This document shows, in pieces, positions 1 through 64,000 of a DNA stretch of 64,000 nucleotides (position 1 is the first letter of the stretch; each line of letters begins with the position of its first letter). A program made the position numbers and the translations under genes. Below the pieces are notes generated by a model. That model worked only from the letters and a program-made list of their open reading frames with translations. It ran no database searches and had not been told where the DNA came from. Source of the DNA: a virus; the IMG/VR virus record IMGVR_UViG_3300047564_002169, positions 1 through 64,000 of that record, one strand, 5' to 3'.

Positions 1-203
1 GAGTAGACCTTTCGAACCTTAAAGAAGTTATTTCTTTCACAGCTGATACATCAAACCAGCAAGAATATACATATACTGCTGTCGCTAAAGACGTTTTGGG
101 TAATGTTTTAGATAGTAAAGAGTATTCTATTGTTGTTACCAATAATTGGACAACAGGTAAAAATGCTCTTCAAGAATTGGTTAGATTATCTAAAATCGTT
201 TAA
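1..203 (+). CDS. 3' end of an upstream virion protein (partial)
   Basis: The window opens inside a reading frame whose first complete codon is at position 3 and which stops with TAA at 201-203. The 66 visible residues alternate beta-type hydrophobics (EYTYTAVAKD, KEYSIVVTNN) and end in a short charged helix, which looks like the end of an immunoglobulin- or fibronectin-like domain. The gene directly precedes the PAAR spike-tip gene and gp25, so a baseplate hub or spike protein (gp5 region of T4) is the likely parent, but the fragment is too short to recognise. Function is inferred from position only. Confidence 0.6.
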   Translation, partial: VDLSNLKEVISFTADTSNQQEYTYTAVAKDVLGNVLDSKEYSIVVTNNWTTGKNALQELVRLSKIV

Positions 204-230
204 ATCAACTAATTACATCGGAATCTAATT

Positions 231-533
231 ATGCCAGCCGTTAGTAGAATAGGAGATATGAGCACAGGACATGGATGTTTTCGTCCTACTGCTTTAGCCA
301 CAACTCCAGTCATTAAAACATTTTTTAATGGTGCTCTGGCGAGCGTAGTTTCAGGTTCATGCCAACACGAATCTCACTGTTGTGGGACAGTTTGCCACAC
401 AGGTTCTGAAAGATCTCCTAGTTCTGGGGCTGGTAAAACATATATTGAAGGATTCGCTGCAGCTAGAATCGGAGATGACATAGCTTGCGGGGACGCAATA
501 GCTCAAGGATCTCCGAATTCTTTTATAGAATAA
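231..533 (+). CDS. PAAR-motif spike tip protein (T4 gp5.4-like)
   Basis: A 100-aa protein with PAAR-family layout: an N-terminal PAVSRIGDMSTGHGC segment, a central stretch rich in Cys and His (CQHESHCC, CHTG), and a C-terminal AARIGDDIACGDAIAQGS segment. PAAR proteins fold into a small metal-stabilised cone that sharpens the tip of the gp5 spike and helps pierce the host envelope; the Cys and His residues would supply the metal ligands. The position just upstream of gp25 and gp6 fits a baseplate spike role. It is about the usual length (T4 gp5.4 is 97 aa). Start is the ATG at 231; no strong Shine-Dalgarno is visible. Confidence 0.9.
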   Translation: MPAVSRIGDMSTGHGCFRPTALATTPVIKTFFNGALASVVSGSCQHESHCCGTVCHTGSERSPSSGAGKTYIEGFAAARIGDDIACGDAIAQGSPNSFIE

Positions 534-541
534 CCTAAATA
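534..541 (+). promoter_or_regulatory. late-promoter-like CCTAAATA box before gp25
   Basis: CCTAAATA lies between the PAAR stop codon and the gp25 ATG at 548. It resembles the T4 late -10 element (TATAAATA) used by gp55. The short distance to the ATG leaves almost no leader, so it is weak evidence for a real start site. Confidence 0.3.
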
Positions 542-547
542 ACTAAT

Positions 548-940
548 ATGACAAGAAACACTAGAACCTTCTCCGATATCGACTTAAATTTCACTGCACA
601 CCCAGTGACTAAGGATATTACACGCAGATATGATGAGAATGCGATTAAACAATCTATTAAAAATCTACTTTTAACTCGTAACTTTGAAAGACCTTTTCAT
701 TCTGAAATAGGCTCACCCATTCGACAATTATTATTTGAACCAGTTGGTCCGATGTTTGTAGTTATGTTAAAAAGAGCTATTATCGATGTTATTTCTAATT
801 TTGAACCTAGAGTTGAAATTTTAGATATTGCAGTAAATGACTCGATTGACGCTAATGCTGTGTATATTACTTTAGAATACAAAATACTTAACACCGAGAG
901 ACCGTTAACTCTTGATTTCGCATTAGAGAGAACCCGATAA
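548..940 (+). CDS. 25: gp25-like baseplate wedge protein
   Basis: 130 aa, matching the GPW/gp25 family that nucleates sheath assembly at the baseplate wedge. The signature lies around residues 43-62: NFERPFHSE followed by GSPIRQLLFEP, the conserved segment of all gp25/GPW/TssE-type proteins. The remainder is an alpha/beta domain with a terminal strand typical of the family, and length matches T4 gp25 (132 aa). The stop codon at 938-940 abuts the ATG of gp6 at 941, so the two are translationally coupled, as in T4 where 25 and 6 are also adjacent. Confidence 0.93.
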   Translation: MTRNTRTFSDIDLNFTAHPVTKDITRRYDENAIKQSIKNLLLTRNFERPFHSEIGSPIRQLLFEPVGPMFVVMLKRAIIDVISNFEPRVEILDIAVNDSIDANAVYITLEYKILNTERPLTLDFALERTR

Positions 941-2779
941 ATGGCATCGAATAACAAAAGAATCCAAGTTGGTGAGTTAGATTTTGACGCGATCAAAGCT
1001 AACCTTAAAAACTTCCTAAAAGGACAGGCTGAGTTTCAGGACTATGATTTTGAAGGTTCTGGTCTTTCTGTTCTTTTAGATGTGTTGGCATATAATACAC
1101 ATTATAATGGGGTCTATACTAATCTAGCAGTCAATGAAATGTTCCTAGATTCTGCTAGTAAAAGAGCGTCAGTTGTATCATTGGCTAAAATGTTAGGTTA
1201 TATTCCTCGTTCAGCCAAATGTTCTAAAGTTGTAGTGACAGCTACGATCACTGCCCCAACCTCTGCGCCAGCAGTTGCTACGCTCCCTGCATTACAACCG
1301 TTCACAACATCTATAGACAATAAAACATACACTTTCTATAATCGAGGAGCGCAGACCGTAGCTCGTTCTACGAATGGGACATATACATTCACCAATTTAG
1401 AATTAACTGAAGGCGCTCCTTTACAATACAAGTATACAGTTAGCGCAGGTAGTAGATATATTATACCTAACGCAAACGTAGATTTAGATACGTTAACCGT
1501 CGCTGTTCAGGAAACTGCGTCTTCTGTGACATTTAAAGTTTTTACTAGAGCAGACACGTTACTACAATTAGATGACACATCGTCAGTTTATTTTATTAAA
1601 GAAATTGATGATGGTTTATGTGAATTGACATTTGGAGATGGTGTTATAGGTAAAAAATTAGAAGAAGGAAATGTTATAACGTTAAATTATTTTGTTTCTT
1701 CTTTAGAAGAGCCAAACAAAGCATCAATCTTCACATACAACGGCGCAACTCTCATAGGCAGCAGCTTAACCGTAGTGGCTAATGATGTCGCCAATGGAGG
1801 CGCTGCCTCAGAAAGTATTGATGAAATTAAATACAATGCGCCTAGATTTTATGCAGCGCAAAATAGAGCAGTCACTGTAGAAGATTACAAAGCACTAATC
1901 TTAAAATATTTTTCTGCTGCTGAAACGGTTTCTGTTTGGGGTGGTGAAAATAACGATCCTCCAATCTATGGTAAAACTTTTATTTGCATTAAACCAAAAG
2001 ACGCTTTAAAATTAACGAACATGCAAAAAGAAGAAGTTTTGTCTGAAATTTTACAAAGCCGAAGTGTTGTTTCTATAACTCCGGTGTTGGTGGACCCAGA
2101 ATACTTTAATGTTAAAATCACCACCACGGTTTATTATAACAGTAGAGAAACTACTAAAACTCCAGACGATATAGCCAGTATCGTTAAACAAGCAATATAT
2201 GATTATGATGATAATGAACTACAAAGATTTGACGGCGTATTAAGATATTCTAAGCTACTTAATACAATCGATAATGCAGACCCTTCAATCGTCAATAATA
2301 TAACCAAACTTATTGTCACCAGAGAATTTACTCCAAAATTTGGTGTGGCTGCAGAATACAGATTAAATCTAATTAACCCAATTTCTCAAGAGGTCGGCAA
2401 ACACGGATCAGCTTTTTCAACAACTGGGTTTTATATAAACGGGTTCTCTCAAATTTGTTATCTAGATGATGATTCTGTTGGCAATATTGGTTTATATTAT
2501 GTCGGTCCGAGTTTAGAGAAAATATATTTAAATAAAACTATTGGTGTAATAGATTACACTGCCGGTAAAATAGTTGTAAGAAATCTAAACATTGTAGCAT
2601 TAGCTGATGGAATATTTGAAATGCAAGTTAAACCAGAATCTTATGATGTGGTTTCTGCATTAAATCAACTTGTTCAAATATCTAGAGATTTATTGGTAGT
2701 TAATGTTGTTGCAGATGAAACTATTAATGGTGATCTGCAAGGCGGTTTTAACTATAAATTCACGTCAATTAGATCATAA
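941..2779 (+). CDS. 6: gp6-like baseplate wedge protein (Baseplate J family)
   Basis: 612 aa, close to T4 gp6 (660 aa). The N-terminus contains the gp6/baseplate-J pattern (LDVLAYNTHYNGVYTNLAVNEMFLDSA, given here in part: LAYNTHYN and NEMFLDSA), followed by a KRASVVSLAKMLGY segment conserved in T4-like gp6. A central domain has IDEIKYNAPRFYAAQNRAVT with a VEDYKALI element, typical of the J-like core; the C-terminal third is beta-rich. gp6 dimers join adjacent wedges into the inner baseplate ring. The gene sits between gp25 and the gp7-position gene, with a TAATG overlap at its end (next ATG at 2779). Confidence 0.93.
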   Translation: MASNNKRIQVGELDFDAIKANLKNFLKGQAEFQDYDFEGSGLSVLLDVLAYNTHYNGVYTNLAVNEMFLDSASKRASVVSLAKMLGYIPRSAKCSKVVVTATITAPTSAPAVATLPALQPFTTSIDNKTYTFYNRGAQTVARSTNGTYTFTNLELTEGAPLQYKYTVSAGSRYIIPNANVDLDTLTVAVQETASSVTFKVFTRADTLLQLDDTSSVYFIKEIDDGLCELTFGDGVIGKKLEEGNVITLNYFVSSLEEPNKASIFTYNGATLIGSSLTVVANDVANGGAASESIDEIKYNAPRFYAAQNRAVTVEDYKALILKYFSAAETVSVWGGENNDPPIYGKTFICIKPKDALKLTNMQKEEVLSEILQSRSVVSITPVLVDPEYFNVKITTTVYYNSRETTKTPDDIASIVKQAIYDYDDNELQRFDGVLRYSKLLNTIDNADPSIVNNITKLIVTREFTPKFGVAAEYRLNLINPISQEVGKHGSAFSTTGFYINGFSQICYLDDDSVGNIGLYYVGPSLEKIYLNKTIGVIDYTAGKIVVRNLNIVALADGIFEMQVKPESYDVVSALNQLVQISRDLLVVNVVADETINGDLQGGFNYKFTSIRS

Positions 2780-4176
2780 TGAAAAGAACAGATTTAGATT
2801 TAGTAGTAGCTAAACATCTTCCTGAATATATTAGGGAAGATTATCCAACATTTGTAGCGTTTGTTGAAGCGTATTATTCTTATTTAAAAAATCAAAATGT
2901 TGATTTTACGCAAATAAGAGATATTGATGACACGTTACAGGAATTTATATCGCAGTTTAAAAAAGAATTAGCGCATAATTTTCCTGTGGATTCTCAAAAC
3001 GAGAGATTTTTATTACAAAGAATAAAAGATCAATATCTAGCTAAAGGATCTGAAGCGTCTTATAAACTTTTGTTCAGATTGTTGTTTGGTAAAAACGTAG
3101 AATTGTCATATCCTGGCAGATCTATGCTTAGGGCTTCTGATGGTCGATGGAACCAAGAAGTTTCTGTTTTTGTTCAAGTTGAATATGGAAACCCCAACGA
3201 AGTTGTTGGTAAAATTGTTGATATTCAAACGTCAAATCGCGTTCTTAATGTTTTGGTTGATAAGAAACAAGATATTGTCGGAGAATCAGCTGCAATTGCA
3301 GCTCTAGGTGGAAATGTATATGAATTATTTTTGGATAGAAAAACCGCAGGGGACTTCGCCCCAGGAAACATTATACGTTATAAAGATACATTTAAAGCAA
3401 TAATTTTACCGTGCACAGCTAAAATAAATATTGAACAACCTGGAACAAATTTTCGCGTCGGTCAAGTGTTCGAAATACGATTAGGCAATGGCACTGGCGC
3501 GTTAATGAAGGTCACTAGGATCACTAAAACTGGTGGGTTGAAATCTGTAGAGTTAATTAATTTTGGTATCGGTTATACTGACGATTTCACATTAAGTATT
3601 TTATCTCAAAATAGTATTACATCTGGATTATTATCAGGATCTTCTGCGATTAATGATCCTGCGCTTATAAGTGTCAATTTGGGCACGATCGCCAGATACC
3701 CAGGGTATTTTCAAACCAACGATGGGTTTCTTTCTGATAGTATGTTCATTCAAGACAGTAGATATTATCAAGCATTCTCATATGTGATTAAAATTGATCA
3801 ACGATTGCAGGAATATGCGTCAGCTGTAAAAACTATTGTGCATCCTGCCGGCATGGCGATGTTTGGTGAGTACACCATTGTTAATGATATCAATCTAGAC
3901 ATTGCTCTAGAATCAGCGATTAAGTTACTTGGAGTCACCCTAAGAGATTCAATCACAACATCTGAGAGTTTATCATTTACTGTATCTAAAGGCGCGTCTG
4001 ACCAGATTTCACAAACAGAAACTGTTGCTATTACGGTGAATAAATATCTTGAGACTGCAACAGTTGGATCTTGGTCCGACAATGGCGCTATTTGGAAAAA
4101 CCCATACCATTTAGAGGATTGGTATAACTATTCTGAACAATATGGTGAAGGTCTAGAGCAAACCTTTACTGATTAA
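2779..4176 (+). CDS. baseplate/tail structural protein at the gp7 position
   Basis: 465 aa. The N-terminal 100 residues are helical and contain LPEYIREDYPTFVAFVEAYYSYL, a pattern (IREDYPTFVAFVEAYY) seen in large structural proteins of aquatic T4-like phages. The middle holds beta-rich segments, one of which (near nt 3510-3600, GLKSVELINFGIGYTDDF) resembles the GSGYT modules found in gp8, gp14 and gp18 here. The C-terminus is Ser/Thr-rich with a WYNYSEQYG segment. It occupies the place of T4 gene 7 between 6 and 8 but is less than half the length of gp7 (1032 aa), and I cannot show homology. A baseplate-wedge role is inferred from position. Confidence 0.6.
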   Translation: MKRTDLDLVVAKHLPEYIREDYPTFVAFVEAYYSYLKNQNVDFTQIRDIDDTLQEFISQFKKELAHNFPVDSQNERFLLQRIKDQYLAKGSEASYKLLFRLLFGKNVELSYPGRSMLRASDGRWNQEVSVFVQVEYGNPNEVVGKIVDIQTSNRVLNVLVDKKQDIVGESAAIAALGGNVYELFLDRKTAGDFAPGNIIRYKDTFKAIILPCTAKINIEQPGTNFRVGQVFEIRLGNGTGALMKVTRITKTGGLKSVELINFGIGYTDDFTLSILSQNSITSGLLSGSSAINDPALISVNLGTIARYPGYFQTNDGFLSDSMFIQDSRYYQAFSYVIKIDQRLQEYASAVKTIVHPAGMAMFGEYTIVNDINLDIALESAIKLLGVTLRDSITTSESLSFTVSKGASDQISQTETVAITVNKYLETATVGSWSDNGAIWKNPYHLEDWYNYSEQYGEGLEQTFTD

Positions 4177-4188
4177 CGAGGAGATTTT

Positions 4189-4644
4189 ATGAAAACTGAA
4201 ATTGGTGACGCATTAAAAGCGACAGGTAATGTTCTTGTCACACAGACAAATTCTGAGGGGCGCGTCATCAAGCAGTTCACCGTCCCTAATCTAGTCGTCG
4301 CTACTGGAAAAAATTATATTGCATCAAAAATGACTGCGACTACCAATTCGCCAGTTTCTATGTCGCATATGGCTATTGGTACTGGAACAGTCGCCGCAGC
4401 ATTCAATGATACAACATTGGGCACAGAAGTCGCTCGTGTTTCTTTATCATCATCTGTGACGGCAGACAATAGTATCACATATTCAGCAGCATTCCCTGCT
4501 GGTACAGGCACTGGTAATATTACAGAAGCTGGTGTGTTTAACGCTTCTTCTGGTGGGATTATGCTGTGCCGCACGTCATTTTCTAGTGTTTCAAAACAAC
4601 TTGGCGATAGTATCACAATTACTTGGGTTGTTACAGTAAGTTAA
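4189..4644 (+). CDS. small virion structural protein, fibre-like
   Basis: 151 aa, beta-rich, Ser/Thr/Ala-rich, no Cys-rich or enzymatic motif. It has the pattern of small phage tail or fibre proteins with a MAIGTGT segment, a VARVSLSSSV strand, and an ITEAGVFNASSGG turn followed by an LCRTSFSSVSK strand. The start ATG at 4189 follows a good Shine-Dalgarno (GAGGAG at 4180-4185). It lies between the gp7-position gene and gp8, so it probably decorates or completes the baseplate. I do not recognise a named family with certainty. Confidence 0.55.
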   Translation: MKTEIGDALKATGNVLVTQTNSEGRVIKQFTVPNLVVATGKNYIASKMTATTNSPVSMSHMAIGTGTVAAAFNDTTLGTEVARVSLSSSVTADNSITYSAAFPAGTGTGNITEAGVFNASSGGIMLCRTSFSSVSKQLGDSITITWVVTVS

Positions 4645-4661
4645 TTTTTTTAGGCTGGCAT

Positions 4662-7600
4662 ATGGCGTTCACCAATTCTAATTCTTTGATAAAAACTATA
4701 GCGCACCGTTCACTCGCTGAAGGTGTTTACAGAGACGTTGTAAGTAGAAGCTCTAATTACTATTATTATCTTGGTAAGACCCTTGATTGGGTAGACGAAC
4801 TTCAACCGCCAAACCCAGTTGATAGTTATGAATATGAAAGAATATCAAGAAATGAAATTATAACGTTAAAAGAAATTAAATCTTCTGATGTGGCGTTCGT
4901 CATTCCAAGAATAAATTGGGTTTCCAATACAGTATATGATAAGTATGATGATTTATATTCAGATGAGGTTATTGGATTAGACATTATAGATGGCGGCTCT
5001 GACTACACATCAGTTCCAACTATTACTGTTACAGGTGGTGGCGGTGAAGGCGCTCAATTTAATGCAGTGCTTTTTCAGAATAAAATAATTGATATAGAAA
5101 CGGTTTCTAGAGGCAGAGGCTATACTGCAGAACCAACTGTCACTGTTACTGGTGGTGGTGGTTCTGGCGCTATTTTAACAGCTAAAGTTAATATCGCTCC
5201 GTCTGGTTCTCAAAAATTAGAAGATTGCATTTTTTATGTGATGACGGATGACTTTAATGTTTACAAATGCTTAGATAATAATAACGGCGCGGAATCGACG
5301 ATTAAACCTATCGGAACACAGATATCACCGATCTATACGTCAGACGGATATGTGTGGAAATATATGTACAATGTTCCAATTGTACTAAGAAATAAATTTT
5401 TATCTGAGACGTTTATCCCAGTAACAACTGCGTTGACTAATCAATTTTATTCTAATGGCTCTATTGATAATGTAATTATTACCAATAAAGGATCAGGATA
5501 TACTGGAGCGCGCATATCCGTGTCTGGTGATGGGTATCTAGCGTTAGACCCAGTTTATTTACAATCTGTTATTATTTCTCAGCGAGGCTCAGATTATAGT
5601 AGCACTCCTACTGTCACAGTTGCTGATCCTATAGCAAACGCGACGTTATGGGTTTCTGGTGGGCTATCAGTAATTTTAGGTCAAAAAATAAAAAATAGTT
5701 ATGGAGATTTTTATGAAGTTGTTTCTGCTGGTACTTTAAATAGCGTTTCTGAACCAACGCATAAATCTGGTATAATCATCAACGGAACAGCAGCGCTAAA
5801 ATATATTGGCACCAGAGCAACTGCGACCGCAACAGTCGTCGATGGTGAGATAGATGATATTACTTTATTGGGTGGTGTTGCAGACGTTAATATAATTAAC
5901 GCAGGTTCTGGGTATACGACGCCACCAAGAGTATTTTTTTCTGGTGGAGGTGGAGGCAACGCGACAGGGTTTGCAGATTTAAGAAATGGTTCTGTGTTGC
6001 AAGTTAAAATTACCAACTTAGGCAGCAATTACACTTCTGCTCCAACGGTGTCTTTTGGTACTCAATGGGTCTCTGATGATTATACAAACATCGGTGATCA
6101 GATATATTTTTCTAATAGATTATACACAGTATCTGGTGGTATTAATCCATTAAAAGTTGATGAGTCGTATTATACCAGCAAATTCGCGCAGCTTGGTATT
6201 GTGATAGATGATGAATTAAACACACCATGTACGGCATCATTATTTTTCTCGCCAGATGGACTAAAAATGTTCGTTGGCGATGAATGTAACTACACTGTTC
6301 AAGCATACGACCTAGCGATAGCATGGGACGTTTCTACTGCCTCGATTGTTAGTAGCGATTCGGGTTGGCTTGAAGAAACATCTCCTACTGGTTTATATTT
6401 TAGTTCCGATGGCACAAAAATGTACGTTGTTGGTACAATACGAACTGAAGTATATCAATATAATCTTGATACTGCGTGGACATTACCACCGGCTACGCCT
6501 GGTGTTGGCGAATCACCGCTGGAGCCAAGTGAAGAATCATTTTCTATCAATTCACAAGACACAAATCCTGTAGGATTAGCATTTAGCTCTGATGGAACTA
6601 AAATGTATATTCTAGGGGGTGCTAACAATACAGTTTATCAGTATAACCTAGGAACTGCATGGTCTGTTTCTACTGCTGTTAGTGATTCTTCATTCGATGT
6701 TTCTGCGCAATCACTCACCCCGAGCGCCATAACATTTAGCAGTGATGGTAAATACATGTTGATTGTTGATAATGGATCATCTAATGTTCATCAGTACAAT
6801 CTGGCAACTGCTTGGTCAATATCAACTGCATCTCATTATAATTCTTTTTATATTGCAGCAGAATTTGAGCCGATCAGAGGTATATTTTTAGAGTCATCCA
6901 ATAATTATTGGTATATCGCCAAGAGCTATACCCATACGGTTCACCAATATCAAGTTCCACAAAGATTAAAATTGGGAAGTGTTTCACCATCTCATAATTC
7001 TGGTTCTGCTACTAATGGTGATGTCACTTTAACATATGCTGGACAACCTGCTACTGGAACCGCAGTTTTAAAATACGGTTCTGGTTATTCAGCGCAACCA
7101 GAAATTACTATAACTGATACCACTGGATCTGGTGCTCAAGCGTATTTTACTTTGTCTAAATCAGAAGCTAAAATAGTTCCAATTATTGAAAATGGGCAGA
7201 TAACTGGTGTTGACGTTCTTGATGGTGGTGTTGGATATACATCTGCGACGTTAACGTTGTCTGGCGATGGTGTCGGCGGCGCGCTCGCGGCAGATCTTAA
7301 TATCGGAAATATTCAATCCGTGCAGGCTAATACAGAATTGTTAACTAAAGCTGGTACTATTAACTGTATTGAAATAATTAGCGGTGGTTATAATTATTCA
7401 GAATGTAGTATATCAATTAATGGTGATGGTACTGACGCGACAGCAGAGGCAGTAATAGACGAGTTTAATAGAATAACTAAAATAAATATTACTAATCCAG
7501 GAATTGGATATACTTATGCCAATGTTTCTGTGACTGGTGATGGGTTGGGAGCTAAACTAAGAGCGATTATATCCCCATTTGGCGGTCATGGTAAAAATTC

Positions 7601-8126
7601 TTCAGATGAATTATTTGCGCGAACCTTGATGTTTTACGCTAATGTGTCTAACGATTTAAACCAAGGACTAGCCGTTAACAATGATTATCGTCAAATTGGT
7701 ATTATAAGAAATCCAAGAGTTCACAATCGTGATAGTAGGTTCACTGGTATTATTGGCTCGGCGTGTTTTATCGTAGATGCTACTTCTGTGAATAATCCCG
7801 CTTCGCCTTTGACCACATATTTTAGTCGAGATCAAGACGTTTTTGTAACTAGAACTATTAATGGGAATGCCGTTGATAAAAAATATAGAATAGTTTCTCT
7901 CACAGAAAAATCAATATTATTACAGTCTTTGGAAAACGATACACCGTTAGTCAATGACATATTTAAACGAACTGAAAATCAATCAACAGTTTCGTTTCAA
8001 ATTAATTCAGTGGGCGACCCAACTGTCGATAAATATTCTGGTCAGTTATTGTTTATAGACAACAACAGAGCATTTACGCCATCTTCTGAGCAGACCGTTA
8101 TCCTTAGAACATCTATAAGATTCTAA
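4662..8126 (+). CDS. 8: gp8-like baseplate wedge protein, greatly expanded with propeller and GSGYT modules
   Basis: 1154 aa from the ATG at 4662; an earlier in-frame start at 4623 would overlap the preceding gene and lacks family sequence. Segments match T4 gp8 (334 aa) in order: VAFVIPRINW (gp8 has DAVIPRRDW), a VYKCLDNN segment (VYRCLD), SDGYVWKYMYNVP (GDGYVWEYLFEIP), RQIGIIRNP near residue 1010 (RQISIITNP), and a C-terminal LLFIDNNRAF (MIYMENRPPI). Between these landmarks are insertions absent from T4 gp8: repeated glycine-rich modules of the GSGYTSxPTVTVxGGGG type (about residues 105-180, 265-330, 395-470 and 800-980) and five propeller blades (about residues 522-770) with FSSDGTKMY and YQYNLxTAW signatures. 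The gp8 core should sit in the baseplate wedge; the inserts are probably exposed. Confidence 0.8.
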   Translation: MAFTNSNSLIKTIAHRSLAEGVYRDVVSRSSNYYYYLGKTLDWVDELQPPNPVDSYEYERISRNEIITLKEIKSSDVAFVIPRINWVSNTVYDKYDDLYSDEVIGLDIIDGGSDYTSVPTITVTGGGGEGAQFNAVLFQNKIIDIETVSRGRGYTAEPTVTVTGGGGSGAILTAKVNIAPSGSQKLEDCIFYVMTDDFNVYKCLDNNNGAESTIKPIGTQISPIYTSDGYVWKYMYNVPIVLRNKFLSETFIPVTTALTNQFYSNGSIDNVIITNKGSGYTGARISVSGDGYLALDPVYLQSVIISQRGSDYSSTPTVTVADPIANATLWVSGGLSVILGQKIKNSYGDFYEVVSAGTLNSVSEPTHKSGIIINGTAALKYIGTRATATATVVDGEIDDITLLGGVADVNIINAGSGYTTPPRVFFSGGGGGNATGFADLRNGSVLQVKITNLGSNYTSAPTVSFGTQWVSDDYTNIGDQIYFSNRLYTVSGGINPLKVDESYYTSKFAQLGIVIDDELNTPCTASLFFSPDGLKMFVGDECNYTVQAYDLAIAWDVSTASIVSSDSGWLEETSPTGLYFSSDGTKMYVVGTIRTEVYQYNLDTAWTLPPATPGVGESPLEPSEESFSINSQDTNPVGLAFSSDGTKMYILGGANNTVYQYNLGTAWSVSTAVSDSSFDVSAQSLTPSAITFSSDGKYMLIVDNGSSNVHQYNLATAWSISTASHYNSFYIAAEFEPIRGIFLESSNNYWYIAKSYTHTVHQYQVPQRLKLGSVSPSHNSGSATNGDVTLTYAGQPATGTAVLKYGSGYSAQPEITITDTTGSGAQAYFTLSKSEAKIVPIIENGQITGVDVLDGGVGYTSATLTLSGDGVGGALAADLNIGNIQSVQANTELLTKAGTINCIEIISGGYNYSECSISINGDGTDATAEAVIDEFNRITKINITNPGIGYTYANVSVTGDGLGAKLRAIISPFGGHGKNSSDELFARTLMFYANVSNDLNQGLAVNNDYRQIGIIRNPRVHNRDSRFTGIIGSACFIVDATSVNNPASPLTTYFSRDQDVFVTRTINGNAVDKKYRIVSLTEKSILLQSLENDTPLVNDIFKRTENQSTVSFQINSVGDPTVDKYSGQLLFIDNNRAFTPSSEQTVILRTSIRF

Positions 8127-8134
8127 GATAAATA
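8127..8134 (+). promoter_or_regulatory. late-promoter-like GATAAATA box
   Basis: GATAAATA overlaps the end of gp8, 35 bp upstream of the DUF4815 gene ATG at 8169. It differs at one position from the T4 late element TATAAATA, and the distance allows a leader containing the ATTAGGATAAAG ribosome-binding region. Confidence 0.5.
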
Positions 8135-8168
8135 GGAAAAGAATTTAACCAATTAGGATAAAGTTAGA

Positions 8169-11100
8169 ATGACAATCAATTTTAACACTGAACCGTATAA
8201 TGACGACTATGACGCTGAAAAAGATTTTTATAGAATTTTATTTCGTCCAAGTTATGCTGTTCAGGCTAGAGAACTAACTCAATTACAAACAATTTTACAG
8301 AATCAAGTTTCTAGATTCGGTGATCATGTATTTAAAAACGGCTCTCAGGTTATTCCAGGATCTATCAACGTGGATGATAAAATCCACTTTATTAAGTTAG
8401 AAACTACGTATAACACAGCTAACGTATTGACTTATCTATCATCTTTCCGCGATAAAATTATCACTGGTTCCACATCTGGTGTAAAACTTCGCGTTATTGA
8501 TACCTCTAATTGCGAATGCGTTGTCGACCAAACTTCTATTCCAACGCTTTATTGCAAAATTGAAAATACTGCAGAAGACGGTACAACTAAAAGATTAATT
8601 CCAGGAGAAGATGTTATCGCTCTGGAAGCTGATAATCAGATAGAAACTAATTATAAGCTAACAGAAAATCAATCTGATGATCTCGGTGCCACTGTTAGAT
8701 CTCTTGGTGATCTTGCCGAAACCGCTACAACTTATACAAATAACCCATCTTCTGATGTACTCGGTTTTGCATATGGTGTAGACATTAAAGCGGGTATCTA
8801 TTATGTTGATGGGTTCTTTGTCAGAAATTCTGAAAAACATCTATACATTGGTCGTTTTAGTCCAACAGTTTTTGGACTAGATGAAAACGACCAACCTCAA
8901 ACATCATGCAGAGTTGGATTTAAAGTTATTGAGGATTTAATTGCTCCAGAAGATGACGAAACCTTGTTGGATAATGCGCAAGGATCGTTTAACTTTGCTG
9001 CTCCGGGTGCGCATCGTTACAAAATTTCTTTGGATGTGGTTCGACTTCCATTAAATTACACACCAGACAATATTCGCTTTATTGAACTTCTGCGAATCGT
9101 TGATGGTAGAATTCAAAGAAAAGTCACCACCAGCTCTTATGCAGAGCTAGAAAAAACTCTTGCTCGCCGCACGTATGATGAGTCTGGTAACTATGAAGTT
9201 AATAAATTTAAATTATCTGTTCGCGAACACTTAGATAATGGTTCCAATTTTGGTGTATACCCAGAAACACCTCAAACTCCAGTAGCTGGTGTGACTTATG
9301 GAGATCCTGATAAGTTTGTAGTTGTTGTGGATCCAGGTAAAGCATATGTTCAAGGGTATGAAGTAGAAGCTGTAGCTTCACAATTCGTAGAGTTAAATAA
9401 AGCCAGAGAGAATTCAATAACGGGCGACGAGGGTGGTCATATTTTTAGATTGGATGATCAACCAATTCCCACACAAAACGGTAACTATGTTTTAGTTAAA
9501 AATCTATACAAATTGCCAGCAGTAGACTCTTTCGAACGAGTTTATTTGGTTAAAAAATTAAACGCAGTTCCAGGCGCAGCGCCAGCTTCATCTGATATTG
9601 TTGGAACCGCTAGAATAAAGGGTATAGAACTACACTCAGCCGATTATACTGCTGGTACATCTACTGTATATAAACTGGGTCTTATTGATGTTAATATGTA
9701 TTCCGGATTCTCTTTCGAGGCAGACGTTAAACAATTAACAGGAACTGATACAACTGGTGTTTTTACTTGTGACATTAATCCTTCCCCATATACTTTGTTG
9801 GGCTCAGCTACGACCAGCACATCTTCTCAAACTGTGACTGGAGTTGGAACAAACTTTGTTAGTTCTATTGTGGCTGGTGATGTGCTATATGTTAATAATG
9901 TTTTAATCGGCACAGTTTCTACCACCCCGACAAATAACCTGTCATTGACATTAACAGCTAATGCTGCAGCGACGGTTAGTGGTGGTATTATTAGTATTTT
10001 CCGCGCTGAAATTTTTGAAGCAGAATATGCATCTTTAATTTACAGAGTTGGTCCTCAGTTCGTTAAAACTCTTCGCGGATGGGACGGTACTGCCGATACT
10101 CAGAAAAGCACTCAAGTCACAGTTAGAAGAATATTTTCTCCATATACTGTTGGGTCAACATTAATAGCTGAATTTTCATTAACTAACACTAATGAGTTTT
10201 TCTTATCTGATTCAGATCTTTCTAATTATCTGCTAATTAATAATTCAACCAATTTACCCGTAAACATAACAACATCAAGCATCACTTTCGATAATGACAC
10301 AAACAGAAAAACTGTAACATTCTCTGGTTTAACGGATGGAGTGTCGTATAGTTTGATAGCTTCAGTGTTGCAGATTAATTTGGCAGGACAAGAAAAAACT
10401 AAAACGCTTATTTCTAATTTTGAACAGACTATAACTGGTGCCAAATTTGTTACTAGCAATACTGTAGAATTGTCAAAAGCGGATGTTTTAAGAATTAAAA
10501 ACATTTATATGACTCCAGGGAATTACAATGCGTATAGTGATTCTGGAAGAGTTGATATTACAGATCGATACACATTAGACGACGGTCAACGATCTGCTTA
10601 TTACACTAATTCAAAATTAGTTCTAAAACCAGGATTCCAGGTTCCTTCTGGTGCTATTAAAGTCGTTTATGACTATTTTCAAGTTTCTGGCAGCGGAAAC
10701 TACTTCTCTGTAGATTCATATTCTACCATCGATTATGATTTAATACCGAATTATTTTACGATAGATCCAAGCACAGGTAAAAAAACAGAAATCTGTTTGT
10801 CTTGTGTTCTTGATTATCGCCCAATCATCGCTGGCGATAATACATGGTATCCACAGTTACCAAAAATTGGTACTGATGCTAACGCACCAATCGCGTTCTA
10901 TGTTGGTCGTCAAGACAAGCTAGTTTTAGACTCAGTTGGTCGTTTTAATGTCATTCAAGGTGTGCCAGCATTATTACCACAAGAACCAGAAGATCCAAAA
11001 GAAGGATTGGTACTTGCTTCCATCTATATTCCACCATATACCAAGTTTGTAGATTCCGTAAAAGTTTATCAGCGCGACAATCGTAGATATACCATGAAAG

Positions 11101-14100
11101 ATATTGGTAAATTGGATCGCAGAATAACAAACTTGGAATACTATGTTTCTTTAAACTTGCTTGAAAAAGACACAGCTACTTTACAAATTAAAGATGCGGT
11201 GACTGGGTTAGATAAGTTTAAAAATGGATTTATCGTAGACCAATTTACTGGTCACGGCATCGGTGACGTTAAAAACACAGACTATAAGATCGCGGTAGAT
11301 TCACAAAATCGTCAATTAAGACCGATGCATTTTACCACAGCTTTAGATATTGTAGAAGATCTCGCTTCTGGTTCTGCTCGTTCTAGTGCTGGGTATCAAA
11401 AAACTAACGACATTGTCACTTTACCATATACTGAATCTACATTTATCTTTAATAATGTATCGTCTAGATCTATTGATGTGAATCCATACAAGATTGGTGC
11501 CTTTAAGGGAGAAGTTGTTCTTCTTCCTGCAGGAGATAACTGGAAGGATACAGAAAGAAGACCAGATCTGATAGTGACTGATGATAATAACTATGATGCT
11601 ATTAGATACCTAGCAGAAGAACTCGGGGTAACAGGCACTCAGTGGAATGAGTGGGAGACTAATTGGACTGGCGTATCAACGTCAACGAATACTTGGCAAA
11701 CAGGAGATCCTTCTCGTCGCCGCCAAAATGTCACCGGATTTCAGACCACAATCACAACTCAGACTGGAACACAGTCAAGAGAAGGTATTTCAACCACATT
11801 ACAATCAACTGTTAACTCTCAAGATTATGGTGATCGAGTTGTAGATATGGGGTTCACCCCATTTATGAGAGCTAGACCTATTGTAGTTGTAGCTAAAAAT
11901 TTAAAAGCTAATACTAGATTCTGGGCATTTTTTGATACTGTTGCAGTTAGCGAATATTGCCAACCAGCAGATTCATTTAGGGTCACCAAAACATCTGGCG
12001 CATCACTTATGAGTTTTGCTGACTCTGACCTTCAAAATAATGTTCTGGCAGATGATCCTAAGAGAGCATATAACGGACAATTAGAACCAGCGTTTTCCGT
12101 AGGCGACGTTTTAACCAACCCAACACACACGGCTACAAATATTACAGCAGTGACAAATTTAGCTTCACCTGCTGCGTCGTTTAATGTTACTGTCGCGAGT
12201 TCTTCTGGAATACTTCCTGGACATCATGTTGTTTTATACAACTTAGATTTCCACAATGCTAGAACTGATAAAGATCTATTTGATCTAAGTGAAAATCAAA
12301 GTATTCCAGAATCAGTTGGTATAACATCAACTACATCTACTTCTAAAGAACTTAATCTTAAGAAATTTAAGGTTCTTGCTGTTAATTCTAACACAATCAC
12401 GCTAGGCAATATTGATGGCAGCAACGTCGCAGCATTCAGCGCGTACAATACTGCATCATACTCTGGAAGCAATCGTGGCAAATTGCTGCGCCTGAAGGCA
12501 TCTGCTGTTGTGGTTTATGACGGCTTTGTGTATAGCTCAGACGCTAATGGGTATCCTTTAGAACAAGACATCCGCGTAGTAAACATTAAAAATGGTTTTG
12601 CCGTCGGTGAAATTTTAACTGGTTCAGTTTTAATCAAAAACACTTCTTCATACAATACCGTAACGTTGTCTTCTATTAATGGGTCTACTTCCACCCCACC
12701 AACTATGAAGGCAGTTGGAGATGCAATACGCGCTGATATTGATGGTGCAGTAGTTGCGGTGTTTTATCTGCCAAATAATAATTCTATTAGTTTTAGAACT
12801 GGTGAAAGAACATTTAAGTTAATCGACAATATTAGTAACAGCGATATTGATTTTGATTCTAAAGGTTCCGCTGTTTATTACTCACAAGGTATAACATTAA
12901 CAAAAGAACGAACTATTGTTAACACTAGAACGGCGCAATTTGTTCAAGATCGTTTGTATGAACAACTTCCGGTTCGTAGAACTTCTTCTTCAACGAGACA
13001 ACTTTATACTGTTTTCACTGGGCACGATCCTGTCGCTCAGACGTTTACCGTCAATTCTACAGGTGGCGTTTTTGTGACTTCTATTGATGTGTTCTTTAGC
13101 GAAGCGGGCAATCGCCCCATTACTGTAGAAATTAGAAGCACCAGTAGCGGCGTTCCTTCTACTAAGGTTATTCCTTTTTCTGATGTGACGTTGACTCCAC
13201 AGCAAATTAATGTTTCTGAAGATGGTTCTATAGCAACAACGTTTACATTTAAAGCGCCTATTTATTTGCAGGACGCGGAAACTTATGCGATTGTGGTTAA
13301 GACCGATGAACCTGGTTGTCAGGTGTTCGTTTCAGAGTTAGGTAAAACAGACCTTATCACAAATCAAATCATCACATCGCAACCATTAACTGGTTCTTTA
13401 TTCTTGTCACAAAATAGCCAAGAATTTGAAATCAATCCATTGTTGGATTTGAAGTTTACGCTTCGTAAAGCAGTGTTCGAAACCAATACTGAGGTCAATG
13501 TTGATCTAAGAGCTAATCCACCGTTAAACTATATTCTTCCAAATAATCCATTTGAAATAACTCCTGACACCAATAAAGTTCGTGTTTACGCTCCAAACCA
13601 TGGTTTTGTAGCTGGTGAGACTGTTACATTGAGTGGATTACCTGACGGTAATTATGGTACTTCTAGTTCTAGTACTGGTATACCAGCTTCGGTGTTTAAT
13701 ACAAAACACTCAGTGTTATCTTCTGGGTTGGAAAAAGATTCATTCGTTATTGAATTGATCACAGCAGACAGCAGTTCTAATAGTTTATTGGTTGGCGCTA
13801 TCACTAATGCTGATTTCGTTAAAGGTGAATATGGTGGTAACACTGTATTGTGCACAAGATCTCTTCACGTTGATGGGTTGTATCTAAAAACATCTGATCT
13901 AAATTTCCAAGATACTTCTATGAAGTATTATGTTAACGCTGAAGATTCTTCTGGAGTGTTTACCGGATACCAGCCTATCGTTTCTAATTCTAACTATTTC
14001 TTCTCAACGAGAAAACATGTTAAGACTTATGACAATCAGTCTGTTATCACGATTAATCCATTAACCAAGAGATCTTCATTAAGATTTAGAGCAGCCCTGT

Positions 14101-15146
14101 CATCATCTAACCCTAATGTATCTCCGGTTATTGACTTGCAAAAAATTTCCGCTTATGCAATTTCTAACTTGGTCAATAATGACACTCAATCTAGCATCAA
14201 TGTGCCAGAAATTGATTCTAGAAACTTGTTAGTGGCTGGAAACTTGGCGTCTGGAGATGTTTCTTCGGCTGGTACCGGAACGTTATCTTCTTCTACTGCA
14301 AGCACTGCAATAACTGGTGTCTCTACACAGTTCTTGACTCAAGTTAAAGCAGGGAATGTGCTAAAGAGAACATCTGATGGTGTTACTATCGGTACAGTGT
14401 CTACAGTTAATTCTAACACAAGTATAACTTTAACAGGAAATGCTGCCATAACCACCAGCGGAATTCCGTTCACTGTTGTGTCAGCTTCTACTCTGACTTT
14501 CTCGAACAGCAACGGATACGGTCTAATTTCTACTAATATTGACACTGCAGACAACTTGCTGGCTAATGCTGTGATTGGTAAATACATAACTATCGCAAAC
14601 GCGAACTCAAACGTTAATGGTACATATGTTATCACTAATGTTATTAATGAATCAGATAACACAACGTTTGCTGGTAATACTGAGTTAGATAAGATTAACG
14701 TGTTCGTGTCTCCACCGTTCGCTGGTTCTGCATCTATTGATATGATAACAGATAATGATTTCAGTATTAAGATGCTAGATAAATATGTTGAAGATTTTGC
14801 TCCGGTCGGTTCTCACAACTACGCGAACTATATCACCAGAACTCTATCTTTAGCTAATGCTGCAGAAGCGCTGAAGATTATGTTTGATGCTAGCGTGGTC
14901 AATAAAACTAACATTAAAGTGTATTATAGAGTTTGGGCTGGTGATGTTGATTTAAGAAAACTTCCATATGTTGATAGCGGGTTTTCTAATAACACAACTG
15001 ATCCAGAAGGTTCGTTTAGCGAAAGATCTATAGATTTAACTAATCTTTCTCCGTTCACGAATGTTTCTATTAAATTGGTTATGAAGTCTACGGATCCTGC
15101 TGCAGTTCCTCTAGTTAAAAACTTTAGAATGATTGCATACTCATAA
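8169..15146 (+). CDS. giant DUF4815 tail/baseplate structural protein
   Basis: 2325 aa, the largest gene in the window. The N-terminus carries the DUF4815 signature of aquatic T4-like phages: NFNTEPYNDDYD, then FRPSYAVQARELTQLQT, then FGDHVFKNGSQV. The middle (about residues 870-1080) has a conserved helical block with RRITNLEYYVSLNLLE, a stalk-like element. Two copies of a beta module (near nt 9800-10000 and 14270-14490) share TGVxTxF, AGxVL, IGTVST and LTxNAA elements, an internal duplication. The C-terminal third resembles multi-domain fibre ectodomains. Its place after gp8 corresponds to the T4 gp9-gp12 block, so it is probably a peripheral baseplate or fibre-network protein. The exact role of DUF4815 is not known to me. 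Confidence 0.8.
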   Translation: MTINFNTEPYNDDYDAEKDFYRILFRPSYAVQARELTQLQTILQNQVSRFGDHVFKNGSQVIPGSINVDDKIHFIKLETTYNTANVLTYLSSFRDKIITGSTSGVKLRVIDTSNCECVVDQTSIPTLYCKIENTAEDGTTKRLIPGEDVIALEADNQIETNYKLTENQSDDLGATVRSLGDLAETATTYTNNPSSDVLGFAYGVDIKAGIYYVDGFFVRNSEKHLYIGRFSPTVFGLDENDQPQTSCRVGFKVIEDLIAPEDDETLLDNAQGSFNFAAPGAHRYKISLDVVRLPLNYTPDNIRFIELLRIVDGRIQRKVTTSSYAELEKTLARRTYDESGNYEVNKFKLSVREHLDNGSNFGVYPETPQTPVAGVTYGDPDKFVVVVDPGKAYVQGYEVEAVASQFVELNKARENSITGDEGGHIFRLDDQPIPTQNGNYVLVKNLYKLPAVDSFERVYLVKKLNAVPGAAPASSDIVGTARIKGIELHSADYTAGTSTVYKLGLIDVNMYSGFSFEADVKQLTGTDTTGVFTCDINPSPYTLLGSATTSTSSQTVTGVGTNFVSSIVAGDVLYVNNVLIGTVSTTPTNNLSLTLTANAAATVSGGIISIFRAEIFEAEYASLIYRVGPQFVKTLRGWDGTADTQKSTQVTVRRIFSPYTVGSTLIAEFSLTNTNEFFLSDSDLSNYLLINNSTNLPVNITTSSITFDNDTNRKTVTFSGLTDGVSYSLIASVLQINLAGQEKTKTLISNFEQTITGAKFVTSNTVELSKADVLRIKNIYMTPGNYNAYSDSGRVDITDRYTLDDGQRSAYYTNSKLVLKPGFQVPSGAIKVVYDYFQVSGSGNYFSVDSYSTIDYDLIPNYFTIDPSTGKKTEICLSCVLDYRPIIAGDNTWYPQLPKIGTDANAPIAFYVGRQDKLVLDSVGRFNVIQGVPALLPQEPEDPKEGLVLASIYIPPYTKFVDSVKVYQRDNRRYTMKDIGKLDRRITNLEYYVSLNLLEKDTATLQIKDAVTGLDKFKNGFIVDQFTGHGIGDVKNTDYKIAVDSQNRQLRPMHFTTALDIVEDLASGSARSSAGYQKTNDIVTLPYTESTFIFNNVSSRSIDVNPYKIGAFKGEVVLLPAGDNWKDTERRPDLIVTDDNNYDAIRYLAEELGVTGTQWNEWETNWTGVSTSTNTWQTGDPSRRRQNVTGFQTTITTQTGTQSREGISTTLQSTVNSQDYGDRVVDMGFTPFMRARPIVVVAKNLKANTRFWAFFDTVAVSEYCQPADSFRVTKTSGASLMSFADSDLQNNVLADDPKRAYNGQLEPAFSVGDVLTNPTHTATNITAVTNLASPAASFNVTVASSSGILPGHHVVLYNLDFHNARTDKDLFDLSENQSIPESVGITSTTSTSKELNLKKFKVLAVNSNTITLGNIDGSNVAAFSAYNTASYSGSNRGKLLRLKASAVVVYDGFVYSSDANGYPLEQDIRVVNIKNGFAVGEILTGSVLIKNTSSYNTVTLSSINGSTSTPPTMKAVGDAIRADIDGAVVAVFYLPNNNSISFRTGERTFKLIDNISNSDIDFDSKGSAVYYSQGITLTKERTIVNTRTAQFVQDRLYEQLPVRRTSSSTRQLYTVFTGHDPVAQTFTVNSTGGVFVTSIDVFFSEAGNRPITVEIRSTSSGVPSTKVIPFSDVTLTPQQINVSEDGSIATTFTFKAPIYLQDAETYAIVVKTDEPGCQVFVSELGKTDLITNQIITSQPLTGSLFLSQNSQEFEINPLLDLKFTLRKAVFETNTEVNVDLRANPPLNYILPNNPFEITPDTNKVRVYAPNHGFVAGETVTLSGLPDGNYGTSSSSTGIPASVFNTKHSVLSSGLEKDSFVIELITADSSSNSLLVGAITNADFVKGEYGGNTVLCTRSLHVDGLYLKTSDLNFQDTSMKYYVNAEDSSGVFTGYQPIVSNSNYFFSTRKHVKTYDNQSVITINPLTKRSSLRFRAALSSSNPNVSPVIDLQKISAYAISNLVNNDTQSSINVPEIDSRNLLVAGNLASGDVSSAGTGTLSSSTASTAITGVSTQFLTQVKAGNVLKRTSDGVTIGTVSTVNSNTSITLTGNAAITTSGIPFTVVSASTLTFSNSNGYGLISTNIDTADNLLANAVIGKYITIANANSNVNGTYVITNVINESDNTTFAGNTELDKINVFVSPPFAGSASIDMITDNDFSIKMLDKYVEDFAPVGSHNYANYITRTLSLANAAEALKIMFDASVVNKTNIKVYYRVWAGDVDLRKLPYVDSGFSNNTTDPEGSFSERSIDLTNLSPFTNVSIKLVMKSTDPAAVPLVKNFRMIAYS

Positions 15147-15406
15147 TGGAAAATCTAGTTAAGGTAGATGGGTTCGAATCCCTCCGAAAAGATAAAACTA
15201 ACGGAGGGGTTATTAACGTTGACAAAAACGCATACAAGGCATATCTTATTTCAAAATCATTAGCTGAAAAAAGAGAAACAGAAAAGAAAATAACCCAAGA
15301 AGCAGTTGGCTCTATGCAGAGTGAAATAAATAATATCAAACAAGATATAACAGAGATAAAAACAATGTTATTGTCTCTGTTAAATTCTAAAAAAGCTGGC
15401 GATTAA
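15146..15406 (+). CDS. small conserved coiled-coil phage protein
   Basis: 86 aa, starting in a TAATG overlap with the giant gene. The N-terminus (MENLVKVDG, then LRKDKTNGGVINVD) is followed from about residue 30 by a highly charged helix (KSLAEKRETEKK, EINNIKQDITEIKTMLLSLL) with heptad spacing, predicting a coiled coil. Similar short proteins follow baseplate genes in aquatic T4-like phages and are unassigned. The overlap suggests it is made in proportion to the giant protein and may help it assemble, which is inference. Confidence 0.6.
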   Translation: MENLVKVDGFESLRKDKTNGGVINVDKNAYKAYLISKSLAEKRETEKKITQEAVGSMQSEINNIKQDITEIKTMLLSLLNSKKAGD

Positions 15407-15483
15407 TGACACCACTGACTGATGCCAATTCTATGAATGTGAATACAAACCTAGTGTCACAAATTAACAGGAAATAACCTTAA

Positions 15484-16707
15484 ATGGCTGCTATTACAAC
15501 TAGACAAACCGGCACCACTGGCGTAGATGGAGTGACTAGAAAAGACTCTCCATTAACCAACACTGAAATTGATAATAATTTTATTAATTTAAATAACAAT
15601 AAACTAGAATCATCATGGACAGGTAATACTTCTGTTGTAACGTTAGGTACTGTCACAACTGGTACATGGAATGCTACTACAATATCTGTCGCTAACGGCG
15701 GTACTGGGTTAACATCTACCCCAGCCAACGGCGCTCTTGATATTGGTAATGGAACTGGATTCACTAGAACTACTCTGACTGGAACCGCCAATAGAATTTC
15801 TGTGACCAACGGTTCTGGTTCTATCACTCTTTCTACGCCACAAGACATTGCAACATCATCTAATGTGCAGTTTGGTTCTTTAGGCGTTGGCCAAGCAGCA
15901 TCAGGAACCGCTGGTGACTTGCGAGCAACTACTGCACAGATTACAACTTTAAGTTCAACTACTGCGCAGATTACATCTTTAGGCGTTGGCCAAGCAGCAT
16001 CAGGAACCGCTGGTGACTTGCGAGCAACTACTGCACAGATTACAACTTTAAGTTCAACTACTGCGCAGAGTGGGTCTATAACTTCAACTACTGCGCAGAT
16101 TACATCTTTAGGCGTTGGCACATCAGCATCAGGCACCGCAGGGCAAATACGATTTAGTGACGGTACTATACAATCTACGGCAGCAAGATCAGTACCGTCC
16201 GTACAAGTTTTTACGGCGGGTGGTACATTCACAGTACCAGCTAACGTCACGCGCCTGAAGGTGACCGTTGTAGGTGGTGGTGGTAATGGTGGAGCCAATA
16301 CCGTAGGTAGTTGTAATACCATATACTACGGCGGCGGTGGCGGTGGTGGCGGCAGCTCGCAAAAATGGTTAACTGTTACTCCTGGTGCAACATACACCGT
16401 CACGGTGGGCAGCGCGGGTGGTACATCTTCATTTGGATCTGAATGTTCTGCAACTGGCGGCAGTAATGGTAGTGCCGGCGCACAGGTTAGTGGTGTTGGC
16501 GCGGGAGGTGTCGGTGGTGCTGGTTCCGGTGGTACATTAAATATTGGCGGCAGTTCGGGAACGCCTGGTATTATCGACCGTCCTGTGGGGCGAGGTGGCT
16601 CTTCGATTCTGGGCGGTGGCTCTAATACTGCAGGTCGTTCCTACGGTGGTGGAGGAGGTGGTGGTAGTTATGCTGGTGCCTCTGGCGTTGTCATTGTTGA
16701 ATACTAA
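15484..16707 (+). CDS. tail fibre protein with tandem repeat and glycine-rich tip domain
   Basis: 407 aa. Residues 1-130 are fibre-like (TEIDNNFINLNNN, GTVTTGTWNATTISVANGGTG, the GTWxxxxIxxxNGGTG motif common in phage fibres). Residues about 132-230 contain a 33-residue unit (SLGVGQAASGTAG with ATTAQITTLSS) repeated tandemly, almost perfect at DNA level. From about residue 238 (VFTAGGTFTVPANVTRLKVTVVGGGG, given in part: GTFTVPANV and KVTVVGGGG) the protein becomes a Gly-rich domain with repeated GGGGGG runs, ending GASGVVIVEY. This matches the glycine-rich domain often found at fibre tips, comparable to Gly-rich adhesin loops that set host range. Likely a receptor-binding fibre or its distal subunit. 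Confidence 0.8.
   Translation: MAAITTRQTGTTGVDGVTRKDSPLTNTEIDNNFINLNNNKLESSWTGNTSVVTLGTVTTGTWNATTISVANGGTGLTSTPANGALDIGNGTGFTRTTLTGTANRISVTNGSGSITLSTPQDIATSSNVQFGSLGVGQAASGTAGDLRATTAQITTLSSTTAQITSLGVGQAASGTAGDLRATTAQITTLSSTTAQSGSITSTTAQITSLGVGTSASGTAGQIRFSDGTIQSTAARSVPSVQVFTAGGTFTVPANVTRLKVTVVGGGGNGGANTVGSCNTIYYGGGGGGGGSSQKWLTVTPGATYTVTVGSAGGTSSFGSECSATGGSNGSAGAQVSGVGAGGVGGAGSGGTLNIGGSSGTPGIIDRPVGRGGSSILGGGSNTAGRSYGGGGGGGSYAGASGVVIVEY
15877..16069 (+). repeat. 99-bp in-frame tandem duplication in fibre gene
   Basis: Two copies of a 99-bp unit begin at 15877 and 15976. The first about 94 nt of each copy are identical, and a third partial copy (TCTTTAGGCGTTGGC) starts near 16105. The period is a multiple of three and adds 33 residues per copy, so copy-number change would lengthen or shorten the fibre without frameshift. 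Confidence 0.9.
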
Positions 16708-16719
16708 TTAAGGTAATTT

Positions 16720-16953
16720 ATGAAAAAAGCATTAATTTCAAAACTTGAGCCTGTTCGCGATGGATTCCGCGTCGCGCAGGTTATAGACAGCAACGACATT
16801 TTTGAAGTTGCCGCTGACCTGTTTTGGGCTGATTGCGCAGACGATGTAGTCGCAGATCTTTTCTGGTATGATCCACTGGACAGTAAAATTAAACTTGTGT
16901 CTGAACCTGTTGTTTCTACGGAGACAGGTACTAGCGGGGTCCAGACGCTGTGA
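16720..16953 (+). CDS. small conserved hypothetical of fibre regions
   Basis: 77 aa with two similar internal segments, AADLFWADCADDVV and VADLFWYDP, suggesting a small beta fold built on a repeated (A)DLFW-x-D unit. Start ATG 16720 follows AAGGTAA. The end overlaps the next gene's GTG start (GTGA at 16950-16953), so the two are co-translated. Proteins with the KALISKLEPVRDGFRVAQV type of N-terminus are common next to fibre genes in aquatic phages, but no function is established to my knowledge. Confidence 0.55.
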   Translation: MKKALISKLEPVRDGFRVAQVIDSNDIFEVAADLFWADCADDVVADLFWYDPLDSKIKLVSEPVVSTETGTSGVQTL

Positions 16954-17213
16954 CACCCAGCGTTCCTACACACACCTTCTCTTTTAATGGCGTGACCACA
17001 ACTGTGTATCACGCTCAAGTAGGAGAAGGATTATCAAAACACTCTCATAAAATTCCTCATATCACATTCGTTGCTCGAGGTTCTACCATCGTGAGAAAAG
17101 AAGGAAAAGAATTGGTAATGACGCCAGAAACGCAACCAGTGTTACTACCAGCAACAGAATGGCACGAAATCGAAGCCTTGGAAGACAACACAGTTTTTAT
17201 CAACATCATATGA
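16950..17213 (+). CDS. small cupin-like protein
   Basis: 87 aa from a GTG start that overlaps the stop of the preceding gene. The sequence looks like a single conserved barrel: HSHKIPH (His31, His33, His37) followed by ITFVARGSTIV, then QPVLLPATEWHEIEAL with His72 late, and a final strand. This spacing of His residues and glycine turn is typical of minimal cupin folds that bind a metal. Substrate cannot be inferred. It may be an auxiliary metal-binding fibre cap or a metabolic enzyme carried with the fibre genes. Confidence 0.55.
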   Translation: MTPSVPTHTFSFNGVTTTVYHAQVGEGLSKHSHKIPHITFVARGSTIVRKEGKELVMTPETQPVLLPATEWHEIEALEDNTVFINII

Positions 17214-17252
17214 CGTTAAAACGAACCGCGAACCAATTGCAATTTCTGAAAT

Positions 17253-17260
17253 TATAAATA
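17253..17260 (+). promoter_or_regulatory. late promoter TATAAATA
   Basis: An exact TATAAATA, the T4 late promoter consensus, 28 bp before the ATG at 17289 and in a non-coding gap. A second overlapping ATAAATATA follows immediately. Likely drives the 17289 gene and the fibre genes behind it under gp55 control. Confidence 0.7.
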
Positions 17261-17288
17261 ATAAATATAAAATCTACGGAAATCCACA

Positions 17289-17807
17289 ATGGTAACTATT
17301 AAAAATCTTTTTGTAGACGCGGGAGCGGATTACAGTACCATTATTACTGTGAGTGGATATAACGGTCAAGCATTAGACTTGACCGGATATAGCGCAGCTT
17401 CTCAGCTAAGAAAGTCATATGGTTCTAGTATTTCGTACAATTTTACTGCAAGCATATATAACGCAGTTGAAGGAAAAATTAGTCTTGAGTTGACAGCAAA
17501 CCAGGCTTCAGCTATTCCACCAGGAAGATGGCTGTATGATGTAGAAATAACTTCCCCTACTGGTAAAAAAACTAGAGTAATTGAAGGTGTTGTAACATTA
17601 AATCCAGAAATAACTACGCCAGATGGATCGGCTCCAACTAATATTATTAGCTTAGATGATGTTAACGACATTGACGTTGTGACTAATGGTAAACTTGACG
17701 GTTCAGTTTTAGTATATAAAACCGCAACAAATAAGTGGACTTCTACCAAAATTCTAAATCAACAAATCGTGGATGGTGGTGAATACACGGATGGTGGTGA
17801 AATTTAG
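17289..17807 (+). CDS. virion structural protein, BppU-like N-terminal domain
   Basis: 172 aa. Residues 1-105 form a single beta domain of the type at the N-terminus of receptor-binding or upper baseplate proteins: FVDAGADYSTIITVSG, LDLTGYSAASQLRKSYGS, IPPGRWLYDVEITSPTG and a RVIEGVVTLNPEIT strand. Residues 120-172 are a tail with LDDVNDIDVV and VLVYKTATNKWTS, a pattern seen at the distal end of fibre-attachment proteins. Probably connects a fibre to the baseplate; this is from resemblance and position. Confidence 0.6.
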   Translation: MVTIKNLFVDAGADYSTIITVSGYNGQALDLTGYSAASQLRKSYGSSISYNFTASIYNAVEGKISLELTANQASAIPPGRWLYDVEITSPTGKKTRVIEGVVTLNPEITTPDGSAPTNIISLDDVNDIDVVTNGKLDGSVLVYKTATNKWTSTKILNQQIVDGGEYTDGGEI

Positions 17808-17820
17808 TGGATAATAACCA

Positions 17821-17827
17821 CTAAATA
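17821..17827 (+). promoter_or_regulatory. late-promoter-like CTAAATA box
   Basis: CTAAATA lies just after the 17289 gene, 106 bp before the next ATG (17933). It resembles the other CTAAATA boxes of this genome. A hairpin between it and the gene could attenuate transcripts. Confidence 0.4.
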
Positions 17828-17873
17828 AATGTAAGTAAGTTGTAACAGGGAGTTGTACAATAACGCAATAGTA

Positions 17874-17910
17874 AAAATTCTGTGTTCTGTTACTATACAT
17901 ACAGAATTTT
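17874..17910 (+). terminator. hairpin with terminal T-run
   Basis: AAAATTCTGT (17874-17883) pairs exactly with ACAGAATTTT (17901-17910) around a 17-nt loop, ending in four T residues. A weak rho-independent terminator or an RNA 5'-end hairpin upstream of the first large fibre gene. Confidence 0.45.
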
Positions 17911-17932
17911 AAACATAATTAGGAGAGCATAA

Positions 17933-19993
17933 ATGGCATCAGTAATTCGTATTAAACGCAGTTCAACATCCGGCGCACCAACAACACTGGGCGCAGGCGA
18001 ACTAGCGTACTCAGCATTAGCAAATAACGGCAGTAACGGCGGTGACATCCTATACATCGGTATGGGAGCAGAAACAGAAGGTAATGCAGCCAATAAAGTT
18101 GTGATCGGTGGTAAGTATTTCACCGATATGATGGACCACACCAAAGGTGTGTTGACTGCAAGTTCTGCATTGATCACTGATAGTAATTCTAAATTAGATA
18201 ACCTAAAAGTCGATAATTTAGACTTAAACGGTAATACGATTAGCAGCACTGATGCAAATGGCGATGTATTCATTACGCCAAATGGTACTGGTAAAACTGT
18301 TATTACCAATCTATACATTGGTGATACAAGCACTTCTCTTTCTGAGTTCATTTTAGACGCTGTCGGTGGAACAATCACTGCTGGTAATGGTATTACTGTC
18401 ACCAACGACGATGGGGCTAATACCTCTACAGTTGCTATTGATACTTCAGTTGTTGCAACATTATCAGACACACAGACATTATCTAACAAAACGTTTGTAG
18501 CACCAGTTCTCGGTGAAGCAACTGCTACTTCTATTAACAAATTAGCAATTACTGCTCCTGCGACTGGCGCAACATTAACCATCGCTGACGGTAAAACGCT
18601 AACAGTAAGCAACACTCTAACATTCACTGGTACTGATGCATCTTCTGTTGCATTTGGTGCTGGTGGTACAGTTGCTTACACTAGCAACAAGCTAAGCGCA
18701 TTTGCTGCTACATCTTCTGCTGAACTGGCTGGTGTTATTTCTGATGAAACTGGTAGCGGTTCTCTAGTTTTCTCAGATAGCCCAACTCTGGTAACCCCAA
18801 CTCTGGGTGCAGCATTAGCTACTAGCATCACTGCAACTTCTGGTAATTTATCGCTTTCTGCTGCTGCAGGTAATAACAACGTTAATCTAGTTCCAACTGG
18901 TACTGGTACTGTTGACGTTGCTTCTAAGCGCATCACTAGCGTTGCTGAACCAACTCAAGCGACTGATGCAGCAACTAAAGGTTATGTTGATTCTGTTGCG
19001 CAAGGTCTGAATGTTAAAGATGCTGTTCGTGCTGCTACTACCGCTGCGCTGACCGCAACATATTCTAATGGCACTTCTGGTGTTGGTGCTACATTAACTA
19101 ACTCTGGTACTCAAGCAGCACTGGTTATTGATGGCGTTAGCTTGGTCGTCGGTAATCGCGTCTTGGTTAAAAATCAAGCCAGCGCATCTGAAAATGGTAT
19201 CTATGTTGTAACTACTGTTGGTTCTGGATCTGTTGACTGGGTATTAACTCGCGCTGCTGATTCTGACCAATCTCCTGCTGGAGAAATTGCAGGCGGTGAC
19301 TTCACTTTCGTTCAAGAAGGTACTGTTAACTTTGACTCTGGTTTTGTAATTACTACAGACGGCGAAATCACTGTTGGTACTACTGCTATTAACTGGGCTC
19401 AGTTCTCTGGCGCTGGCGCTATTGTTGCTGGTGACGGTCTAACTAAAGATGGTAATACACTAAACGTAGTTGGTACAGCAGACCGCATCAGCGTTAGCGC
19501 TAATGCTGTTGATATTGCATCTACTTACGTCGGTCAAGCTAGCATCACTACTTTGGGTACTATCAGCACTGGTACTTGGCAAGGTACTGTTGTTAGCCCA
19601 ACCTATGGTGGTACTGGTGTAAACAACGGTTCTAAAACTATCACTCTTGGTGGTAATCTCACCACTAGCGGTGCGTTTGACACTACGCTGACTGTAACTG
19701 CCGCTACCTCCGTAACTCTGCCAACCACTGGCACTCTGGCAACTCTTGCTGGTACTGAGTCTCTAAGCAACAAGACAATCACTGCTTCTAGCTTTGATGG
19801 TACTACAGTATCTGCTTCTGGTAACGTCACATTCACTAGCACGACAGATGCTACTGCATTGGGAACTGCGCCAGTTGTTATGTCTGGTGGTCTATCTGTA
19901 GCTAAGTCAATGTACGTCGGTACCAATATCACTGGTGCTGGTGCAGCAACTTCTACTCTAGATGGATTTAACATCGACGGCGGTACATACTAA
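17933..19993 (+). CDS. tail fibre protein F1
   Basis: 686 aa, Ser/Thr/Gly-rich beta-repeat fibre. The N-terminus has the IRIKRSSTSGAPTTLGAGELAYS motif of phage fibre attachment domains (IKRSS and GELAYS). Then come TPNGTGKTVITN elements, repeated TQTLSNKT units, VVGTADRISV, GTWQGTVVSPTYGGTG, and a C-terminal VMSGGLSVAKSMYVGTNITG segment. Start ATG 17933 has AGGAGAG eight bases upstream. It is homologous over nearly its whole length to the C-terminal half of the gene at 20425 (same order of motifs; a 62-nt run, 18107-18168, is identical to 22690-22751). Likely a trimeric side fibre. Confidence 0.82.
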   Translation: MASVIRIKRSSTSGAPTTLGAGELAYSALANNGSNGGDILYIGMGAETEGNAANKVVIGGKYFTDMMDHTKGVLTASSALITDSNSKLDNLKVDNLDLNGNTISSTDANGDVFITPNGTGKTVITNLYIGDTSTSLSEFILDAVGGTITAGNGITVTNDDGANTSTVAIDTSVVATLSDTQTLSNKTFVAPVLGEATATSINKLAITAPATGATLTIADGKTLTVSNTLTFTGTDASSVAFGAGGTVAYTSNKLSAFAATSSAELAGVISDETGSGSLVFSDSPTLVTPTLGAALATSITATSGNLSLSAAAGNNNVNLVPTGTGTVDVASKRITSVAEPTQATDAATKGYVDSVAQGLNVKDAVRAATTAALTATYSNGTSGVGATLTNSGTQAALVIDGVSLVVGNRVLVKNQASASENGIYVVTTVGSGSVDWVLTRAADSDQSPAGEIAGGDFTFVQEGTVNFDSGFVITTDGEITVGTTAINWAQFSGAGAIVAGDGLTKDGNTLNVVGTADRISVSANAVDIASTYVGQASITTLGTISTGTWQGTVVSPTYGGTGVNNGSKTITLGGNLTTSGAFDTTLTVTAATSVTLPTTGTLATLAGTESLSNKTITASSFDGTTVSASGNVTFTSTTDATALGTAPVVMSGGLSVAKSMYVGTNITGAGAATSTLDGFNIDGGTY

Positions 19994-20026
19994 ATAATTG
20001 GAGTAAAGGGGCAGTTTTTACTGCCC
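19976..20026 (+). repeat. direct repeat, copy 1 (3' end of F1 and downstream)
   Basis: 51 nt identical to 24556-24606, covering the last codons of F1, a CTAAATA box at 19990-19996, and the first hairpin. The identity in the untranslated part as well as the coding end marks it as a recent duplication rather than convergent protein sequence. Confidence 0.92.
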
Positions 20027-20065
20027 CAATTACTTTAATTGGGGTAAAGGGCAGTTTTACTGCCC
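20008..20065 (+). other. alternative-pairing hairpin cluster
   Basis: GGGGCAGT (20008-20015) pairs with ACTGCCCC (20020-20027), but the same CCCC with AATT (20024-20031) can instead pair with AATTGGGG (20037-20044). A third hairpin follows (20049-20055 with 20059-20065). The two first structures exclude each other. T-runs sit in loops rather than after the stems, so this is not a classical terminator; RNA processing or attenuation is possible. Confidence 0.55.
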
Positions 20066-20088
20066 TAACTACCTTTTTAGTAATCACT

Positions 20089-20178
20089 ATGACAAATAAA
20101 GTTACTACAACACAAATTGGTTTTGTGATGTTATCGCAACCGTCATACAGACTTAAAAGGAATGTAAATGAAACTTGA
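20089..20178 (+). pseudogene. 29-codon remnant of the start of the 24679 gene
   Basis: A short open frame beginning ATGACAAATAAAGTT, identical for its first 15 nt to the start of the fibre gene at 24679, and preceded by the same AACTACCTTTTTAG leader element. After these five codons the sequence is unrelated and it stops at 20176-20178, overlapping the next gene's start at 20168. Best read as a scar left when the F1-fibre-start segment was duplicated and another cassette was joined into it. Confidence 0.75.
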
Positions 20179-20422
20179 TTTTGAAATCGACACATCGCAC
20201 GGTAAATACCGCGACGCATTACATTTACCAGACGACCACTCTTTCACGGAAGAGCAAATCACTCAGATGCAAACAGAACGAGTCAACGCATGGATTTACG
20301 CTATAGAAAATCCACCTGTTCCTCAACCTGAAATTGTTGAAATTGCTGGAGTACGTTACGAAAAGGTTGAGTTTGAAGGGCAAACTCTACTCAAACCCAT
20401 ACTCACTGTAGTCGGAGCGTAA
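20168..20422 (+). CDS. small fibre-associated protein s1 (paralogue of s2)
   Basis: 84 aa. Homologous to the protein at 29549: both begin MK-hydrophobic-DF, share GK/GT-x-x-RDAL, LPDDH, a WxYxIENPP segment, V-x-YEKV, and finish GQTLLKPI. Both genes end exactly 2 nt before the ATG of a fibre gene whose N-terminus is MANRYWVGG, so the pair was moved as a unit. A role as chaperone or adaptor for that fibre type is plausible by analogy with T4 gp38/gp57A, but nothing in the sequence proves it. SD AAAAGGAATG lies upstream of ATG 20168. Confidence 0.65.
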   Translation: MKLDFEIDTSHGKYRDALHLPDDHSFTEEQITQMQTERVNAWIYAIENPPVPQPEIVEIAGVRYEKVEFEGQTLLKPILTVVGA

Positions 20423-20424
20423 TT

Positions 20425-23400
20425 ATGGCTAATCGATATTGGGTAGGTGGCTCCGCACAGTGGAATGCTACTGCCGGGACAAAATGGGCATTCACGTCTA
20501 ACGGATCAGGCGGTGCGCCAGTTCCTACTATTGATGACGATGTGTTTTTTGATGTTAATTCATCAAATGCGAGCGTATCCACCTCGTCCAGCGTCTTGCC
20601 TGCAAAATCGATCAACTGCACTGGATTTACCGGCACAATAACGTTAAGCGGTACAATTAATGTTGCTGGCAATGTTACACTCAGCTCTGGTATGACCTGG
20701 GTATCGGCAGCGAACTCGCTTGTTACGTTTACTGGCTCCGGCACATTAACGACTGCTGGCAAATCCTTTAGTGCTATAGAAGTTAATGGCTCCGGTATTA
20801 CGGTGACGCTTGGCGATGCGTTGAGCATGTCGGGCAGTTATCCGAATGGTGCGCTTACGGTCACGCGGGGTACATTTAATACCGCAAACTATAATGTTAC
20901 GGGCAGCGCGATTGTTTCGTCAAATTCAAATACGAGAACAATCAATTTAGGGTCTTCAACGGTGACGCTCTCTCATAGCACTCCGGTCGACCTGGCTACT
21001 ACCACCAACTTGACATTTAATGCAGGGACTTCGCAAATTACTGCAAGCTCATCAAATCCTACGTTCAATGGCGGCGGATTGACATTTTATAACGTTTCTT
21101 TTACCTACGCGAATACAGGCGCAGCCAATATAAACGGCGCGAACACGTTCAACAATCTGTCGATTACTGCAAATGGTACAGGGTTGAACGCACTTTCTAT
21201 CAGCGCAAATCAAACGGTCAACGGCACCCTCACTTGCGCGGGGGCGTCTGCCACACAACGAGGATTTGTTCGATCAAGCGTACTCGGCACATCGCGCACG
21301 ATTACTGTCGCGACCCTATCTGCAAATGACTCTGATTTCCGCGACATCACGATTGCTGGCAGCGCAGCAGGTGGTTCTCCGACTCGTGCAGGTGATTGCG
21401 GCAATAACTCCGGCATCACGTTTCCAGCTGCAAAAACGGTTTATCGAGTAGGAACCAACACGACATGGTCAGGTTCTAGCTCGTGGGCACTTTCTTCTGG
21501 AGCATCTGGAAGCAATAATAATTTTCCTCTCCCGCAAGACACGGCAGTTATTAACAACGATACCACACTGTCTGGAACGCTGTCTTTTAACTCGACATAC
21601 AACATCGGAACGGTGGATTGTTCTAACAGAACCACCGCAATCACGTTAAACTATAATAACGCACAGTCAACTTTTTATGGTTCGCACGCATTCGGTTCAG
21701 GCGTAACTTCTTTCGGCACTGTAACCCAACGGTTTTCAGGTCGCGGTACGCAGACTTTTACTTCTGCTGGTAAGACAATCACGTTCCCAATTTTGGTAGA
21801 GAAACCTGTCGGCGCGTTTGAACTCGGTGATGCGTTTTCTTCGAGTAGCGGGCTTGAACTTACTGCCGGTACTCTTAATGCTAAGAATTACAACGTCAGT
21901 TGCGCCTACTTCGCCCTAGTCACCTCGGCAGTCATCGTAAGCCCACGAACTTTAACAATGGGTTCAGGTTTGTGGACGTTAACTGGGGCAAATGGAACTG
22001 GTTATGCTGGAGGCGCAGAAGTCTGGAGTTTCGGGTCTAACGCCAGTTTTACATTGAACAAAGACACTGCGAATATTCTGCTCTCCAATACCTCAACATC
22101 GTCACGCACATTTAACGGTCCAGACGGCGCTGTTTATAACAAGCTGACTATTGGCGGGGCAACCGGAGCTTCTACAACAACGATCGGCGCCAGCAACAAA
22201 TCATATACGTTTAGTGAATTGGCTTCAACAAAGACAGTCACGCACACTATAAGTTTTGCTGCGAACCAGACAATCACCAAGTGGACTGTTACAGGCACCT
22301 CTGGTAATATTGTTACCGTCAATAGTACCTCCGCAGGAGTCCGTCGCACGATCACGCTAATTAATGCAACCAGCTCAGCAAACGATGTCAACTACTTAAG
22401 CGTAAAAGACATCGGAGTCACTGATGCGAATAAGTTCTACGTGGGTGCAAATTCTACTAACGGCGGCAACAATCTTAACGTGATTTTTATGACACCGCCA
22501 GCCTATGTTAACCCAACGACCCCAACAATTCGCATTAAACGCAGTTCGACTTCTGGTGACCCTACAACACTTGCTGCGGGCGAACTAGCGTACTCAGCAT
22601 TAGAAAATAATGGTAGCAATGGCGGCGACATCCTATACATCGGTATGGGTACGGAAACGTCAGGTAATGCAGCGAACCATTTTGTAATTGGTGGTAAGTA
22701 TTTCACCGATATGATGGACCACACCAAAGGTGTGTTGACTGCAAGTTCTGCTCTTATCGCGGACTCTAGTTCTAAGTTAGATAATCTAAAAGTTGATAAC
22801 TTAGACTTAAATGGTAATACGGTTAGCAGCACTGATGCGAATGGTGATTTATTCATTACGCCAAATGGTACTGGCAAGACAGTTATTACTAATCCATATA
22901 TTGGCAATAACTCTACTTCTCTTTCTGAGTTCATTTTAGACACTGTTGGTGGTGTTGTTACTGCTGGCACTGGCATCACAGTTACAAATAGTGATGTAAA
23001 TAATACTTCTACCATAGCTATTAGTTCTGCGGTCGTGACGTTAACGGGCACGCAGACATTATCTAACAAAACTCTAGTAGCACCAGTTCTCGGCGCGGCA
23101 ACTGCTACTTCTATTAACAAATTAACAATTACTGCTCCAGCAACTGGTTCAACTCTAACCATCGCTGATGGTAAAACGCTAACCGCGAACAATACATTAA
23201 CATTCACTGGTACTGATACATCTTCTGTCGCGTTTGGTGCTGGCGGTACTGTCGCATATACTAGCAACAAGCTAAGCGCATTCGCCGCTACTACTTCTTC
23301 TGAACTAGCTGGTATTATCACCGATGAAACTGGTAGTGGTTCTCTAGTTTTTGCAAATAGCCCAACCCTGGTATCACCAACACTCGGTGCCGCTTTAGCT

Positions 23401-24573
23401 ACTAGCATTACTGCAACTTCTGGTAGTTTAACAATCGCTGCCGAAACAGGTGATAATAGCGTTAATCTAGTGCCAACCGGAACTGGTACAGTCGACGTTG
23501 CATCGAAGCGAATCACCAATGTAGCTGAACCAACTCAAGCGACTGATGTCGCAACGAAGTCTTATGTTGATGATGTTAAGACTGGACTGATCATCAAAGA
23601 TGCGGTTCGCGCTGCTACTACTGCAGCATTGACTGCCGCGTATTCTAATGGTACTTCTGGTGTTGGCGCTACATTAACTAACTCTGGTACTCAAGCTGCG
23701 CTTGTGGTTGATGGGGTGTCGTTAGTTGCTAACGATCGCGTCTTGGTTAAAAATCAAGCTGATGCGTCTGAAAATGGTATTTACGTTGTAACGAACGCTG
23801 GTTCGGTTTCTACTGACTGGGTATTAACACGTGCTGCTGATTTTGATCAATCTCCTGCCGGAGAGATTGAAGGTGGCGATTTTACTTTCGTTCAAGAAGG
23901 TACTGCTAACGCTGATTCTGGTTTTGTAGTAACCACGAACGGTGCAATCACTGTTGGTACCACTGGTATTAACTGGGCGCAGTTCTCTGGTGCTGGTTCT
24001 ATCGCTGCTGGTGATGGTTTAACCAAAGATGGTAATACACTAAACGTAGTTGGTACAGCAGACCGCATCACAACAACTTCCGACGCTGTTGATATCGCGT
24101 CTACTTACGTCGGTCAATCTAGCATCACTACTCTGGGTACTATCAGTACTGGTACTTGGCAAGCAGATATTATTAATCCAGCTTACGGTGGTACTGGTGT
24201 AAACAACGGGTCTAGCGCGTTCACTCTTGGTGGTAATCTTACTACTAGCGGCGCGTTTAACACTACTTTAACTGTAACAGCTAATACTTCGTTAACGCTA
24301 CCAGTTACTGGTACTATCGCAACTCTTGATGGCACTGAATCATTAAGTAACAAAACAATCACTGCTTCTAGTTTTGATGGTACTACATTATCTGCCTCTG
24401 GTAATATTACGTTTACCAACACGACAGATGCTACTGCGTTGGGAACTGCACCAGTTGTTATGTCTGGTGGTCTGTCTGTAGCTAAAGCCATGTTCGTAGG
24501 CACTAATATTACTGGTGCTGGAGCGGCAACTTCTACTCTAGATGGATTTGTTACTGACGGCGGTACATACTAA
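20425..24573 (+). CDS. chimeric tail fibre F2 (F5-like half fused to F1-like half)
   Basis: 1382 aa. Residues 1 to about 695 match the whole of the fibre at 29788 (MANRYWVGG start, SINCTGFTGTIT, SSNSNTRTINLGSSTVTL, TRAGDCG, PLPQDTAVINNDTTL, TNGGNNLNVIF). Residues about 702-1382 match the whole of F1 (IRIKRSSTSG, GELAYSAL, FTDMMDHTKGVLTAS, and the same C-terminus). The combined length (678 + 686) agrees with the 1382 residues. The junction lies near nt 22505-22528 in a Pro/Thr-rich linker (NPTTPT). So an entire beta-rich fibre has been joined in frame to an entire second fibre, giving one long fibre with an internal former attachment domain. Same 2-nt spacing to the upstream small gene as in the 29549-29788 pair. 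Confidence 0.85.
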   Translation: MANRYWVGGSAQWNATAGTKWAFTSNGSGGAPVPTIDDDVFFDVNSSNASVSTSSSVLPAKSINCTGFTGTITLSGTINVAGNVTLSSGMTWVSAANSLVTFTGSGTLTTAGKSFSAIEVNGSGITVTLGDALSMSGSYPNGALTVTRGTFNTANYNVTGSAIVSSNSNTRTINLGSSTVTLSHSTPVDLATTTNLTFNAGTSQITASSSNPTFNGGGLTFYNVSFTYANTGAANINGANTFNNLSITANGTGLNALSISANQTVNGTLTCAGASATQRGFVRSSVLGTSRTITVATLSANDSDFRDITIAGSAAGGSPTRAGDCGNNSGITFPAAKTVYRVGTNTTWSGSSSWALSSGASGSNNNFPLPQDTAVINNDTTLSGTLSFNSTYNIGTVDCSNRTTAITLNYNNAQSTFYGSHAFGSGVTSFGTVTQRFSGRGTQTFTSAGKTITFPILVEKPVGAFELGDAFSSSSGLELTAGTLNAKNYNVSCAYFALVTSAVIVSPRTLTMGSGLWTLTGANGTGYAGGAEVWSFGSNASFTLNKDTANILLSNTSTSSRTFNGPDGAVYNKLTIGGATGASTTTIGASNKSYTFSELASTKTVTHTISFAANQTITKWTVTGTSGNIVTVNSTSAGVRRTITLINATSSANDVNYLSVKDIGVTDANKFYVGANSTNGGNNLNVIFMTPPAYVNPTTPTIRIKRSSTSGDPTTLAAGELAYSALENNGSNGGDILYIGMGTETSGNAANHFVIGGKYFTDMMDHTKGVLTASSALIADSSSKLDNLKVDNLDLNGNTVSSTDANGDLFITPNGTGKTVITNPYIGNNSTSLSEFILDTVGGVVTAGTGITVTNSDVNNTSTIAISSAVVTLTGTQTLSNKTLVAPVLGAATATSINKLTITAPATGSTLTIADGKTLTANNTLTFTGTDTSSVAFGAGGTVAYTSNKLSAFAATTSSELAGIITDETGSGSLVFANSPTLVSPTLGAALATSITATSGSLTIAAETGDNSVNLVPTGTGTVDVASKRITNVAEPTQATDVATKSYVDDVKTGLIIKDAVRAATTAALTAAYSNGTSGVGATLTNSGTQAALVVDGVSLVANDRVLVKNQADASENGIYVVTNAGSVSTDWVLTRAADFDQSPAGEIEGGDFTFVQEGTANADSGFVVTTNGAITVGTTGINWAQFSGAGSIAAGDGLTKDGNTLNVVGTADRITTTSDAVDIASTYVGQSSITTLGTISTGTWQADIINPAYGGTGVNNGSSAFTLGGNLTTSGAFNTTLTVTANTSLTLPVTGTIATLDGTESLSNKTITASSFDGTTLSASGNITFTNTTDATALGTAPVVMSGGLSVAKAMFVGTNITGAGAATSTLDGFVTDGGTY

Positions 24574-24606
24574 ATAATTGGAGTAAAGGGGCAGTTTTTA
24601 CTGCCC
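24556..24606 (+). repeat. direct repeat, copy 2 (3' end of F2 and downstream)
   Basis: 51 nt identical to 19976-20026. It is followed by a second, diverged unit (CTAAATAATTGAG, then AAAGGGCAG hairpin) at 24621-24656, so the downstream region holds about two tandem copies of a box-plus-hairpin unit. Confidence 0.92.
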
Positions 24607-24620
24607 TTTAACTACCTCTA

Positions 24621-24627
24621 CTAAATA
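24621..24627 (+). promoter_or_regulatory. late-promoter-like CTAAATA box before F3
   Basis: CTAAATA 52 bp upstream of the ATG at 24679. The same box appears at the stop codon of F2 (24570-24576) and of F1 (19990-19996). Each is followed by a GGGCAGT-TTTT-ACTGCC hairpin. Confidence 0.45.
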
Positions 24628-24678
24628 ATTGAGTAAAGGGCAGTTTTTACTGCCTCAACTACCTTTTTAGGAATTATT

Positions 24679-26574
24679 ATGACAAATAAAGTTTTACTGA
24701 AAAAATCTTCAGTTGCAGCAAAAGCTCCCCTAACCACGGACTTAGAATATGGTGAATTAGCAATTAACTACGCTGATGAGAAACTGTATTTTAAAAATTC
24801 GTCAAATGTTATCAAATCTTTCAGCGCGACAGGCGGTTCAGGTACAGTCACATCAATTACTGCCGGCACTGGTTTAACTGGTGGCACTATCACTACTAGC
24901 GGCACTATCGATATTGATACCGCTGTAGTCGCTACACTCACTGGTACTCAGACACTTACTAATAAAACACTAACTGACAGTACCACATATTTTCAAGACG
25001 AGGCTGATAACACTAAGAAACTTCAGTTTCAGCTTTCTGGTATTACTACTGCTACAACAAGAACACTCACAGCCCCAGACGCGTCTGGGACTATTGCTCT
25101 GACCAGCAACAAATTAAGCGCGTTTGCCGCGACCACTTCTGCTGAATTAGCTGGTGTTATTTCTGATGAGACAGGTTCTGGTGCTCTGGTTTTCGGCACT
25201 AGCCCAGCAATCACTACTTCTCTCACTACACCAAGTACTTCATTTGATCTTGTTAATACAACTGCTACTACAGTAAATTTTGCCAATGCTGCAACTACTC
25301 TTTCTATCGGCGCTTCTACTGGCACAACTACTATTAATAACGATATAGTTGTTGCAGGTAACCTAACTGTTAATGGCACAACTACTACATTAAACACCAC
25401 CAATATTACTGTTGATGATATTACTCTAGAACTTGGGGTAGTGACAACGCCAACAGACGTTACTGCTGCGGGTGGCGGTATTATTCTTAAGGGTGCTACG
25501 GATAAAACCATTACGTGGGGTTCAGCGAATGGCTGGACGTCAACGGAGTCTTTTAATCTTGCTTCTGGTAAAACATATAAAATTAATGGAAATGATGTTT
25601 TATCAGGATCAACTCTTGGCTCTGGCGTAACAGCTTCTTCATTAACTAGCGTTGGAACTATTACTTCTGGTACTTGGTCTGGTTCTTTTGGTGCAGTTTC
25701 TGGAGCGAACTTAACATCACTAACTGCTGGTAATCTATCAGGAACAATTCCTTCAGCAGTTTTGGGTAACTCAACCACTTACGTTGGTACTACTGCAGTT
25801 GCATTAAATCGCGCCTCAGCGAACTTAGCGTTAACTGGCATTTCTTCTATTACTCTTCCAGGTTCTTCATCTGGAACTGTTCAGATTGTACCAACTGCAG
25901 AAGTTGGTACTGGTACAGTTTTAACTATTCCAGCGACTACTGGCACGATTGTTACTACTGGCGACAGCGGTACTGTCACATCAACAATGATCGCTGATGG
26001 CACAATCGTAAATGCTGATATTAATGCTTCTGCTGCGATTGCTGTTTCTAAGTTGGCAGCTTCTACTATTTCTGGTGTTACATTAGGTAATAACCTTAAT
26101 GCCCTTACAATCGGTACTGGTCTTTCTGGAACTTCATATAATGGTTCTGGGGCAGTAACCATTGCTATTGATTCTACTGTCGCTACATTAACAGGATCTC
26201 AGACGTTAACGAACAAATCAATAGCTGCGTTCGATCAAAAAACTGGTTCTACTACCGTTGCTAATAATGCAGTCATTCAAGCGTCTGTTTCAACAACTGC
26301 TCAAACTGCGGTAGATACTTTCGCTACTGCAACTTATCGTTCAGCTAAGTATATAATTCAAGTAACTCAGGGAACGAACTATCAAGTTTCTGAGATTATG
26401 GTTATTCATAATGGAACGACTACAACTATTTCTGAATATGCCATGATGAACACCAATGGTTCTCTAGCAACATTCGCAACAGATATTTCTTCTGGAAACG
26501 TAAGACTTCTAGTTACAATGGGTTCTGCAACAGCTGCAACTATAAATATAGCAAGAACGACCATTGTCGTATAA
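24679..26574 (+). CDS. tail fibre protein F3
   Basis: 631 aa. The N-terminus (KVLLKKSSVAAKAPLTTDLEYGELAINYADEKLYFKN, in part: LKKSS and YGELAINY) is the common fibre attachment type. Downstream are TGTQTLTNKT repeats, an FQDEADNTKKLQFQLSG segment that recurs in F4, NLTVNGTTTTLNTTNITV with GGGIILKGATDKTITW (a motif common in aquatic phage fibres), a GTWSGSFGAVSG element, and a C-terminal receptor-type beta domain. Start ATG 24679 follows AGGAATT. Likely a trimeric fibre; a specific receptor cannot be guessed. Confidence 0.8.
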   Translation: MTNKVLLKKSSVAAKAPLTTDLEYGELAINYADEKLYFKNSSNVIKSFSATGGSGTVTSITAGTGLTGGTITTSGTIDIDTAVVATLTGTQTLTNKTLTDSTTYFQDEADNTKKLQFQLSGITTATTRTLTAPDASGTIALTSNKLSAFAATTSAELAGVISDETGSGALVFGTSPAITTSLTTPSTSFDLVNTTATTVNFANAATTLSIGASTGTTTINNDIVVAGNLTVNGTTTTLNTTNITVDDITLELGVVTTPTDVTAAGGGIILKGATDKTITWGSANGWTSTESFNLASGKTYKINGNDVLSGSTLGSGVTASSLTSVGTITSGTWSGSFGAVSGANLTSLTAGNLSGTIPSAVLGNSTTYVGTTAVALNRASANLALTGISSITLPGSSSGTVQIVPTAEVGTGTVLTIPATTGTIVTTGDSGTVTSTMIADGTIVNADINASAAIAVSKLAASTISGVTLGNNLNALTIGTGLSGTSYNGSGAVTIAIDSTVATLTGSQTLTNKSIAAFDQKTGSTTVANNAVIQASVSTTAQTAVDTFATATYRSAKYIIQVTQGTNYQVSEIMVIHNGTTTTISEYAMMNTNGSLATFATDISSGNVRLLVTMGSATAATINIARTTIVV

Positions 26575-26600
26575 TTTTAACTCGTGGATAGGGAAACGAG

Positions 26601-28799
26601 ATGGCAAACGAATTCGTAGTAAAAAATGGTTTAATTGCACCAAATGTCCAGATTTCTGGTTCAACATCAGGAACAACTACATTAAATTCAGCAGCTACCG
26701 CATCTGGCACATTAACGCTTCCGGCAGCAACTGACACTCTAGTTGGTAAAGCAACCACTGATACTTTAACTAATAAAAGCATCAGCGGTTCTACTAACAC
26801 TTTAACAAATATTGCAAACTCTGCACTAACTAATAGTTCTATTACAATTAATGGATCTGCAATTAGTTTAGGTGGAAGTGCAACTATTACCGCAGCCAAT
26901 CCAAATGCTCTGACAATTGGCACAGGTTTATCTGGCACTTCGTACAACGGTTCATCCGCTGTAACGATTGCCATTGATTCTACAGTAGCTACGCTCACTG
27001 GAACTCAGACACTAACTAACAAAACACTAGTAGACGTAAACACAGAATTTATTGGTTCTGCTAATAACACTAAAAAATTGGGTTTATCCGCGTCTTTAAT
27101 TCCTGCTAGTACAAAGTACACATATTCATTCCCAGTCGTAGCTGCAGACACCAACAACACCGCGAACGCGGCGACGGGTGCTGGTGCCGTTCTTGTCGCA
27201 GATCTTTCAGTACAGACGCTATATCACAAATCACTATCAGACGCCACCACGTTCTTTATTGACGACGTTGATGGTAGTAAGAAAATGCAGTTCCAGTTAT
27301 CTGGCATTGCTGCTGGTACTACCAGAACTATTACTGTACCAAACGCGGACATTAATTTTACCACTGGTTTAGGCGTTGCCAACGGGGGAACCGGCACAAC
27401 GACACTCACAGCAAATAACGTCATCCTTGGTAACGGCACCAGCGCGGTTCAATTTGTTGCACCTGGCGCGAATGGAAACGTATTGACCAGTAATGGCACG
27501 ACGTGGACTTCTGCTGCGCCCACAGGTGGCTCGCAGACATACACTATTGACGGCAAAACTAGCGCGTACACGGTTTTGTCTACAGATCTTGGCAAGATCA
27601 TCAATTGCACAGCTAATACCTTTTCGGTCTCGCTGACGGCGGCGGCTACGCTTGGTTCTGGTTTTAACTGTTGGATTTGGAACACTGGTACAGGGGCTAT
27701 CACTATTGACCCGAGCGCTAGTGAGACTATTGACGGTGCAACTACGCTGATTTTGCGTCAAAACGAAGGTACGCAGGTTGTTTGTGATGGTACAAATTGG
27801 CTGACAGGTGGTAAAAAAACCATGCGAGGGTATACGGAGAACATACCGTCTACCTACGGCAAACCGATTGCATCCGGGGCTGGGGCGATTGCGCTGGGGA
27901 ATAGAAATGGCGACACTGTTTATCTGTCACAGGCTACGGGCACTCGTGCATTCGCCGTAAACGGTTATGCCACCGCCAATTATTCATCAGCAATCGGACA
28001 AACTTCTGCGGGTTTAGGCGCGGAGGCTAATACGGGGGCGGGTGCAATGGCGCTTGGGGGATCTTACGCCTCCGGCGCAGATTCGTTTGCTGCTGCAGTA
28101 GCAACCAATACAAGCAGCTATGGCGCGACCGGGGCGAATAGTATTGCATTTGGATACCAAGCAAAAGGCAGTGGTAGTCAGTCTTCTGCTTTAGGTGGAA
28201 ATACGGCTCTTGCATCTGGTAGTAATTCTGTAGTTGTAGGCGGTTTTACAAACACTGCAAGCGGGACTGGGTCTGTTGCTTTTGGTGGTTATTACAACAC
28301 CGCCTCTGCAAGTTACTCGTATGCATCAGGTTATTACGCCAGCGCCGCTCAATACGGTAAACAAGTGTTTGCCTCGGGTCGATTTGCAGCTGACGGCGAC
28401 GCCCAAGCAGGCAAGATGGTGTTGCGCATTTCCACCACTAACGCAACGCCCGCCGTCATGACCTCGGACGCGGGGGCTGCAAGCACCACTAACCAAGTCA
28501 TCCTCCCCAACGACTCAACTTACGCTTTCCGCATTCTTGTCGTTGCGCGACGCACTGACGCAGATAACGAGAGCGCGGGTTACGAGTTCAGCGGTGTGGT
28601 GGACCGAAACGCCAATGCTGCGTCCACAGCTATTGTCGGCACAGTCGCCAAAACTGTCCTTGCGGAAGACACCTCCGCATGGGATGTCAACGTCACTGCA
28701 GACACCACCAACGGCGGGTTGAAAGTAGAAGTTACTGGCGAAGCGGCTAAGACCATTCGTTGGGTCGCTACTGTCTGGACTTCGGAAGTTACTGGTTAA
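26601..28799 (+). CDS. tail fibre protein F4 with YadA-like head repeats
   Basis: 732 aa. Residues 1-300 repeat the TGTQTLTNKTL and FFIDDVDGSKKMQFQLSG units of F3, then GLGVANGGTGTTTLT. Residues about 310-400 hold a domain with YTIDGKTSAYTVLSTDLGKIINC and GTQVVCDGTNWL, common in phage fibres. From about residue 415 the protein has YadA/Hia-like head repeats (GAGAIALGNR, SSAIGQTSAGLG, GAGAMALGG, NSIAFGYQA, NSVVVGGFTN, GSVAFGGY), which form trimeric beta rolls. The C-terminal 150 residues are a beta domain (KMVLRISTTN, VVARRTDADNESAGYEF) frequent at phage fibre ends. Start ATG 26601, after a GGGAAACGAG ribosome-binding region. Confidence 0.82.
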   Translation: MANEFVVKNGLIAPNVQISGSTSGTTTLNSAATASGTLTLPAATDTLVGKATTDTLTNKSISGSTNTLTNIANSALTNSSITINGSAISLGGSATITAANPNALTIGTGLSGTSYNGSSAVTIAIDSTVATLTGTQTLTNKTLVDVNTEFIGSANNTKKLGLSASLIPASTKYTYSFPVVAADTNNTANAATGAGAVLVADLSVQTLYHKSLSDATTFFIDDVDGSKKMQFQLSGIAAGTTRTITVPNADINFTTGLGVANGGTGTTTLTANNVILGNGTSAVQFVAPGANGNVLTSNGTTWTSAAPTGGSQTYTIDGKTSAYTVLSTDLGKIINCTANTFSVSLTAAATLGSGFNCWIWNTGTGAITIDPSASETIDGATTLILRQNEGTQVVCDGTNWLTGGKKTMRGYTENIPSTYGKPIASGAGAIALGNRNGDTVYLSQATGTRAFAVNGYATANYSSAIGQTSAGLGAEANTGAGAMALGGSYASGADSFAAAVATNTSSYGATGANSIAFGYQAKGSGSQSSALGGNTALASGSNSVVVGGFTNTASGTGSVAFGGYYNTASASYSYASGYYASAAQYGKQVFASGRFAADGDAQAGKMVLRISTTNATPAVMTSDAGAASTTNQVILPNDSTYAFRILVVARRTDADNESAGYEFSGVVDRNANAASTAIVGTVAKTVLAEDTSAWDVNVTADTTNGGLKVEVTGEAAKTIRWVATVWTSEVTG

Positions 28800-28828
28800 T
28801 TACATAAATTATAATTAAAGGAAACATC

Positions 28829-29128
28829 ATGGCAATTCAAATCGACATCCAGACATCTCAATTCGGTGTCCCTTTTCAGGGGGCATATTTCCGTATCGTC
28901 GCGGCTGTGCTTACACGCCAACGTCAAGAAGACCCGCGCCACACTGTCATGATTGATGTGGCGGGTTATGCCACGCAGCCGCAGAACGAAGATACTAGAG
29001 AAGTAGACTTTAGACGGTATCACGCCTCTGCTTCTGAAGTATTCGCGCAGGATGGCGAAAACTTCTTGGCGCAATGTTATACATGGGTAATGTCACAACC
29101 TGACATGACTGGGTCTGAAGGAGTATAA
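28829..29128 (+). CDS. small conserved phage protein
   Basis: 99 aa, mixed alpha/beta, no cysteine pair or catalytic motif. Starts at ATG 28829 after AAAGGAAAC. It begins MAIQIDIQTSQFG, resembling the first residues (MAIQINHQTNE) of the next protein, suggesting a shared N-terminal tag. Near the middle is VMIDVAGYATQPQNEDTREVDF, and the end is helical. Position between two fibre genes suggests a fibre accessory role; otherwise unassigned. Confidence 0.55.
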   Translation: MAIQIDIQTSQFGVPFQGAYFRIVAAVLTRQRQEDPRHTVMIDVAGYATQPQNEDTREVDFRRYHASASEVFAQDGENFLAQCYTWVMSQPDMTGSEGV

Positions 29129-29129
29129 C

Positions 29130-29528
29130 GTGGCAATTCAAATCAATCATCAGACTAATGAGTTGACTGCCACCACGAATGGTATTAAAGCGAACATAGT
29201 GCCACGCGTCGTTGCTGCGGCAGCAACGACGGGTAACCTCACGATCGCGGGAGACACTACCGATGTATACAAAGCCGAAGGGTTGACTGGCGCGATCACG
29301 TTCCTGCAGCCAAGCGGAACTCCAGTAGACGGTCAAAGACTCATGATTCGCATCGAAGACAATGGGACAGCGCGGGCAATTACTTGGACAACTTCTTCTG
29401 GTGCATTCCGTGAAGTCGGCATCTCGCTACCGACCACCACTGTGCTGGGAAAGGTCACGTATGTCGGTTGCATCTACAACGCCACGGATTTATTTTGGGA
29501 CGCTGTGGCGACCGTGACGCAAGCATAA
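29130..29528 (+). CDS. small fibre-type beta protein
   Basis: 132 aa from GTG at 29130, one base after the previous stop. N-terminus MAIQINHQTNELTAT parallels the preceding gene. The rest reads as a compact beta domain (GNLTIAGDTTDVYKAEGL, GQRLMIRIEDNGTARAITWTTSSG, LGKVTYVGCIYNATDLFWDAVATV), a pattern widespread at the C-termini of phage fibre proteins where it acts as a knob. Here it is a separate gene, possibly a detached fibre tip domain. Confidence 0.6.
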   Translation: MAIQINHQTNELTATTNGIKANIVPRVVAAAATTGNLTIAGDTTDVYKAEGLTGAITFLQPSGTPVDGQRLMIRIEDNGTARAITWTTSSGAFREVGISLPTTTVLGKVTYVGCIYNATDLFWDAVATVTQA

Positions 29529-29548
29529 AAATTAATACAGGATTAATT

Positions 29549-29785
29549 ATGAAAATAGATTTTCAATTTCAAACAAAATATGGGACGTTCCGCGATGCGC
29601 TATCTCTTCCTGATGACCACGACATGACGTCTGAGAAAATTATCGAGATGCAGATCAATCGTTTGAATAATTGGATGTATTTGATTGAAAACCCACCAGA
29701 GCCAGAAATTGTCGATCTTGGTGGTGTGAAGTATGAAAAAGTTGTTTTGGATGGACAAACATTGCTTAAGCCTATTGAGAGTTAA
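29549..29785 (+). CDS. small fibre-associated protein s2 (paralogue of s1)
   Basis: 78 aa from ATG 29549; an upstream in-frame start at 29468 lies inside the previous gene and lacks homology. It aligns along its length with the 20168 protein: MKIDFQFQT, GTFRDALSLPDDHD, IEMQINRLNNWMYLIENPP, GVKYEKVVLDGQTLLKPI. Both copies keep the LPDDH, W-x-Y-x-IENPP and YEKV-x-x-x-GQTLLKPI elements, which are probably the functional core. Immediately followed by a MANRYWVGG fibre gene after 2 nt. See the s1 entry for the inferred chaperone or adaptor role. Confidence 0.68.
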   Translation: MKIDFQFQTKYGTFRDALSLPDDHDMTSEKIIEMQINRLNNWMYLIENPPEPEIVDLGGVKYEKVVLDGQTLLKPIES

Positions 29786-29787
29786 AC

Positions 29788-31824
29788 ATGGCCAATCGCT
29801 ATTGGGTCGGTGGAACTGCTTCTTGGGACGGCACTGCTGGTACAAAATGGGCAGCTACATCTAATGGTTCTGGTGGAGAGACAGTTCCTACAAGTGCCGA
29901 CGATGTATTTTTCGATGCATCTTCTACCGGTACCGTCACGATCGCCGCTGGCAACACAGGCGCGAAGTCGATCAACTGCACCGGATTTACCGGAACCATC
30001 ACAGGAACAGCCGCGATCACCGTCGCAGGCAGCATCACGCTTGTTTCGGGGATGACGTACACGCATACCGACACGGTCACGATAAGCGGTACAGGCACAT
30101 TAACGACTGCAGGTAAGACGTTTAGTGGATTAACCATTAACGGTTCAGGAATCACAGTAACTCTGGGTGATGCATTAAATGTGTCTACTGCCAGATCTGT
30201 CACCATCACTCAAGGCACTTTTGACACAGCAAACTACAACGTTACTGCCCTTCAACTTGTTTCGTCGAATTCAAATACAAGAACCATCAATCTAGGATCT
30301 TCAACAGTAACATTAGCTGCCAGCGGAGCGTCAATTAACTTCGTAACAGGAACAAATTTAACATTTAACGCTGGCACTTCTCAAGTTAACCTACCCGCCA
30401 CCAGTGCAGGTATTTTCGGAACTCAGACATATTACAACGTTTCTTTTACTGGGTCGGGAGCAGGAACTCGCACTATTAACGCCGCGAACACATTCAACAA
30501 CCTCACTCTGACTGCTAGCTCGACTGGGTTAAGTGAACTTTCTGTTAGCGCAAATCAAACCATCAACGGTACTTTTACCTGCGCCGGGACAACCGTGACA
30601 CAACGAGGGTTTGTTCGCTCCAACACTATTGGGACATCGCGTACTATTACTGCAGCAACTATTTCGGCAAATGATTGCGACTTCCGTGACATCACAATCG
30701 CTGGTGGAGCGGCAGGCAGTTCTCCGACTCGCGCAGGTGACTGCGGAGGAAACTCTGGTATAACATTTCCATCTGCAAAAACGGTTTATCGCGTAGGAAC
30801 CAACACAAACTGGACGACCGCTGCGTCGTGGGCACCCAGTTCTGGCGGTACAGGAGCTAGCGAGAATTTCCCGCTCCCGCAGGATACTGCGGTCATCAAC
30901 AACGACACGACGCTGACCGGCACTTTGTCGTTAAATGGCACGTACAACGTCGGAACACTTGATGCGTCCGCTAGGACTACCGGGATCACGCTCAGTTTTG
31001 CAGGAAATACATATTACGGCAACTTCACGCTTGCATCCGGGGTAACAGTCTCTGGTACGGGCATCCAGACGTTTTCCGGTCGCGGTACGCAGACTTTTAC
31101 TTCTGCTGGTAAAACAATTACGTTCCCAATCACGGTAGACAAACCTGCCGGGACGTTTGAATTGGGCGACGCATTTGCGTCGAGCAACACCGTCACGCAC
31201 ACTCGCGGCACGCTTGATGCAAAAAACTACGCTGTAACATGTACGCAGTTCAATTCAAGCAACAGCAACACTCGAACCGTTACTATGGGTTCCGGGTTGT
31301 GGACGTTGAGCGGAACCGGAAACGTCTGGACGTTAACTACTGCAACTGGGCTTACGTTCAATAAGGGATCAGCCGACGTATTACTGTCAAACACCAGCAC
31401 AACTAGTCGCGGATTCTCTGGCGGCGGGCAATCTTACAATAAGTTGACGATCGGCGGACCCTCTGGGTCGTCCCTAACAGCAATAAATCAGGTAAACACA
31501 TTTACAGAATTAGCCTCTACAAAAACCGTTGCGCACACAATTCAGTTTAGCGCAAACCAAACGATCACAACGTGGACCGCCACTGGCACTTCTGGAAACG
31601 TTGTCACTGTCAACAGCAGCTCCGCAGGCACCCGCCGCACGATCACACTCACCAATAGCACCGCAGGAACGGTAGACTACATGTCTGTCACTGACATCGG
31701 CATTACTAACGCCAACCGCTTTTACGTCGGCACGAATTCGACAAATGGTGGCAACAACCTGAACGTTATTTTTGCTGCTGGTCCTAGTCCCTCGACCGGA
31801 AACATGTTCTTCATGTTCCAATAA
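29788..31824 (+). CDS. tail fibre protein F5
   Basis: 678 aa, almost entirely beta and Thr/Ser/Gly-rich, starting MANRYWVGGTASWDGTAGTKW (in part: MANRYWVGG). Repeated elements FSGRGTQTFTSAGKTITFP, SSNSNTRTVTMGSGLWTL, NTSTTSRGF and ITINGSGITVTLGDAL suggest a beta-helix built of stacked coils, as in fibre and polysaccharide-binding proteins. Its whole length is homologous to residues 1-695 of F2. In F2 this is fused to another fibre; here it ends with a short GPSPSTGNMFFMFQ tail. No catalytic Asp/Glu cluster of depolymerases is evident, so adhesion rather than hydrolysis is the better guess. Confidence 0.78.
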   Translation: MANRYWVGGTASWDGTAGTKWAATSNGSGGETVPTSADDVFFDASSTGTVTIAAGNTGAKSINCTGFTGTITGTAAITVAGSITLVSGMTYTHTDTVTISGTGTLTTAGKTFSGLTINGSGITVTLGDALNVSTARSVTITQGTFDTANYNVTALQLVSSNSNTRTINLGSSTVTLAASGASINFVTGTNLTFNAGTSQVNLPATSAGIFGTQTYYNVSFTGSGAGTRTINAANTFNNLTLTASSTGLSELSVSANQTINGTFTCAGTTVTQRGFVRSNTIGTSRTITAATISANDCDFRDITIAGGAAGSSPTRAGDCGGNSGITFPSAKTVYRVGTNTNWTTAASWAPSSGGTGASENFPLPQDTAVINNDTTLTGTLSLNGTYNVGTLDASARTTGITLSFAGNTYYGNFTLASGVTVSGTGIQTFSGRGTQTFTSAGKTITFPITVDKPAGTFELGDAFASSNTVTHTRGTLDAKNYAVTCTQFNSSNSNTRTVTMGSGLWTLSGTGNVWTLTTATGLTFNKGSADVLLSNTSTTSRGFSGGGQSYNKLTIGGPSGSSLTAINQVNTFTELASTKTVAHTIQFSANQTITTWTATGTSGNVVTVNSSSAGTRRTITLTNSTAGTVDYMSVTDIGITNANRFYVGTNSTNGGNNLNVIFAAGPSPSTGNMFFMFQ

Positions 31825-31897
31825 GACCAGTACAAATATGATCAAGAACCAGTTTGATTAGATGCCTATTTTAACGCTATTTCCAGTTAAAAATATT

Positions 31898-31905
31898 CAT
31901 AAATA
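31898..31905 (+). promoter_or_regulatory. late-promoter-like CATAAATA box before gp13
   Basis: CATAAATA, followed by TATAA, in the 160-bp gap between the last fibre gene and gp13 (ATG 31985). One mismatch to TATAAATA. The gap has no open frame and is AT-rich; this is its only clear element, and it would start the neck-to-terminase transcript. Confidence 0.55.
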
Positions 31906-31984
31906 TATAATTAGTAATAACGAACAACGTACCGTTTAATACGTTCGTAAACAGAACAATTAAAAACATAATCGGGAAACTAAA

Positions 31985-32944
31985 ATGCCTGTTGCATCTA
32001 GAGAACAATTAAAACGTTATGCACTGCGCGCTCTAGGTGCACCAGTGCTTGAAATAAATGTGGACGAAGATCAGTTAGAAGATCGTATTGATGAGGCATT
32101 AGATTATTGGAACCTTTACCACTACGAAGGCGTTGAACAAATTTACATGAAGCAACCGATTCGCGCTTCTGAGATCATTCTCAATACCCCTGTAGCTGGT
32201 AATTATCAAATTGCAGAGAAAATAACAGGAGCGGTTTCTGGCGCTGTTGCAGAAGTGGTTCGTGAATCAACTCGAACTTCTTCAGGAACATTGTTGCTAA
32301 TTAAAAATATCGTTGGAACATTTCAAGTTGGAGAAACAATCACTGGTTCTAATTCTGGACAAACAGCGACTACTGTTTCTATTACGCTACGAGAATACGA
32401 CAAAAGATATATCGAGATTCCAGATTATGTTTATGGTGTGACTAAAATTTTAGGTATGGGACAAGCAAGTTCTTCGAAGAACATTTTCGATTTGCAATAT
32501 CAGCTGCGACTAAATGACTTATACGACTTAACTTCGACCAGCCTTATCTACTATAAAACAGTCATGAGTCACTTAGCTCTATTAGATTTAGAGTTAAACG
32601 GACATCAATTATTCAGATTTAATCGTCTTTCTAATCGTTTGTACTTAGACGCAAATTGGGCGACTGACTTTATTCTTGGCGACCATATTATTATCCAAGG
32701 ATATCGTGCTATGGATCCAGCTACTTACAGTCGCGTGTTTAATGAACCCTGGTTAAAACATTACGTCACCGCATTATTCAAAAAACAATGGGCGACTAAT
32801 ATAAAGAAATTCTCTGGAATTCAACTTCCTGGTGGAGTCACTCTCGACGGAGATAAACTATACGATGAAGCCGTCACTGAAATTAAAGAACTTGAAGATG
32901 AACTGCAGAATAAAGCATCTCCATTAGACTTTTTCCTTGGATAA
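31985..32944 (+). CDS. 13: gp13-like neck protein
   Basis: 319 aa, near T4 gp13 (309 aa). The N-terminus is typical of aquatic T4-like gp13: REQLKRYALRALGAPVLEINVDEDQLEDRIDEALDYW (in part: LGAPVLEINVDEDQ and DRIDEALDYW). Residues about 60-135 carry an insert with two VGETITGSxSGQTA-type units, then YIEIPDYVYGVTKILGM resumes the conserved core, followed by LNDLYDLTS and DPATYSRVFNEPWLKHYVTALFKKQWATNIKKFSG. gp13 and gp14 close the filled head and form the neck to which the tail binds. Next to gp14 and gp15 as in T4. Confidence 0.9.
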   Translation: MPVASREQLKRYALRALGAPVLEINVDEDQLEDRIDEALDYWNLYHYEGVEQIYMKQPIRASEIILNTPVAGNYQIAEKITGAVSGAVAEVVRESTRTSSGTLLLIKNIVGTFQVGETITGSNSGQTATTVSITLREYDKRYIEIPDYVYGVTKILGMGQASSSKNIFDLQYQLRLNDLYDLTSTSLIYYKTVMSHLALLDLELNGHQLFRFNRLSNRLYLDANWATDFILGDHIIIQGYRAMDPATYSRVFNEPWLKHYVTALFKKQWATNIKKFSGIQLPGGVTLDGDKLYDEAVTEIKELEDELQNKASPLDFFLG

Positions 32945-33025
32945 TAATGAACTTGTTTGTTTACTGTCTAGCAGAGTTTAAACCAGCTGCATTATGGCAA
33001 CTTACCAAGTGTAGGGGGTGTTAAC

Positions 33026-33955
33026 ATGGGTACAAATGTTTATTTTTCTCACGGTACTAGAAACGAACAATATCTTATTGAAGACCTAATCATCGAATCT
33101 CTTAAGATGTATGGGCAAGACTTTTTCTATATTCCAAGAACGTTAGTGTCAAAAGACGAAATTCTTGGAGAAGATCGTCTGTCTGAATTTAAAACAGCAT
33201 TCCCTATTGAAATGTATTTTGAAAATGTAGATTCGTTTGATGGTCAGGGGCAATTTATACAAAAATTTGGTCTAATGGTTGAGCAGTCTGCAACTTTAGT
33301 CGTCGCTCGCCGTAGATGGGAACAGCTAGTTGGTCGTTATGAGCAAACAATTTTACCACACAGACCTTGTGAGGGTGATTTAATTTATTTTCCTCTAACA
33401 AAAGGATTGTTTGAGATTAAGTTTGTAAAACATCAAGATCCATTTTATCAACTTGGAAAGTTGTATGTTTTTAAATTACAAGTTGAGTTGTTCCAGTACG
33501 CTTCTGAAAAAATTGACACTGGTGTTGAAGAAGTTGATGTTTTTGAGACTTTAAAATCTATGACCACAAACACAACTCGTACTTTAAATGGTGGTGTTGT
33601 TAAGGTTAACGTCACTAATCAAGGGTCTGGGTATACTTCTGCTCCAACAGTTAAATTTACTAATTCTAGTGGTTCTGGTACAGAAGCAATCGCTGTTCTT
33701 GGACAAGGGTCTTCTGCAGGTAAAATTATCCGCGTAGATATTATTGCTACTGGAACGCGCTATCAAAGCACCCCAACAGTTGAATTTATTGGTGGTGGAG
33801 GTTCTGGCGCGGCAGCTACTGCAATTATTGAAAACGATGTCGATAAGATAGATTCTTATGGTGACAATAATAAATTTAAGGGTCAAAGCAGCGCTGTAGT
33901 ATTTTCAGCACAAAATCCATTCGGCGAAATTGATAAAACTAAATTTGGTGATTAA
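33026..33955 (+). CDS. 14: gp14-like neck protein with GSGYT module
   Basis: 309 aa (T4 gp14 is 256 aa). The conserved core is clear: NEQYLIEDLIIESLKMYGQDFFYIPRTLV, LGEDRLSEFKTAFPIEMYFENVDSFDGQGQF, RRRWEQLVG and PCEGDLIYFPLTKGLFEIKFV (short extracts: FYIPRTLV, IEMYFENVD, EGDLIYFP). Residues about 189-272 are an insert of two glycine-rich units, TNQGSGYTSAPTVKF and GTRYQSTPTVEFIGGGGSGA, the same kind as in gp8 and gp18. The C-terminal FGEIDKTKFGD is typical of the family. The stop overlaps gp15's start (TAATG, 33953-33957). Confidence 0.92.
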   Translation: MGTNVYFSHGTRNEQYLIEDLIIESLKMYGQDFFYIPRTLVSKDEILGEDRLSEFKTAFPIEMYFENVDSFDGQGQFIQKFGLMVEQSATLVVARRRWEQLVGRYEQTILPHRPCEGDLIYFPLTKGLFEIKFVKHQDPFYQLGKLYVFKLQVELFQYASEKIDTGVEEVDVFETLKSMTTNTTRTLNGGVVKVNVTNQGSGYTSAPTVKFTNSSGSGTEAIAVLGQGSSAGKIIRVDIIATGTRYQSTPTVEFIGGGGSGAAATAIIENDVDKIDSYGDNNKFKGQSSAVVFSAQNPFGEIDKTKFGD

Positions 33956-34701
33956 TGTTAAACAATAACGTATTCTATCATGGTATTATCCGTAAGTGTA
34001 TCGTAGGATTCGGCACTGTATTCAGTGACATTTACATCGATCGTAAACTAGGAGATTCTGTAACAGGTTCAACAGTACAGCGGCTTCAAGTTCCTCTTGC
34101 ATACGCGCCAAAAGAAAAATGGTTAGTTCGTTTAGACCAAGATCCAGATCTATCTAATAATGTTTATATTTCTTTACCAAGAATGTCGTTTGAAATTATT
34201 GGGTATAACTATGACGCGCAGCGTAAATTAAACCGCATGCAGCAAATTAAATGTGGGGATACAACAGGCTCAGTGTCCACCATGTACACGCCAGTGCCGT
34301 ATAATATTGATCTATCTCTTTATGTTTTAACAAAAACGCAAGAAGATGGATTACAGATCATTGAACAAATTTTACCAACATTTACGCCAGAATATACTCT
34401 CACGTTAAATATCGTGCCAGAGATGAACGTTAAAATGGAAGTGCCTATTATTCTAAACAGCGTTTCTGTTATGGATGAATATGATGGCGATTTTCAAACT
34501 CGCAGATTCGTAACACACACGCTTAATTTTCAAATGAAAGTTAATCTGTTTGGAAACGTTAGCGGTAACGGCGTTATTGAAACTGTATTTGCAAATGTTG
34601 GAGAGAATGCAGATTTTTCCAACCCAAGCAGAACGTACACAGCAGAAGGTGATGCTAGTACAGGCGCTGTGATAAACGAACAGTGGTTAGACAACTTTTA
34701 A
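33955..34701 (+). CDS. 15: gp15-like tail terminator / sheath stabiliser
   Basis: 248 aa (T4 gp15 is 272 aa). Landmarks: FYHGIIRKCIVGFGTVFSDIYI at the start (in part: FYHGIIRKCIVGFG), QRLQVPLAYAPKEKWL, LPRMSFEIIGYNYDAQRKLN, and TPVPYNIDLSLYVLTKTQEDGLQIIEQILP, all characteristic of gp15. gp15 hexamers cap the contractile tail and hold the last sheath ring at the head-tail joint. Start overlaps the gp14 stop; the next gene in T4 is gp16, which is absent here. Confidence 0.93.
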   Translation: MLNNNVFYHGIIRKCIVGFGTVFSDIYIDRKLGDSVTGSTVQRLQVPLAYAPKEKWLVRLDQDPDLSNNVYISLPRMSFEIIGYNYDAQRKLNRMQQIKCGDTTGSVSTMYTPVPYNIDLSLYVLTKTQEDGLQIIEQILPTFTPEYTLTLNIVPEMNVKMEVPIILNSVSVMDEYDGDFQTRRFVTHTLNFQMKVNLFGNVSGNGVIETVFANVGENADFSNPSRTYTAEGDASTGAVINEQWLDNF

Positions 34702-34703
34702 CC

Positions 34704-36281
34704 ATGGCAGAAATTTATAATTCCAACAGTAATCTTAAAGCAGCTGGAGTTGCTGTTGAGTTCACTCCGGAGGATGTGAAAGAATATATTAAATGTTCTC
34801 AGGATCCCATTTATTTTATTGAGAACTACTGTCATATCGTAACACTAGATCATGGGTTACAGTTGTTTAAATTATATGATTGTCAGAAACGAAAAATTGA
34901 TATTATTCACAATAATCGTCGTGTGATATTGATGGAAGGGCGGCAACAAGGTAAGACAACTACATCTGCTGCATATATTCTTTGGTACACAGTATTTCAA
35001 TCTAATAAGAATGTTGCTATTCTCGCAAACAAAAAAGACGCTGCGCGAGAAGTTTTGGATCGCTACCAGACGATGTATGAAATGCTCCCAAAATGGATGC
35101 AACAAGGCGTACTGACATGGAACAAAGGTGACATTGAACTAGAAAATGGTTCAAAAGTATTCACTGCTGCAACAGGAAAGTCTGGCATTCGCGGCAAGTC
35201 TGTTAACTTGCTGTACGTTGACGAAGCTGCTATTATTCCAAACAATGTAGCTGAAGATTTTTTTACTTCTGTGTACCCAACAATTTCTGCGGGGCAGACA
35301 ACTAAGATTCTTTTAAGTTCTACTCCATTGGGGTACAACCATTTTTGGAAATTTTGGACTGATGCAGAAAAGGGTAGGAATGGGTTTGTGCCATTATTTA
35401 TCCCATACTGGGAAATTCCAGGACGCGACGAAACATGGGCAGCTGAACAAAAAGCGCAGTTAGGTGAATTGAAGTTCACCCAGGAAGTATTATGTAACTT
35501 CTTAGGTTCTTCTTTAACTCTAGTTCGCGCAGACTGTATTTCCAAAATGAGCCCAGACGCTACAATCCACCAAAAAGATGGGTTGGATATATACGTAGAA
35601 CCTCAAGCCAATCATACATATTGTATTGTAGCAGATATAGCAAAAGGTGTTGGTGGTAATTATTCGGCATTTCAAATTATTGATATAACAGATCTGCCGT
35701 ATCGTATAGTAGGAAAATATCGTAATAATGAAATTAGCCCGATTCTGTATCCTAATGTAATACATAAAGTCGCAAAAGACTATAACATGGCATGGGTTCT
35801 ACTTGAAATTAACGTGTCGGAGCAGGCAGCTCATATTCTTTATTCCGAGTTGGAATATGAAAATATTTTGTTTGTCACACGGCACACTAATGGTCAAATT
35901 GTATCAGGCGGCTTCGGTGGAGGCAAGACTCAATTAGGTGTAGTTACTGATAAGAAAATTAAACGAATAGGATGTCATAATTTTAAAGCTCTGGTTGAAG
36001 AAAATAAATTGATTATAAATGATGCCGATACGATCTCTGAAATCTCTACGTTTATCGAAAAAAAGGGTTCTTACGAAGCTGATGAAGGATATTACGATGA
36101 TTTGGTAATGCCTTTGGTTTTGTTCGGATGGTTAACCACTAACTCATATTTTAAAGACCTAAATAATGTTAATCTGCGAGAAGCAATGTATCGTAAACAG
36201 ATGCGGGCGATAGAGGAAGAATTAACACCATTTGGGTTCTATGATGACGGCAGTCCAGAAAAACCTCCGCTAAACTTCTAG
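34704..36281 (+). CDS. 17: terminase large subunit gp17
   Basis: 525 aa from ATG 34704; a GTG at 34683 would overlap gp15 and adds non-conserved residues. ATPase domain: Walker A GRQQGKTT at residues 79-86 and Walker B LLYVDE at 169-174, followed by the coupling motif SSTP (about 205-208). The nuclease domain has the catalytic acidic triad in the expected order: D311 (VADIAKG), E369 (LLEIN) and D465/D466 (YYDD). gp17 pumps DNA into the prohead and cuts headful ends. Shorter than T4 gp17 (610 aa) but complete. No small-terminase gene separates it from gp15. Confidence 0.96.
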   Translation: MAEIYNSNSNLKAAGVAVEFTPEDVKEYIKCSQDPIYFIENYCHIVTLDHGLQLFKLYDCQKRKIDIIHNNRRVILMEGRQQGKTTTSAAYILWYTVFQSNKNVAILANKKDAAREVLDRYQTMYEMLPKWMQQGVLTWNKGDIELENGSKVFTAATGKSGIRGKSVNLLYVDEAAIIPNNVAEDFFTSVYPTISAGQTTKILLSSTPLGYNHFWKFWTDAEKGRNGFVPLFIPYWEIPGRDETWAAEQKAQLGELKFTQEVLCNFLGSSLTLVRADCISKMSPDATIHQKDGLDIYVEPQANHTYCIVADIAKGVGGNYSAFQIIDITDLPYRIVGKYRNNEISPILYPNVIHKVAKDYNMAWVLLEINVSEQAAHILYSELEYENILFVTRHTNGQIVSGGFGGGKTQLGVVTDKKIKRIGCHNFKALVEENKLIINDADTISEISTFIEKKGSYEADEGYYDDLVMPLVLFGWLTTNSYFKDLNNVNLREAMYRKQMRAIEEELTPFGFYDDGSPEKPPLNF

Positions 36282-36295
36282 AAAACTTGCAAAAA

Positions 36296-36302
36296 CTAAA
36301 TA
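36296..36302 (+). promoter_or_regulatory. late-promoter-like CTAAATA box before gp18
   Basis: CTAAATA 52 bp before the gp18 ATG. The intervening leader contains a TAGACA/TGTCTA hairpin and the strong AAGGAGAA ribosome-binding site used by gp18 and gp19. Confidence 0.5.
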
Positions 36303-36353
36303 AAATGTAGACATAGTTTTGTCTAGTAAAACTTATTAACAAGGAGAATTACA

Positions 36354-38282
36354 ATGCCGTTTCAATTATCTCCAGGCGTTGCAGTCGTAGAAAAAGATTT
36401 TACTTCTATCGTCCCAGCCGTATCATCTTCCATTGGTGCAGCGGTAGGCGCTTTCCCATGGGGTCCAGTTATGGAACCTATCACCGTTAGCTCAGAAAAT
36501 GATCTGGTGGCGCGTTTCGGAAAACCAAATGATAGTAACTTTGACTCTTTCTTTACTGCTGCGAACTTCCTGTCATACACAAATAACTTATTGCTAGTTC
36601 GCGCTGACGCTGGACATTTGAACGCGGTCGCTAATAGAACTGGTGGTGTGTCAAGTATCACAATCGGTAATGCCGGTTCTGGTTATTCTTCTACGCCACC
36701 AGAAGTCACCGTTTCTGCTCCTGATCAAGAAGGTGGCGTTCAAGCAGTGATTACTGCTACTGTTTCTGGTGGTGTGGTTTCTGCGTTAAACATTGTAACT
36801 GCTGGTACTGGATATTCTTCAGCACCTACACTCACAATCGCTGCCCCTCCATCTGGCACGACTGCAACAGCAACTGCTACTGTCGCTGCTGCTGGTGTTA
36901 AAATTAAAAATGGTGAACATTATACAACAAATTTCGTGAACGGCGCTGGAGTTGTAGGTTCCTGGGCAGCAAAATATCCAGGTTCTATTGGCAACTCGAT
37001 TAAAGTTTCTGTAGCAGACTCTAATACATTTGCAGCATGGGCGTACAAAGATGAGTTTGATGCTGCGCCAGACACTTCTCCATTCGCGGCTTCTGTCGGT
37101 GGTTCTTCTGATGAAATGCACATTATCATTATTGATGAAGATGGCGCGTTCACAGGCACTCAAGGCGCTATTCTAGAAAAATTCCCATTTGTTTCTAAAG
37201 GAAGTGACGCTAAAAAGCCAGACGGAACTAACAACTATTACAAAGACGTCATTAATTCTCGTTCACAGTATATCTGGTGGATGGATCATTTAACCGGATT
37301 AACTAATGCAGGATCACAATGCGCTGGAACAACTTTCGCTGAATTGTCTGCTGCTAATAATGCGTCTTTAAGCGGTGGTACTGACGATTATGCTCTTAGC
37401 GACGGAGAAAAACAAAATGCGTTTGCATTACTAGCTAACTCTGAGCAGTATGACCTTAGCTTAGTTATGGCAGGTAAAGCGTCTGCAACTGTTGCTGAAT
37501 TTATTATCAATGACATCTGCGAAACTCGCCTAGATTGCGTGGCATTTATCTCTCCACAAAATATTAGCAGTGGTGATGTTATTATCGGTTCTACTTCTAG
37601 CGAAGTTGATCAAATCAACGCATATCGCAATGAGCTGCCTTCTACATCATATGCAGTGATGGATTCTGGTTACAAATATCAGTATGATCGTTATAATGAT
37701 AAATATCGCTGGGTTCCTCTGAATGGTGATGTCGCGGGTCTATGCGCTCGCACGGATTTTACTAACGATCCATGGTTCTCTCCAAGCGGTTTAAATCGCG
37801 GTCAAATTAAAAATGTTGTTCGTCTTGCGGTCAATCCAAACAAGACTCAAAGAGACACTCTTTACAAGAATGGCGTTAACCCTGTAGTAACATTCCCAGG
37901 AGAAGGCACTGTTCTATTTGGCGATAAAACTCTGCTGGCTAAACCATCTGCGTTTGATCGTATTAATGTTCGTCGCCTGTTTATTGTTATGGAAAAGGCG
38001 ATCGCGACTGCTGCCAAATTCCAGCTGTTCGAATTTAACGACAGCTTCACTCGCGCGCAGTTTAAGAACTTGGTAGAGCCATTCCTTCGTGATGTTCAAG
38101 GTCGTCGCGGTATTACTGATTTCGTCGTTAAGTGCGATGAGTCTAACAACACAGGCGAAGTTATTGATCGTAACGAATTTGTTGCTGATATATTCGTTAA
38201 GCCAAATCGTTCTATCAACTTTATTACTCTGACGTTCGTTGCTGCTCGTTCTGCTATTAACTTCACAGAAATTGGCGCGTAA
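36354..38282 (+). CDS. 18: tail sheath protein gp18 with GSGYT module
   Basis: 642 aa (T4 gp18 is 659 aa). N-terminus LSPGVAVVEKDFTSIVPAVSSSIGAAVGAFPWGPV (in part: PGVAVVEKDFT and AFPWGPV) is diagnostic of T4-like sheaths. Residues about 100-180 carry a two-unit glycine-rich insert (NAGSGYSSTPPEVTV and TAGTGYSSAPTLTI). The C-terminal half contains the conserved sheath core: GDVAGLCARTDFTNDPWFSPSGLNRGQI, FGDKTLLAKPSAFDRINVRRLF and EFNDSFTRAQFKNLVEPFLRDVQGRRGI (extracts: DPWFSPSGLNRG, DRINVRRLF). Contraction drives the tube through the host envelope. SD AAGGAGAA precedes ATG 36354. Confidence 0.96.
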   Translation: MPFQLSPGVAVVEKDFTSIVPAVSSSIGAAVGAFPWGPVMEPITVSSENDLVARFGKPNDSNFDSFFTAANFLSYTNNLLLVRADAGHLNAVANRTGGVSSITIGNAGSGYSSTPPEVTVSAPDQEGGVQAVITATVSGGVVSALNIVTAGTGYSSAPTLTIAAPPSGTTATATATVAAAGVKIKNGEHYTTNFVNGAGVVGSWAAKYPGSIGNSIKVSVADSNTFAAWAYKDEFDAAPDTSPFAASVGGSSDEMHIIIIDEDGAFTGTQGAILEKFPFVSKGSDAKKPDGTNNYYKDVINSRSQYIWWMDHLTGLTNAGSQCAGTTFAELSAANNASLSGGTDDYALSDGEKQNAFALLANSEQYDLSLVMAGKASATVAEFIINDICETRLDCVAFISPQNISSGDVIIGSTSSEVDQINAYRNELPSTSYAVMDSGYKYQYDRYNDKYRWVPLNGDVAGLCARTDFTNDPWFSPSGLNRGQIKNVVRLAVNPNKTQRDTLYKNGVNPVVTFPGEGTVLFGDKTLLAKPSAFDRINVRRLFIVMEKAIATAAKFQLFEFNDSFTRAQFKNLVEPFLRDVQGRRGITDFVVKCDESNNTGEVIDRNEFVADIFVKPNRSINFITLTFVAARSAINFTEIGA

Positions 38283-38287
38283 TTAGG

Positions 38288-38295
38288 GATAAATA
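38288..38295 (+). promoter_or_regulatory. late-promoter-like GATAAATA box before gp19
   Basis: GATAAATA 23 bp before ATG 38319 of gp19, followed by the leader with AAGGAGAA. Gives gp19 its own late start, sensible for a major tube subunit. Confidence 0.55.
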
Positions 38296-38318
38296 AGAGA
38301 GAACACAAGGAGAATTAA

Positions 38319-38906
38319 ATGGCAAATATTGCTGATTTTAAATCGCAGATGATTGGGGGCGGCGCTCGCCCTAATCAATTTCGCGTGGAATTAACATTCC
38401 CGTCTTATGTAACATTGGGCGTAGTTGCTGGACAGAGAGCACAATTCTTGTGCAAAGCTGCACAGCTGCCAGCTTCCACTGTTGAGAATATACCAGTTCT
38501 TTATCGCGGTCGCCCAGTAAATTTTGCTGGCGAAAGAACTTTTCAACCATGGGCAGTATCAATTTACAATGACACCACATTCAATATTCGTAATGCACTA
38601 GAGCAATGGCAGTCTGGGGTGCAGAACTATAATACTACTAATGGTCGCACAAATCCAACAGATTATCAAGTTGATTTGTTAGTCCACCAATTAGACCGTA
38701 ATGGCGCAACAATCAAAACGTATAAATTTGTTGATGCGTATCCAACTGCAATTTCTGCGATCGGTCTAGATTATGAACAACAAAATTCTATTGAACAATT
38801 TGATGTAGAGTTTACATTCAACTTCTTTACTTCGACTACTGGCGCAACTCCTGGCTTCGGTGTCAATGTTTCTATCGACACTCCAGTTGGCAGTTTCCCG
38901 CTATAA
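38319..38906 (+). CDS. 19: tail tube protein gp19
   Basis: 195 aa (T4 gp19 is 163 aa). Tube-fold features: PNQFRVELTF near residue 19, AQFLCKAAQLPASTVENIPV (in part: FLCKAAQLPA), a YRGRPVNFAGERTFQPWAVSIYND strand pair, a helix with ALEQWQSGVQ, and a C-terminal EQFDVEFTFNFF strand. Hexameric rings of gp19 form the tail tube. Follows gp18 as in T4, with a late box and strong SD of its own. A related fold appears again at 45836. Confidence 0.95.
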   Translation: MANIADFKSQMIGGGARPNQFRVELTFPSYVTLGVVAGQRAQFLCKAAQLPASTVENIPVLYRGRPVNFAGERTFQPWAVSIYNDTTFNIRNALEQWQSGVQNYNTTNGRTNPTDYQVDLLVHQLDRNGATIKTYKFVDAYPTAISAIGLDYEQQNSIEQFDVEFTFNFFTSTTGATPGFGVNVSIDTPVGSFPL

Positions 38907-38926
38907 TCAATTAAGGTTTTTACATA

Positions 38927-40591
38927 ATGCAGATTTTTGGGTTTCAAATTAAACGTACTCAGGGGGATCAACTACCAAGCGTAGTTCCCCCTAGCCCAGC
39001 TGAGACAGGCGCTACTGTAGTAAACACTGGTGTTAATGCTGGTGGTTACTACGGTATGGTTATGGATCTTGAGGGTACGATTAAAAACGAGAATGACCTC
39101 ATTCGACGTTATCGCGAAGTTGCGCAATATTCTGACTGCGACGGTGCGATCGAAGATATTGTCAACGAAGCTATTGTTGCTGATGAAGATCGTCATTCAG
39201 TCGAGATTATTCTTGATGAAGTTGATGTTTCTGACAACATCAAAAATAAAATTCGAGAAGAATTTGCTAATGTTTTAAAACTTTTAAAATTTAATGAACG
39301 AGCGCATGAAACGTTTCGTGCTTGGTATATTGATGGTAGATTATATTACCAGATTTTAATTGACGAAAACAATATCAAAAAAGGTATTGTAGAATTACGA
39401 TATATTGACCCGCGTAAAATTCGTCGTATTAAAAACGTTAAAAAAGACAGAACTAAAGCTGGGATCGAAGTCGTTAAAGAAGTTGAAGAATATTACCTAT
39501 ACAACGATAAAGGAATCACTGAGCAAACGACGCATGGCGTTAAACTGGCACTAGATTCTGTAGTATATGTACCATCCGGTTTCGTAGATCCAAATACTGG
39601 TATGTCAATGTCTTATCTTCATAAGGCAATTAAACCAGTAAATCAATTAAAGATGATTGAAGATTCTTTAGTCATCTATCGAATTAGTCGAGCACCAGAA
39701 CGTAGGATTTTCTACATTGATGTAGGTAATCTACCAAAATTAAAAGCAGAGCAATACGTCTCTGACATAATGAATAAGTTCCGTAATAAAATTGTTTATG
39801 ACGCGACGACTGGTGAAACGCGAGATGATCGCCGCCATTTATCAATGATGGAAGATTTCTGGATGCCTCGTCGAGAAGGCGGTAAAGGCACAGAAATCAC
39901 CACACTTCCTGGTGGGCAAAATTTGGGTGAAATTCAAGACATTGAATATTTCCAGAACAAACTTTACGGTGCACTAAATGTTCCAATTAGTCGCTTACAA
40001 CAATCACAGGGATTTTCAATTGGTCGTTCGCAAGAAATTAATCGAGACGAAATTAAGTTTAATAAGTTTATCGTTAGATTACGTAAAAAGTTTTCTGCGT
40101 TATTCAACAATGCGCTTCGCGTTCAGCTAATAGCTAAAGGCGTTATCACCCCTGACGATTGGGATGATATTTGTTATAATATTAAATACGATTATCTTGA
40201 AGATAATCATTATGCTGAACTTCGCGACGCGGAGATTATGCAATCTCGTATGAATCTTCTTCAAGCCGTTGATCCTTATGTCGGTAAATACTACTCGATG
40301 GATTGGGCTAAAAGAAACATTCTTCGTATGGACAAGGATGAAATTAAAGAGATCGATAAACAAATCGCCAAAGAACAAAAACAATTGCTCAATATTGCGA
40401 ATCAACAGGGCGAGGTTCAGTTAGCGATGCAGCAACCCATGATGGACGCCCAACAAGAACAACAACAGCAAATGCAACAACAAGACGCGCAGCAACAAGC
40501 AGATAATGCGGGCGAACAAGAAGTTGTTGACAACCAAGATTCACAACAGAAAAAAAGCAAGCCAGCGAAGTCTACTAGTTGGCCAAATTAA
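38927..40591 (+). CDS. 20: portal protein gp20
   Basis: 554 aa (T4 gp20 is 524 aa). Conserved segments: DLIRRYREVAQYSDCDGAIEDIVNEAIV, RYIDPRKIRRIKNVKK, YLHKAIKPVNQLKMIEDSLVIYRISRAPERRIFYIDVGNLPK, and TTLPGGQNLGEIQDIEYFQNKLYGALNVPISRL (extracts: CDGAIEDIVNEA, RAPERRIFYIDVG, TLPGGQNLGEI). The C-terminus (from about residue 500) is a Gln-rich tail (repeated QQQ and QQDAQQQ), low complexity. Twelve subunits form the vertex ring for prohead assembly and packaging. Confidence 0.96.
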   Translation: MQIFGFQIKRTQGDQLPSVVPPSPAETGATVVNTGVNAGGYYGMVMDLEGTIKNENDLIRRYREVAQYSDCDGAIEDIVNEAIVADEDRHSVEIILDEVDVSDNIKNKIREEFANVLKLLKFNERAHETFRAWYIDGRLYYQILIDENNIKKGIVELRYIDPRKIRRIKNVKKDRTKAGIEVVKEVEEYYLYNDKGITEQTTHGVKLALDSVVYVPSGFVDPNTGMSMSYLHKAIKPVNQLKMIEDSLVIYRISRAPERRIFYIDVGNLPKLKAEQYVSDIMNKFRNKIVYDATTGETRDDRRHLSMMEDFWMPRREGGKGTEITTLPGGQNLGEIQDIEYFQNKLYGALNVPISRLQQSQGFSIGRSQEINRDEIKFNKFIVRLRKKFSALFNNALRVQLIAKGVITPDDWDDICYNIKYDYLEDNHYAELRDAEIMQSRMNLLQAVDPYVGKYYSMDWAKRNILRMDKDEIKEIDKQIAKEQKQLLNIANQQGEVQLAMQQPMMDAQQEQQQQMQQQDAQQQADNAGEQEVVDNQDSQQKKSKPAKSTSWPN

Positions 40592-40603
40592 TAGGAGAAT
40601 ATT

Positions 40604-41029
40604 ATGAACCAGTCAGTACAACATTTAGTTGATGCTATCAAAACCGGCGACGCTATTGCTACTGAAAACGCATTCGCCATTGCAATGGCGGAAAAACTTG
40701 CGAGTAAAATTGACGATTTTCGTGTAAATATTGCGCAGAATATGTTCAATCAAGCCGAACCACAAGTGCAAGAGGATCTTTCTGAAAGCGAAGATTTAGC
40801 ATTAGTGGTTGAAAACGCCACCGACGACTTTGACTCTGATGAAATTTCTCTTTCTGAAGAAGAAGTTGCTAGTTTTGTTGAGAAGTATGAAGGGTTCAAA
40901 AAGTTATCTGGCGAGTTAGCGGCGAAAGGCGCTAAAAATCCAGCGGGACTAGCAGCATGGATTGGTCGTAAAAAATATGGCAAAGAAAAGTTTCAAGCTG
41001 CCGCTGCCGCAGACAAAAAGATGGGCTAA
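40604..41029 (+). CDS. 68: prohead core protein, gp68-like
   Basis: 141 aa in the place of T4 gp67/gp68 between 20 and 21. The N-terminal 50 residues (QHLVDAIKTGDAIATENAFAIAMAEKLASKIDDFRVNIAQNMF, extracts: LVDAIKTGDA and NIAQNMF) match the small core proteins of this family. The middle is strongly acidic; the C-terminus has a basic AGLAAWIGRKKYGKEKF motif. Such proteins join gp22 in the scaffold and are degraded by gp21. Start ATG 40604 follows AGGAGAAT. Overlaps the next gene by TAATG. Confidence 0.7.
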   Translation: MNQSVQHLVDAIKTGDAIATENAFAIAMAEKLASKIDDFRVNIAQNMFNQAEPQVQEDLSESEDLALVVENATDDFDSDEISLSEEEVASFVEKYEGFKKLSGELAAKGAKNPAGLAAWIGRKKYGKEKFQAAAAADKKMG

Positions 41030-41577
41030 TGAAATATTCTGATTTTACCAAACAATTTAAAAGATCTGGTGTTATTGAAAGCGCCAGATCCTATCTTCAT
41101 CTTATTGAAAAATTAGAAAATGGTAAAGTATTGATTGATGGTATTGAGACGAAATTTGATACTGTTAATGAAGCAAGACACCACGTTAAACAAGAACACG
41201 CGAAACATAAATTAGAAGAACAAGCGTCTAAAGAACTATACGAAGAACTGTCTGATAAAACTATTGCCAATATTATTAATCAACACCACAACATTAGGGT
41301 AACGGATACTTTGGTAGAGTCTTATAAGGAACTGGCGTCATCTCATATGTTTAGTGTGGACCCAGTTGTTCATAAAATCAGATTAATCAATAAATTAGAT
41401 CGTTTGATTGAAAATAAATTACACTATCACCTTAAAGATGGTGCAATTGTAGCAATTAATGAACAAACGCAAGAACGACTAAATAATCTACTACAGAATC
41501 AACCAGATATTATTGATTATATGCGTCAAGATAAAAATAATTTTATGTATGTAATCAGCAAGTTACAGGAAAACTAA
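41029..41577 (+). CDS. conserved prohead-region protein, unassigned
   Basis: 182 aa, mostly helical and charged, starting in a TAATG overlap with the gp68-like gene. Features: YLHLIEKLENGKVLIDGIETKFDTVNEARHHVKQEH near the N-terminus (a short strand-turn-helix resembling a beta-hairpin domain), then a helix-rich C-terminus. No catalytic pattern. Its place between core protein and protease implies a scaffold or core component. I do not recognise a named family. Confidence 0.5.
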   Translation: MKYSDFTKQFKRSGVIESARSYLHLIEKLENGKVLIDGIETKFDTVNEARHHVKQEHAKHKLEEQASKELYEELSDKTIANIINQHHNIRVTDTLVESYKELASSHMFSVDPVVHKIRLINKLDRLIENKLHYHLKDGAIVAINEQTQERLNNLLQNQPDIIDYMRQDKNNFMYVISKLQEN

Positions 41578-41578
41578 G

Positions 41579-42040
41579 ATGGCAATGACCTTCACTACCG
41601 TTAGAAACACGAATCAAGAAGCTGTGATTCATTTTGAATCTTCTGCTGCAGAAACTGGCACTATTACTATCGCCAACTTAACCGCAGAAACTCAGACTCG
41701 TAATAGTGATAATCCTAAAGTTGATATTGTTAAGTTTATTTGTACAGGCGAATTAACATCACTAATTAAAATTCAGCGTAACAGTAAAGTTGTTATTGCA
41801 TGTTCCCCAGAGAACGAAGCGGTGATTGAATTTAACGCATGGGGTATACCAGTAACAAACGACAACACAAGCGACATTGTTGTAAATAATGTTACAGCAA
41901 AAGCTGTAACGGGTTGGATTGTTCTTCGTAAACAAGCTGGATGGTCGACTAAGGTTGAGGAAGCTACTTATGGCGCATATGATGATACCACTCGCGTCGG
42001 CGCATCAACCACATTAAGCGGTTCACCGGATAAGGCATAA
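41579..42040 (+). CDS. prohead-region protein, small beta-sandwich-like
   Basis: 153 aa, one base after the preceding stop. Predominantly beta with TVRNTNQEAVIHFESSAAETGTITIANL and VDIVKFICTGELTSLIKIQRNSKVVIACSPENEAVIEF (extracts: AVIHFESS and KVVIACSPE), ending in a disordered Thr/Ser tail. A jelly-roll or sandwich fold is a guess. Proteins like this sit between gp20 and gp21 in aquatic T4-like phages, so it may be a minor capsid or decoration protein. Confidence 0.5.
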   Translation: MAMTFTTVRNTNQEAVIHFESSAAETGTITIANLTAETQTRNSDNPKVDIVKFICTGELTSLIKIQRNSKVVIACSPENEAVIEFNAWGIPVTNDNTSDIVVNNVTAKAVTGWIVLRKQAGWSTKVEEATYGAYDDTTRVGASTTLSGSPDKA

Positions 42041-42042
42041 CG

Positions 42043-42693
42043 ATGAAACTAATCAAAGAAGATATTTCTAATACCAGGTTAATCGTTGAAGAAAAACTTG
42101 GTAAAGGTAAAACGTATTTTATTGAAGGTATTTTCCTTCAGTCAGCAATTAAAAACCGTAACGGTCGTATGTATCCAGAATCAGTTATGGATAAAGAAGT
42201 TGGTCGTTATATGCAAGAACAAGTTCTAAATAATCGCGCTTATGGTGAACTAGGTCATCCAGATAATCCAAGTATTAATTTGGACCGCGTTTCTCATATG
42301 ATCGTTGATCTGCGTAAAGAAGGAACTAATTATATTGGTAAAGCAAAAATTCTTGAAACTCCTATGGGTATGATTGCACGAGGTCTGTTAGATGGTGGCG
42401 CGAACTTAGGAGTGTCGAGCAGAGCACTTGGAACTCTAAAAGAGTCAGACGGTGTCCAAATTGTGCAAGACGATTTTATGCTGTCAACAGCAGCAGACAT
42501 CGTTGCTGATCCCAGCGGACCGAATTGTTTTGTTCAAGGAATTCTAGAGAACGTTGACTGGGCTTATAATGCCACAACAAACTCTTGGGTTATGGCAGAA
42601 AACATTAAACAACAAATAAAAAAATCTAGCGTTAAACAAGTTGCTGAAAATCAGGCAAAGTGGTTTGAAACTTTTTTAAAAACAATTAAATAA
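42043..42693 (+). CDS. 21: prohead core protease gp21
   Basis: 216 aa (T4 gp21 is 212 aa). Serine protease of the herpesvirus-assemblin-like fold. Visible elements: FLQSAIKNRNGRMYP (substrate strand), GELGHPDNP with catalytic His72, LDRVSHMIVDL, and LGVSSRALG with catalytic Ser125 or Ser126, then a DDFMLSTAADIVADPSGPNCFV segment. It matures the prohead by cutting gp22, gp23 and core proteins after Glu in L/I-x-E sequences; gp23 here contains LFE-A at residues 50-53. The stop codon overlaps the start of the homing endonuclease. Confidence 0.95.
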   Translation: MKLIKEDISNTRLIVEEKLGKGKTYFIEGIFLQSAIKNRNGRMYPESVMDKEVGRYMQEQVLNNRAYGELGHPDNPSINLDRVSHMIVDLRKEGTNYIGKAKILETPMGMIARGLLDGGANLGVSSRALGTLKESDGVQIVQDDFMLSTAADIVADPSGPNCFVQGILENVDWAYNATTNSWVMAENIKQQIKKSSVKQVAENQAKWFETFLKTIK

Positions 42694-43373
42694 TGTTTCA
42701 TTTTACCTACATTACTGCCAGTTCCGATGGTTATTTTTATGTTGGAAGACATTCAACAAAAAATATCGACGACAAATATCAAGGTTCCGGTAAATGGGTT
42801 AAACTTTGTAAGGAGAATAATATAGAACTCCATACAAAAATATTGCAGTTTTATTCTTCGTTTGAAGAATTAACTTTAGCAGAAGAACAACTTATTGAAA
42901 AACATATTAATAATTTTAAGAATATGAACATCAATAATAAATCTGTAGGTTTCGCGGTTGGTGTTTTAAACCCTTCTAACAATAAAGAAGTTTTAAAGAA
43001 ACGCCCTCAAAACAATTCTGGATATATTTCTGAATATATGAAACACAACAACCCGAGCACTAAAGACTGTGTTAAAAAATTAAGAAGCGAATTTATGAAA
43101 GATTTGTGGAAAGATGCCGAGTACAAAGAACTTCATAGCGGCGAAAATCATTATATGAAACAGAGCCACAAAAGAAAACAATTTTCTGAAAACAACCCAA
43201 TGCATAGAAAAGAGGTTGTTGACAAAATTAAGAATAGAGTTATGGAAGCCGTGAAAACTGGAACGCATAATAGCAAAATTTTATTGGAATGCCCGCATTG
43301 CAATAAATCGTGTTCCATACCAAATGCTAAAAGATGGCATTTTAACAAATGTAAAATGGTCAAAATCAAATAA
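42693..43373 (+). CDS. GIY-YIG homing endonuclease (Seg/Mob type)
   Basis: 226 aa, inserted between gp21 and gp22, with TAATG overlap to gp21. N-terminal GIY-YIG nuclease: FTYI (4-7), YFYVGRH (14-20, Arg19 catalytic), YQGSGK (29-34) and an acidic helix LAEEQLIE (Glu64/65 region). Residues about 150-182 have two NUMOD3-like units (GENHYMKQSHKRKQFSE and NNPMHRKEVVDKI), DNA-binding modules. The C-terminus has a CPHC...H...C zinc-binding motif (Cys200, Cys203, His216, Cys220). It is more AT-rich than its neighbours. Freestanding endonucleases of this kind spread by cutting phage genomes lacking them. Probably selfish; it leaves gp21 and gp22 intact. Confidence 0.9.
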   Translation: MFHFTYITASSDGYFYVGRHSTKNIDDKYQGSGKWVKLCKENNIELHTKILQFYSSFEELTLAEEQLIEKHINNFKNMNINNKSVGFAVGVLNPSNNKEVLKKRPQNNSGYISEYMKHNNPSTKDCVKKLRSEFMKDLWKDAEYKELHSGENHYMKQSHKRKQFSENNPMHRKEVVDKIKNRVMEAVKTGTHNSKILLECPHCNKSCSIPNAKRWHFNKCKMVKIK

Positions 43374-43374
43374 T

Positions 43375-43382
43375 TATAAATA
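43375..43382 (+). promoter_or_regulatory. late promoter TATAAATA before gp22
   Basis: Exact TATAAATA immediately after the endonuclease stop, 33 bp before gp22 ATG 43416. Followed by TTAGGAGAAA as ribosome-binding site. Gives gp22 and gp23 a strong late start independent of the inserted endonuclease. Confidence 0.75.
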
Positions 43383-43415
43383 ATTTACTAGAACTATCCA
43401 GTTAGGAGAAACCCG

Positions 43416-44432
43416 ATGTCAATCGAACAAAAAATTGCTGAAATCCTGGCAGAGTCAAAAATCCACGGTAGCGAAGGTGGTAGCAAGTCTACTACTGAAA
43501 ATGCAGCTGCTGGTGACAAAGCTGTGATTCGTAAAGGTAACCCAGTTCCAAATGGCGGTGAAATGCCTAATGCAGACAATCAGCGTAACAATGTTGATGA
43601 CGAAGAAGAAGCAGCTAATGCTACTTCTAAGAAACCTAATCCAGCCACTGCTTCTAGCGTTGCTGGTGACCAAGAAGTGGTGCGTCACGGCGCAGCAGTT
43701 AAAGGTATCAAAGAAGACGTTGATGCATTACTTCACGGTGAAGAACTTTCTGAAGAATTCCGTCAGAAAGCTGAAACTATTTTTGAAGCAGCTGTTCTTA
43801 CTCGCGTTAAAGAAGAAGTTGCTCGTATTGAAGCAGAATTCGAAAGTAAACTTGCAGAGCAGGTTGAAAAGAATACAGAGGGTCTTGTTGAACAAGTTGA
43901 TGGATATCTCGGCTATATTGCCGAGCAGTGGATGGCACAGAATGAAATTGCCCTTGAGCGTGGTATTAAATCTGAACTTCTTGAAAGTTTCGTTGCTGGT
44001 ATGAAGTCTCTTTTCGAAGAGCACTACATCGATGTTCCAGAAGAAAAATATGATGTACTCGGTGAGATGGAAGATCACATCAGTGATTTAGAAGCAAAAC
44101 TTAACGAGCAAGTTTCTGCTAACATCGAATTGTCTAAGACAATCGCTGAAGCAAAACGAGCAGAAATCGTTAAAACCGTAAGCGAAGGTCTTACTGACAT
44201 TGAAACTGAAAAGTTCTTAGGGTTAGTTGAAGAACTTTGTTACGAAGATGCTACAACTTTTAAGGCTAAAGTTAAGACTATTCGTGAAAATTATTTCACA
44301 AACAAGCAAAACACAATAGTTGAGTCTGTTGTTACTGATGCACCAGTTGAGATGATCACTGAGCAAAAGAAACCACAAGTCGACCCAGCTATGACTGCTT
44401 ACTTGTCAGCACTCAACAAAATCACCAAATAA
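43416..44432 (+). CDS. 22: prohead scaffold protein gp22
   Basis: 338 aa (T4 gp22 is 269 aa). Glu/Lys/Ala-rich, largely helical with heptad segments (EMEDHISDLEAKLNEQVSANIELSKTIAEAKRAEI, extract: EDHISDLEAKLNEQ), as expected for the major core scaffold. The N-terminal about 90 residues are disordered and Ala/Asn-rich. Conserved family pieces include FEAAVLTRVKEEVARIEAEFESKLAEQV and IAEQWMAQNEIALERGIKSELLESFVAGMKSLFEEHYIDVPEEKYD (extracts: AQNEIALERGIK and HYIDVPEEKYD). Candidate gp21 sites: LAE-S (11-14) and IFE-A. Confidence 0.94.
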   Translation: MSIEQKIAEILAESKIHGSEGGSKSTTENAAAGDKAVIRKGNPVPNGGEMPNADNQRNNVDDEEEAANATSKKPNPATASSVAGDQEVVRHGAAVKGIKEDVDALLHGEELSEEFRQKAETIFEAAVLTRVKEEVARIEAEFESKLAEQVEKNTEGLVEQVDGYLGYIAEQWMAQNEIALERGIKSELLESFVAGMKSLFEEHYIDVPEEKYDVLGEMEDHISDLEAKLNEQVSANIELSKTIAEAKRAEIVKTVSEGLTDIETEKFLGLVEELCYEDATTFKAKVKTIRENYFTNKQNTIVESVVTDAPVEMITEQKKPQVDPAMTAYLSALNKITK

Positions 44433-44444
44433 AGGAATTACGAT

Positions 44445-45743
44445 ATGACTACTCGTCAACAATTAATGGAAAAATGGGCACCGATTCTGAATCACGAATC
44501 TGCACCTGCAATTAAAGACAACTACCGCAAAGAAGTTACTGCAGTTCTTCTTGAGAACCAAGAACGCGAAATGCAGAAACAGCGTGAAGCTCTTTTCGAA
44601 GCTGCTCCAGCTAACGCAGTTGGCGCATATGGCGACACTGGCGGTTTTGCTAAGTTTGACCCAGTGCTTATCAGCCTAGTTCGTCGTGCAATGCCACAAA
44701 TGATCGCTTATGATGTTTGCGGTGTTCAGCCAATGACTCAGCCAACTGGTCTAATTTTTGCAATGAAGTCTCGCTACAGCAACCAAGGCGGCACTGAAGC
44801 TCTGTTCAACGAAGCAGACACTGACTTCTCTGGTACTGGCACCCACTCTGGTGCATACGACTTCGGTGGTTCTGAAACCACTGGTTCTGGTCTAGCAACT
44901 GCTGACGGTGAGCGTCTTGGCCAAGGTGGTACTGGCGACGGTTCTTTCGGTCAGATGGCATTCAGCATCGAAAAGACTTCTGTTACTGCAAAGACTCGCG
45001 CTTTGAAAGCAGAATACTCTATCGAACTCGCACAAGACATGAAATCTGTTCACGGTCTTGATGCTGAAGGCGAATTGAGCAACATTCTCTCTACTGAGAT
45101 CCTTGCTGAAATCAACCGCGAAGTTATCCGTACTATCTACAAGACTGCTAAAGCAGGTGCTGCAGTTGGTACTACTACTGCTGGTACGTTTGACCTAGAC
45201 ACTGACTCTAACGGTCGTTGGTCTGTTGAGAAGTTCAAAGGTCTAATGTTCCAAATCGAGCGCGAAGCGAATGCTATCGGTCAACAGACTCGTCGTGGTC
45301 GCGGTAACATCATCATCACTTCTGCAGATGTTGCATCTGCACTAGCGATGGCAGGTGTTCTTGACTATTCTTCTGGTCTAACTGGTAAGAATGACCTAAC
45401 TGTTGATGACACTTCTACTACTTTTGCTGGTGTTCTAAACGGCAAGTACAAAGTGTTCGTTGACCCATATACTTCTAACGTTTCCGCAACTCAGTTCTTC
45501 GTTGTTGGTTACAAAGGTACTTCTGCGTTTGACGCTGGCTTGTTCTACTGCCCATACGTTCCTCTACAAATGGTTCGTGCGGTTGATCCTAACAGCTTCC
45601 AGCCAAAAATTGGCTTCAAGACTCGTTACGGTCTAGTTGCTAACCCATTCGTCAACCTCGACGATGGCACTAGCGGTCAGGACAACCTAACTGCTAACGC
45701 AAACTACTACTACCGTCGCGTCAAGGTCGTTAACTTGATGTAA
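44445..45743 (+). CDS. 23: major capsid protein gp23
   Basis: 432 aa, shorter than T4 gp23 (521 aa). Family elements: LMEKWAPILNHE at the N-terminus, PVLISLVRRAMPQMIAYDVCGVQPMTQPTGLIFAMKSRY (in part: ISLVRRAMPQMIAYD and GVQPMTQPTGLIFA), SIEKTSVTAKTRALKAEYSIELAQDMKSVHGLDAE (extract: ELAQDMKSVHGLDAE), ILAEINREVIR, and FKTRYGLVANPFV near the C-terminus. A gp21 cleavage site is predicted after Glu52 (LFE-A), removing about 52 residues. Codon choice is the most GC-shifted in the window (frequent C-ending codons), consistent with very high expression. Confidence 0.97.
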   Translation: MTTRQQLMEKWAPILNHESAPAIKDNYRKEVTAVLLENQEREMQKQREALFEAAPANAVGAYGDTGGFAKFDPVLISLVRRAMPQMIAYDVCGVQPMTQPTGLIFAMKSRYSNQGGTEALFNEADTDFSGTGTHSGAYDFGGSETTGSGLATADGERLGQGGTGDGSFGQMAFSIEKTSVTAKTRALKAEYSIELAQDMKSVHGLDAEGELSNILSTEILAEINREVIRTIYKTAKAGAAVGTTTAGTFDLDTDSNGRWSVEKFKGLMFQIEREANAIGQQTRRGRGNIIITSADVASALAMAGVLDYSSGLTGKNDLTVDDTSTTFAGVLNGKYKVFVDPYTSNVSATQFFVVGYKGTSAFDAGLFYCPYVPLQMVRAVDPNSFQPKIGFKTRYGLVANPFVNLDDGTSGQDNLTANANYYYRRVKVVNLM

Positions 45744-45785
45744 TTGGTAAGTCGGTTTAATTAAACTGACGCAGAGCAGTAATTA

Positions 45786-45820
45786 AGAGGGAGACTTTAA
45801 AGTCTCCCTCTTTTTATTTT
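45786..45820 (+). terminator. strong rho-independent terminator after gp23
   Basis: A perfect 13-bp palindromic stem, AGAGGGAGACTTT (45786-45798) with its complement (45799-45811), followed by a T-rich run (TTTTTATTTT). Ends the capsid transcript, just before a new CTAAATA box. Confidence 0.9.
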
Positions 45821-45823
45821 GAA

Positions 45824-45830
45824 CTAAATA
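45824..45830 (+). promoter_or_regulatory. late-promoter-like CTAAATA box
   Basis: CTAAATA immediately downstream of the gp23 terminator and only 6 bp before ATG 45836. If the late start site follows the T4 spacing, the transcript would be almost leaderless. Confidence 0.4.
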
Positions 45831-45835
45831 ATCAT

Positions 45836-46366
45836 ATGACTACTACAATTACATGCCCATTGCCAGAGAATTTAACTCCATTATCGCCTAATGGGTTTAA
45901 TTTCAGTATCACAAAACTTCCAGGAGTATCGTTCTTCTGTCAACAGGTACAGCTTCCAGCAATCACGCTTGGCGAGATTGACCAAAATAATCCGTTCGTG
46001 AATGCTCCAATCCCAGGAGAAATTCTGACTTACGATCAATTGAATATTCAGTTTTTAATTGATAATCAGATGCTTAACTATAAATCAGTATATAATTGGA
46101 TGGTTGCTCTGGGGTTCCCTGAAAATTATGATCAATATAAGAGTTTTATTGCAAACGACACTAATAACTACACAGAACTCGCAAAAAATTATTCAGACGG
46201 AGTTTTGCAAATGTTGACTGGTAACAACGTCACTGCTGCAACTGTAGCCTTTAAAGATTTATTCCCGATTAGCATTGGCTCTTTAACGTTTCAAGCGACC
46301 AATTCAGACGTGCAGTATCTTGTAGGTGACGCATCTTTTAGATACACCAGTTACAAATTTATCTGA
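45836..46366 (+). CDS. second tail-tube-fold protein (gp19/gp54-like)
   Basis: 176 aa. Shares the tube-protein layout with gp19 at 38319: PNGFNFSITKL (gp19 PNQFRVELTF), FFCQQVQLPAITLGEID (FLCKAAQLPASTVENI), IPGEILTYDQLNIQFLID (FAGERTFQPWAVSIYND) and a NWMVALG helix (EQWQSGV). The terminal FRYTSYKFI is a closing strand. T4 uses the same fold in gp48 and gp54, which start the tube, and similar proteins follow gp23 in aquatic T4-like phages. So this is likely a minor tube, tube-initiator or tail-completion protein; gp3 is the alternative by position and length. Confidence 0.6.
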   Translation: MTTTITCPLPENLTPLSPNGFNFSITKLPGVSFFCQQVQLPAITLGEIDQNNPFVNAPIPGEILTYDQLNIQFLIDNQMLNYKSVYNWMVALGFPENYDQYKSFIANDTNNYTELAKNYSDGVLQMLTGNNVTAATVAFKDLFPISIGSLTFQATNSDVQYLVGDASFRYTSYKFI

Positions 46367-46422
46367 TACAAATTTGTTGTTGTGATAATATGAAGTAACA
46401 TATCACTAATTATGAGGTTATT

Positions 46423-46829
46423 ATGAATATTGAGCAAGTACAAGAAATGTGGGACATTGATTGCCAAATCGATGATAATTATCTCGGTGAAAATTCCACG
46501 CAGACCCCCAAATTACACGCCAAGTACGTCAAACTCTTGGTGCAGGTAAAACTAAAGCACACAAAACTACAATCCGTTTATATCGCGGGGAACTTTCTCG
46601 TGATGAATTAACGAGGCTTGGGTGGGATCAATGGCAAGGAGTCAAACCATTAAAAAATGAAATGGATGAGTTTCTATCAGGAGATTCTGAATTAGTTACG
46701 ATTAAAATGAAAATTGATTATCTTGAAACTATGATATATCTTCTTGAATCAATTTTACAACAAATAAAAGCCAGAGACTGGCAGATTAAAACAGCCGTGG
46801 ATTATAAAAAATTCCTGGCTGGTCACTAA
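46423..46829 (+). pseudogene. uvsY: uvsY recombination mediator, frameshifted
   Basis: The first frame from ATG 46423 reads like a UvsY N-terminus (MNIEQVQEMWDID, then TPKLHAKYVKLL) for about 50 codons, then runs into TAA at 46609-46611. The C-terminal two thirds of UvsY continue in the next frame: IRLYRGELSRDEL, WDQWQGVKPLKNEMDEFL, and IKARDWQIKTAVDYKKFLAG, ending TAA 46827-46829. By comparison with T4 UvsY (137 aa) about 10-12 residues are missing at the join near nt 46560-46572, so a deletion of 3n+1 nt is the simplest explanation. UvsY loads UvsX on gp32-coated DNA. An in-frame ATG at 46662 could still make a 55-aa fragment. Confidence 0.8.
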
Positions 46830-46845
46830 AAATTCTAGCGCCGTG

Positions 46846-48324
46846 ATGATAAATGTAACAATAGAAAAATTAGACGAAGGGTTCGTTCGAGTGTTCTCTG
46901 ATCCGAGCGTGGAACAAGAATTGGTCGACTTCTTTACGTATGAATATCCTGGCGCAAAATTCACCCCAAAATACAAAGCTAGATTATGGGATGGTCTAGT
47001 CAGATTACTAGATCCTGTAAGAAAAACACTATACGTTGGTCTTGTTGAATATGTGGAACAATTTTGTGAACGTAACGGGTATAATCTAATATACAAAACC
47101 AACATTAATGTCACCAATGGATTTACTACAGATAAAATAGAGCAGTACGTGCGGTCATTAGATTTACCTAGTAAAATTGAAATTAGAGACTATCAAATTG
47201 AAGCCATCACAACTGCTCTTGATAAACAACGAACTCTGTTATTGTCTCCTACTGCGTCAGGAAAATCATTTATAATTTATAGCATTATGAGGTGGCACGT
47301 AGAACAAGGTCGTAAATGTATTCTTATTGTTCCGACTACATCTCTTGTTGAGCAAATGTGTTCTGATTTCGAAGATTATTCATCAATCAATAAGTGGTCT
47401 GTCGCTAAACACTGTCAGAAACTTTATTCTGGGTTTCCAAAAAACTTCCAAGCAAACGTTCTTATCACCACATGGCAATCAATCTACCTGCAACCAAAAG
47501 CATGGTTTAATCAATTTGATGTAATGTTTGGAGATGAAGCTCACAACTTCAAAGCCAAGTCTTTAACTGGAATTATGGAAAAGATGAATACTGTTGCACA
47601 TCGTATCGGCACCACTGGTACGTTGGACGACAAAAAGATTCATCGTCTTGTTCTTGAAGGTGTTTTCGGTAAAGTACACAGAGTCACGACCACCAAGGCT
47701 CTAATGGATTCTGGTAAATTAACCAGCCTAAATATTACTTGTCTGATTCTGAAATATTCAGAAGAGACGCGTAAGGAAAGAAAAAACAAGACTTATCAAG
47801 AAGAGATGGATTGGCTAATCGCCAACGAGAAGCGTAATAAATTTATACGCAATTTAACTGTAGCATCTAAAGGTAATACTCTTGTTCTGTTTCAATATGT
47901 TGAAAAACATGGTAAAATTCTTTACGAATTAATTAAAGGAAAAGTACACGAAAATAGAAAAATATTTTTTGTGTATGGCGGCACTGATGTTGCAGATCGT
48001 GAACAAATCCGTCACATCACTGAATTAGAAAATGATGCTATTATTGTGGCAAGTTTTGGAACATTTTCGACTGGTATTAATATTCCATCCATAGAGAATG
48101 TTATATTTGCGTCTCCTTCAAAATCCAAGATTCGTAATTTGCAAAGTATCGGACGTGGATTAAGGTTAAAAGACGGTAAACAAAAATGTAATTTATACGA
48201 TATAGCTGATGATTTGCATTGGAAAACGTGGAAGAATCACACGTTAAATCACGCAGCGGAGCGATATAAGACGTACGCTCAAGAAGAATTTAAAGTCAAA
48301 CTTGTGGAGATTGAGATATGTTAA
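46846..48324 (+). CDS. uvsW: UvsW helicase
   Basis: 492 aa from ATG 46846 (a GTG lies one codon upstream); T4 UvsW is 503 aa. The N-terminal 100 residues match the UvsW DNA-binding domain (FTYEYPGAKFTPKYKARLWDG, extract: GAKFTPKYKARLWDG). Superfamily-2 helicase motifs: RDYQ Q-motif-like (114-117), Walker A SPTASGKS (134-141), Ia VPTTSLVEQM, DEAH box (230-233), III TGTLDD, and C-terminal V (FGTFSTGINIPS) and VI (QSIGRGLRL). UvsW unwinds D-loops and R-loops and remodels stalled forks, switching off origin-dependent initiation. Position after uvsY is as in T4. Confidence 0.96.
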   Translation: MINVTIEKLDEGFVRVFSDPSVEQELVDFFTYEYPGAKFTPKYKARLWDGLVRLLDPVRKTLYVGLVEYVEQFCERNGYNLIYKTNINVTNGFTTDKIEQYVRSLDLPSKIEIRDYQIEAITTALDKQRTLLLSPTASGKSFIIYSIMRWHVEQGRKCILIVPTTSLVEQMCSDFEDYSSINKWSVAKHCQKLYSGFPKNFQANVLITTWQSIYLQPKAWFNQFDVMFGDEAHNFKAKSLTGIMEKMNTVAHRIGTTGTLDDKKIHRLVLEGVFGKVHRVTTTKALMDSGKLTSLNITCLILKYSEETRKERKNKTYQEEMDWLIANEKRNKFIRNLTVASKGNTLVLFQYVEKHGKILYELIKGKVHENRKIFFVYGGTDVADREQIRHITELENDAIIVASFGTFSTGINIPSIENVIFASPSKSKIRNLQSIGRGLRLKDGKQKCNLYDIADDLHWKTWKNHTLNHAAERYKTYAQEEFKVKLVEIEIC

Positions 48325-48791
48325 CTGGTAATGAACTCTATGTAATTTTAAAATTCACGTCAGGTGAACTGATAATGGCTACTCTTCAAGAAGAAGACGA
48401 GCAAAACATTATGATTGATTATCCAATAGTTATAAAAACGATTATGGATTATGAAGGCGGTAAAGAACGAGTGAGTGTAAGCCCTCTGTGTTCGTTCACT
48501 AGTGAACATTCGTATGTTATCTCAAAAAACAATGTACTTTACATTAAGAAGTTACATTATGTTTTTATTCCACATTACCAAAGGATTGTAAAAGATCAGC
48601 AGGAAACTACATCATTTTCCTCGCTAGATTCTAACTCTGACGATTCGCTAGAATGGGATGATGAACCAACCACTCAAGAAGAATCAATAAATATGCAAGA
48701 AATGTTAACATCTATTGAAGAACTAGATGACGATATTGATTGGGATGAGAAACTAAAGAACTTGGTTCCTGGTAACGATACACTTAATTAA
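48318..48791 (+). CDS. Sm-like phage protein with acidic C-terminus
   Basis: 157 aa, overlapping the uvsW end by 7 nt. Residues 1-90 have a small strand-rich domain: ELYVILKFTSGELIMATLQ, an IMIDYPIVIKT strand, VSVSPLCSFT and YVISKNNVLYIKKLHYVFIPHYQ. The pattern (hydrophobic strand, TSGE turn, then a second strand and a DYP segment) is shared with the protein at 63178 and resembles Sm/LSm-like RNA-binding folds reported in aquatic phages. The C-terminal 60 residues are acidic. Function unknown. Confidence 0.5.
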   Translation: MLTGNELYVILKFTSGELIMATLQEEDEQNIMIDYPIVIKTIMDYEGGKERVSVSPLCSFTSEHSYVISKNNVLYIKKLHYVFIPHYQRIVKDQQETTSFSSLDSNSDDSLEWDDEPTTQEESINMQEMLTSIEELDDDIDWDEKLKNLVPGNDTLN

Positions 48792-48840
48792 CATCATTAT
48801 CATCCCTAGACACCCTGAATTATGCCTCAAGTCAAATATA

Positions 48841-48883
48841 AAAGCAAATTTATTTTGTAAGAAATTTAAATTTGCTTTTTTTT
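48841..48883 (+). terminator. rho-independent terminator
   Basis: AAAGCAAATTTA (48841-48852) pairs with TAAATTTGCTTT (48867-48878), followed by a run of T. Separates the uvsW transcript from gp55. The stem's 3' side also supplies the -35 region of the following promoter. Confidence 0.8.
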
Positions 48884-48900
48884 ATTATGTGTTGTATACT
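48872..48900 (+). promoter_or_regulatory. sigma-70-like promoter before gp55
   Basis: TTGCTT (48872-48877), 17-bp spacer, TATACT (48895-48900), 35 bp before the gp55 ATG. Same spacing as the other early promoters here but weaker boxes, and it overlaps a terminator hairpin. Confidence 0.5.
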
Positions 48901-48935
48901 TATGAATATATTGACCTATAGAGGAATGTTCATGT

Positions 48936-49493
48936 ATGGCACACTATGTAAATAACGCGGATCTTCTAAAAGCTCTGATAGAGTATAGAACAAAAAAAGC
49001 TGAAGCTGCGGCTGATGGTAAATCAAAACCACTTGTGAGTGATTACATCGGCGAATGTATTCTTAAGATCGCCACCCGCCTATCTCATAAACCCAACTTT
49101 ATAAATTACTCTTATCGAGAAGACATGATTCTTGATGGTGTGGAAAATTGTATTCAGTACATTGACAACTTCAATCCCGAACGATCAAGCAATCCCTTTG
49201 CATACTTTACGCAGATTATTTACTATGCATTTCTTCGCAGGATTGCTAAAGAAAAGAAACAAAGTTACATTAAAGGCAAATTGATTCAGGACATGCCATT
49301 TGATATGTTCGAGACGCAAGAACACGATGATGATAAAGAATTTCATAATCAGTACATGGAGTTTATGCAACAAAATTATCAGGTAGACGATTTTATTGCA
49401 CGTAAAAAAGCCAACCGTAAAAAGAAGGCTCAAGTTGATTTAGATGATTTTTTAGGTGATAAAAATGACGACCTCGATACAAAAAATGATTGA
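48936..49493 (+). CDS. 55: late sigma factor gp55
   Basis: 185 aa (T4 gp55 is 185 aa). Sigma region 2-like core: KPLVSDYIGECILKIATRLSHKPNFINYSYREDMILDGVENCIQYIDNFNPERSSNPFAYFTQIIYYAFLRRIAKEKKQ (extracts: YREDMILDGVENCI and NPFAYFTQIIYYAFLRRI). The C-terminus ends VDLDDFLGDKNDD; an acidic/hydrophobic DDFL-type tail is how T4 gp55 contacts the gp45 clamp. It directs host RNA polymerase to TATAAATA late promoters, which occur throughout this window. ATG 48936 follows GAGGAATG. A second ATG at 48932 is out of frame. Confidence 0.93.
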   Translation: MAHYVNNADLLKALIEYRTKKAEAAADGKSKPLVSDYIGECILKIATRLSHKPNFINYSYREDMILDGVENCIQYIDNFNPERSSNPFAYFTQIIYYAFLRRIAKEKKQSYIKGKLIQDMPFDMFETQEHDDDKEFHNQYMEFMQQNYQVDDFIARKKANRKKKAQVDLDDFLGDKNDDLDTKND

Positions 49494-50649
49494 TAAAATT
49501 AATAGTAATTACAGAATCACTTCATCTAGAACGAGGGCTAGATTAAAAAAATTAAAAAAACGCAGAAAACGGTTTCAGAACAAACTATCTTGGGACATAA
49601 CTGATAACATATTTAATTTGAATAAAATTATGGAAAATCAAACCGATAAAATTTTTCTAGGCGTTTCAGATTTTGAAGACCTAGTTACATCTGAGATTAT
49701 GCGTAAGCGCGTCAGTGATAATCTCTCCACAGTGCAGCGAGAAACAACTGTTCTCTGCAATCGATCACAATGGCAGAAGTGGGCAGAAGTACAATTCAAA
49801 GATTTTATGTTTGTTCAGACCAATTCTTCTTCTGGGTTTATTGTTGAAGAAAAGACTAACAACCTAATTAAATTTTTCGTCAACAGTAACTCTACTGAGG
49901 TTCGCGCATTCGGTGATGATGATTTCGTTAAGGATGTTATTGATGTTGTTGAATCTGCTTTTTCTGTCGTCACTTCTTACATTGAGTGGATTTATTCCAG
50001 TGATGGCAACTCGGTTAATGTGCCATTGAATCGTGATCGCCTTCCCGTTGCAGAGATGTACCCATTCTTAAATGGAGAATCTCTTGAGTCATATTATGAC
50101 CGTTATATGGAATCATCTGCTAACATTCTTCTGCTGATTGGTCCTCCTGGAACTGGTAAGACAACATTCATTCGAGGATTGCTTGCGCATCGTCAATGTT
50201 CTGCAATGGTAACGTATGATGCTGGTATTCTCGAGAAAGATGCATTTTTTGCTGGCTTTATTGAGGATGATGCTTCGGTTATGGTTCTTGAAGACTCAGA
50301 CACATTCCTGAAATCTCGCTCTGATGGTAACACGATGATGCATCGATTCCTTAATGTAGGAGACGGTCTGGTTACCACTAAAGGTAAGAAAATGATTTTC
50401 TCAACCAATCTTCCAAGTATCCGCGACATTGATTCTGCGTTGATTCGACCAGGAAGATGTTTTGATATCGTCTCCTTTGATCTTCTGACTGGCGATCAAG
50501 CAAATATTCTTGCTAAAAAACTTGATGTTACTTTGCCAGTTCGCCCAGGCGGTAAAGAAAACGACAAATATTCTATTGCTGAAATTTTTAATCAACAATC
50601 TCAAAAACCGCAAAACTGTACCATGAACAGAAAAGTGGGGTTCATTTAA
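49465..50649 (+). CDS. AAA ATPase (BCS1-like core)
   Basis: 394 aa from ATG 49465, which overlaps the end of gp55; ATG 49486 and ATG 49630 are other possible starts. Residues 20-42 are extremely basic (RTRARLKKLKKRRKRFQNK). The ATPase domain has Walker A GPPGTGKT (226-233), Walker B VMVLEDSD (272-279) with Asp in place of the usual second Glu position, sensor-1 Asn315 (FSTNLPSIRDID), and an ALIRPGR box II (325-331). The order resembles AAA proteins of BCS1/FtsH type. Such ATPases occur next to gp55/gp47 in aquatic T4-like phages; the substrate is unknown. The basic N-terminal stretch may be an extension rather than part of the core. Confidence 0.7.
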   Translation: MTTSIQKMIDKINSNYRITSSRTRARLKKLKKRRKRFQNKLSWDITDNIFNLNKIMENQTDKIFLGVSDFEDLVTSEIMRKRVSDNLSTVQRETTVLCNRSQWQKWAEVQFKDFMFVQTNSSSGFIVEEKTNNLIKFFVNSNSTEVRAFGDDDFVKDVIDVVESAFSVVTSYIEWIYSSDGNSVNVPLNRDRLPVAEMYPFLNGESLESYYDRYMESSANILLLIGPPGTGKTTFIRGLLAHRQCSAMVTYDAGILEKDAFFAGFIEDDASVMVLEDSDTFLKSRSDGNTMMHRFLNVGDGLVTTKGKKMIFSTNLPSIRDIDSALIRPGRCFDIVSFDLLTGDQANILAKKLDVTLPVRPGGKENDKYSIAEIFNQQSQKPQNCTMNRKVGFI

Positions 50650-50692
50650 TCGTGACGAATGTTAATATTAAATTTGTAAACTTGGAGATTGC

Positions 50693-51748
50693 ATGAGTAA
50701 GGTTGCCATTATAACAGATCAACATTTCGGCGCGAGATCGGACAGCATCGCTTTCTTAGATTTTTTTCAGAAGTTTTATGACAATATCTTTTTCCCAACC
50801 ATTGAGAAAGAAGGTATTGACACTGTCTTGATTCTTGGTGATACTTTCGATCGTCGCAAGTATATCAACTTCTATTCTCTGCATCGAGCAAAAGAAATGT
50901 TCTTCAACCTGCTTGCAGCTAAAGGTATTGAAGTTTATATGCTTGCTGGAAACCACGACACATACTATAAAAACACAAACGATGTAAACTCTCCTGATCT
51001 TCTACTACAGGAGTATGGCAACATAACTGTAATTGATACCCCTAGAACCATTAACGTTCATGGTGTCGATATTTGTATGATGCCATGGATATGCCCGGAA
51101 AATTATCAAGAGTCGCTTGACCACATTAAAACCACAATCGCTGAAATCTGTATGGGACATTTTGAGATCTCTGGGTTCGCGATGTATAGGGGGATGACAT
51201 CTCATGAAGGCTTGGGTAAAGAAACATTCGGAAAGTTTGATATGGTTTTTAGTGGGCATTATCATCACAAAAGTGACGATGGTCATATTTACTATCTGGG
51301 AAACCCGTACGAACTCACCTGGCAAGACTTTAACGATCCCAGAGGGTTTCATCTGTTTGATGTATCAACCAGAAAACTTGAATTTATCAGAAACCCTTAT
51401 ACTATGTTTGCACGAATCGAATATAACGACAGAGACCAAGAACCACTCGATTTAGATGCTTTAGATTTAAAAGAGTCATATGTAAAATTAGTTGTTGTCA
51501 ATAAAACTGACTTTTATAAATTTGATAAATTTATTCAGAAGTTGTACAATAAGGGTTGCCATGAAATTAAGATTGTTGAAGATATGTCGGAATTTCAAGA
51601 AGGTGAAATTGGAGAAGAAATTAACTTAGAAGACACTCTTTCTGTACTTTCTAATTATATCGACTCTGTTGAAACTGATGTTGATAAAGAACAAGTTAAA
51701 ACGTTTATGAGAACCTTATACACAGAGGCTGTTAACTACGAAGATTAA
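50693..51748 (+). CDS. 47: gp47 recombination nuclease (Mre11/SbcD-like)
   Basis: 351 aa (T4 gp47 is 339 aa). Metallophosphatase motifs in order: DQHFG (Asp9, His11), GDTFD (Asp50), AGNHD (Asn87, His88), GHFE (His156), and SGHYHH (His189, His191). With gp46 it forms an Mre11-Rad50-like complex that resects DNA ends for recombination-dependent replication. Start ATG 50693 follows TGGAGATT. The gp46 gene lies close downstream with one small gene between, as is common in aquatic T4-like phages. Confidence 0.96.
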   Translation: MSKVAIITDQHFGARSDSIAFLDFFQKFYDNIFFPTIEKEGIDTVLILGDTFDRRKYINFYSLHRAKEMFFNLLAAKGIEVYMLAGNHDTYYKNTNDVNSPDLLLQEYGNITVIDTPRTINVHGVDICMMPWICPENYQESLDHIKTTIAEICMGHFEISGFAMYRGMTSHEGLGKETFGKFDMVFSGHYHHKSDDGHIYYLGNPYELTWQDFNDPRGFHLFDVSTRKLEFIRNPYTMFARIEYNDRDQEPLDLDALDLKESYVKLVVVNKTDFYKFDKFIQKLYNKGCHEIKIVEDMSEFQEGEIGEEINLEDTLSVLSNYIDSVETDVDKEQVKTFMRTLYTEAVNYED

Positions 51749-51799
51749 GTTGGCAACAGTTTTAATTTGTGATTTATCTTTTATTTGGAAATACGTATA

Positions 51800-52093
51800 A
51801 TGCAACAACTTGAGATTAAATTTTTCTTTCCACTAACAGAACAAATTCCACTTGATTTGGATTTTAGTCCCTGTTATGAGTATGAAGCGAATAAACGAGC
51901 AGAAATTATTTCGCGTTCTACTCTGAGTGTCAATGGCGGCGGTATCGTGAACACGATGGCATTCACCGACTTACATCAATCATTTAGTATTAACATCGAC
52001 CAAACACCATTAACAGTCGTTTCTAAAAATAAACCCAACATCTTTAGAAGATATCTCTACAAGATTCTGGGCGTAACCTGGAAAGTTAAATGA
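51800..52093 (+). CDS. small conserved protein between gp47 and gp46
   Basis: 97 aa from ATG 51800 (a TTG at 51785 is less likely). It begins QLEIKFFFPLTEQIPLDLDF (extract: KFFFPLTEQIPLDLDF) and ends with basic residues RRYLYKILGVTWKVK. Mostly beta in the first half with a basic C-terminal helix. Stop overlaps the gp46 start (ATGA, 52090-52093), so it is translated with the nuclease complex. No function known to me. Confidence 0.6.
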   Translation: MQQLEIKFFFPLTEQIPLDLDFSPCYEYEANKRAEIISRSTLSVNGGGIVNTMAFTDLHQSFSINIDQTPLTVVSKNKPNIFRRYLYKILGVTWKVK

Positions 52094-53802
52094 TAAACTT
52101 TAAGTCTGTCAGCTGGTCTAATTTTCTTTCAACTGGTAATGTACCGAACAAGATACTGTTGAATAAGTCTCCAACCACTCTTATTATTGGTAAGAACGGT
52201 GAAGGGAAAAGCACAATCTTAGATGCGTTGTGTTTTTCGCTATTTGGAAAACCATTCCGCAATATCAACAAGGGGCAGCTGGTAAATTCTATCAACGGTA
52301 AAAAGTGTCTTGTTGAAGTTGAGTTTGGTGTTAATGGTAAAGAATATAAGATCGTTCGCGGCATTAAACCAAACATCTTTGAAATTTGGGTTGATGGTGT
52401 GATGATCAATCAGGACGCTGCTGTTAAAGATTATCAAAAGGTTCTTGAGCAACAAATCCTTAAACTGAATTATAAGACATTCACTCAAGTGGTTATCTTA
52501 GGGTCTGCATCATTTGTTCCATTTATGCAGCTACCGTCAACTCAACGCAGAGAAGTCATTGAAGACATTCTTGATATTCGTATCTTCTCTACGATGAATC
52601 AGTTATTAAAAGAAAAACACCAAGACACCAGAAATCAAATTCAAAAAATCGAAGCGGAACTTGCCACTGCAAAATCTAAAGTTGATGCGCAACAAACGCT
52701 CATCAAAACTATTAGCGACGCGAAGACTGAGACGATCAAAAATATACAAACAAAGATTGAATCCAACTCTTCTCAGATATTCAACACAACCCAAGAAATC
52801 GCAGCGATTATTTCACACATCAATAATCTTAAAGAGAGTATCGCGAACAAGGAACGGCTTGTTGAAGATATCGATAAGGCAAAGTCAATAAGAGCGAAAT
52901 TAAATCAGAAAATAGAAACGTGTGAACATAACGCAGAATTCTTCACACAGAATGATGTATGTCCACAATGTAGCCAAGATATTCCGGAAGATTACAAGTC
53001 TAAAATTATCTATGACTTACAATCTAAAATTGAAGAAAGCGATAAAAAAATTGGTGACCTTGAAACAGTTTTAGACGGGCTTCAGCATAAATTAAAAGAT
53101 ATTAATATTATCGTGGATCAAATCACTGATAAGAATATTGAACTGTCTACTAAAAACTCCACAGTAACATTATTGAATGCGCAAATCGAAGAACTAAAAC
53201 AAGAGATTGAAGATCATAAAGCTAATACTGCTGATGTGGACACAGAAAAGAAAAAACTGAAAGAACTAGCCAATGATGCACTAGAAAAGATAAAACAGAA
53301 AACTAATCTTCAAGAAACTCGCAACATCCAAGAAGTTGCATCAGCGTTGCTGAAAGACACTGGCATCAAGACTGCTATTATTCGCGAATATCTGCCAGTG
53401 ATGAACAAGCTGATCAACAAGTATTTAAATTCTATGGATGCTTATGTTCAGTTTGAATTAGACGAAGCGTTCAATGAGACTGTTAAATCTCGCCATCGTG
53501 ATGAATTCACATACGCTAGTTTCTCAGAAGGCGAAAAGCAAAAAATAGATTTAGCGATTCTATTCACGTGGAGGCAGATCGCTAAAATGAAAAATAGTGT
53601 TAATACCAATCTTCTGTTGATGGATGAGATATTTGACTCTAGTTTGGACGCGCAAGGCACTGATCATCTGATGAACTTGTTATCTCAAATAACCAATGAC
53701 ACCAATGTTTTTATAATCTCGCATAAAGGAGATCAGCTGTTTGATAAATTCAGGTCAGTTATACGGTTCGAAAAGGTGAATGAATTTTCAGTCATGAAAT
53801 GA
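52090..53802 (+). CDS. 46: gp46 recombination ATPase (Rad50/SbcC-like)
   Basis: 570 aa (T4 gp46 is 560 aa). Walker A GKNGEGKS (34-41), a long coiled coil interrupted by a zinc hook CPQC (291-294), the ABC signature FSEGEKQ (478-484), Walker B LLLMDE (508-513), D-loop SSLD and a late H-loop (ISHKG). All Rad50-family elements are present in order, so the protein should be functional. The ATG overlaps the upstream stop. The coiled coil on both sides of the hook is about 120 residues, short relative to bacterial SbcC, as in T4. Confidence 0.96.
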   Translation: MINFKSVSWSNFLSTGNVPNKILLNKSPTTLIIGKNGEGKSTILDALCFSLFGKPFRNINKGQLVNSINGKKCLVEVEFGVNGKEYKIVRGIKPNIFEIWVDGVMINQDAAVKDYQKVLEQQILKLNYKTFTQVVILGSASFVPFMQLPSTQRREVIEDILDIRIFSTMNQLLKEKHQDTRNQIQKIEAELATAKSKVDAQQTLIKTISDAKTETIKNIQTKIESNSSQIFNTTQEIAAIISHINNLKESIANKERLVEDIDKAKSIRAKLNQKIETCEHNAEFFTQNDVCPQCSQDIPEDYKSKIIYDLQSKIEESDKKIGDLETVLDGLQHKLKDINIIVDQITDKNIELSTKNSTVTLLNAQIEELKQEIEDHKANTADVDTEKKKLKELANDALEKIKQKTNLQETRNIQEVASALLKDTGIKTAIIREYLPVMNKLINKYLNSMDAYVQFELDEAFNETVKSRHRDEFTYASFSEGEKQKIDLAILFTWRQIAKMKNSVNTNLLLMDEIFDSSLDAQGTDHLMNLLSQITNDTNVFIISHKGDQLFDKFRSVIRFEKVNEFSVMK

Positions 53803-53846
53803 TGTGCGCCTAGTCACGTAAGTTGTTGATTTTACAAGTAAAAAAT

Positions 53847-53875
53847 AAACCCTACTAAATGTAGGGTTTTTGCAT
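53847..53875 (+). terminator. rho-independent terminator after gp46
   Basis: AAACCCTAC (53847-53855) pairs with GTAGGGTTT (53861-53869) around a 5-nt loop, followed by TTTTT. Ends the gp47-gp46 transcript before the next promoter. Confidence 0.88.
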
Positions 53876-53882
53876 TTAATGC

Positions 53883-53911
53883 TTGCCTTTTATTCAGATT
53901 TGGGGCATAAT
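53883..53911 (+). promoter_or_regulatory. sigma-70-type early promoter of the vWA gene
   Basis: TTGCCT (53883-53888), 17-bp spacer, CATAAT (53906-53911), 26 bp before ATG 53937. Shares TTGCCTTTTATT with the promoter of the CobS-like ATPase gene. Confidence 0.75.
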
Positions 53912-53936
53912 TACGTTATTGATTATGGAGAATGTG

Positions 53937-56054
53937 ATGGAAATAAAAGCAACTGACTTATCTGCTCGACTTCTGGCGAATGAAAATCTTTCAATCGTGC
54001 GCGCTCGTGCACGCACTGCATCCTTTGACATTAAGAGTCGTGTTCTGACTCTGCCGATTTGGAAAGAGATGACGCCTGAAGTTGAAGATATGCTTGTCGG
54101 GCATGAAGTTGGTCATGCTCTTTACACGACTGAAGATTACATCAAACCTATCGAAGAAAATCATAAACTTATGAGTTATATGAACGTCATTGAAGACGTT
54201 CGAATCGAAAAATTAATCAAACGTAAATACCCTGGTCTGCGCAAGCGTATGAACGAGGGTTATAAACAATTAAATGACCGCGACTTTTTTGGTGTAAAAA
54301 CTATTCAGGACTTTGACGATCTTCTTCTCATTGACAAGATTAATCTTTATTTCAAAGTAGGATTTGACTGTGGCGTTAAATTCACGTCAGAAGAAAAGGT
54401 GTTTGTCACTCGCGCAGAGCAATGCGAAACTATTGATGACGTTATCTCGCTGGCGAAAGATGTCTATGAGTTCTCCAAACAGAAAGCAGAAGAGCGTGAG
54501 CAGCGCATGGGCGACCAGGGTTTAGAAGAAACTGATGAAGAAGATGAAGTGTATGATGTAGTTTCAACACACGATGACGAAGAATGGGATTTAGATGATA
54601 TTGGAGATAATTCTACAGACGGCTCAAGTAATTCAAAACAAGGCTCTGATCCTTCTGAAGAAAATTTGGAATCTAAAACTGATCGTGCGTTCAAAATCAA
54701 ACTTGATGCATTGGCTGATGAAAACACTAAGTACAATTATTGGAAATTTCATCATTCTTCTTTTGACGAAACTGTCATTGATTACAAAAGAATACTTAAT
54801 GAGACCAAATCACCAGCAGAATGGGCTGATATCAGCCCATTCGATGCGCCGCGGGTTATATCAAAAGAGTTTGATCAATTCAAAGTTGAAACTGCTCGTA
54901 CCGTGAATTATCTCGTTAAAGAATTCGAGATGAAAAAATCTGCTCAACTCTACAAACGTTCACAGATTTCTAAAGTTGGTTCTATTGATATGCGTAAAGT
55001 TTATGCATATAAACTTAAAGATGATTTATTTAAGCGTGTTACTGCATTGCCCCAAGGTAAAAATCATGGTATGGTCATGCTCGTTGATTGGTCTGGTTCT
55101 ATGGACAACGTTCTTATTGATACTATCAAACAGGTCATCAATTTGGCACAATTCTGTAATCGCGTTCAGATTCCATATCGCGTGTATGCTTTTACTAGTG
55201 GATATTTTGATCGCGCGAGATCTCGCAAAGATTACAATGAACTATACACTCGACACGAAGCGGCGAGAAAAAAAGTCGGAAACTGGCTCAATGTCAGCGC
55301 GACTCAATTTCGTCTATTGGAATTGTTCTCCAGTAAAATGACCAATAGCGAGTTTAATGCTATGTCTGCTCGTCTTGTGCATCATCGTTTCACTCACAAT
55401 AAAGGCTATGCCACACACGGAACTCCATTGAATGAGGCTCTCGCTTTCGTATATGAAAACCTTGGAGATTTCATCAAGACCAACAATATTGAAAAAACTA
55501 CATTCATCACTCTGACTGACGGTGCAGGTGCGCAGCTGCAAGGCGTTAATACTCGTCCACCGCTTTCTCCCACGGCTTATGAAGGTGATGGTCAGCACTT
55601 TAAGTATATTAAACAAAAACATTTTATTAAAGAGGAAACAACACAAAAAACATACGAATTGAATAATTATTCGACTAATCAAACTGATGTTATTTTGCGT
55701 ATGATTAAAGATCGTTACAAAGTTTCTGTTGTAGGATTCCACATATGCAGCAACAACAAACGCGATTTGAAAAATGTGATCGAAGCTAACATTCCAAATT
55801 ACACCGGAGATATCCTCGGACTTATCGAAAATTGGAAAATGCAATTTCGCAAAAACAGTTTTGTGTCTATTAAGAACACTGCTCGTGATGAGTTGTTTAT
55901 TATTCCCCAGTCCTCTACAAAAATTGAAGAAGGAGAACTTGAGGTCACAACCGACGCGACTGTAAAAACAATCGCGAAAAACTTTAGTAAATATCTAAAT
56001 GTGAAAAAGACTAGCAGAGTACTTCTGAATCGATTCGTGGCACTTGTGGCATAA
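53937..56054 (+). CDS. metalloprotease-like / vWA-domain protein (CobT-like)
   Basis: 705 aa from ATG 53937, with SD GGAG at 53927-53930; ATG 53925 lies too near the promoter. Three parts are visible. Residues 1-180: HEVGH zinc-protease motif (56-60) followed by an NVIEDVRIEK segment in which Glu86 is a candidate third ligand, as in gluzincin-like putative metallopeptidases. Residues about 195-250: acidic, low-complexity linker (EETDEEDE, DDEEWDLDD). Residues about 375-680: von Willebrand A domain with a MIDAS DWSGSM (384-389), HGTPLNEAL and LTDGAG. This arrangement parallels CobT and other vWA partners of MoxR-class AAA+ proteins, and the next gene is such an ATPase. Likely a substrate-engaging partner in a protein-remodelling or activating complex; substrate unknown. 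Not evidence for cobalamin synthesis. Confidence 0.8.
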   Translation: MEIKATDLSARLLANENLSIVRARARTASFDIKSRVLTLPIWKEMTPEVEDMLVGHEVGHALYTTEDYIKPIEENHKLMSYMNVIEDVRIEKLIKRKYPGLRKRMNEGYKQLNDRDFFGVKTIQDFDDLLLIDKINLYFKVGFDCGVKFTSEEKVFVTRAEQCETIDDVISLAKDVYEFSKQKAEEREQRMGDQGLEETDEEDEVYDVVSTHDDEEWDLDDIGDNSTDGSSNSKQGSDPSEENLESKTDRAFKIKLDALADENTKYNYWKFHHSSFDETVIDYKRILNETKSPAEWADISPFDAPRVISKEFDQFKVETARTVNYLVKEFEMKKSAQLYKRSQISKVGSIDMRKVYAYKLKDDLFKRVTALPQGKNHGMVMLVDWSGSMDNVLIDTIKQVINLAQFCNRVQIPYRVYAFTSGYFDRARSRKDYNELYTRHEAARKKVGNWLNVSATQFRLLELFSSKMTNSEFNAMSARLVHHRFTHNKGYATHGTPLNEALAFVYENLGDFIKTNNIEKTTFITLTDGAGAQLQGVNTRPPLSPTAYEGDGQHFKYIKQKHFIKEETTQKTYELNNYSTNQTDVILRMIKDRYKVSVVGFHICSNNKRDLKNVIEANIPNYTGDILGLIENWKMQFRKNSFVSIKNTARDELFIIPQSSTKIEEGELEVTTDATVKTIAKNFSKYLNVKKTSRVLLNRFVALVA

Positions 56055-56088
56055 CCACCACATCTTTCTAAATTGCTGCAAAAAATGC

Positions 56089-56117
56089 TTGCCTTTTATT
56101 GCATTTTAATGTATAAT
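56089..56117 (+). promoter_or_regulatory. sigma-70-type early promoter of the CobS-like gene
   Basis: TTGCCT (56089-56094), 17-bp spacer, perfect TATAAT (56112-56117). The leader continues GATTATGGAGATTTGTG, nearly the same as the vWA gene leader GATTATGGAGAATGTG, so both partners have matching promoters and ribosome-binding sites. Confidence 0.85.
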
Positions 56118-56150
56118 ATTATTATTGAAACTTGATTATGGAGATTTGTG

Positions 56151-57314
56151 ATGGCAAAAATTGATACACAGTTCCGCGAGAAATTTGAACAAAAATTGTT
56201 CGAGATGTATCCTGACGTTCAGACTAAATGCGTCGTGAGTCGCCCTCAACTTGTAGAAGTTATGGAGCGTTTAAATACTGATAAATTTCCTTTGTGGCTT
56301 ATGAAAGAAAAAGTTGGTCGCGGATTATATGCAGTCAGCAATGCGGTGTCTGTTGATACCCGCGCTACAGTGAAAGATAAACCTGTGAAACAAGAATCGT
56401 TCGTGGTGGATTACACCGACACTAAATCACTCATTCCCGTTAAAGACGCGAGTTTTGTACCTTTTGGTAATTATAATGACTTGGAAAATATCATTAAATC
56501 TGGTATTTTCTATCCAGCGTATATCTCTGGTCCAACTGGTAATGGTAAATCGACGATGGTCGAGCAAATTTGCGCGAAACATAAACGTCCTTTGATTCGA
56601 GTAAATTTGAACATGATGACGGATGAAGAACAACTCATCGGTTCTAAAACTCTTATTGACGGTAATGTGCAAATTGTTGAAGGTCCAGTGCTCATCGCCA
56701 TGCGAACTGGAACGACGATGCTACTTGACGAAATTGATGCGGGAGCAGCAAACACCCTTCTCTGTTTGCAGCCGATTCTTGAGGGTAAGCCATACTACTT
56801 CAAACTCAAAAACGAGATGATTGTTCCTGCGCCTGGGTTCAATGTGATTGCTACAGCAAACACTAAAGGTAAGGGATCAGACGATGGTCGTTACATCGGC
56901 ACTAATGTGTTGAACGAAGCATTCCTGGAGCGTTTTGCTGTCACGTTTGAACAGGATTATCCTGCTGCAAAGGTAGAGATTAAGATTATCAAGAATTTGA
57001 TGCAAACTTATCAGTGCGTTGATGATGAGTTTGCAGAAACTCTCGTCAAATGGGCTGAAGCAATTCGTCGCACTTTTGCTGATGGTGGCGTAGACGAAAC
57101 AATCACAACTCGTCGTATGATTCACATCGTTAGAGCATTTGCCATCTTTAAGAACCGCTCAAAGGCTGTAGAGCTTTGCTGCAATCGATTCGATGCCGCG
57201 ACTAAGTCTGCTTTCATTGATTTATATGATAAGGTGGCGACCCCACAACCAGAAGTTGTGTCCGATGATATACTAACGGTAAATCCTGCCGGGAACCAAG
57301 AAATTCCGTTTTAA
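56151..57314 (+). CDS. cobS: MoxR/CobS-like AAA+ ATPase
   Basis: 387 aa from ATG 56151 (GGAG at 56140-56143); a GTG one codon upstream is less likely. Residues 1-65: an N-terminal module ending FPLWLMKEKVGRGLYAV that recurs in the next gene. Residues about 110-340: AAA+ core with Walker A GPTGNGKST (127-135), Walker B TMLLDEID (189-196), a GSKTLIDG insertion-type segment, NVIATANTKGKG (sensor 1), and ALERFAV-type FLERFAVTF. This matches the CobS/MoxR branch common in aquatic T4-like phages, where it is usually labelled cobS. Here the neighbour is a vWA/HEXXH protein, so a MoxR-vWA chaperone pair is a better reading than cobaltochelatase. Confidence 0.85.
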   Translation: MAKIDTQFREKFEQKLFEMYPDVQTKCVVSRPQLVEVMERLNTDKFPLWLMKEKVGRGLYAVSNAVSVDTRATVKDKPVKQESFVVDYTDTKSLIPVKDASFVPFGNYNDLENIIKSGIFYPAYISGPTGNGKSTMVEQICAKHKRPLIRVNLNMMTDEEQLIGSKTLIDGNVQIVEGPVLIAMRTGTTMLLDEIDAGAANTLLCLQPILEGKPYYFKLKNEMIVPAPGFNVIATANTKGKGSDDGRYIGTNVLNEAFLERFAVTFEQDYPAAKVEIKIIKNLMQTYQCVDDEFAETLVKWAEAIRRTFADGGVDETITTRRMIHIVRAFAIFKNRSKAVELCCNRFDAATKSAFIDLYDKVATPQPEVVSDDILTVNPAGNQEIPF

Positions 57315-57373
57315 CCGGAGAAACTAGGTGGAGAAACTGCTCCATACGCCTCGTAAAAAGTTGCAAAAAAGTG

Positions 57374-57402
57374 TTGTCTTTAATTTGTAATTAAGGTATA
57401 AT
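57374..57402 (+). promoter_or_regulatory. sigma-70-type early promoter
   Basis: TTGTCT (57374-57379), 17-bp spacer, TATAAT (57397-57402), 44 bp before ATG 57447. Its spacer (TTAATTTGTAATTAAGG) is almost the same as that of the promoter at 63596, so the whole 29-bp element is conserved. Confidence 0.85.
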
Positions 57403-57446
57403 ATACCTGTGGTACTTGTGAAACTTCTTGAAAAAGGAAATATACT

Positions 57447-57932
57447 ATGTTGAAATTTACAAATCTGTCCTTGGCACAAAAACGTTTCGTGGTTGCCGTG
57501 ATTGAATCTAACCCGCACTACAAAAAAGATCCTCAGATCACTCTGAAAGAATGTGCTGCCATTTATAACGCTCTCCGCGATCAACGAACTGGTTCGAAAC
57601 ACGAGAAAATCGGTTACCCTAACTGGCTGTTCAATAAAAATAAAGTTGAACGGGGTGTGTATCAACTACCTATTCCAACACCTCAACAACTTTCTGAATA
57701 TCAACAAGAACTTAGCGGCAAGATGTCGCCCGTCGCTAAGGCTAAAGCTAAGGTTGCGAAAGTTCAGAAAGCTAAACCTGTTATGGTTAAGAACACTACC
57801 GTAGATAGTGCAGAGAAAGAAGAACAGTTGGAAGCATCTCGTTTACAACAGATTGTAGATGAGTCGGTTGAATACGACGCCGATATTGAAGACTTCAATC
57901 AGATTCTTAAAGATAATGGTATTGAAATTTAA
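57447..57932 (+). CDS. stand-alone protein sharing the CobS-like N-terminal module
   Basis: 161 aa. Residues about 5-75 (RFVVAVIESNPHY, LKECAAIYNALRD, YPNWLFNKNKVERGVYQLP) align with residues 10-62 of the ATPase upstream (FPLWLMKEKVGRGLYAV): the (F/Y)P-x-WL...K-V-x-RG-x-Y pattern is common to both. Residues 90-115 are Lys/Ala-rich (KAKAKVAKVQKAK), a likely flexible or nucleic-acid-contacting stretch, and the C-terminus is acidic. A winged-helix-like or DNA-binding fold is possible for the shared part. It may compete with, regulate or target the ATPase. The family is unknown to me. Confidence 0.65.
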   Translation: MLKFTNLSLAQKRFVVAVIESNPHYKKDPQITLKECAAIYNALRDQRTGSKHEKIGYPNWLFNKNKVERGVYQLPIPTPQQLSEYQQELSGKMSPVAKAKAKVAKVQKAKPVMVKNTTVDSAEKEEQLEASRLQQIVDESVEYDADIEDFNQILKDNGIEI

Positions 57933-57950
57933 TGCACAACTATCATCCGT

Positions 57951-57988
57951 CGCTGGAAGGTACGCCATCGCCTTCCAGCGATTCTTTT
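57951..57988 (+). terminator. rho-independent terminator
   Basis: CGCTGGAAGG (57951-57960) pairs with CCTTCCAGCG (57971-57980) around a 10-nt loop, then ATTCTTTT. Ends the 57447 transcript. Confidence 0.82.
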
Positions 57989-58022
57989 CATTCGATGGCA
58001 TTACATAATGGAGATATCATTT

Positions 58023-58283
58023 ATGTCGAAACAAGCAAAACTACTCAATTACCTAAACACTGGTGCTGAAGTGACTGCTCGTCAGATCTCTGGATCTTTT
58101 GGTTTGAAAAACCCTCATGGCGCAATCTATGAACTGCGCAATCAAGGTCACTGCATTTACAGCAACAAGGCTAAACTAGCTAACGGTACTGAAACTACTA
58201 AGTACCGTATTGGTCGCCCAACCAAGCGTATGGTCGCCATCGCCAATGCTGTTGCTGGCTCTCAGCTATTCACTCGTAGCTAA
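58023..58283 (+). CDS. small winged-helix-like DNA-binding protein
   Basis: 86 aa from ATG 58023, with GGAGAT at 58010-58015; ATG 58008 would place the start before the ribosome-binding site. The fold is a probable winged helix: QAKLLNYLNTGAEVTARQISGSFG (helix 1 and 2), NPHGAIYELRNQGHCIYS (recognition helix), then a wing KAKLANGTETTKYRI. The C-terminal helix is basic. Similar short phage proteins with an AVTARQI-(x)-GLxNP-(x)-IxxLRxxGxxIxxN pattern are common and often presumed regulators. Location among early genes suits a transcriptional or replication regulator, though nothing demonstrates it. Confidence 0.65.
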   Translation: MSKQAKLLNYLNTGAEVTARQISGSFGLKNPHGAIYELRNQGHCIYSNKAKLANGTETTKYRIGRPTKRMVAIANAVAGSQLFTRS

Positions 58284-58289
58284 TCAGCC

Positions 58290-58314
58290 AATGGGTACTC
58301 TTTGAGTATCCATT
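58290..58314 (+). other. hairpin without T-run
   Basis: AATGGGTACTC (58290-58300) pairs with GAGTATCCATT (58304-58314) with one G-U pair and a 3-nt loop. It follows the 58023 gene and precedes the SD of the next; no T-run follows, so it may protect mRNA rather than terminate. Confidence 0.5.
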
Positions 58315-58336
58315 AACGGTTTCGTTAGGAGATAAC

Positions 58337-58717
58337 ATGAATACTACCGATAGAAAAAAACAAATTGATGAAATTATAGCCAGTCAGAAAGTTGACTGGT
58401 CAGCCGGTCACAATGCTACGACTGGCGGTAGAAAGTTTGATGGTGGCAAACTACAGTATGGTCTACTTCCACCACTTGCCTTGGCAGAAACCGTAAAGGT
58501 GCTGACTTTCGGCGCAGAGAAATATGAACCCGATAACTGGAAGTTCGTACCAGATTCCAAACGCAGATACTTTGATGCGCTGCAACGACATTTGTGGGCA
58601 TGGAAACAGGGTGAAGTATTGGACTCAGAATCCGGAGTTCATCACCTAGCTCACGCAATGTGTTGTTTAATGTTCCTCTATGAACATGATGTGAAATACT
58701 CTAAAGATGAAAAATGA
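58337..58717 (+). CDS. dATP/dGTP diphosphohydrolase-like protein (DUF5664)
   Basis: 126 aa. Residues 30-115 match the DUF5664 family also described as dATP/dGTP diphosphohydrolase N-terminal type: GRKFDGGKLQYGLLPPLALAETVKVLTFGAEKYEPDNWKFV (extracts: FDGGKLQYGLLPP and VLTFGAEKYEPDNW), RYFDALQRHLWAWKQGE, and ESGVHHLAHAMCCLMFLYE. The conserved His, Glu and Asp residues line a MazG-like helical bundle that would bind nucleoside triphosphates with metal. It may adjust nucleotide pools during phage replication, but base specificity cannot be read from sequence. SD AGGAGATAAC before ATG 58337. Confidence 0.65.
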   Translation: MNTTDRKKQIDEIIASQKVDWSAGHNATTGGRKFDGGKLQYGLLPPLALAETVKVLTFGAEKYEPDNWKFVPDSKRRYFDALQRHLWAWKQGEVLDSESGVHHLAHAMCCLMFLYEHDVKYSKDEK

Positions 58718-58728
58718 TTAAAATGTTT

Positions 58729-58757
58729 TTGACGTTTAGCCGTTTTTAGCGTATAAT
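58729..58757 (+). promoter_or_regulatory. sigma-70-type early promoter of gp45
   Basis: TTGACG (58729-58734), 17-bp spacer, perfect TATAAT (58752-58757), 42 bp before the gp45 ATG. The strongest -35 match in the window, starting the clamp/clamp-loader/regA transcript. Confidence 0.88.
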
Positions 58758-58799
58758 GTATTATACATAGTGATGTAGTTTAAATTGACAGGAGAAATA

Positions 58800-59459
58800 A
58801 TGAAACTTAGTAAAGAAACCTTGGCATTGTTTAAGAATTTTGCGAGTATTAACCAGAATCTTCTTTTGAAAAATGGTAATAAACTTGCCACTATTTCTTC
58901 ACAAAAGAACGTGATGGCAGACGCGACCGTCGCCGAAACATTCCCAGATTTTGCAATCTATGACTTGAATGAATTTCTTGGCGCCATGTCGTTGTTTGAT
59001 GACCCCGATCTGGGTTTTCAAGAAAAGTTTGTGTCTATCAGTCAGGGTAGTATGAAGATTAAATTCTTTGCAGCTGACGCTTCTGTTCTCGTCGCTCCAC
59101 AGAAAGCGATCACATTCCCTGAAGCAGAAATCAACTTTAGTTTGTCTGCTGCGAATCTGAATATGATTAATAAGACTGCTTCTGTTCTTCGAGCAGCAGA
59201 TGTGTCAATCGTTGGTGATGGGTCTACCGTCACTGCAGTTGTAGGCGACAAGAAGAATGCTAGTGGAAACTCTTTCAGTGAACCAGTTGGCACCACTGAC
59301 AAGACATTTAAAGTTAATCTGAAAGTAGAAAATTTGAAGATGTTGCCTGGAGATTACGCGGTATCAATCTCAAGCAAGAAAATCTCTCGTTTCAAGTCCC
59401 CAAACAGCGATCTAGTTTATTATGTAGCGGTTGAAGCTGATTCCTCATTCGAGTTCTAA
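58800..59459 (+). CDS. 45: sliding clamp gp45
   Basis: 219 aa (T4 gp45 is 228 aa). Start ATG 58800 follows GGAGAA. Family elements: LSKETLALFKNFASINQNLLLKNGNKLATISSQKNVMADATV at the start (extract: SINQNLLLKNGN and SQKNVMADA), FAIYDLNEFLGAMSLF, FVSISQGSMKIKFFAADASVL, and a C-terminal GDYAVSISSKKISRFKS with LVYYVAVEADSSFEF. gp45 trimers tether gp43 polymerase to DNA and also activate late transcription via gp55. Its own strong promoter leads directly to clamp-loader genes. Confidence 0.95.
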   Translation: MKLSKETLALFKNFASINQNLLLKNGNKLATISSQKNVMADATVAETFPDFAIYDLNEFLGAMSLFDDPDLGFQEKFVSISQGSMKIKFFAADASVLVAPQKAITFPEAEINFSLSAANLNMINKTASVLRAADVSIVGDGSTVTAVVGDKKNASGNSFSEPVGTTDKTFKVNLKVENLKMLPGDYAVSISSKKISRFKSPNSDLVYYVAVEADSSFEF

Positions 59460-59460
59460 T

Positions 59461-59652
59461 ATGGAAGACCCATTTAAAAAAATGGTTGAGGATTTGTGTT
59501 CCGTTCAACCAATGGATTCTAATATTATGAAGAATCTATATCAAGCAGGTGAAACTAAAGAGGAATTGGAGAAACAGGGATATAAACCTGTTTCTCGTAT
59601 TGGTTTGTTGTGGATTAAAGACGAATCCCTTCCTGATCCACCTGCGCCTTAA
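59461..59652 (+). CDS. small protein between gp45 and gp44
   Basis: 63 aa, starting one base after the gp45 stop (ATG 59461). Acidic-to-neutral, with FKKMVEDLCSVQPMD and ETKEELEKQGYKPVSRIGLLWIKDE. A short helix followed by a strand, no motif. T4 has RpbA next to gene 45 but this is not similar by eye. Tight spacing suggests it works with the clamp or its loader; function unknown. Confidence 0.55.
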   Translation: MEDPFKKMVEDLCSVQPMDSNIMKNLYQAGETKEELEKQGYKPVSRIGLLWIKDESLPDPPAP

Positions 59653-59672
59653 CTTGTGAATGGAGTTTTATT

Positions 59673-60626
59673 ATGATTGAATCTCGTGATGACCAGTTTT
59701 TGTGGGTTGAAAAATATCGACCACAAAACATTGATGCGTGTGTTCTTCCGGAAGGGTTGAAAAAAACCTTCAAAGAATATATTGCTCAAGGAGAACTTCC
59801 CACATTTATGTTCACTGGCACTGCAGGCGTAGGTAAAACTACTGTAGCCAAAGCACTGTGTAATGAAATTGGTGCTGAATATATTATGATTAACGGTTCG
59901 GACGAAGGTCGTTCGATAGACATCCTACGCACTACCATTCGCGGGTTTGCATCAACAGTTTCGCTCACTGATTCTAAAAAGGTCGTCATCATTGACGAGG
60001 CTGATTATATGAACCCGCAATCAGTTCAACCTGCGTTGCGATCATTTATTGAAGAATTTTCTGCAAACTGTCGATTCCTCTTCACGTGTAATTTTAAAAA
60101 CCGCATCATTGAGCCGCTTCATTCTCGGTGTGCTGTTATTGAATTTAAGATTGACAATTCTGAGAAACAAGCCATCGCTGCAACTTTCTTCAAGAGAGCG
60201 ACGCAGATTCTCAAACAAGAAGATGTACAATTTGATCCTAAAGTTGTAGCTGAACTTGTCACTAAACACTTTCCTGATTATCGGCGTATTCTTAATGAAC
60301 TACAACGATACTCCGTGAATGGTAAGATTGATTCTGGCATTCTGGTGAATATGTCCGAAGAATCTTTCAAGAGTCTCGTCAAACTGATGAAAGAGAAAGA
60401 TTTCACGGAAGTGCGTAAATGGGTAGCTAAACAATCTGATGCGGACACTACTACTCTTTTTCGCGAACTTTACGATTCTTCTGCACAACACATTGAAGCG
60501 AACAGCATTCCTCAGCTAGTTCTTATTCTAGCTGATTATCAGTATAAGGCAGCATTTGTGGCTGATCACGAACTAAATATTATGGCAGCACTTACTGAAA
60601 TTATGGGTAATTGCAAATTTAAGTGA
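59673..60626 (+). CDS. 44: clamp loader large subunit gp44
   Basis: 317 aa (T4 gp44 is 319 aa). RFC small-subunit-type AAA+: WVEKYRPQNIDACVLP (box II), Walker A GTAGVGKTT (49-57), SDEGRSIDILR, Walker B VVIIDEAD (104-111), sensor 1 FTCNFKNRIIEPL with the arginine-finger SRC motif (near residue 150), and KHFPDYRRILNELQRY (sensor 2). Four copies with one gp62 load gp45 onto primed DNA. Start ATG 59673 follows TGGAGTTT. Confidence 0.96.
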   Translation: MIESRDDQFLWVEKYRPQNIDACVLPEGLKKTFKEYIAQGELPTFMFTGTAGVGKTTVAKALCNEIGAEYIMINGSDEGRSIDILRTTIRGFASTVSLTDSKKVVIIDEADYMNPQSVQPALRSFIEEFSANCRFLFTCNFKNRIIEPLHSRCAVIEFKIDNSEKQAIAATFFKRATQILKQEDVQFDPKVVAELVTKHFPDYRRILNELQRYSVNGKIDSGILVNMSEESFKSLVKLMKEKDFTEVRKWVAKQSDADTTTLFRELYDSSAQHIEANSIPQLVLILADYQYKAAFVADHELNIMAALTEIMGNCKFK

Positions 60627-60633
60627 GGGTACA

Positions 60634-60963
60634 ATGGAATTCTTTTTAGTTTTTTGTGTGTGTCTTTTCTTTTGGTTACACGGTGTATTTACTGGGTGGA
60701 ACCTACACAAACAATATACCAAGAACGGATCGCAACAGCCCGTCCTTCCGGATGATGATGAAAAGAACGAACAAGAAGATCTTGTACGAATCACCATCGA
60801 AGAACACCATGGTGTATTTTATGTCTACAATAAAAAAGACAATACATTCATGGCACAAGGTAAAAATAGGCAAGAAATAGAAGAAGTATTGAGTTCTCGT
60901 TTTCCGGGAAAACGCTTTGCAGCGACTTTAGAAGAGCTGCAAAAACTAGGTGTGCATGCGTGA
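60634..60963 (+). CDS. small membrane-anchored protein
   Basis: 109 aa. Residues 2-20 (FFLVFCVCLFFWLHGVF) are a single hydrophobic segment; the rest is soluble, with a basic patch and EDLVRITIEEHHGVFYVYNKKDNTFMAQGKNRQEIEEVLSSRFPGKRF (extracts: VRITIEEHHGVFYVYN and SSRFPGKRF). This looks like an N-terminal transmembrane anchor with a cytoplasmic beta-alpha domain. Similar proteins occur between gp44 and gp62 in aquatic T4-like phages. SD GAGGGTAC before ATG 60634. Function unknown. Confidence 0.6.
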   Translation: MEFFLVFCVCLFFWLHGVFTGWNLHKQYTKNGSQQPVLPDDDEKNEQEDLVRITIEEHHGVFYVYNKKDNTFMAQGKNRQEIEEVLSSRFPGKRFAATLEELQKLGVHA

Positions 60964-61004
60964 CTACCGCGATATAGCGATTAACCTTTTTATTATGGAA
61001 ATTT

Positions 61005-61391
61005 ATGTCTTTATCACCATTTGACTTTATTAATGCTATTAGTCTAACTAAGAAAGATCTGATGGCAGACGACGAACTGGCGCATAAAGACTATGTACCA
61101 TTTATCGTAAATCGTGGTTTGTCATATTTTCCAGACACGATATTATATGCCAATGAAATGAATCTTAAGGCAGGTATACCTAATGATTGGCAGTTCTCTT
61201 TTTACCTAAATAGTATACCAAAGAAAAAAAGATTCAGTAAATGGCATAAAAAAGACACTGAGACTGAATCTTTTCGAATGGTCAAAGAGTACTACGGTTA
61301 TTCTGATGAGAAATGTAAAGAAGCCTTAACTGTTCTCACAGATCACCATTTGACTATGATAAAAGAAAAATTGTTTAAAGGTGGAAAATAA
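61005..61391 (+). CDS. 62: clamp loader small subunit gp62
   Basis: 128 aa, shorter than T4 gp62 (187 aa). It aligns with gp62 across FDFINAISLTKKDLM (gp62 FFEIIGAINNKTKC), HKDYVPFIVNRGLSYFPDTILYANEMNL ([28 protein letters not shown]) and IPKKKRFSKWHKK (VPRGKRYGKW). The N-terminal about 35 residues and the C-terminal part of T4 gp62 are missing or diverged. The TAATG overlap with regA at 61391 matches the T4 order 45-44-62-regA. Confidence 0.88.
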   Translation: MSLSPFDFINAISLTKKDLMADDELAHKDYVPFIVNRGLSYFPDTILYANEMNLKAGIPNDWQFSFYLNSIPKKKRFSKWHKKDTETESFRMVKEYYGYSDEKCKEALTVLTDHHLTMIKEKLFKGGK

Positions 61392-61816
61392 TGACTATAG
61401 AAATGGTTTACTACGACTGGACACCAGAGTCGATGCTTGAAGTGAGTCTGCCAGAACCAGACAACTTTCTAAAAATCCGAGAGACTCTAACTCGGATTGG
61501 CATTGCCTCCAGAAAAGAAAATAAGCTATATCAATCTTGCCATATTTTACATAAACAAGGTAGATATTTCATCGTACACTTCAAAGAATTGTTCGCTCTT
61601 GATGGTAAAGAATCTAACATCACGAGTGGCGATATTGAAAGAAGAAACGCTATTGCCAGTCTGTTGGCTGACTGGGATCTTTTAAAAATACTAAATACTG
61701 CACAAGCAGAACAAAAGGCATCTTTATCTCAAATCAAGGTAGTTTCTTATAAAGAAAAAGACCAGTGGGAATTGGTGCCCAAGTATAATATTGGGGCTAA
61801 AGTTAGGCGCTCCTAA
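61391..61816 (+). CDS. regA: RegA translational repressor
   Basis: 141 aa (T4 RegA is 122 aa). Clear colinear match: DNFLKIRETLTRIGIASRKENKLYQSCHILHKQGRYFIVHFKELFALDG (extracts: ETLTRIGIASR, LYQSCHILHKQGRY, IVHFKELFALDG), then RRNAIASLLADWDLL, VVSYKEKDQWELVPKYNIG. RegA binds near the start codons of early mRNAs and blocks ribosome loading, including its own and the clamp genes. The N-terminus is longer by about 12 residues than T4. Confidence 0.95.
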   Translation: MTIEMVYYDWTPESMLEVSLPEPDNFLKIRETLTRIGIASRKENKLYQSCHILHKQGRYFIVHFKELFALDGKESNITSGDIERRNAIASLLADWDLLKILNTAQAEQKASLSQIKVVSYKEKDQWELVPKYNIGAKVRRS

Positions 61817-61821
61817 ATTTG

Positions 61822-61839
61822 AGGTATTTTAAAATACCT
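61822..61839 (+). other. 18-bp perfect palindrome
   Basis: AGGTATTTT (61822-61830) and AAAATACCT (61831-61839) form a perfect palindrome in the 56-bp gap after regA. No T-run follows, so a protein-binding operator or RNA hairpin is as likely as a terminator. Confidence 0.55.
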
Positions 61840-61872
61840 ATATCATCACTTATAACATTGAAAGGAAATACA

Positions 61873-62097
61873 ATGACACAATTGACATTTGAATTGAGCG
61901 TAGAAGAGGCAAACACTATTCTTCGTGTTTTGGGCAAACATCCGTTCGACGAAGTCGTTACGTTGATCCAAAAAATTAAATCTCAAGGTGAACCACAAGT
62001 AGCTTCTCTTGCTGCAGCACCTGCTGCAGAAGAACCTGCTGCGGAAAATACTGTCGCACAAGAGCCTCCAACCAAGAGCCAGAAAGCTCAAAAATAA
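61873..62097 (+). CDS. small Ala/Pro-tailed protein
   Basis: 74 aa from ATG 61873 (SD AAAGGAAA); an upstream frame extension begins with a non-standard TTG and is not conserved-looking. Residues 1-38 form an amphipathic helical domain (LSVEEANTILRVLGKHPFDEVVTLIQKI), resembling a small domain found in phage proteins where two helices pack (EANTILRxLGxxPFxEVxxLIxKI). Residues 40-74 are Ala/Pro/Glu-rich and disordered. Similar short proteins occur after regA in aquatic phages. Function unknown. Confidence 0.55.
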   Translation: MTQLTFELSVEEANTILRVLGKHPFDEVVTLIQKIKSQGEPQVASLAAAPAAEEPAAENTVAQEPPTKSQKAQK

Positions 62098-62106
62098 TTT
62101 ATCCTT

Positions 62107-62124
62107 CCGCACAAATTTGTGCGG
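62107..62124 (+). other. palindromic hairpin 1 after the 61873 gene
   Basis: CCGCACAAA (62107-62115) and TTTGTGCGG (62116-62124) form a perfect palindrome, the first of several stems in the 293-bp gap before hsp20. Confidence 0.6.
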
Positions 62125-62127
62125 GTG

Positions 62128-62155
62128 AAAACAAGGTCTATTCGACCTTGTTTTT
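62128..62155 (+). terminator. rho-independent terminator
   Basis: AAAACAAGGTC (62128-62138) pairs with GACCTTGTTTT (62144-62154) around TATTC, ending in T. Closes the gp45-to-61873 transcript. Its last bases overlap the 5' arm of the long hairpin that follows. Confidence 0.85.
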
Positions 62156-62223
62156 ATCGGTTGTTATCGTCCCGCATCTGGTCAGTAGAGTCAGTTCTTG
62201 CCGTGATGACAACCGATAAAAAC
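62150..62223 (+). ncRNA. candidate structured RNA: 19-bp stem, 36-nt loop
   Basis: 62150-62168 pairs with 62205-62223 over 19 positions with a single G-U pair (arms GTTTTTATCGG... and ...CCGATAAAAAC). The loop, 62169-62204, contains GCATCTGGTCAG. Beyond it, 62231-62303 can form a second domain: GTCCCACTA with TAGTGGAC closing (one bulge) around CCTT/AAGG and CACT/AGTG helices. No open frame spans the region, and it is not a tRNA. Candidate small RNA or long 5' leader; expression is not shown by sequence. Confidence 0.45.
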
Positions 62224-62328
62224 AAATCTTAAGTCCCACTACCTTGGGAGCGTTGAAGCCACGGCATAAGGCGTCCGAGAAATTTCACTGTCCCTCGTTA
62301 GTGGACCCCGTATAAAGTAAGCGGGATT

Positions 62329-62336
62329 TATAAATA
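62329..62336 (+). promoter_or_regulatory. late promoter TATAAATA before hsp20
   Basis: Exact TATAAATA 54 bp before ATG 62391. The leader has a TTTTT stretch followed by AAAAGGAGAA, whose A-run could pair with it and mask the ribosome-binding site. Confidence 0.7.
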
Positions 62337-62390
62337 CAACAGTAGATGCCTTATGGGTCTACATTTTTAACTCGCTGAAAAGGAGAATAT

Positions 62391-62921
62391 ATGCCAAACT
62401 TGCAATTTCCACACACATTCGCGTCACTGGGTAAAGACTTCGACAAATTTTTTGTTGGATTCGACGACCAATTCAATCGTCTAGCAAAAATGCACGACGA
62501 CTTGACAAAAAATATTCCTAACTATCCTCCATATAACATCAAGAAAGTTGATGACAACAAGTACGTCATCGAGTTGGCTGTTGCTGGCTTTAGTCAGTCA
62601 GAAATCGAGATAGAGTTTGTAGATGACAAACTAATCGTAAAAGGCAACGCTAAAGAAGACGAAACGCAAGACTATCTGTTTAAAGGTATTGCAACTCGTA
62701 ACTTCACTCGCGCATTCGCGCTCAATGACCAAATCGAAATCAAAGGTGCTGGTCTTTTGAATGGTATGCTTCAGATTGTTCTTGAGCGTATTATTCCTGA
62801 GCACAAAAAACCGCGAAAGATTGAGGTTTCCGATGGAGTGTCTGACTTTGGCGATATAAACCAAAAATCAGATCCTGAATTGTTATTGGAAAAGAAATTA
62901 GGAAAGAAAAAAATATTCTAA
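62391..62921 (+). CDS. hsp20: small heat-shock protein Hsp20 (IbpA-like)
   Basis: 176 aa. The alpha-crystallin domain spans about residues 45-145: PPYNIKKVDDNKYVIELAVAGFSQSEIEIEFVDDKLIVKGN (extracts: NKYVIELAVAGFSQSEI and DDKLIVKGN), the FKGIATRNFTRAFALND segment, and GLLNGMLQIVLERIIPEHKKPRKIEV (extract: LLNGMLQIVLERIIPE). The C-terminus lacks a clear I-x-I anchor but ends in a charged tail. Phage Hsp20 proteins are typical of cyanophages and related aquatic phages and may protect phage structural proteins or folding. An exact late promoter precedes it. Confidence 0.95.
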   Translation: MPNLQFPHTFASLGKDFDKFFVGFDDQFNRLAKMHDDLTKNIPNYPPYNIKKVDDNKYVIELAVAGFSQSEIEIEFVDDKLIVKGNAKEDETQDYLFKGIATRNFTRAFALNDQIEIKGAGLLNGMLQIVLERIIPEHKKPRKIEVSDGVSDFGDINQKSDPELLLEKKLGKKKIF

Positions 62922-62938
62922 TTTTCATAAATTGTTTG

Positions 62939-62960
62939 GGGGAGAGCTTCGTTTCTCCCC
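62939..62960 (+). other. hairpin after hsp20
   Basis: GGGGAGAG pairs with TTTCTCCCC around a short CTTCG loop (62939-62960). It is followed by TAAATACA rather than T, so a stabilising 3'-end hairpin is as likely as a terminator. Confidence 0.55.
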
Positions 62961-62971
62961 TAAATACATTT

Positions 62972-63181
62972 ATGATGAGAGCAAAAATCACAAAAGACAT
63001 GATTTCATTTATCCCTGTTCGCCGGGGAGATTGGATATTCAAAATATCAGTTTGGAGAACTAAACATGTAGTAGTGATTGCGCAGAATGTTATTGATTTG
63101 CATATGATACATGTTGAGTGTTTTCAAAACGAAGAAGATGCAGCAGATTTTATTGAACGATTAACACGTGAGGAATTATGA
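62972..63181 (+). CDS. small conserved protein
   Basis: 69 aa from ATG 62972 (a second ATG follows at once); a TTG at 62936 is less likely. Reads KITKDMISFIPVRRGDWIFKISVWRTKHVVVIAQNVIDLHMIHVECFQNEEDAADFIERL: short beta sheet with a terminal helix. The extracts ISFIPVRRGDW and KISVWRTKHVVVIA, and the AADFIERL helix, match a small protein common in aquatic T4-like phages. Ends within the ATGA overlap of the next gene. Function unknown. Confidence 0.5.
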   Translation: MMRAKITKDMISFIPVRRGDWIFKISVWRTKHVVVIAQNVIDLHMIHVECFQNEEDAADFIERLTREEL

Positions 63182-63495
63182 AACCAGGAAGTATTATAGT
63201 ATTTAAATTGGTTAGTGGTGAGGAAATGATTGCGGAAATTTTTAACGTGTCTGATTCTCATTATGATGTAAAAAACCCGTCAGTTATTATGCTGCAGAGA
63301 ACTGAACACGGCGTTGGTGTTGCATTAATGCCGTACATGCCATATTGCGATGGCGCTGTTACGTTTTACAAACAATCAATAGTCGCGCTCGCCGAACCTA
63401 GCCAGAATATGATCAATGAATATAATAGATTATATGGATCCGGCATTCAAGTAGCACCAGCTTCGGCTCTCGCCGGTCTACATCTAGCGTCTTAA
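63178..63495 (+). CDS. Sm-like phage protein
   Basis: 105 aa. Starts in an ATGA overlap with the preceding gene. Residues 1-75 show IIVFKLVSGEEMIAEIFNV (a strand and SGEE turn), a VKNPSVIML strand, GVGVALMPYMPY, and KQSIVALAEPSQNMINEY. This mirrors the 48318 protein (ILKFTSGELIMATL, IDYPIVIKT), suggesting a common Sm/LSm-type or related fold. The C-terminus is Ala/Ser-rich and probably flexible. A role in RNA metabolism is a guess from fold resemblance. Confidence 0.55.
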   Translation: MKPGSIIVFKLVSGEEMIAEIFNVSDSHYDVKNPSVIMLQRTEHGVGVALMPYMPYCDGAVTFYKQSIVALAEPSQNMINEYNRLYGSGIQVAPASALAGLHLAS

Positions 63496-63521
63496 CGGCT
63501 TAAAATAATAGCTTTATCCAT

Positions 63522-63546
63522 AAACCTTCTCTAGTAGAAGGTTTTC
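63522..63546 (+). terminator. hairpin terminator
   Basis: AAACCTTCT (63522-63530) pairs with AGAAGGTTT (63536-63544) around CTAGT, with TTTTC at the 3' end. Separates the Sm-like gene from the last promoter. Confidence 0.7.
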
Positions 63547-63595
63547 ATGCTTCTAAACCCTTGTATTTACAGGGATTTCAGCCTCCAGAAAGTTG

Positions 63596-63624
63596 TTGCC
63601 TTTAATTGTGAATTAAAGTATAAT
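63596..63624 (+). promoter_or_regulatory. sigma-70-type early promoter of the last gene
   Basis: TTGCCT (63596-63601), 17-bp spacer, TATAAT (63619-63624). Almost identical across 29 bp to the promoter at 57374-57402, with TTTAATT...AATTAA...TATAATAT in both. Confidence 0.88.
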
Positions 63625-63691
63625 ATAGTTATAATGAGATAGGAAATATAATTTTGTGTTAACAGTTTGTTATCAGTTGAGGCGATAAACT

Positions 63692-64000
63692 ATGATCCTT
63701 GTTAAAGAAATTACATCAGATTGGGTTGGAGTTGTGCGCCCTCCCAATCACACATATTTGATGGATGATAGAATGACTTCCGTGATTGGTTACTTCAAAC
63801 AGCATAATCCAAATACCTTTCATTTGCTTAAAAACCCTCTGACCATAGACACCCGACGCCGTAAATTTAAAGTGTTGCAGACCGGCTATAAATTTGTGGG
63901 CGATAAAGAAGCCGCGCCACACTGGGTGATTGAAGGCTCCAGTGGTCACAAATATGTTGTCTCGCAAGATAAAATGGGGTATAATTGTTCCTGCGTTGGA
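63692..64000 (+). CDS. unidentified protein, truncated by the window end
   Basis: 103 codons from ATG 63692 with no stop before 64000. A TAA immediately upstream in frame (63686-63688) fixes the start region, and GAGG at 63679-63682 serves as SD. The visible part includes MDDRMTSVIGYFKQHNPNTFHLLKNPLTIDTRRRKF and a VIEGSSGHKYVVSQDKMGYNCSCVG ending (extracts: HWVIEGSSGHKYVV and YNCSC). A CxC at the end recalls SWIM-type zinc motifs (CxC...CxH), but the second half lies outside. It has its own early promoter. Confidence 0.6.
   Translation, partial: MILVKEITSDWVGVVRPPNHTYLMDDRMTSVIGYFKQHNPNTFHLLKNPLTIDTRRRKFKVLQTGYKFVGDKEAAPHWVIEGSSGHKYVVSQDKMGYNCSCVG

Follow-up and report, generated by a model that had tools for sequence, protein, structure and literature searches.

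The gene F2 raises the question of how a single open reading frame came to encode near-whole versions of two different proteins, A and C, both of which are also encoded separately in the same window, whether such a gene is real and what its product may do. The window analysed comprises bases 1-64,000 of the 98,586-base record of an uncultured virus. Its structural locus is T4-like, with the neck, tail sheath, portal, capsid and Ad2 and Hc2 connector genes located near the fibre genes, while the major capsid protein (gp23) is 63% identical to that of Pelagibacter phage HTVC008M and of Methylophilales phage Melnitz. A run of fibre-like genes spans from p17289 to the neck gene at 31985, in the order p17289, A, a relic of gene D, a probable relic of a 29130-like gene, s, F2 (a C-type half followed by an A-type half, C'::A'), D, E, 28829, 29130, a second s, C and neck (Table 1). 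No Pfam family was found over the cut-off for A, C or F2. Elsewhere in the window, the fibre-like gene at 15484-16707 contains a perfect 99-nt tandem repeat (1.9 copies; 15877-16069), which probably represents a recent in-frame expansion.

Table 1. Features of the fibre locus surrounding F2; positions are those of the window.
Feature	Coordinates	Strand	Remarks
p17289, small fibre-locus protein	17289..17807	+	weak BppU_N; phrog_1084 / phrog_3304
A, tail-fibre protein encoded separately, 686 aa; N-terminal domain conserved, DGGTY at the C-terminus	17933..19993	+	
62-nt run within A	18107..18168	+	exact match to 22690-22751
Duplicated 3' flank of A; hairpin terminator repeats, ends in the D relic	19994..20103	+	local score 133
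Five-codon relic of D, ATGACAAATAAAGTT	20089..20103		
Probable relic, 3' end of a 29130-like gene, YYNTNWFCDVIATVIQT and stop	20103..20156	+	score 40 against family C-termini
s, small gene, first copy	20168..20422	+	paralogue of 29549-29785
F2, single gene, 1382 aa	20425..24573	+	
F2a, C-type half, residues 1-693	20425..22503	+	67% identical to C, its sister in the 99-row tree
F2 joint, residues 694-701, YVNPTTPT	22504..22527	+	no overlapping 12-mer repeated
F2b, A-type half, residues 702-1382; normally N-terminal domain internal, DGGTY C-terminal	22528..24573	+	
62-nt run within F2b	22690..22751	+	exact match to 18107-18168
D, intact fibre-like gene	24679..26574	+	D-like gene directly 3' of A in most relatives
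E, fibre-like gene	26601..28799	+	weak YadA-head repeat
29130, small structural-type gene	29130..29528	+	phrog_3030
s, second copy	29549..29785	+	paralogue of the gene at 20168
C, protein encoded separately, 678 aa; two repeats of ~330 aa within the chain, hydrophobic tail at the C-terminus	29788..31824	+	

The frame of F2 is open from stop to stop over all 1398 codons. Alignment of the three proteins and their DNA matched F2a to residues 1-667 of C (446 of 666 positions identical) and F2b to residues 5-686 of A, with 576 of 681 residues identical (84.6%) and 82% identity at the DNA level. The claim of the earlier note that F2 is an in-frame fusion of proteins also found separately is thus upheld by these alignments, as well as by the trees and the relatives described below. 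Its description of the partners as two complete fibres holds to the extent that both are nearly whole, but F2 lacks the last residues of C, PSTGNMFFMFQ, which include its hydrophobic tail, and the first four of A, MASV. F2b retains both of the conserved ends of A, while F2a is devoid of a C-type tail. The joint was correctly described as a Pro/Thr linker and lies within the layout NVIF-MTPPAYVN-PTTPT-IRIKRSS (broader joint, TPPAYVNPTTPT; peptide stretch across it, TPPAYVNPTTPTIR), in which the spacer of C is retained to about the start of its hydrophobic tail, GNMFFMFQ. The 62-nt run that had been reported as shared by A and F2b is indeed identical, and codon-order shuffling mostly gives shorter ones (mean 34, P = 0.0022).

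Proteins related to A provide the context for the second half of F2. The conserved domain that opens A (~124 residues) is N-terminal in 100 of 101 distinct ORFs whose 5' end is intact, as it is in the separate A; the sole exception is F2, where it occurs internally from residue 702. The C-terminus takes the form DGG-x-aromatic in 86 of the 93 relatives whose 3' end is complete, with near variants in the other seven, and F2 likewise ends in this A-type motif (VTDGGTY). This end (19976-19990 and 24556-24570 in the window) is kept in several A-type relatives though the sequence preceding it is unrelated, and p17289 terminates in DGGEYTDGGEI (near 17780-17804). A p17289 homologue is found ahead of 70 of 100 A-type ORFs and a D-like gene at most 600 nt 3' of the A-type ORF in 78 of 93 relatives. 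Neither a second A-type ORF nor an ORF with both domains occurs at any other A-type locus in this set of 93. In the cultured phage Melnitz, A is annotated as a tail fiber and the next tail-fibre gene adjoins it as a separate gene, while in the cultured Limnohabitans phage DC31 a p17289-like gene, A, a short D-like gene, s and a C-type gene follow one another, all separate. The unfused state was therefore found in all other related phages compared, cultured isolates included. The C-type ORF of DC31 (L345 1-4120) is unannotated, comprises at least 1370 codons and runs past the end of the record.

The first half of F2 similarly displays the features of the C-type family. An s-like gene is located directly upstream of 96 of the 108 C-type genes, as is the first s copy upstream of F2a, while the s-C cassette is absent from the DNA covered at 44 of the 45 A-type loci. 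F2a starts with the RYWVGG repeat, and two or more repeats of ~330 aa are a trait of the family, the internal repeat having been measured on C. C itself is internally duplicated (residues 1-330 against 331-667; score 396, shuffle maximum 171), and its longer relatives seem to hold more repeats. By a loose rule, a short hydrophobic tail (NMFLMF, NFFLLF or similar) ends 64 of the 101 complete C-type ORFs, examples being those at 31780-31821 in the window and in L005, L006, L014 and L053. Other C-type proteins end in extension domains, with LRSFTExRRF and DxQxPxW as recurring ends, and these terminal tails and recurring ends may be docking peptides.

Searches beyond these families located the fusion nowhere else. 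A pattern for the joint matched, among the matches listed from 2.9 million viral contigs, the window and only one further contig, which is identical to it; these scans are pattern-based, so that rarer or diverged fusions may escape them. Comparison of the joint region with bacterial and archaeal genomes revealed no relative. The F2 product was thus found in no other distinct virus among those searched.

The duplication extends beyond the fused genes, which the earlier note had missed, and includes both the 3' flank of A and the small gene ahead of F2. Over 110 nt, the flank of A matches that of F2 (24574-24693) through the first five codons of D, where the best of 2000 shuffles reached a local score of 30. 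Downstream of this relic of D is the second, weaker relic (shuffle P 0.002), for which a relative of the 29130 gene is, judging by sequence similarity, the likely source.

The two halves of F2 differ in their divergence from their partners. For A and F2b, dN is 0.096 and dS 0.62 (dN/dS about 0.15), a sign of purifying selection on F2b that speaks against its decay, while dS is saturated both for C and F2a and for the two s copies. In the trees, F2b groups with A as its sister (support 100/99, and 99/94 for the N-terminal domain). F2a and C are likewise sisters (SH-aLRT 95), joined by a short branch of 0.053, and the path from C to L004 (0.63) is about equal to that from C to F2a (0.64). In its simple form, a single duplication that gave both halves the same age was rejected, as dS differs strongly between the pairs.

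It is moderately probable that F2, as a genuine single gene under selection, derives from tandem doubling of the block from A to C, followed by a deletion in the first copy. The order of events, as we infer it, would begin with a block of A, D, E and small genes, s and C being set in tandem with another copy of itself, so that the reading frame would pass from the end of the first C into the beginning of the second A, giving C'::A'. A later deletion in the first copy would have removed the redundant middle between the fifth codon of D and the 3' terminus of the 29130-like gene, leaving A, the relics, s, C'::A', D, E and the following genes to s and C. Relatives keep A separate, mostly followed by D, and the presence of the order A-D-s-C in DC31 supports the doubling of such a block. 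The difference between a dS of 0.62 and saturation, however, counts against a single simple event, as do the short branch that groups C with F2a and the weakness of the 29130-like relic. Given the unequal divergence, exchange between related phages, or later conversion, would be needed in addition. Divergence is far lower between A and F2b than between C and F2a, which makes unequal exchange the probable origin of the join, with two related co-infecting phages that carried different C alleles as the favoured source. Alternatively, an internal duplication may have been followed by homogenisation or conversion of the A copies.

A somewhat unlikely course would be the separate gain of an s-C' cassette from another phage and its insertion between duplicated copies of A and D, with the fusion formed at the edge of the insertion and no doubling of the whole block. 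The frequent pairing of s with C-type ORFs and the near absence of the cassette from A-type loci suggest that it is mobile, and the saturated divergence of the s and C pairs would fit such an acquisition. This would, however, require the insertion site to coincide precisely with the joint of an A-to-D duplication; F2a is the sister of the window's own C and the A-D-s-C unit already exists in DC31. Block doubling followed by deletion is consequently retained as the preferred account.

With regard to the product of F2, the single-chain model of C is a self-contained, all-beta solenoid (pLDDT 93.9), which matches predicted parallel beta-helix phage proteins with a TM-score of 0.87, while a fold search of the PDB with this model retrieved nothing below an E value of 0.001. 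Modelled as a single chain across the joint, the A half gives a poor model (pLDDT 53), as would be expected if it were to fold only as an intertwined trimer. As the halves thus appear to be different kinds of protein, a long fibre built from two similar units is probably not the right view, and the two receptor-binding units suggested earlier would be putative. An internal attachment domain, which had been offered as the other option, is plausible, given that the domain is N-terminal in 100 of 101 relatives but internal in F2. The position and conservation of this A-type N-terminal domain make it a plausible virion-docking domain. F2 would then most likely assemble as an A-type fibre by way of its A half, alongside the separate A and C, and a flexible Pro/Thr linker would attach the C-type beta-solenoid covalently at the N-terminal end of this half. 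More tentatively, F2 may be a covalent hybrid in which an A-type trimer docks via the internal domain and three solenoids extend from its base, so that block doubling would have provided in one step a virion with A, C and a tethered combination of the two.

These proposals presume that F2 would be expressed as one chain. It is improbable that it is instead made as two proteins through internal initiation near codons 686-689 (MTPPAYVN...), by which the halves would also occur apart. An in-frame ATG is present at codon 689, just before the linker, and a GTG, whose anti-SD pairing is moderate (-5.0 kcal/mol), lies three codons earlier at 686. The pairing at ATG 689 is, however, weak (-2.4 kcal/mol, against -7.3 kcal/mol at the start of A itself), and, with no stop between the halves, the fused chain would still be produced. 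Some separate F2b is possible given the pairing at the two codons, while the single chain remains the preferred product.

Although the record comes from an uncultured virus, it is highly improbable that F2 is a chimera in which an assembler joined the C-type gene of one phage to the A-type gene of another, since no 12-mer overlapping the joint is repeated within the window, the longest identity between A and F2b is the 62-nt run situated about 160 nt inside F2b, the frame is open throughout, the block is flanked by a relic and an identical second contig crosses the joint. This contig, IMGVR_UViG_3300044701_000074 (24,781 bases), is 100% identical over 22,034 bases that include all of F2, although its sample may not be independent. 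Both halves also carry hundreds of differences from their partners with the frame intact. Assembly collapse at the 62-nt identity was likewise rejected, as this run lies inside F2b rather than at the joint. F2 is thus unlikely to be an artefact.

Phage fibres are known to change through domain swaps or repeats, and a literature search on fused tail-fibre genes retrieved only the description of Enterococcus phage EfV12-phi1, in which in-frame duplications of 1.8 kb occurred within a tail-fibre gene under coevolution (PMC6365445). As in F2, the fibre gene was lengthened in frame by a kilobase-scale coding duplication, and the phage was still functional, but a single 1.8-kb segment was repeated inside the gene, whereas F2 joins two different near-whole proteins across a gene boundary. 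Duplications in the tail-fibre adhesin of T4 widen the host range (Tetart et al. 1996, as cited in PMC9004378). According to that citation, duplication in a T4-type fibre similarly alters recognition, involving a small domain within one adhesin in place of the two near-whole proteins of F2. The T5-like phages DT57C and DT571/2 carry branched LtfA/LtfB lateral fibres, for which instability between two-gene and one-gene states has been reported (PMC4728585). There, two recognition proteins are placed on one fibre; LtfA and LtfB are, however, separate chains, one docked on the other, whereas F2 is one open frame and both of its parents are kept separately. With the A-type tail fibres of Melnitz, Mosig and DC31 (phrog_15769), F2b shares the N-terminal domain, the middle and the DGGTY end, although the domain is N-terminal in those proteins and internal in F2. 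F2a is predicted, from the model of C, to share the two-repeat solenoid of the RYWVGG beta-solenoid proteins (BFVD 'Parallel beta-helix repeat' A0A6J5T8W4), which also bear varied C-terminal extensions, an A-type fibre as the extension being found only in F2. Fibre-gene shuffling as such is therefore already known, and what is new in F2 is the presence of two different near-whole proteins in one chain. Near-whole members of two protein families have been joined by what is apparently one block-level event; the parental genes are kept nearby, and its traces, a duplicated terminator and the five-codon remnant of a gene, are still legible. F2 thus represents a natural test of the addition of a module at the N-terminal, normally docking, side of a fibre, and offers a path by which fibre systems could evolve from two genes to one.
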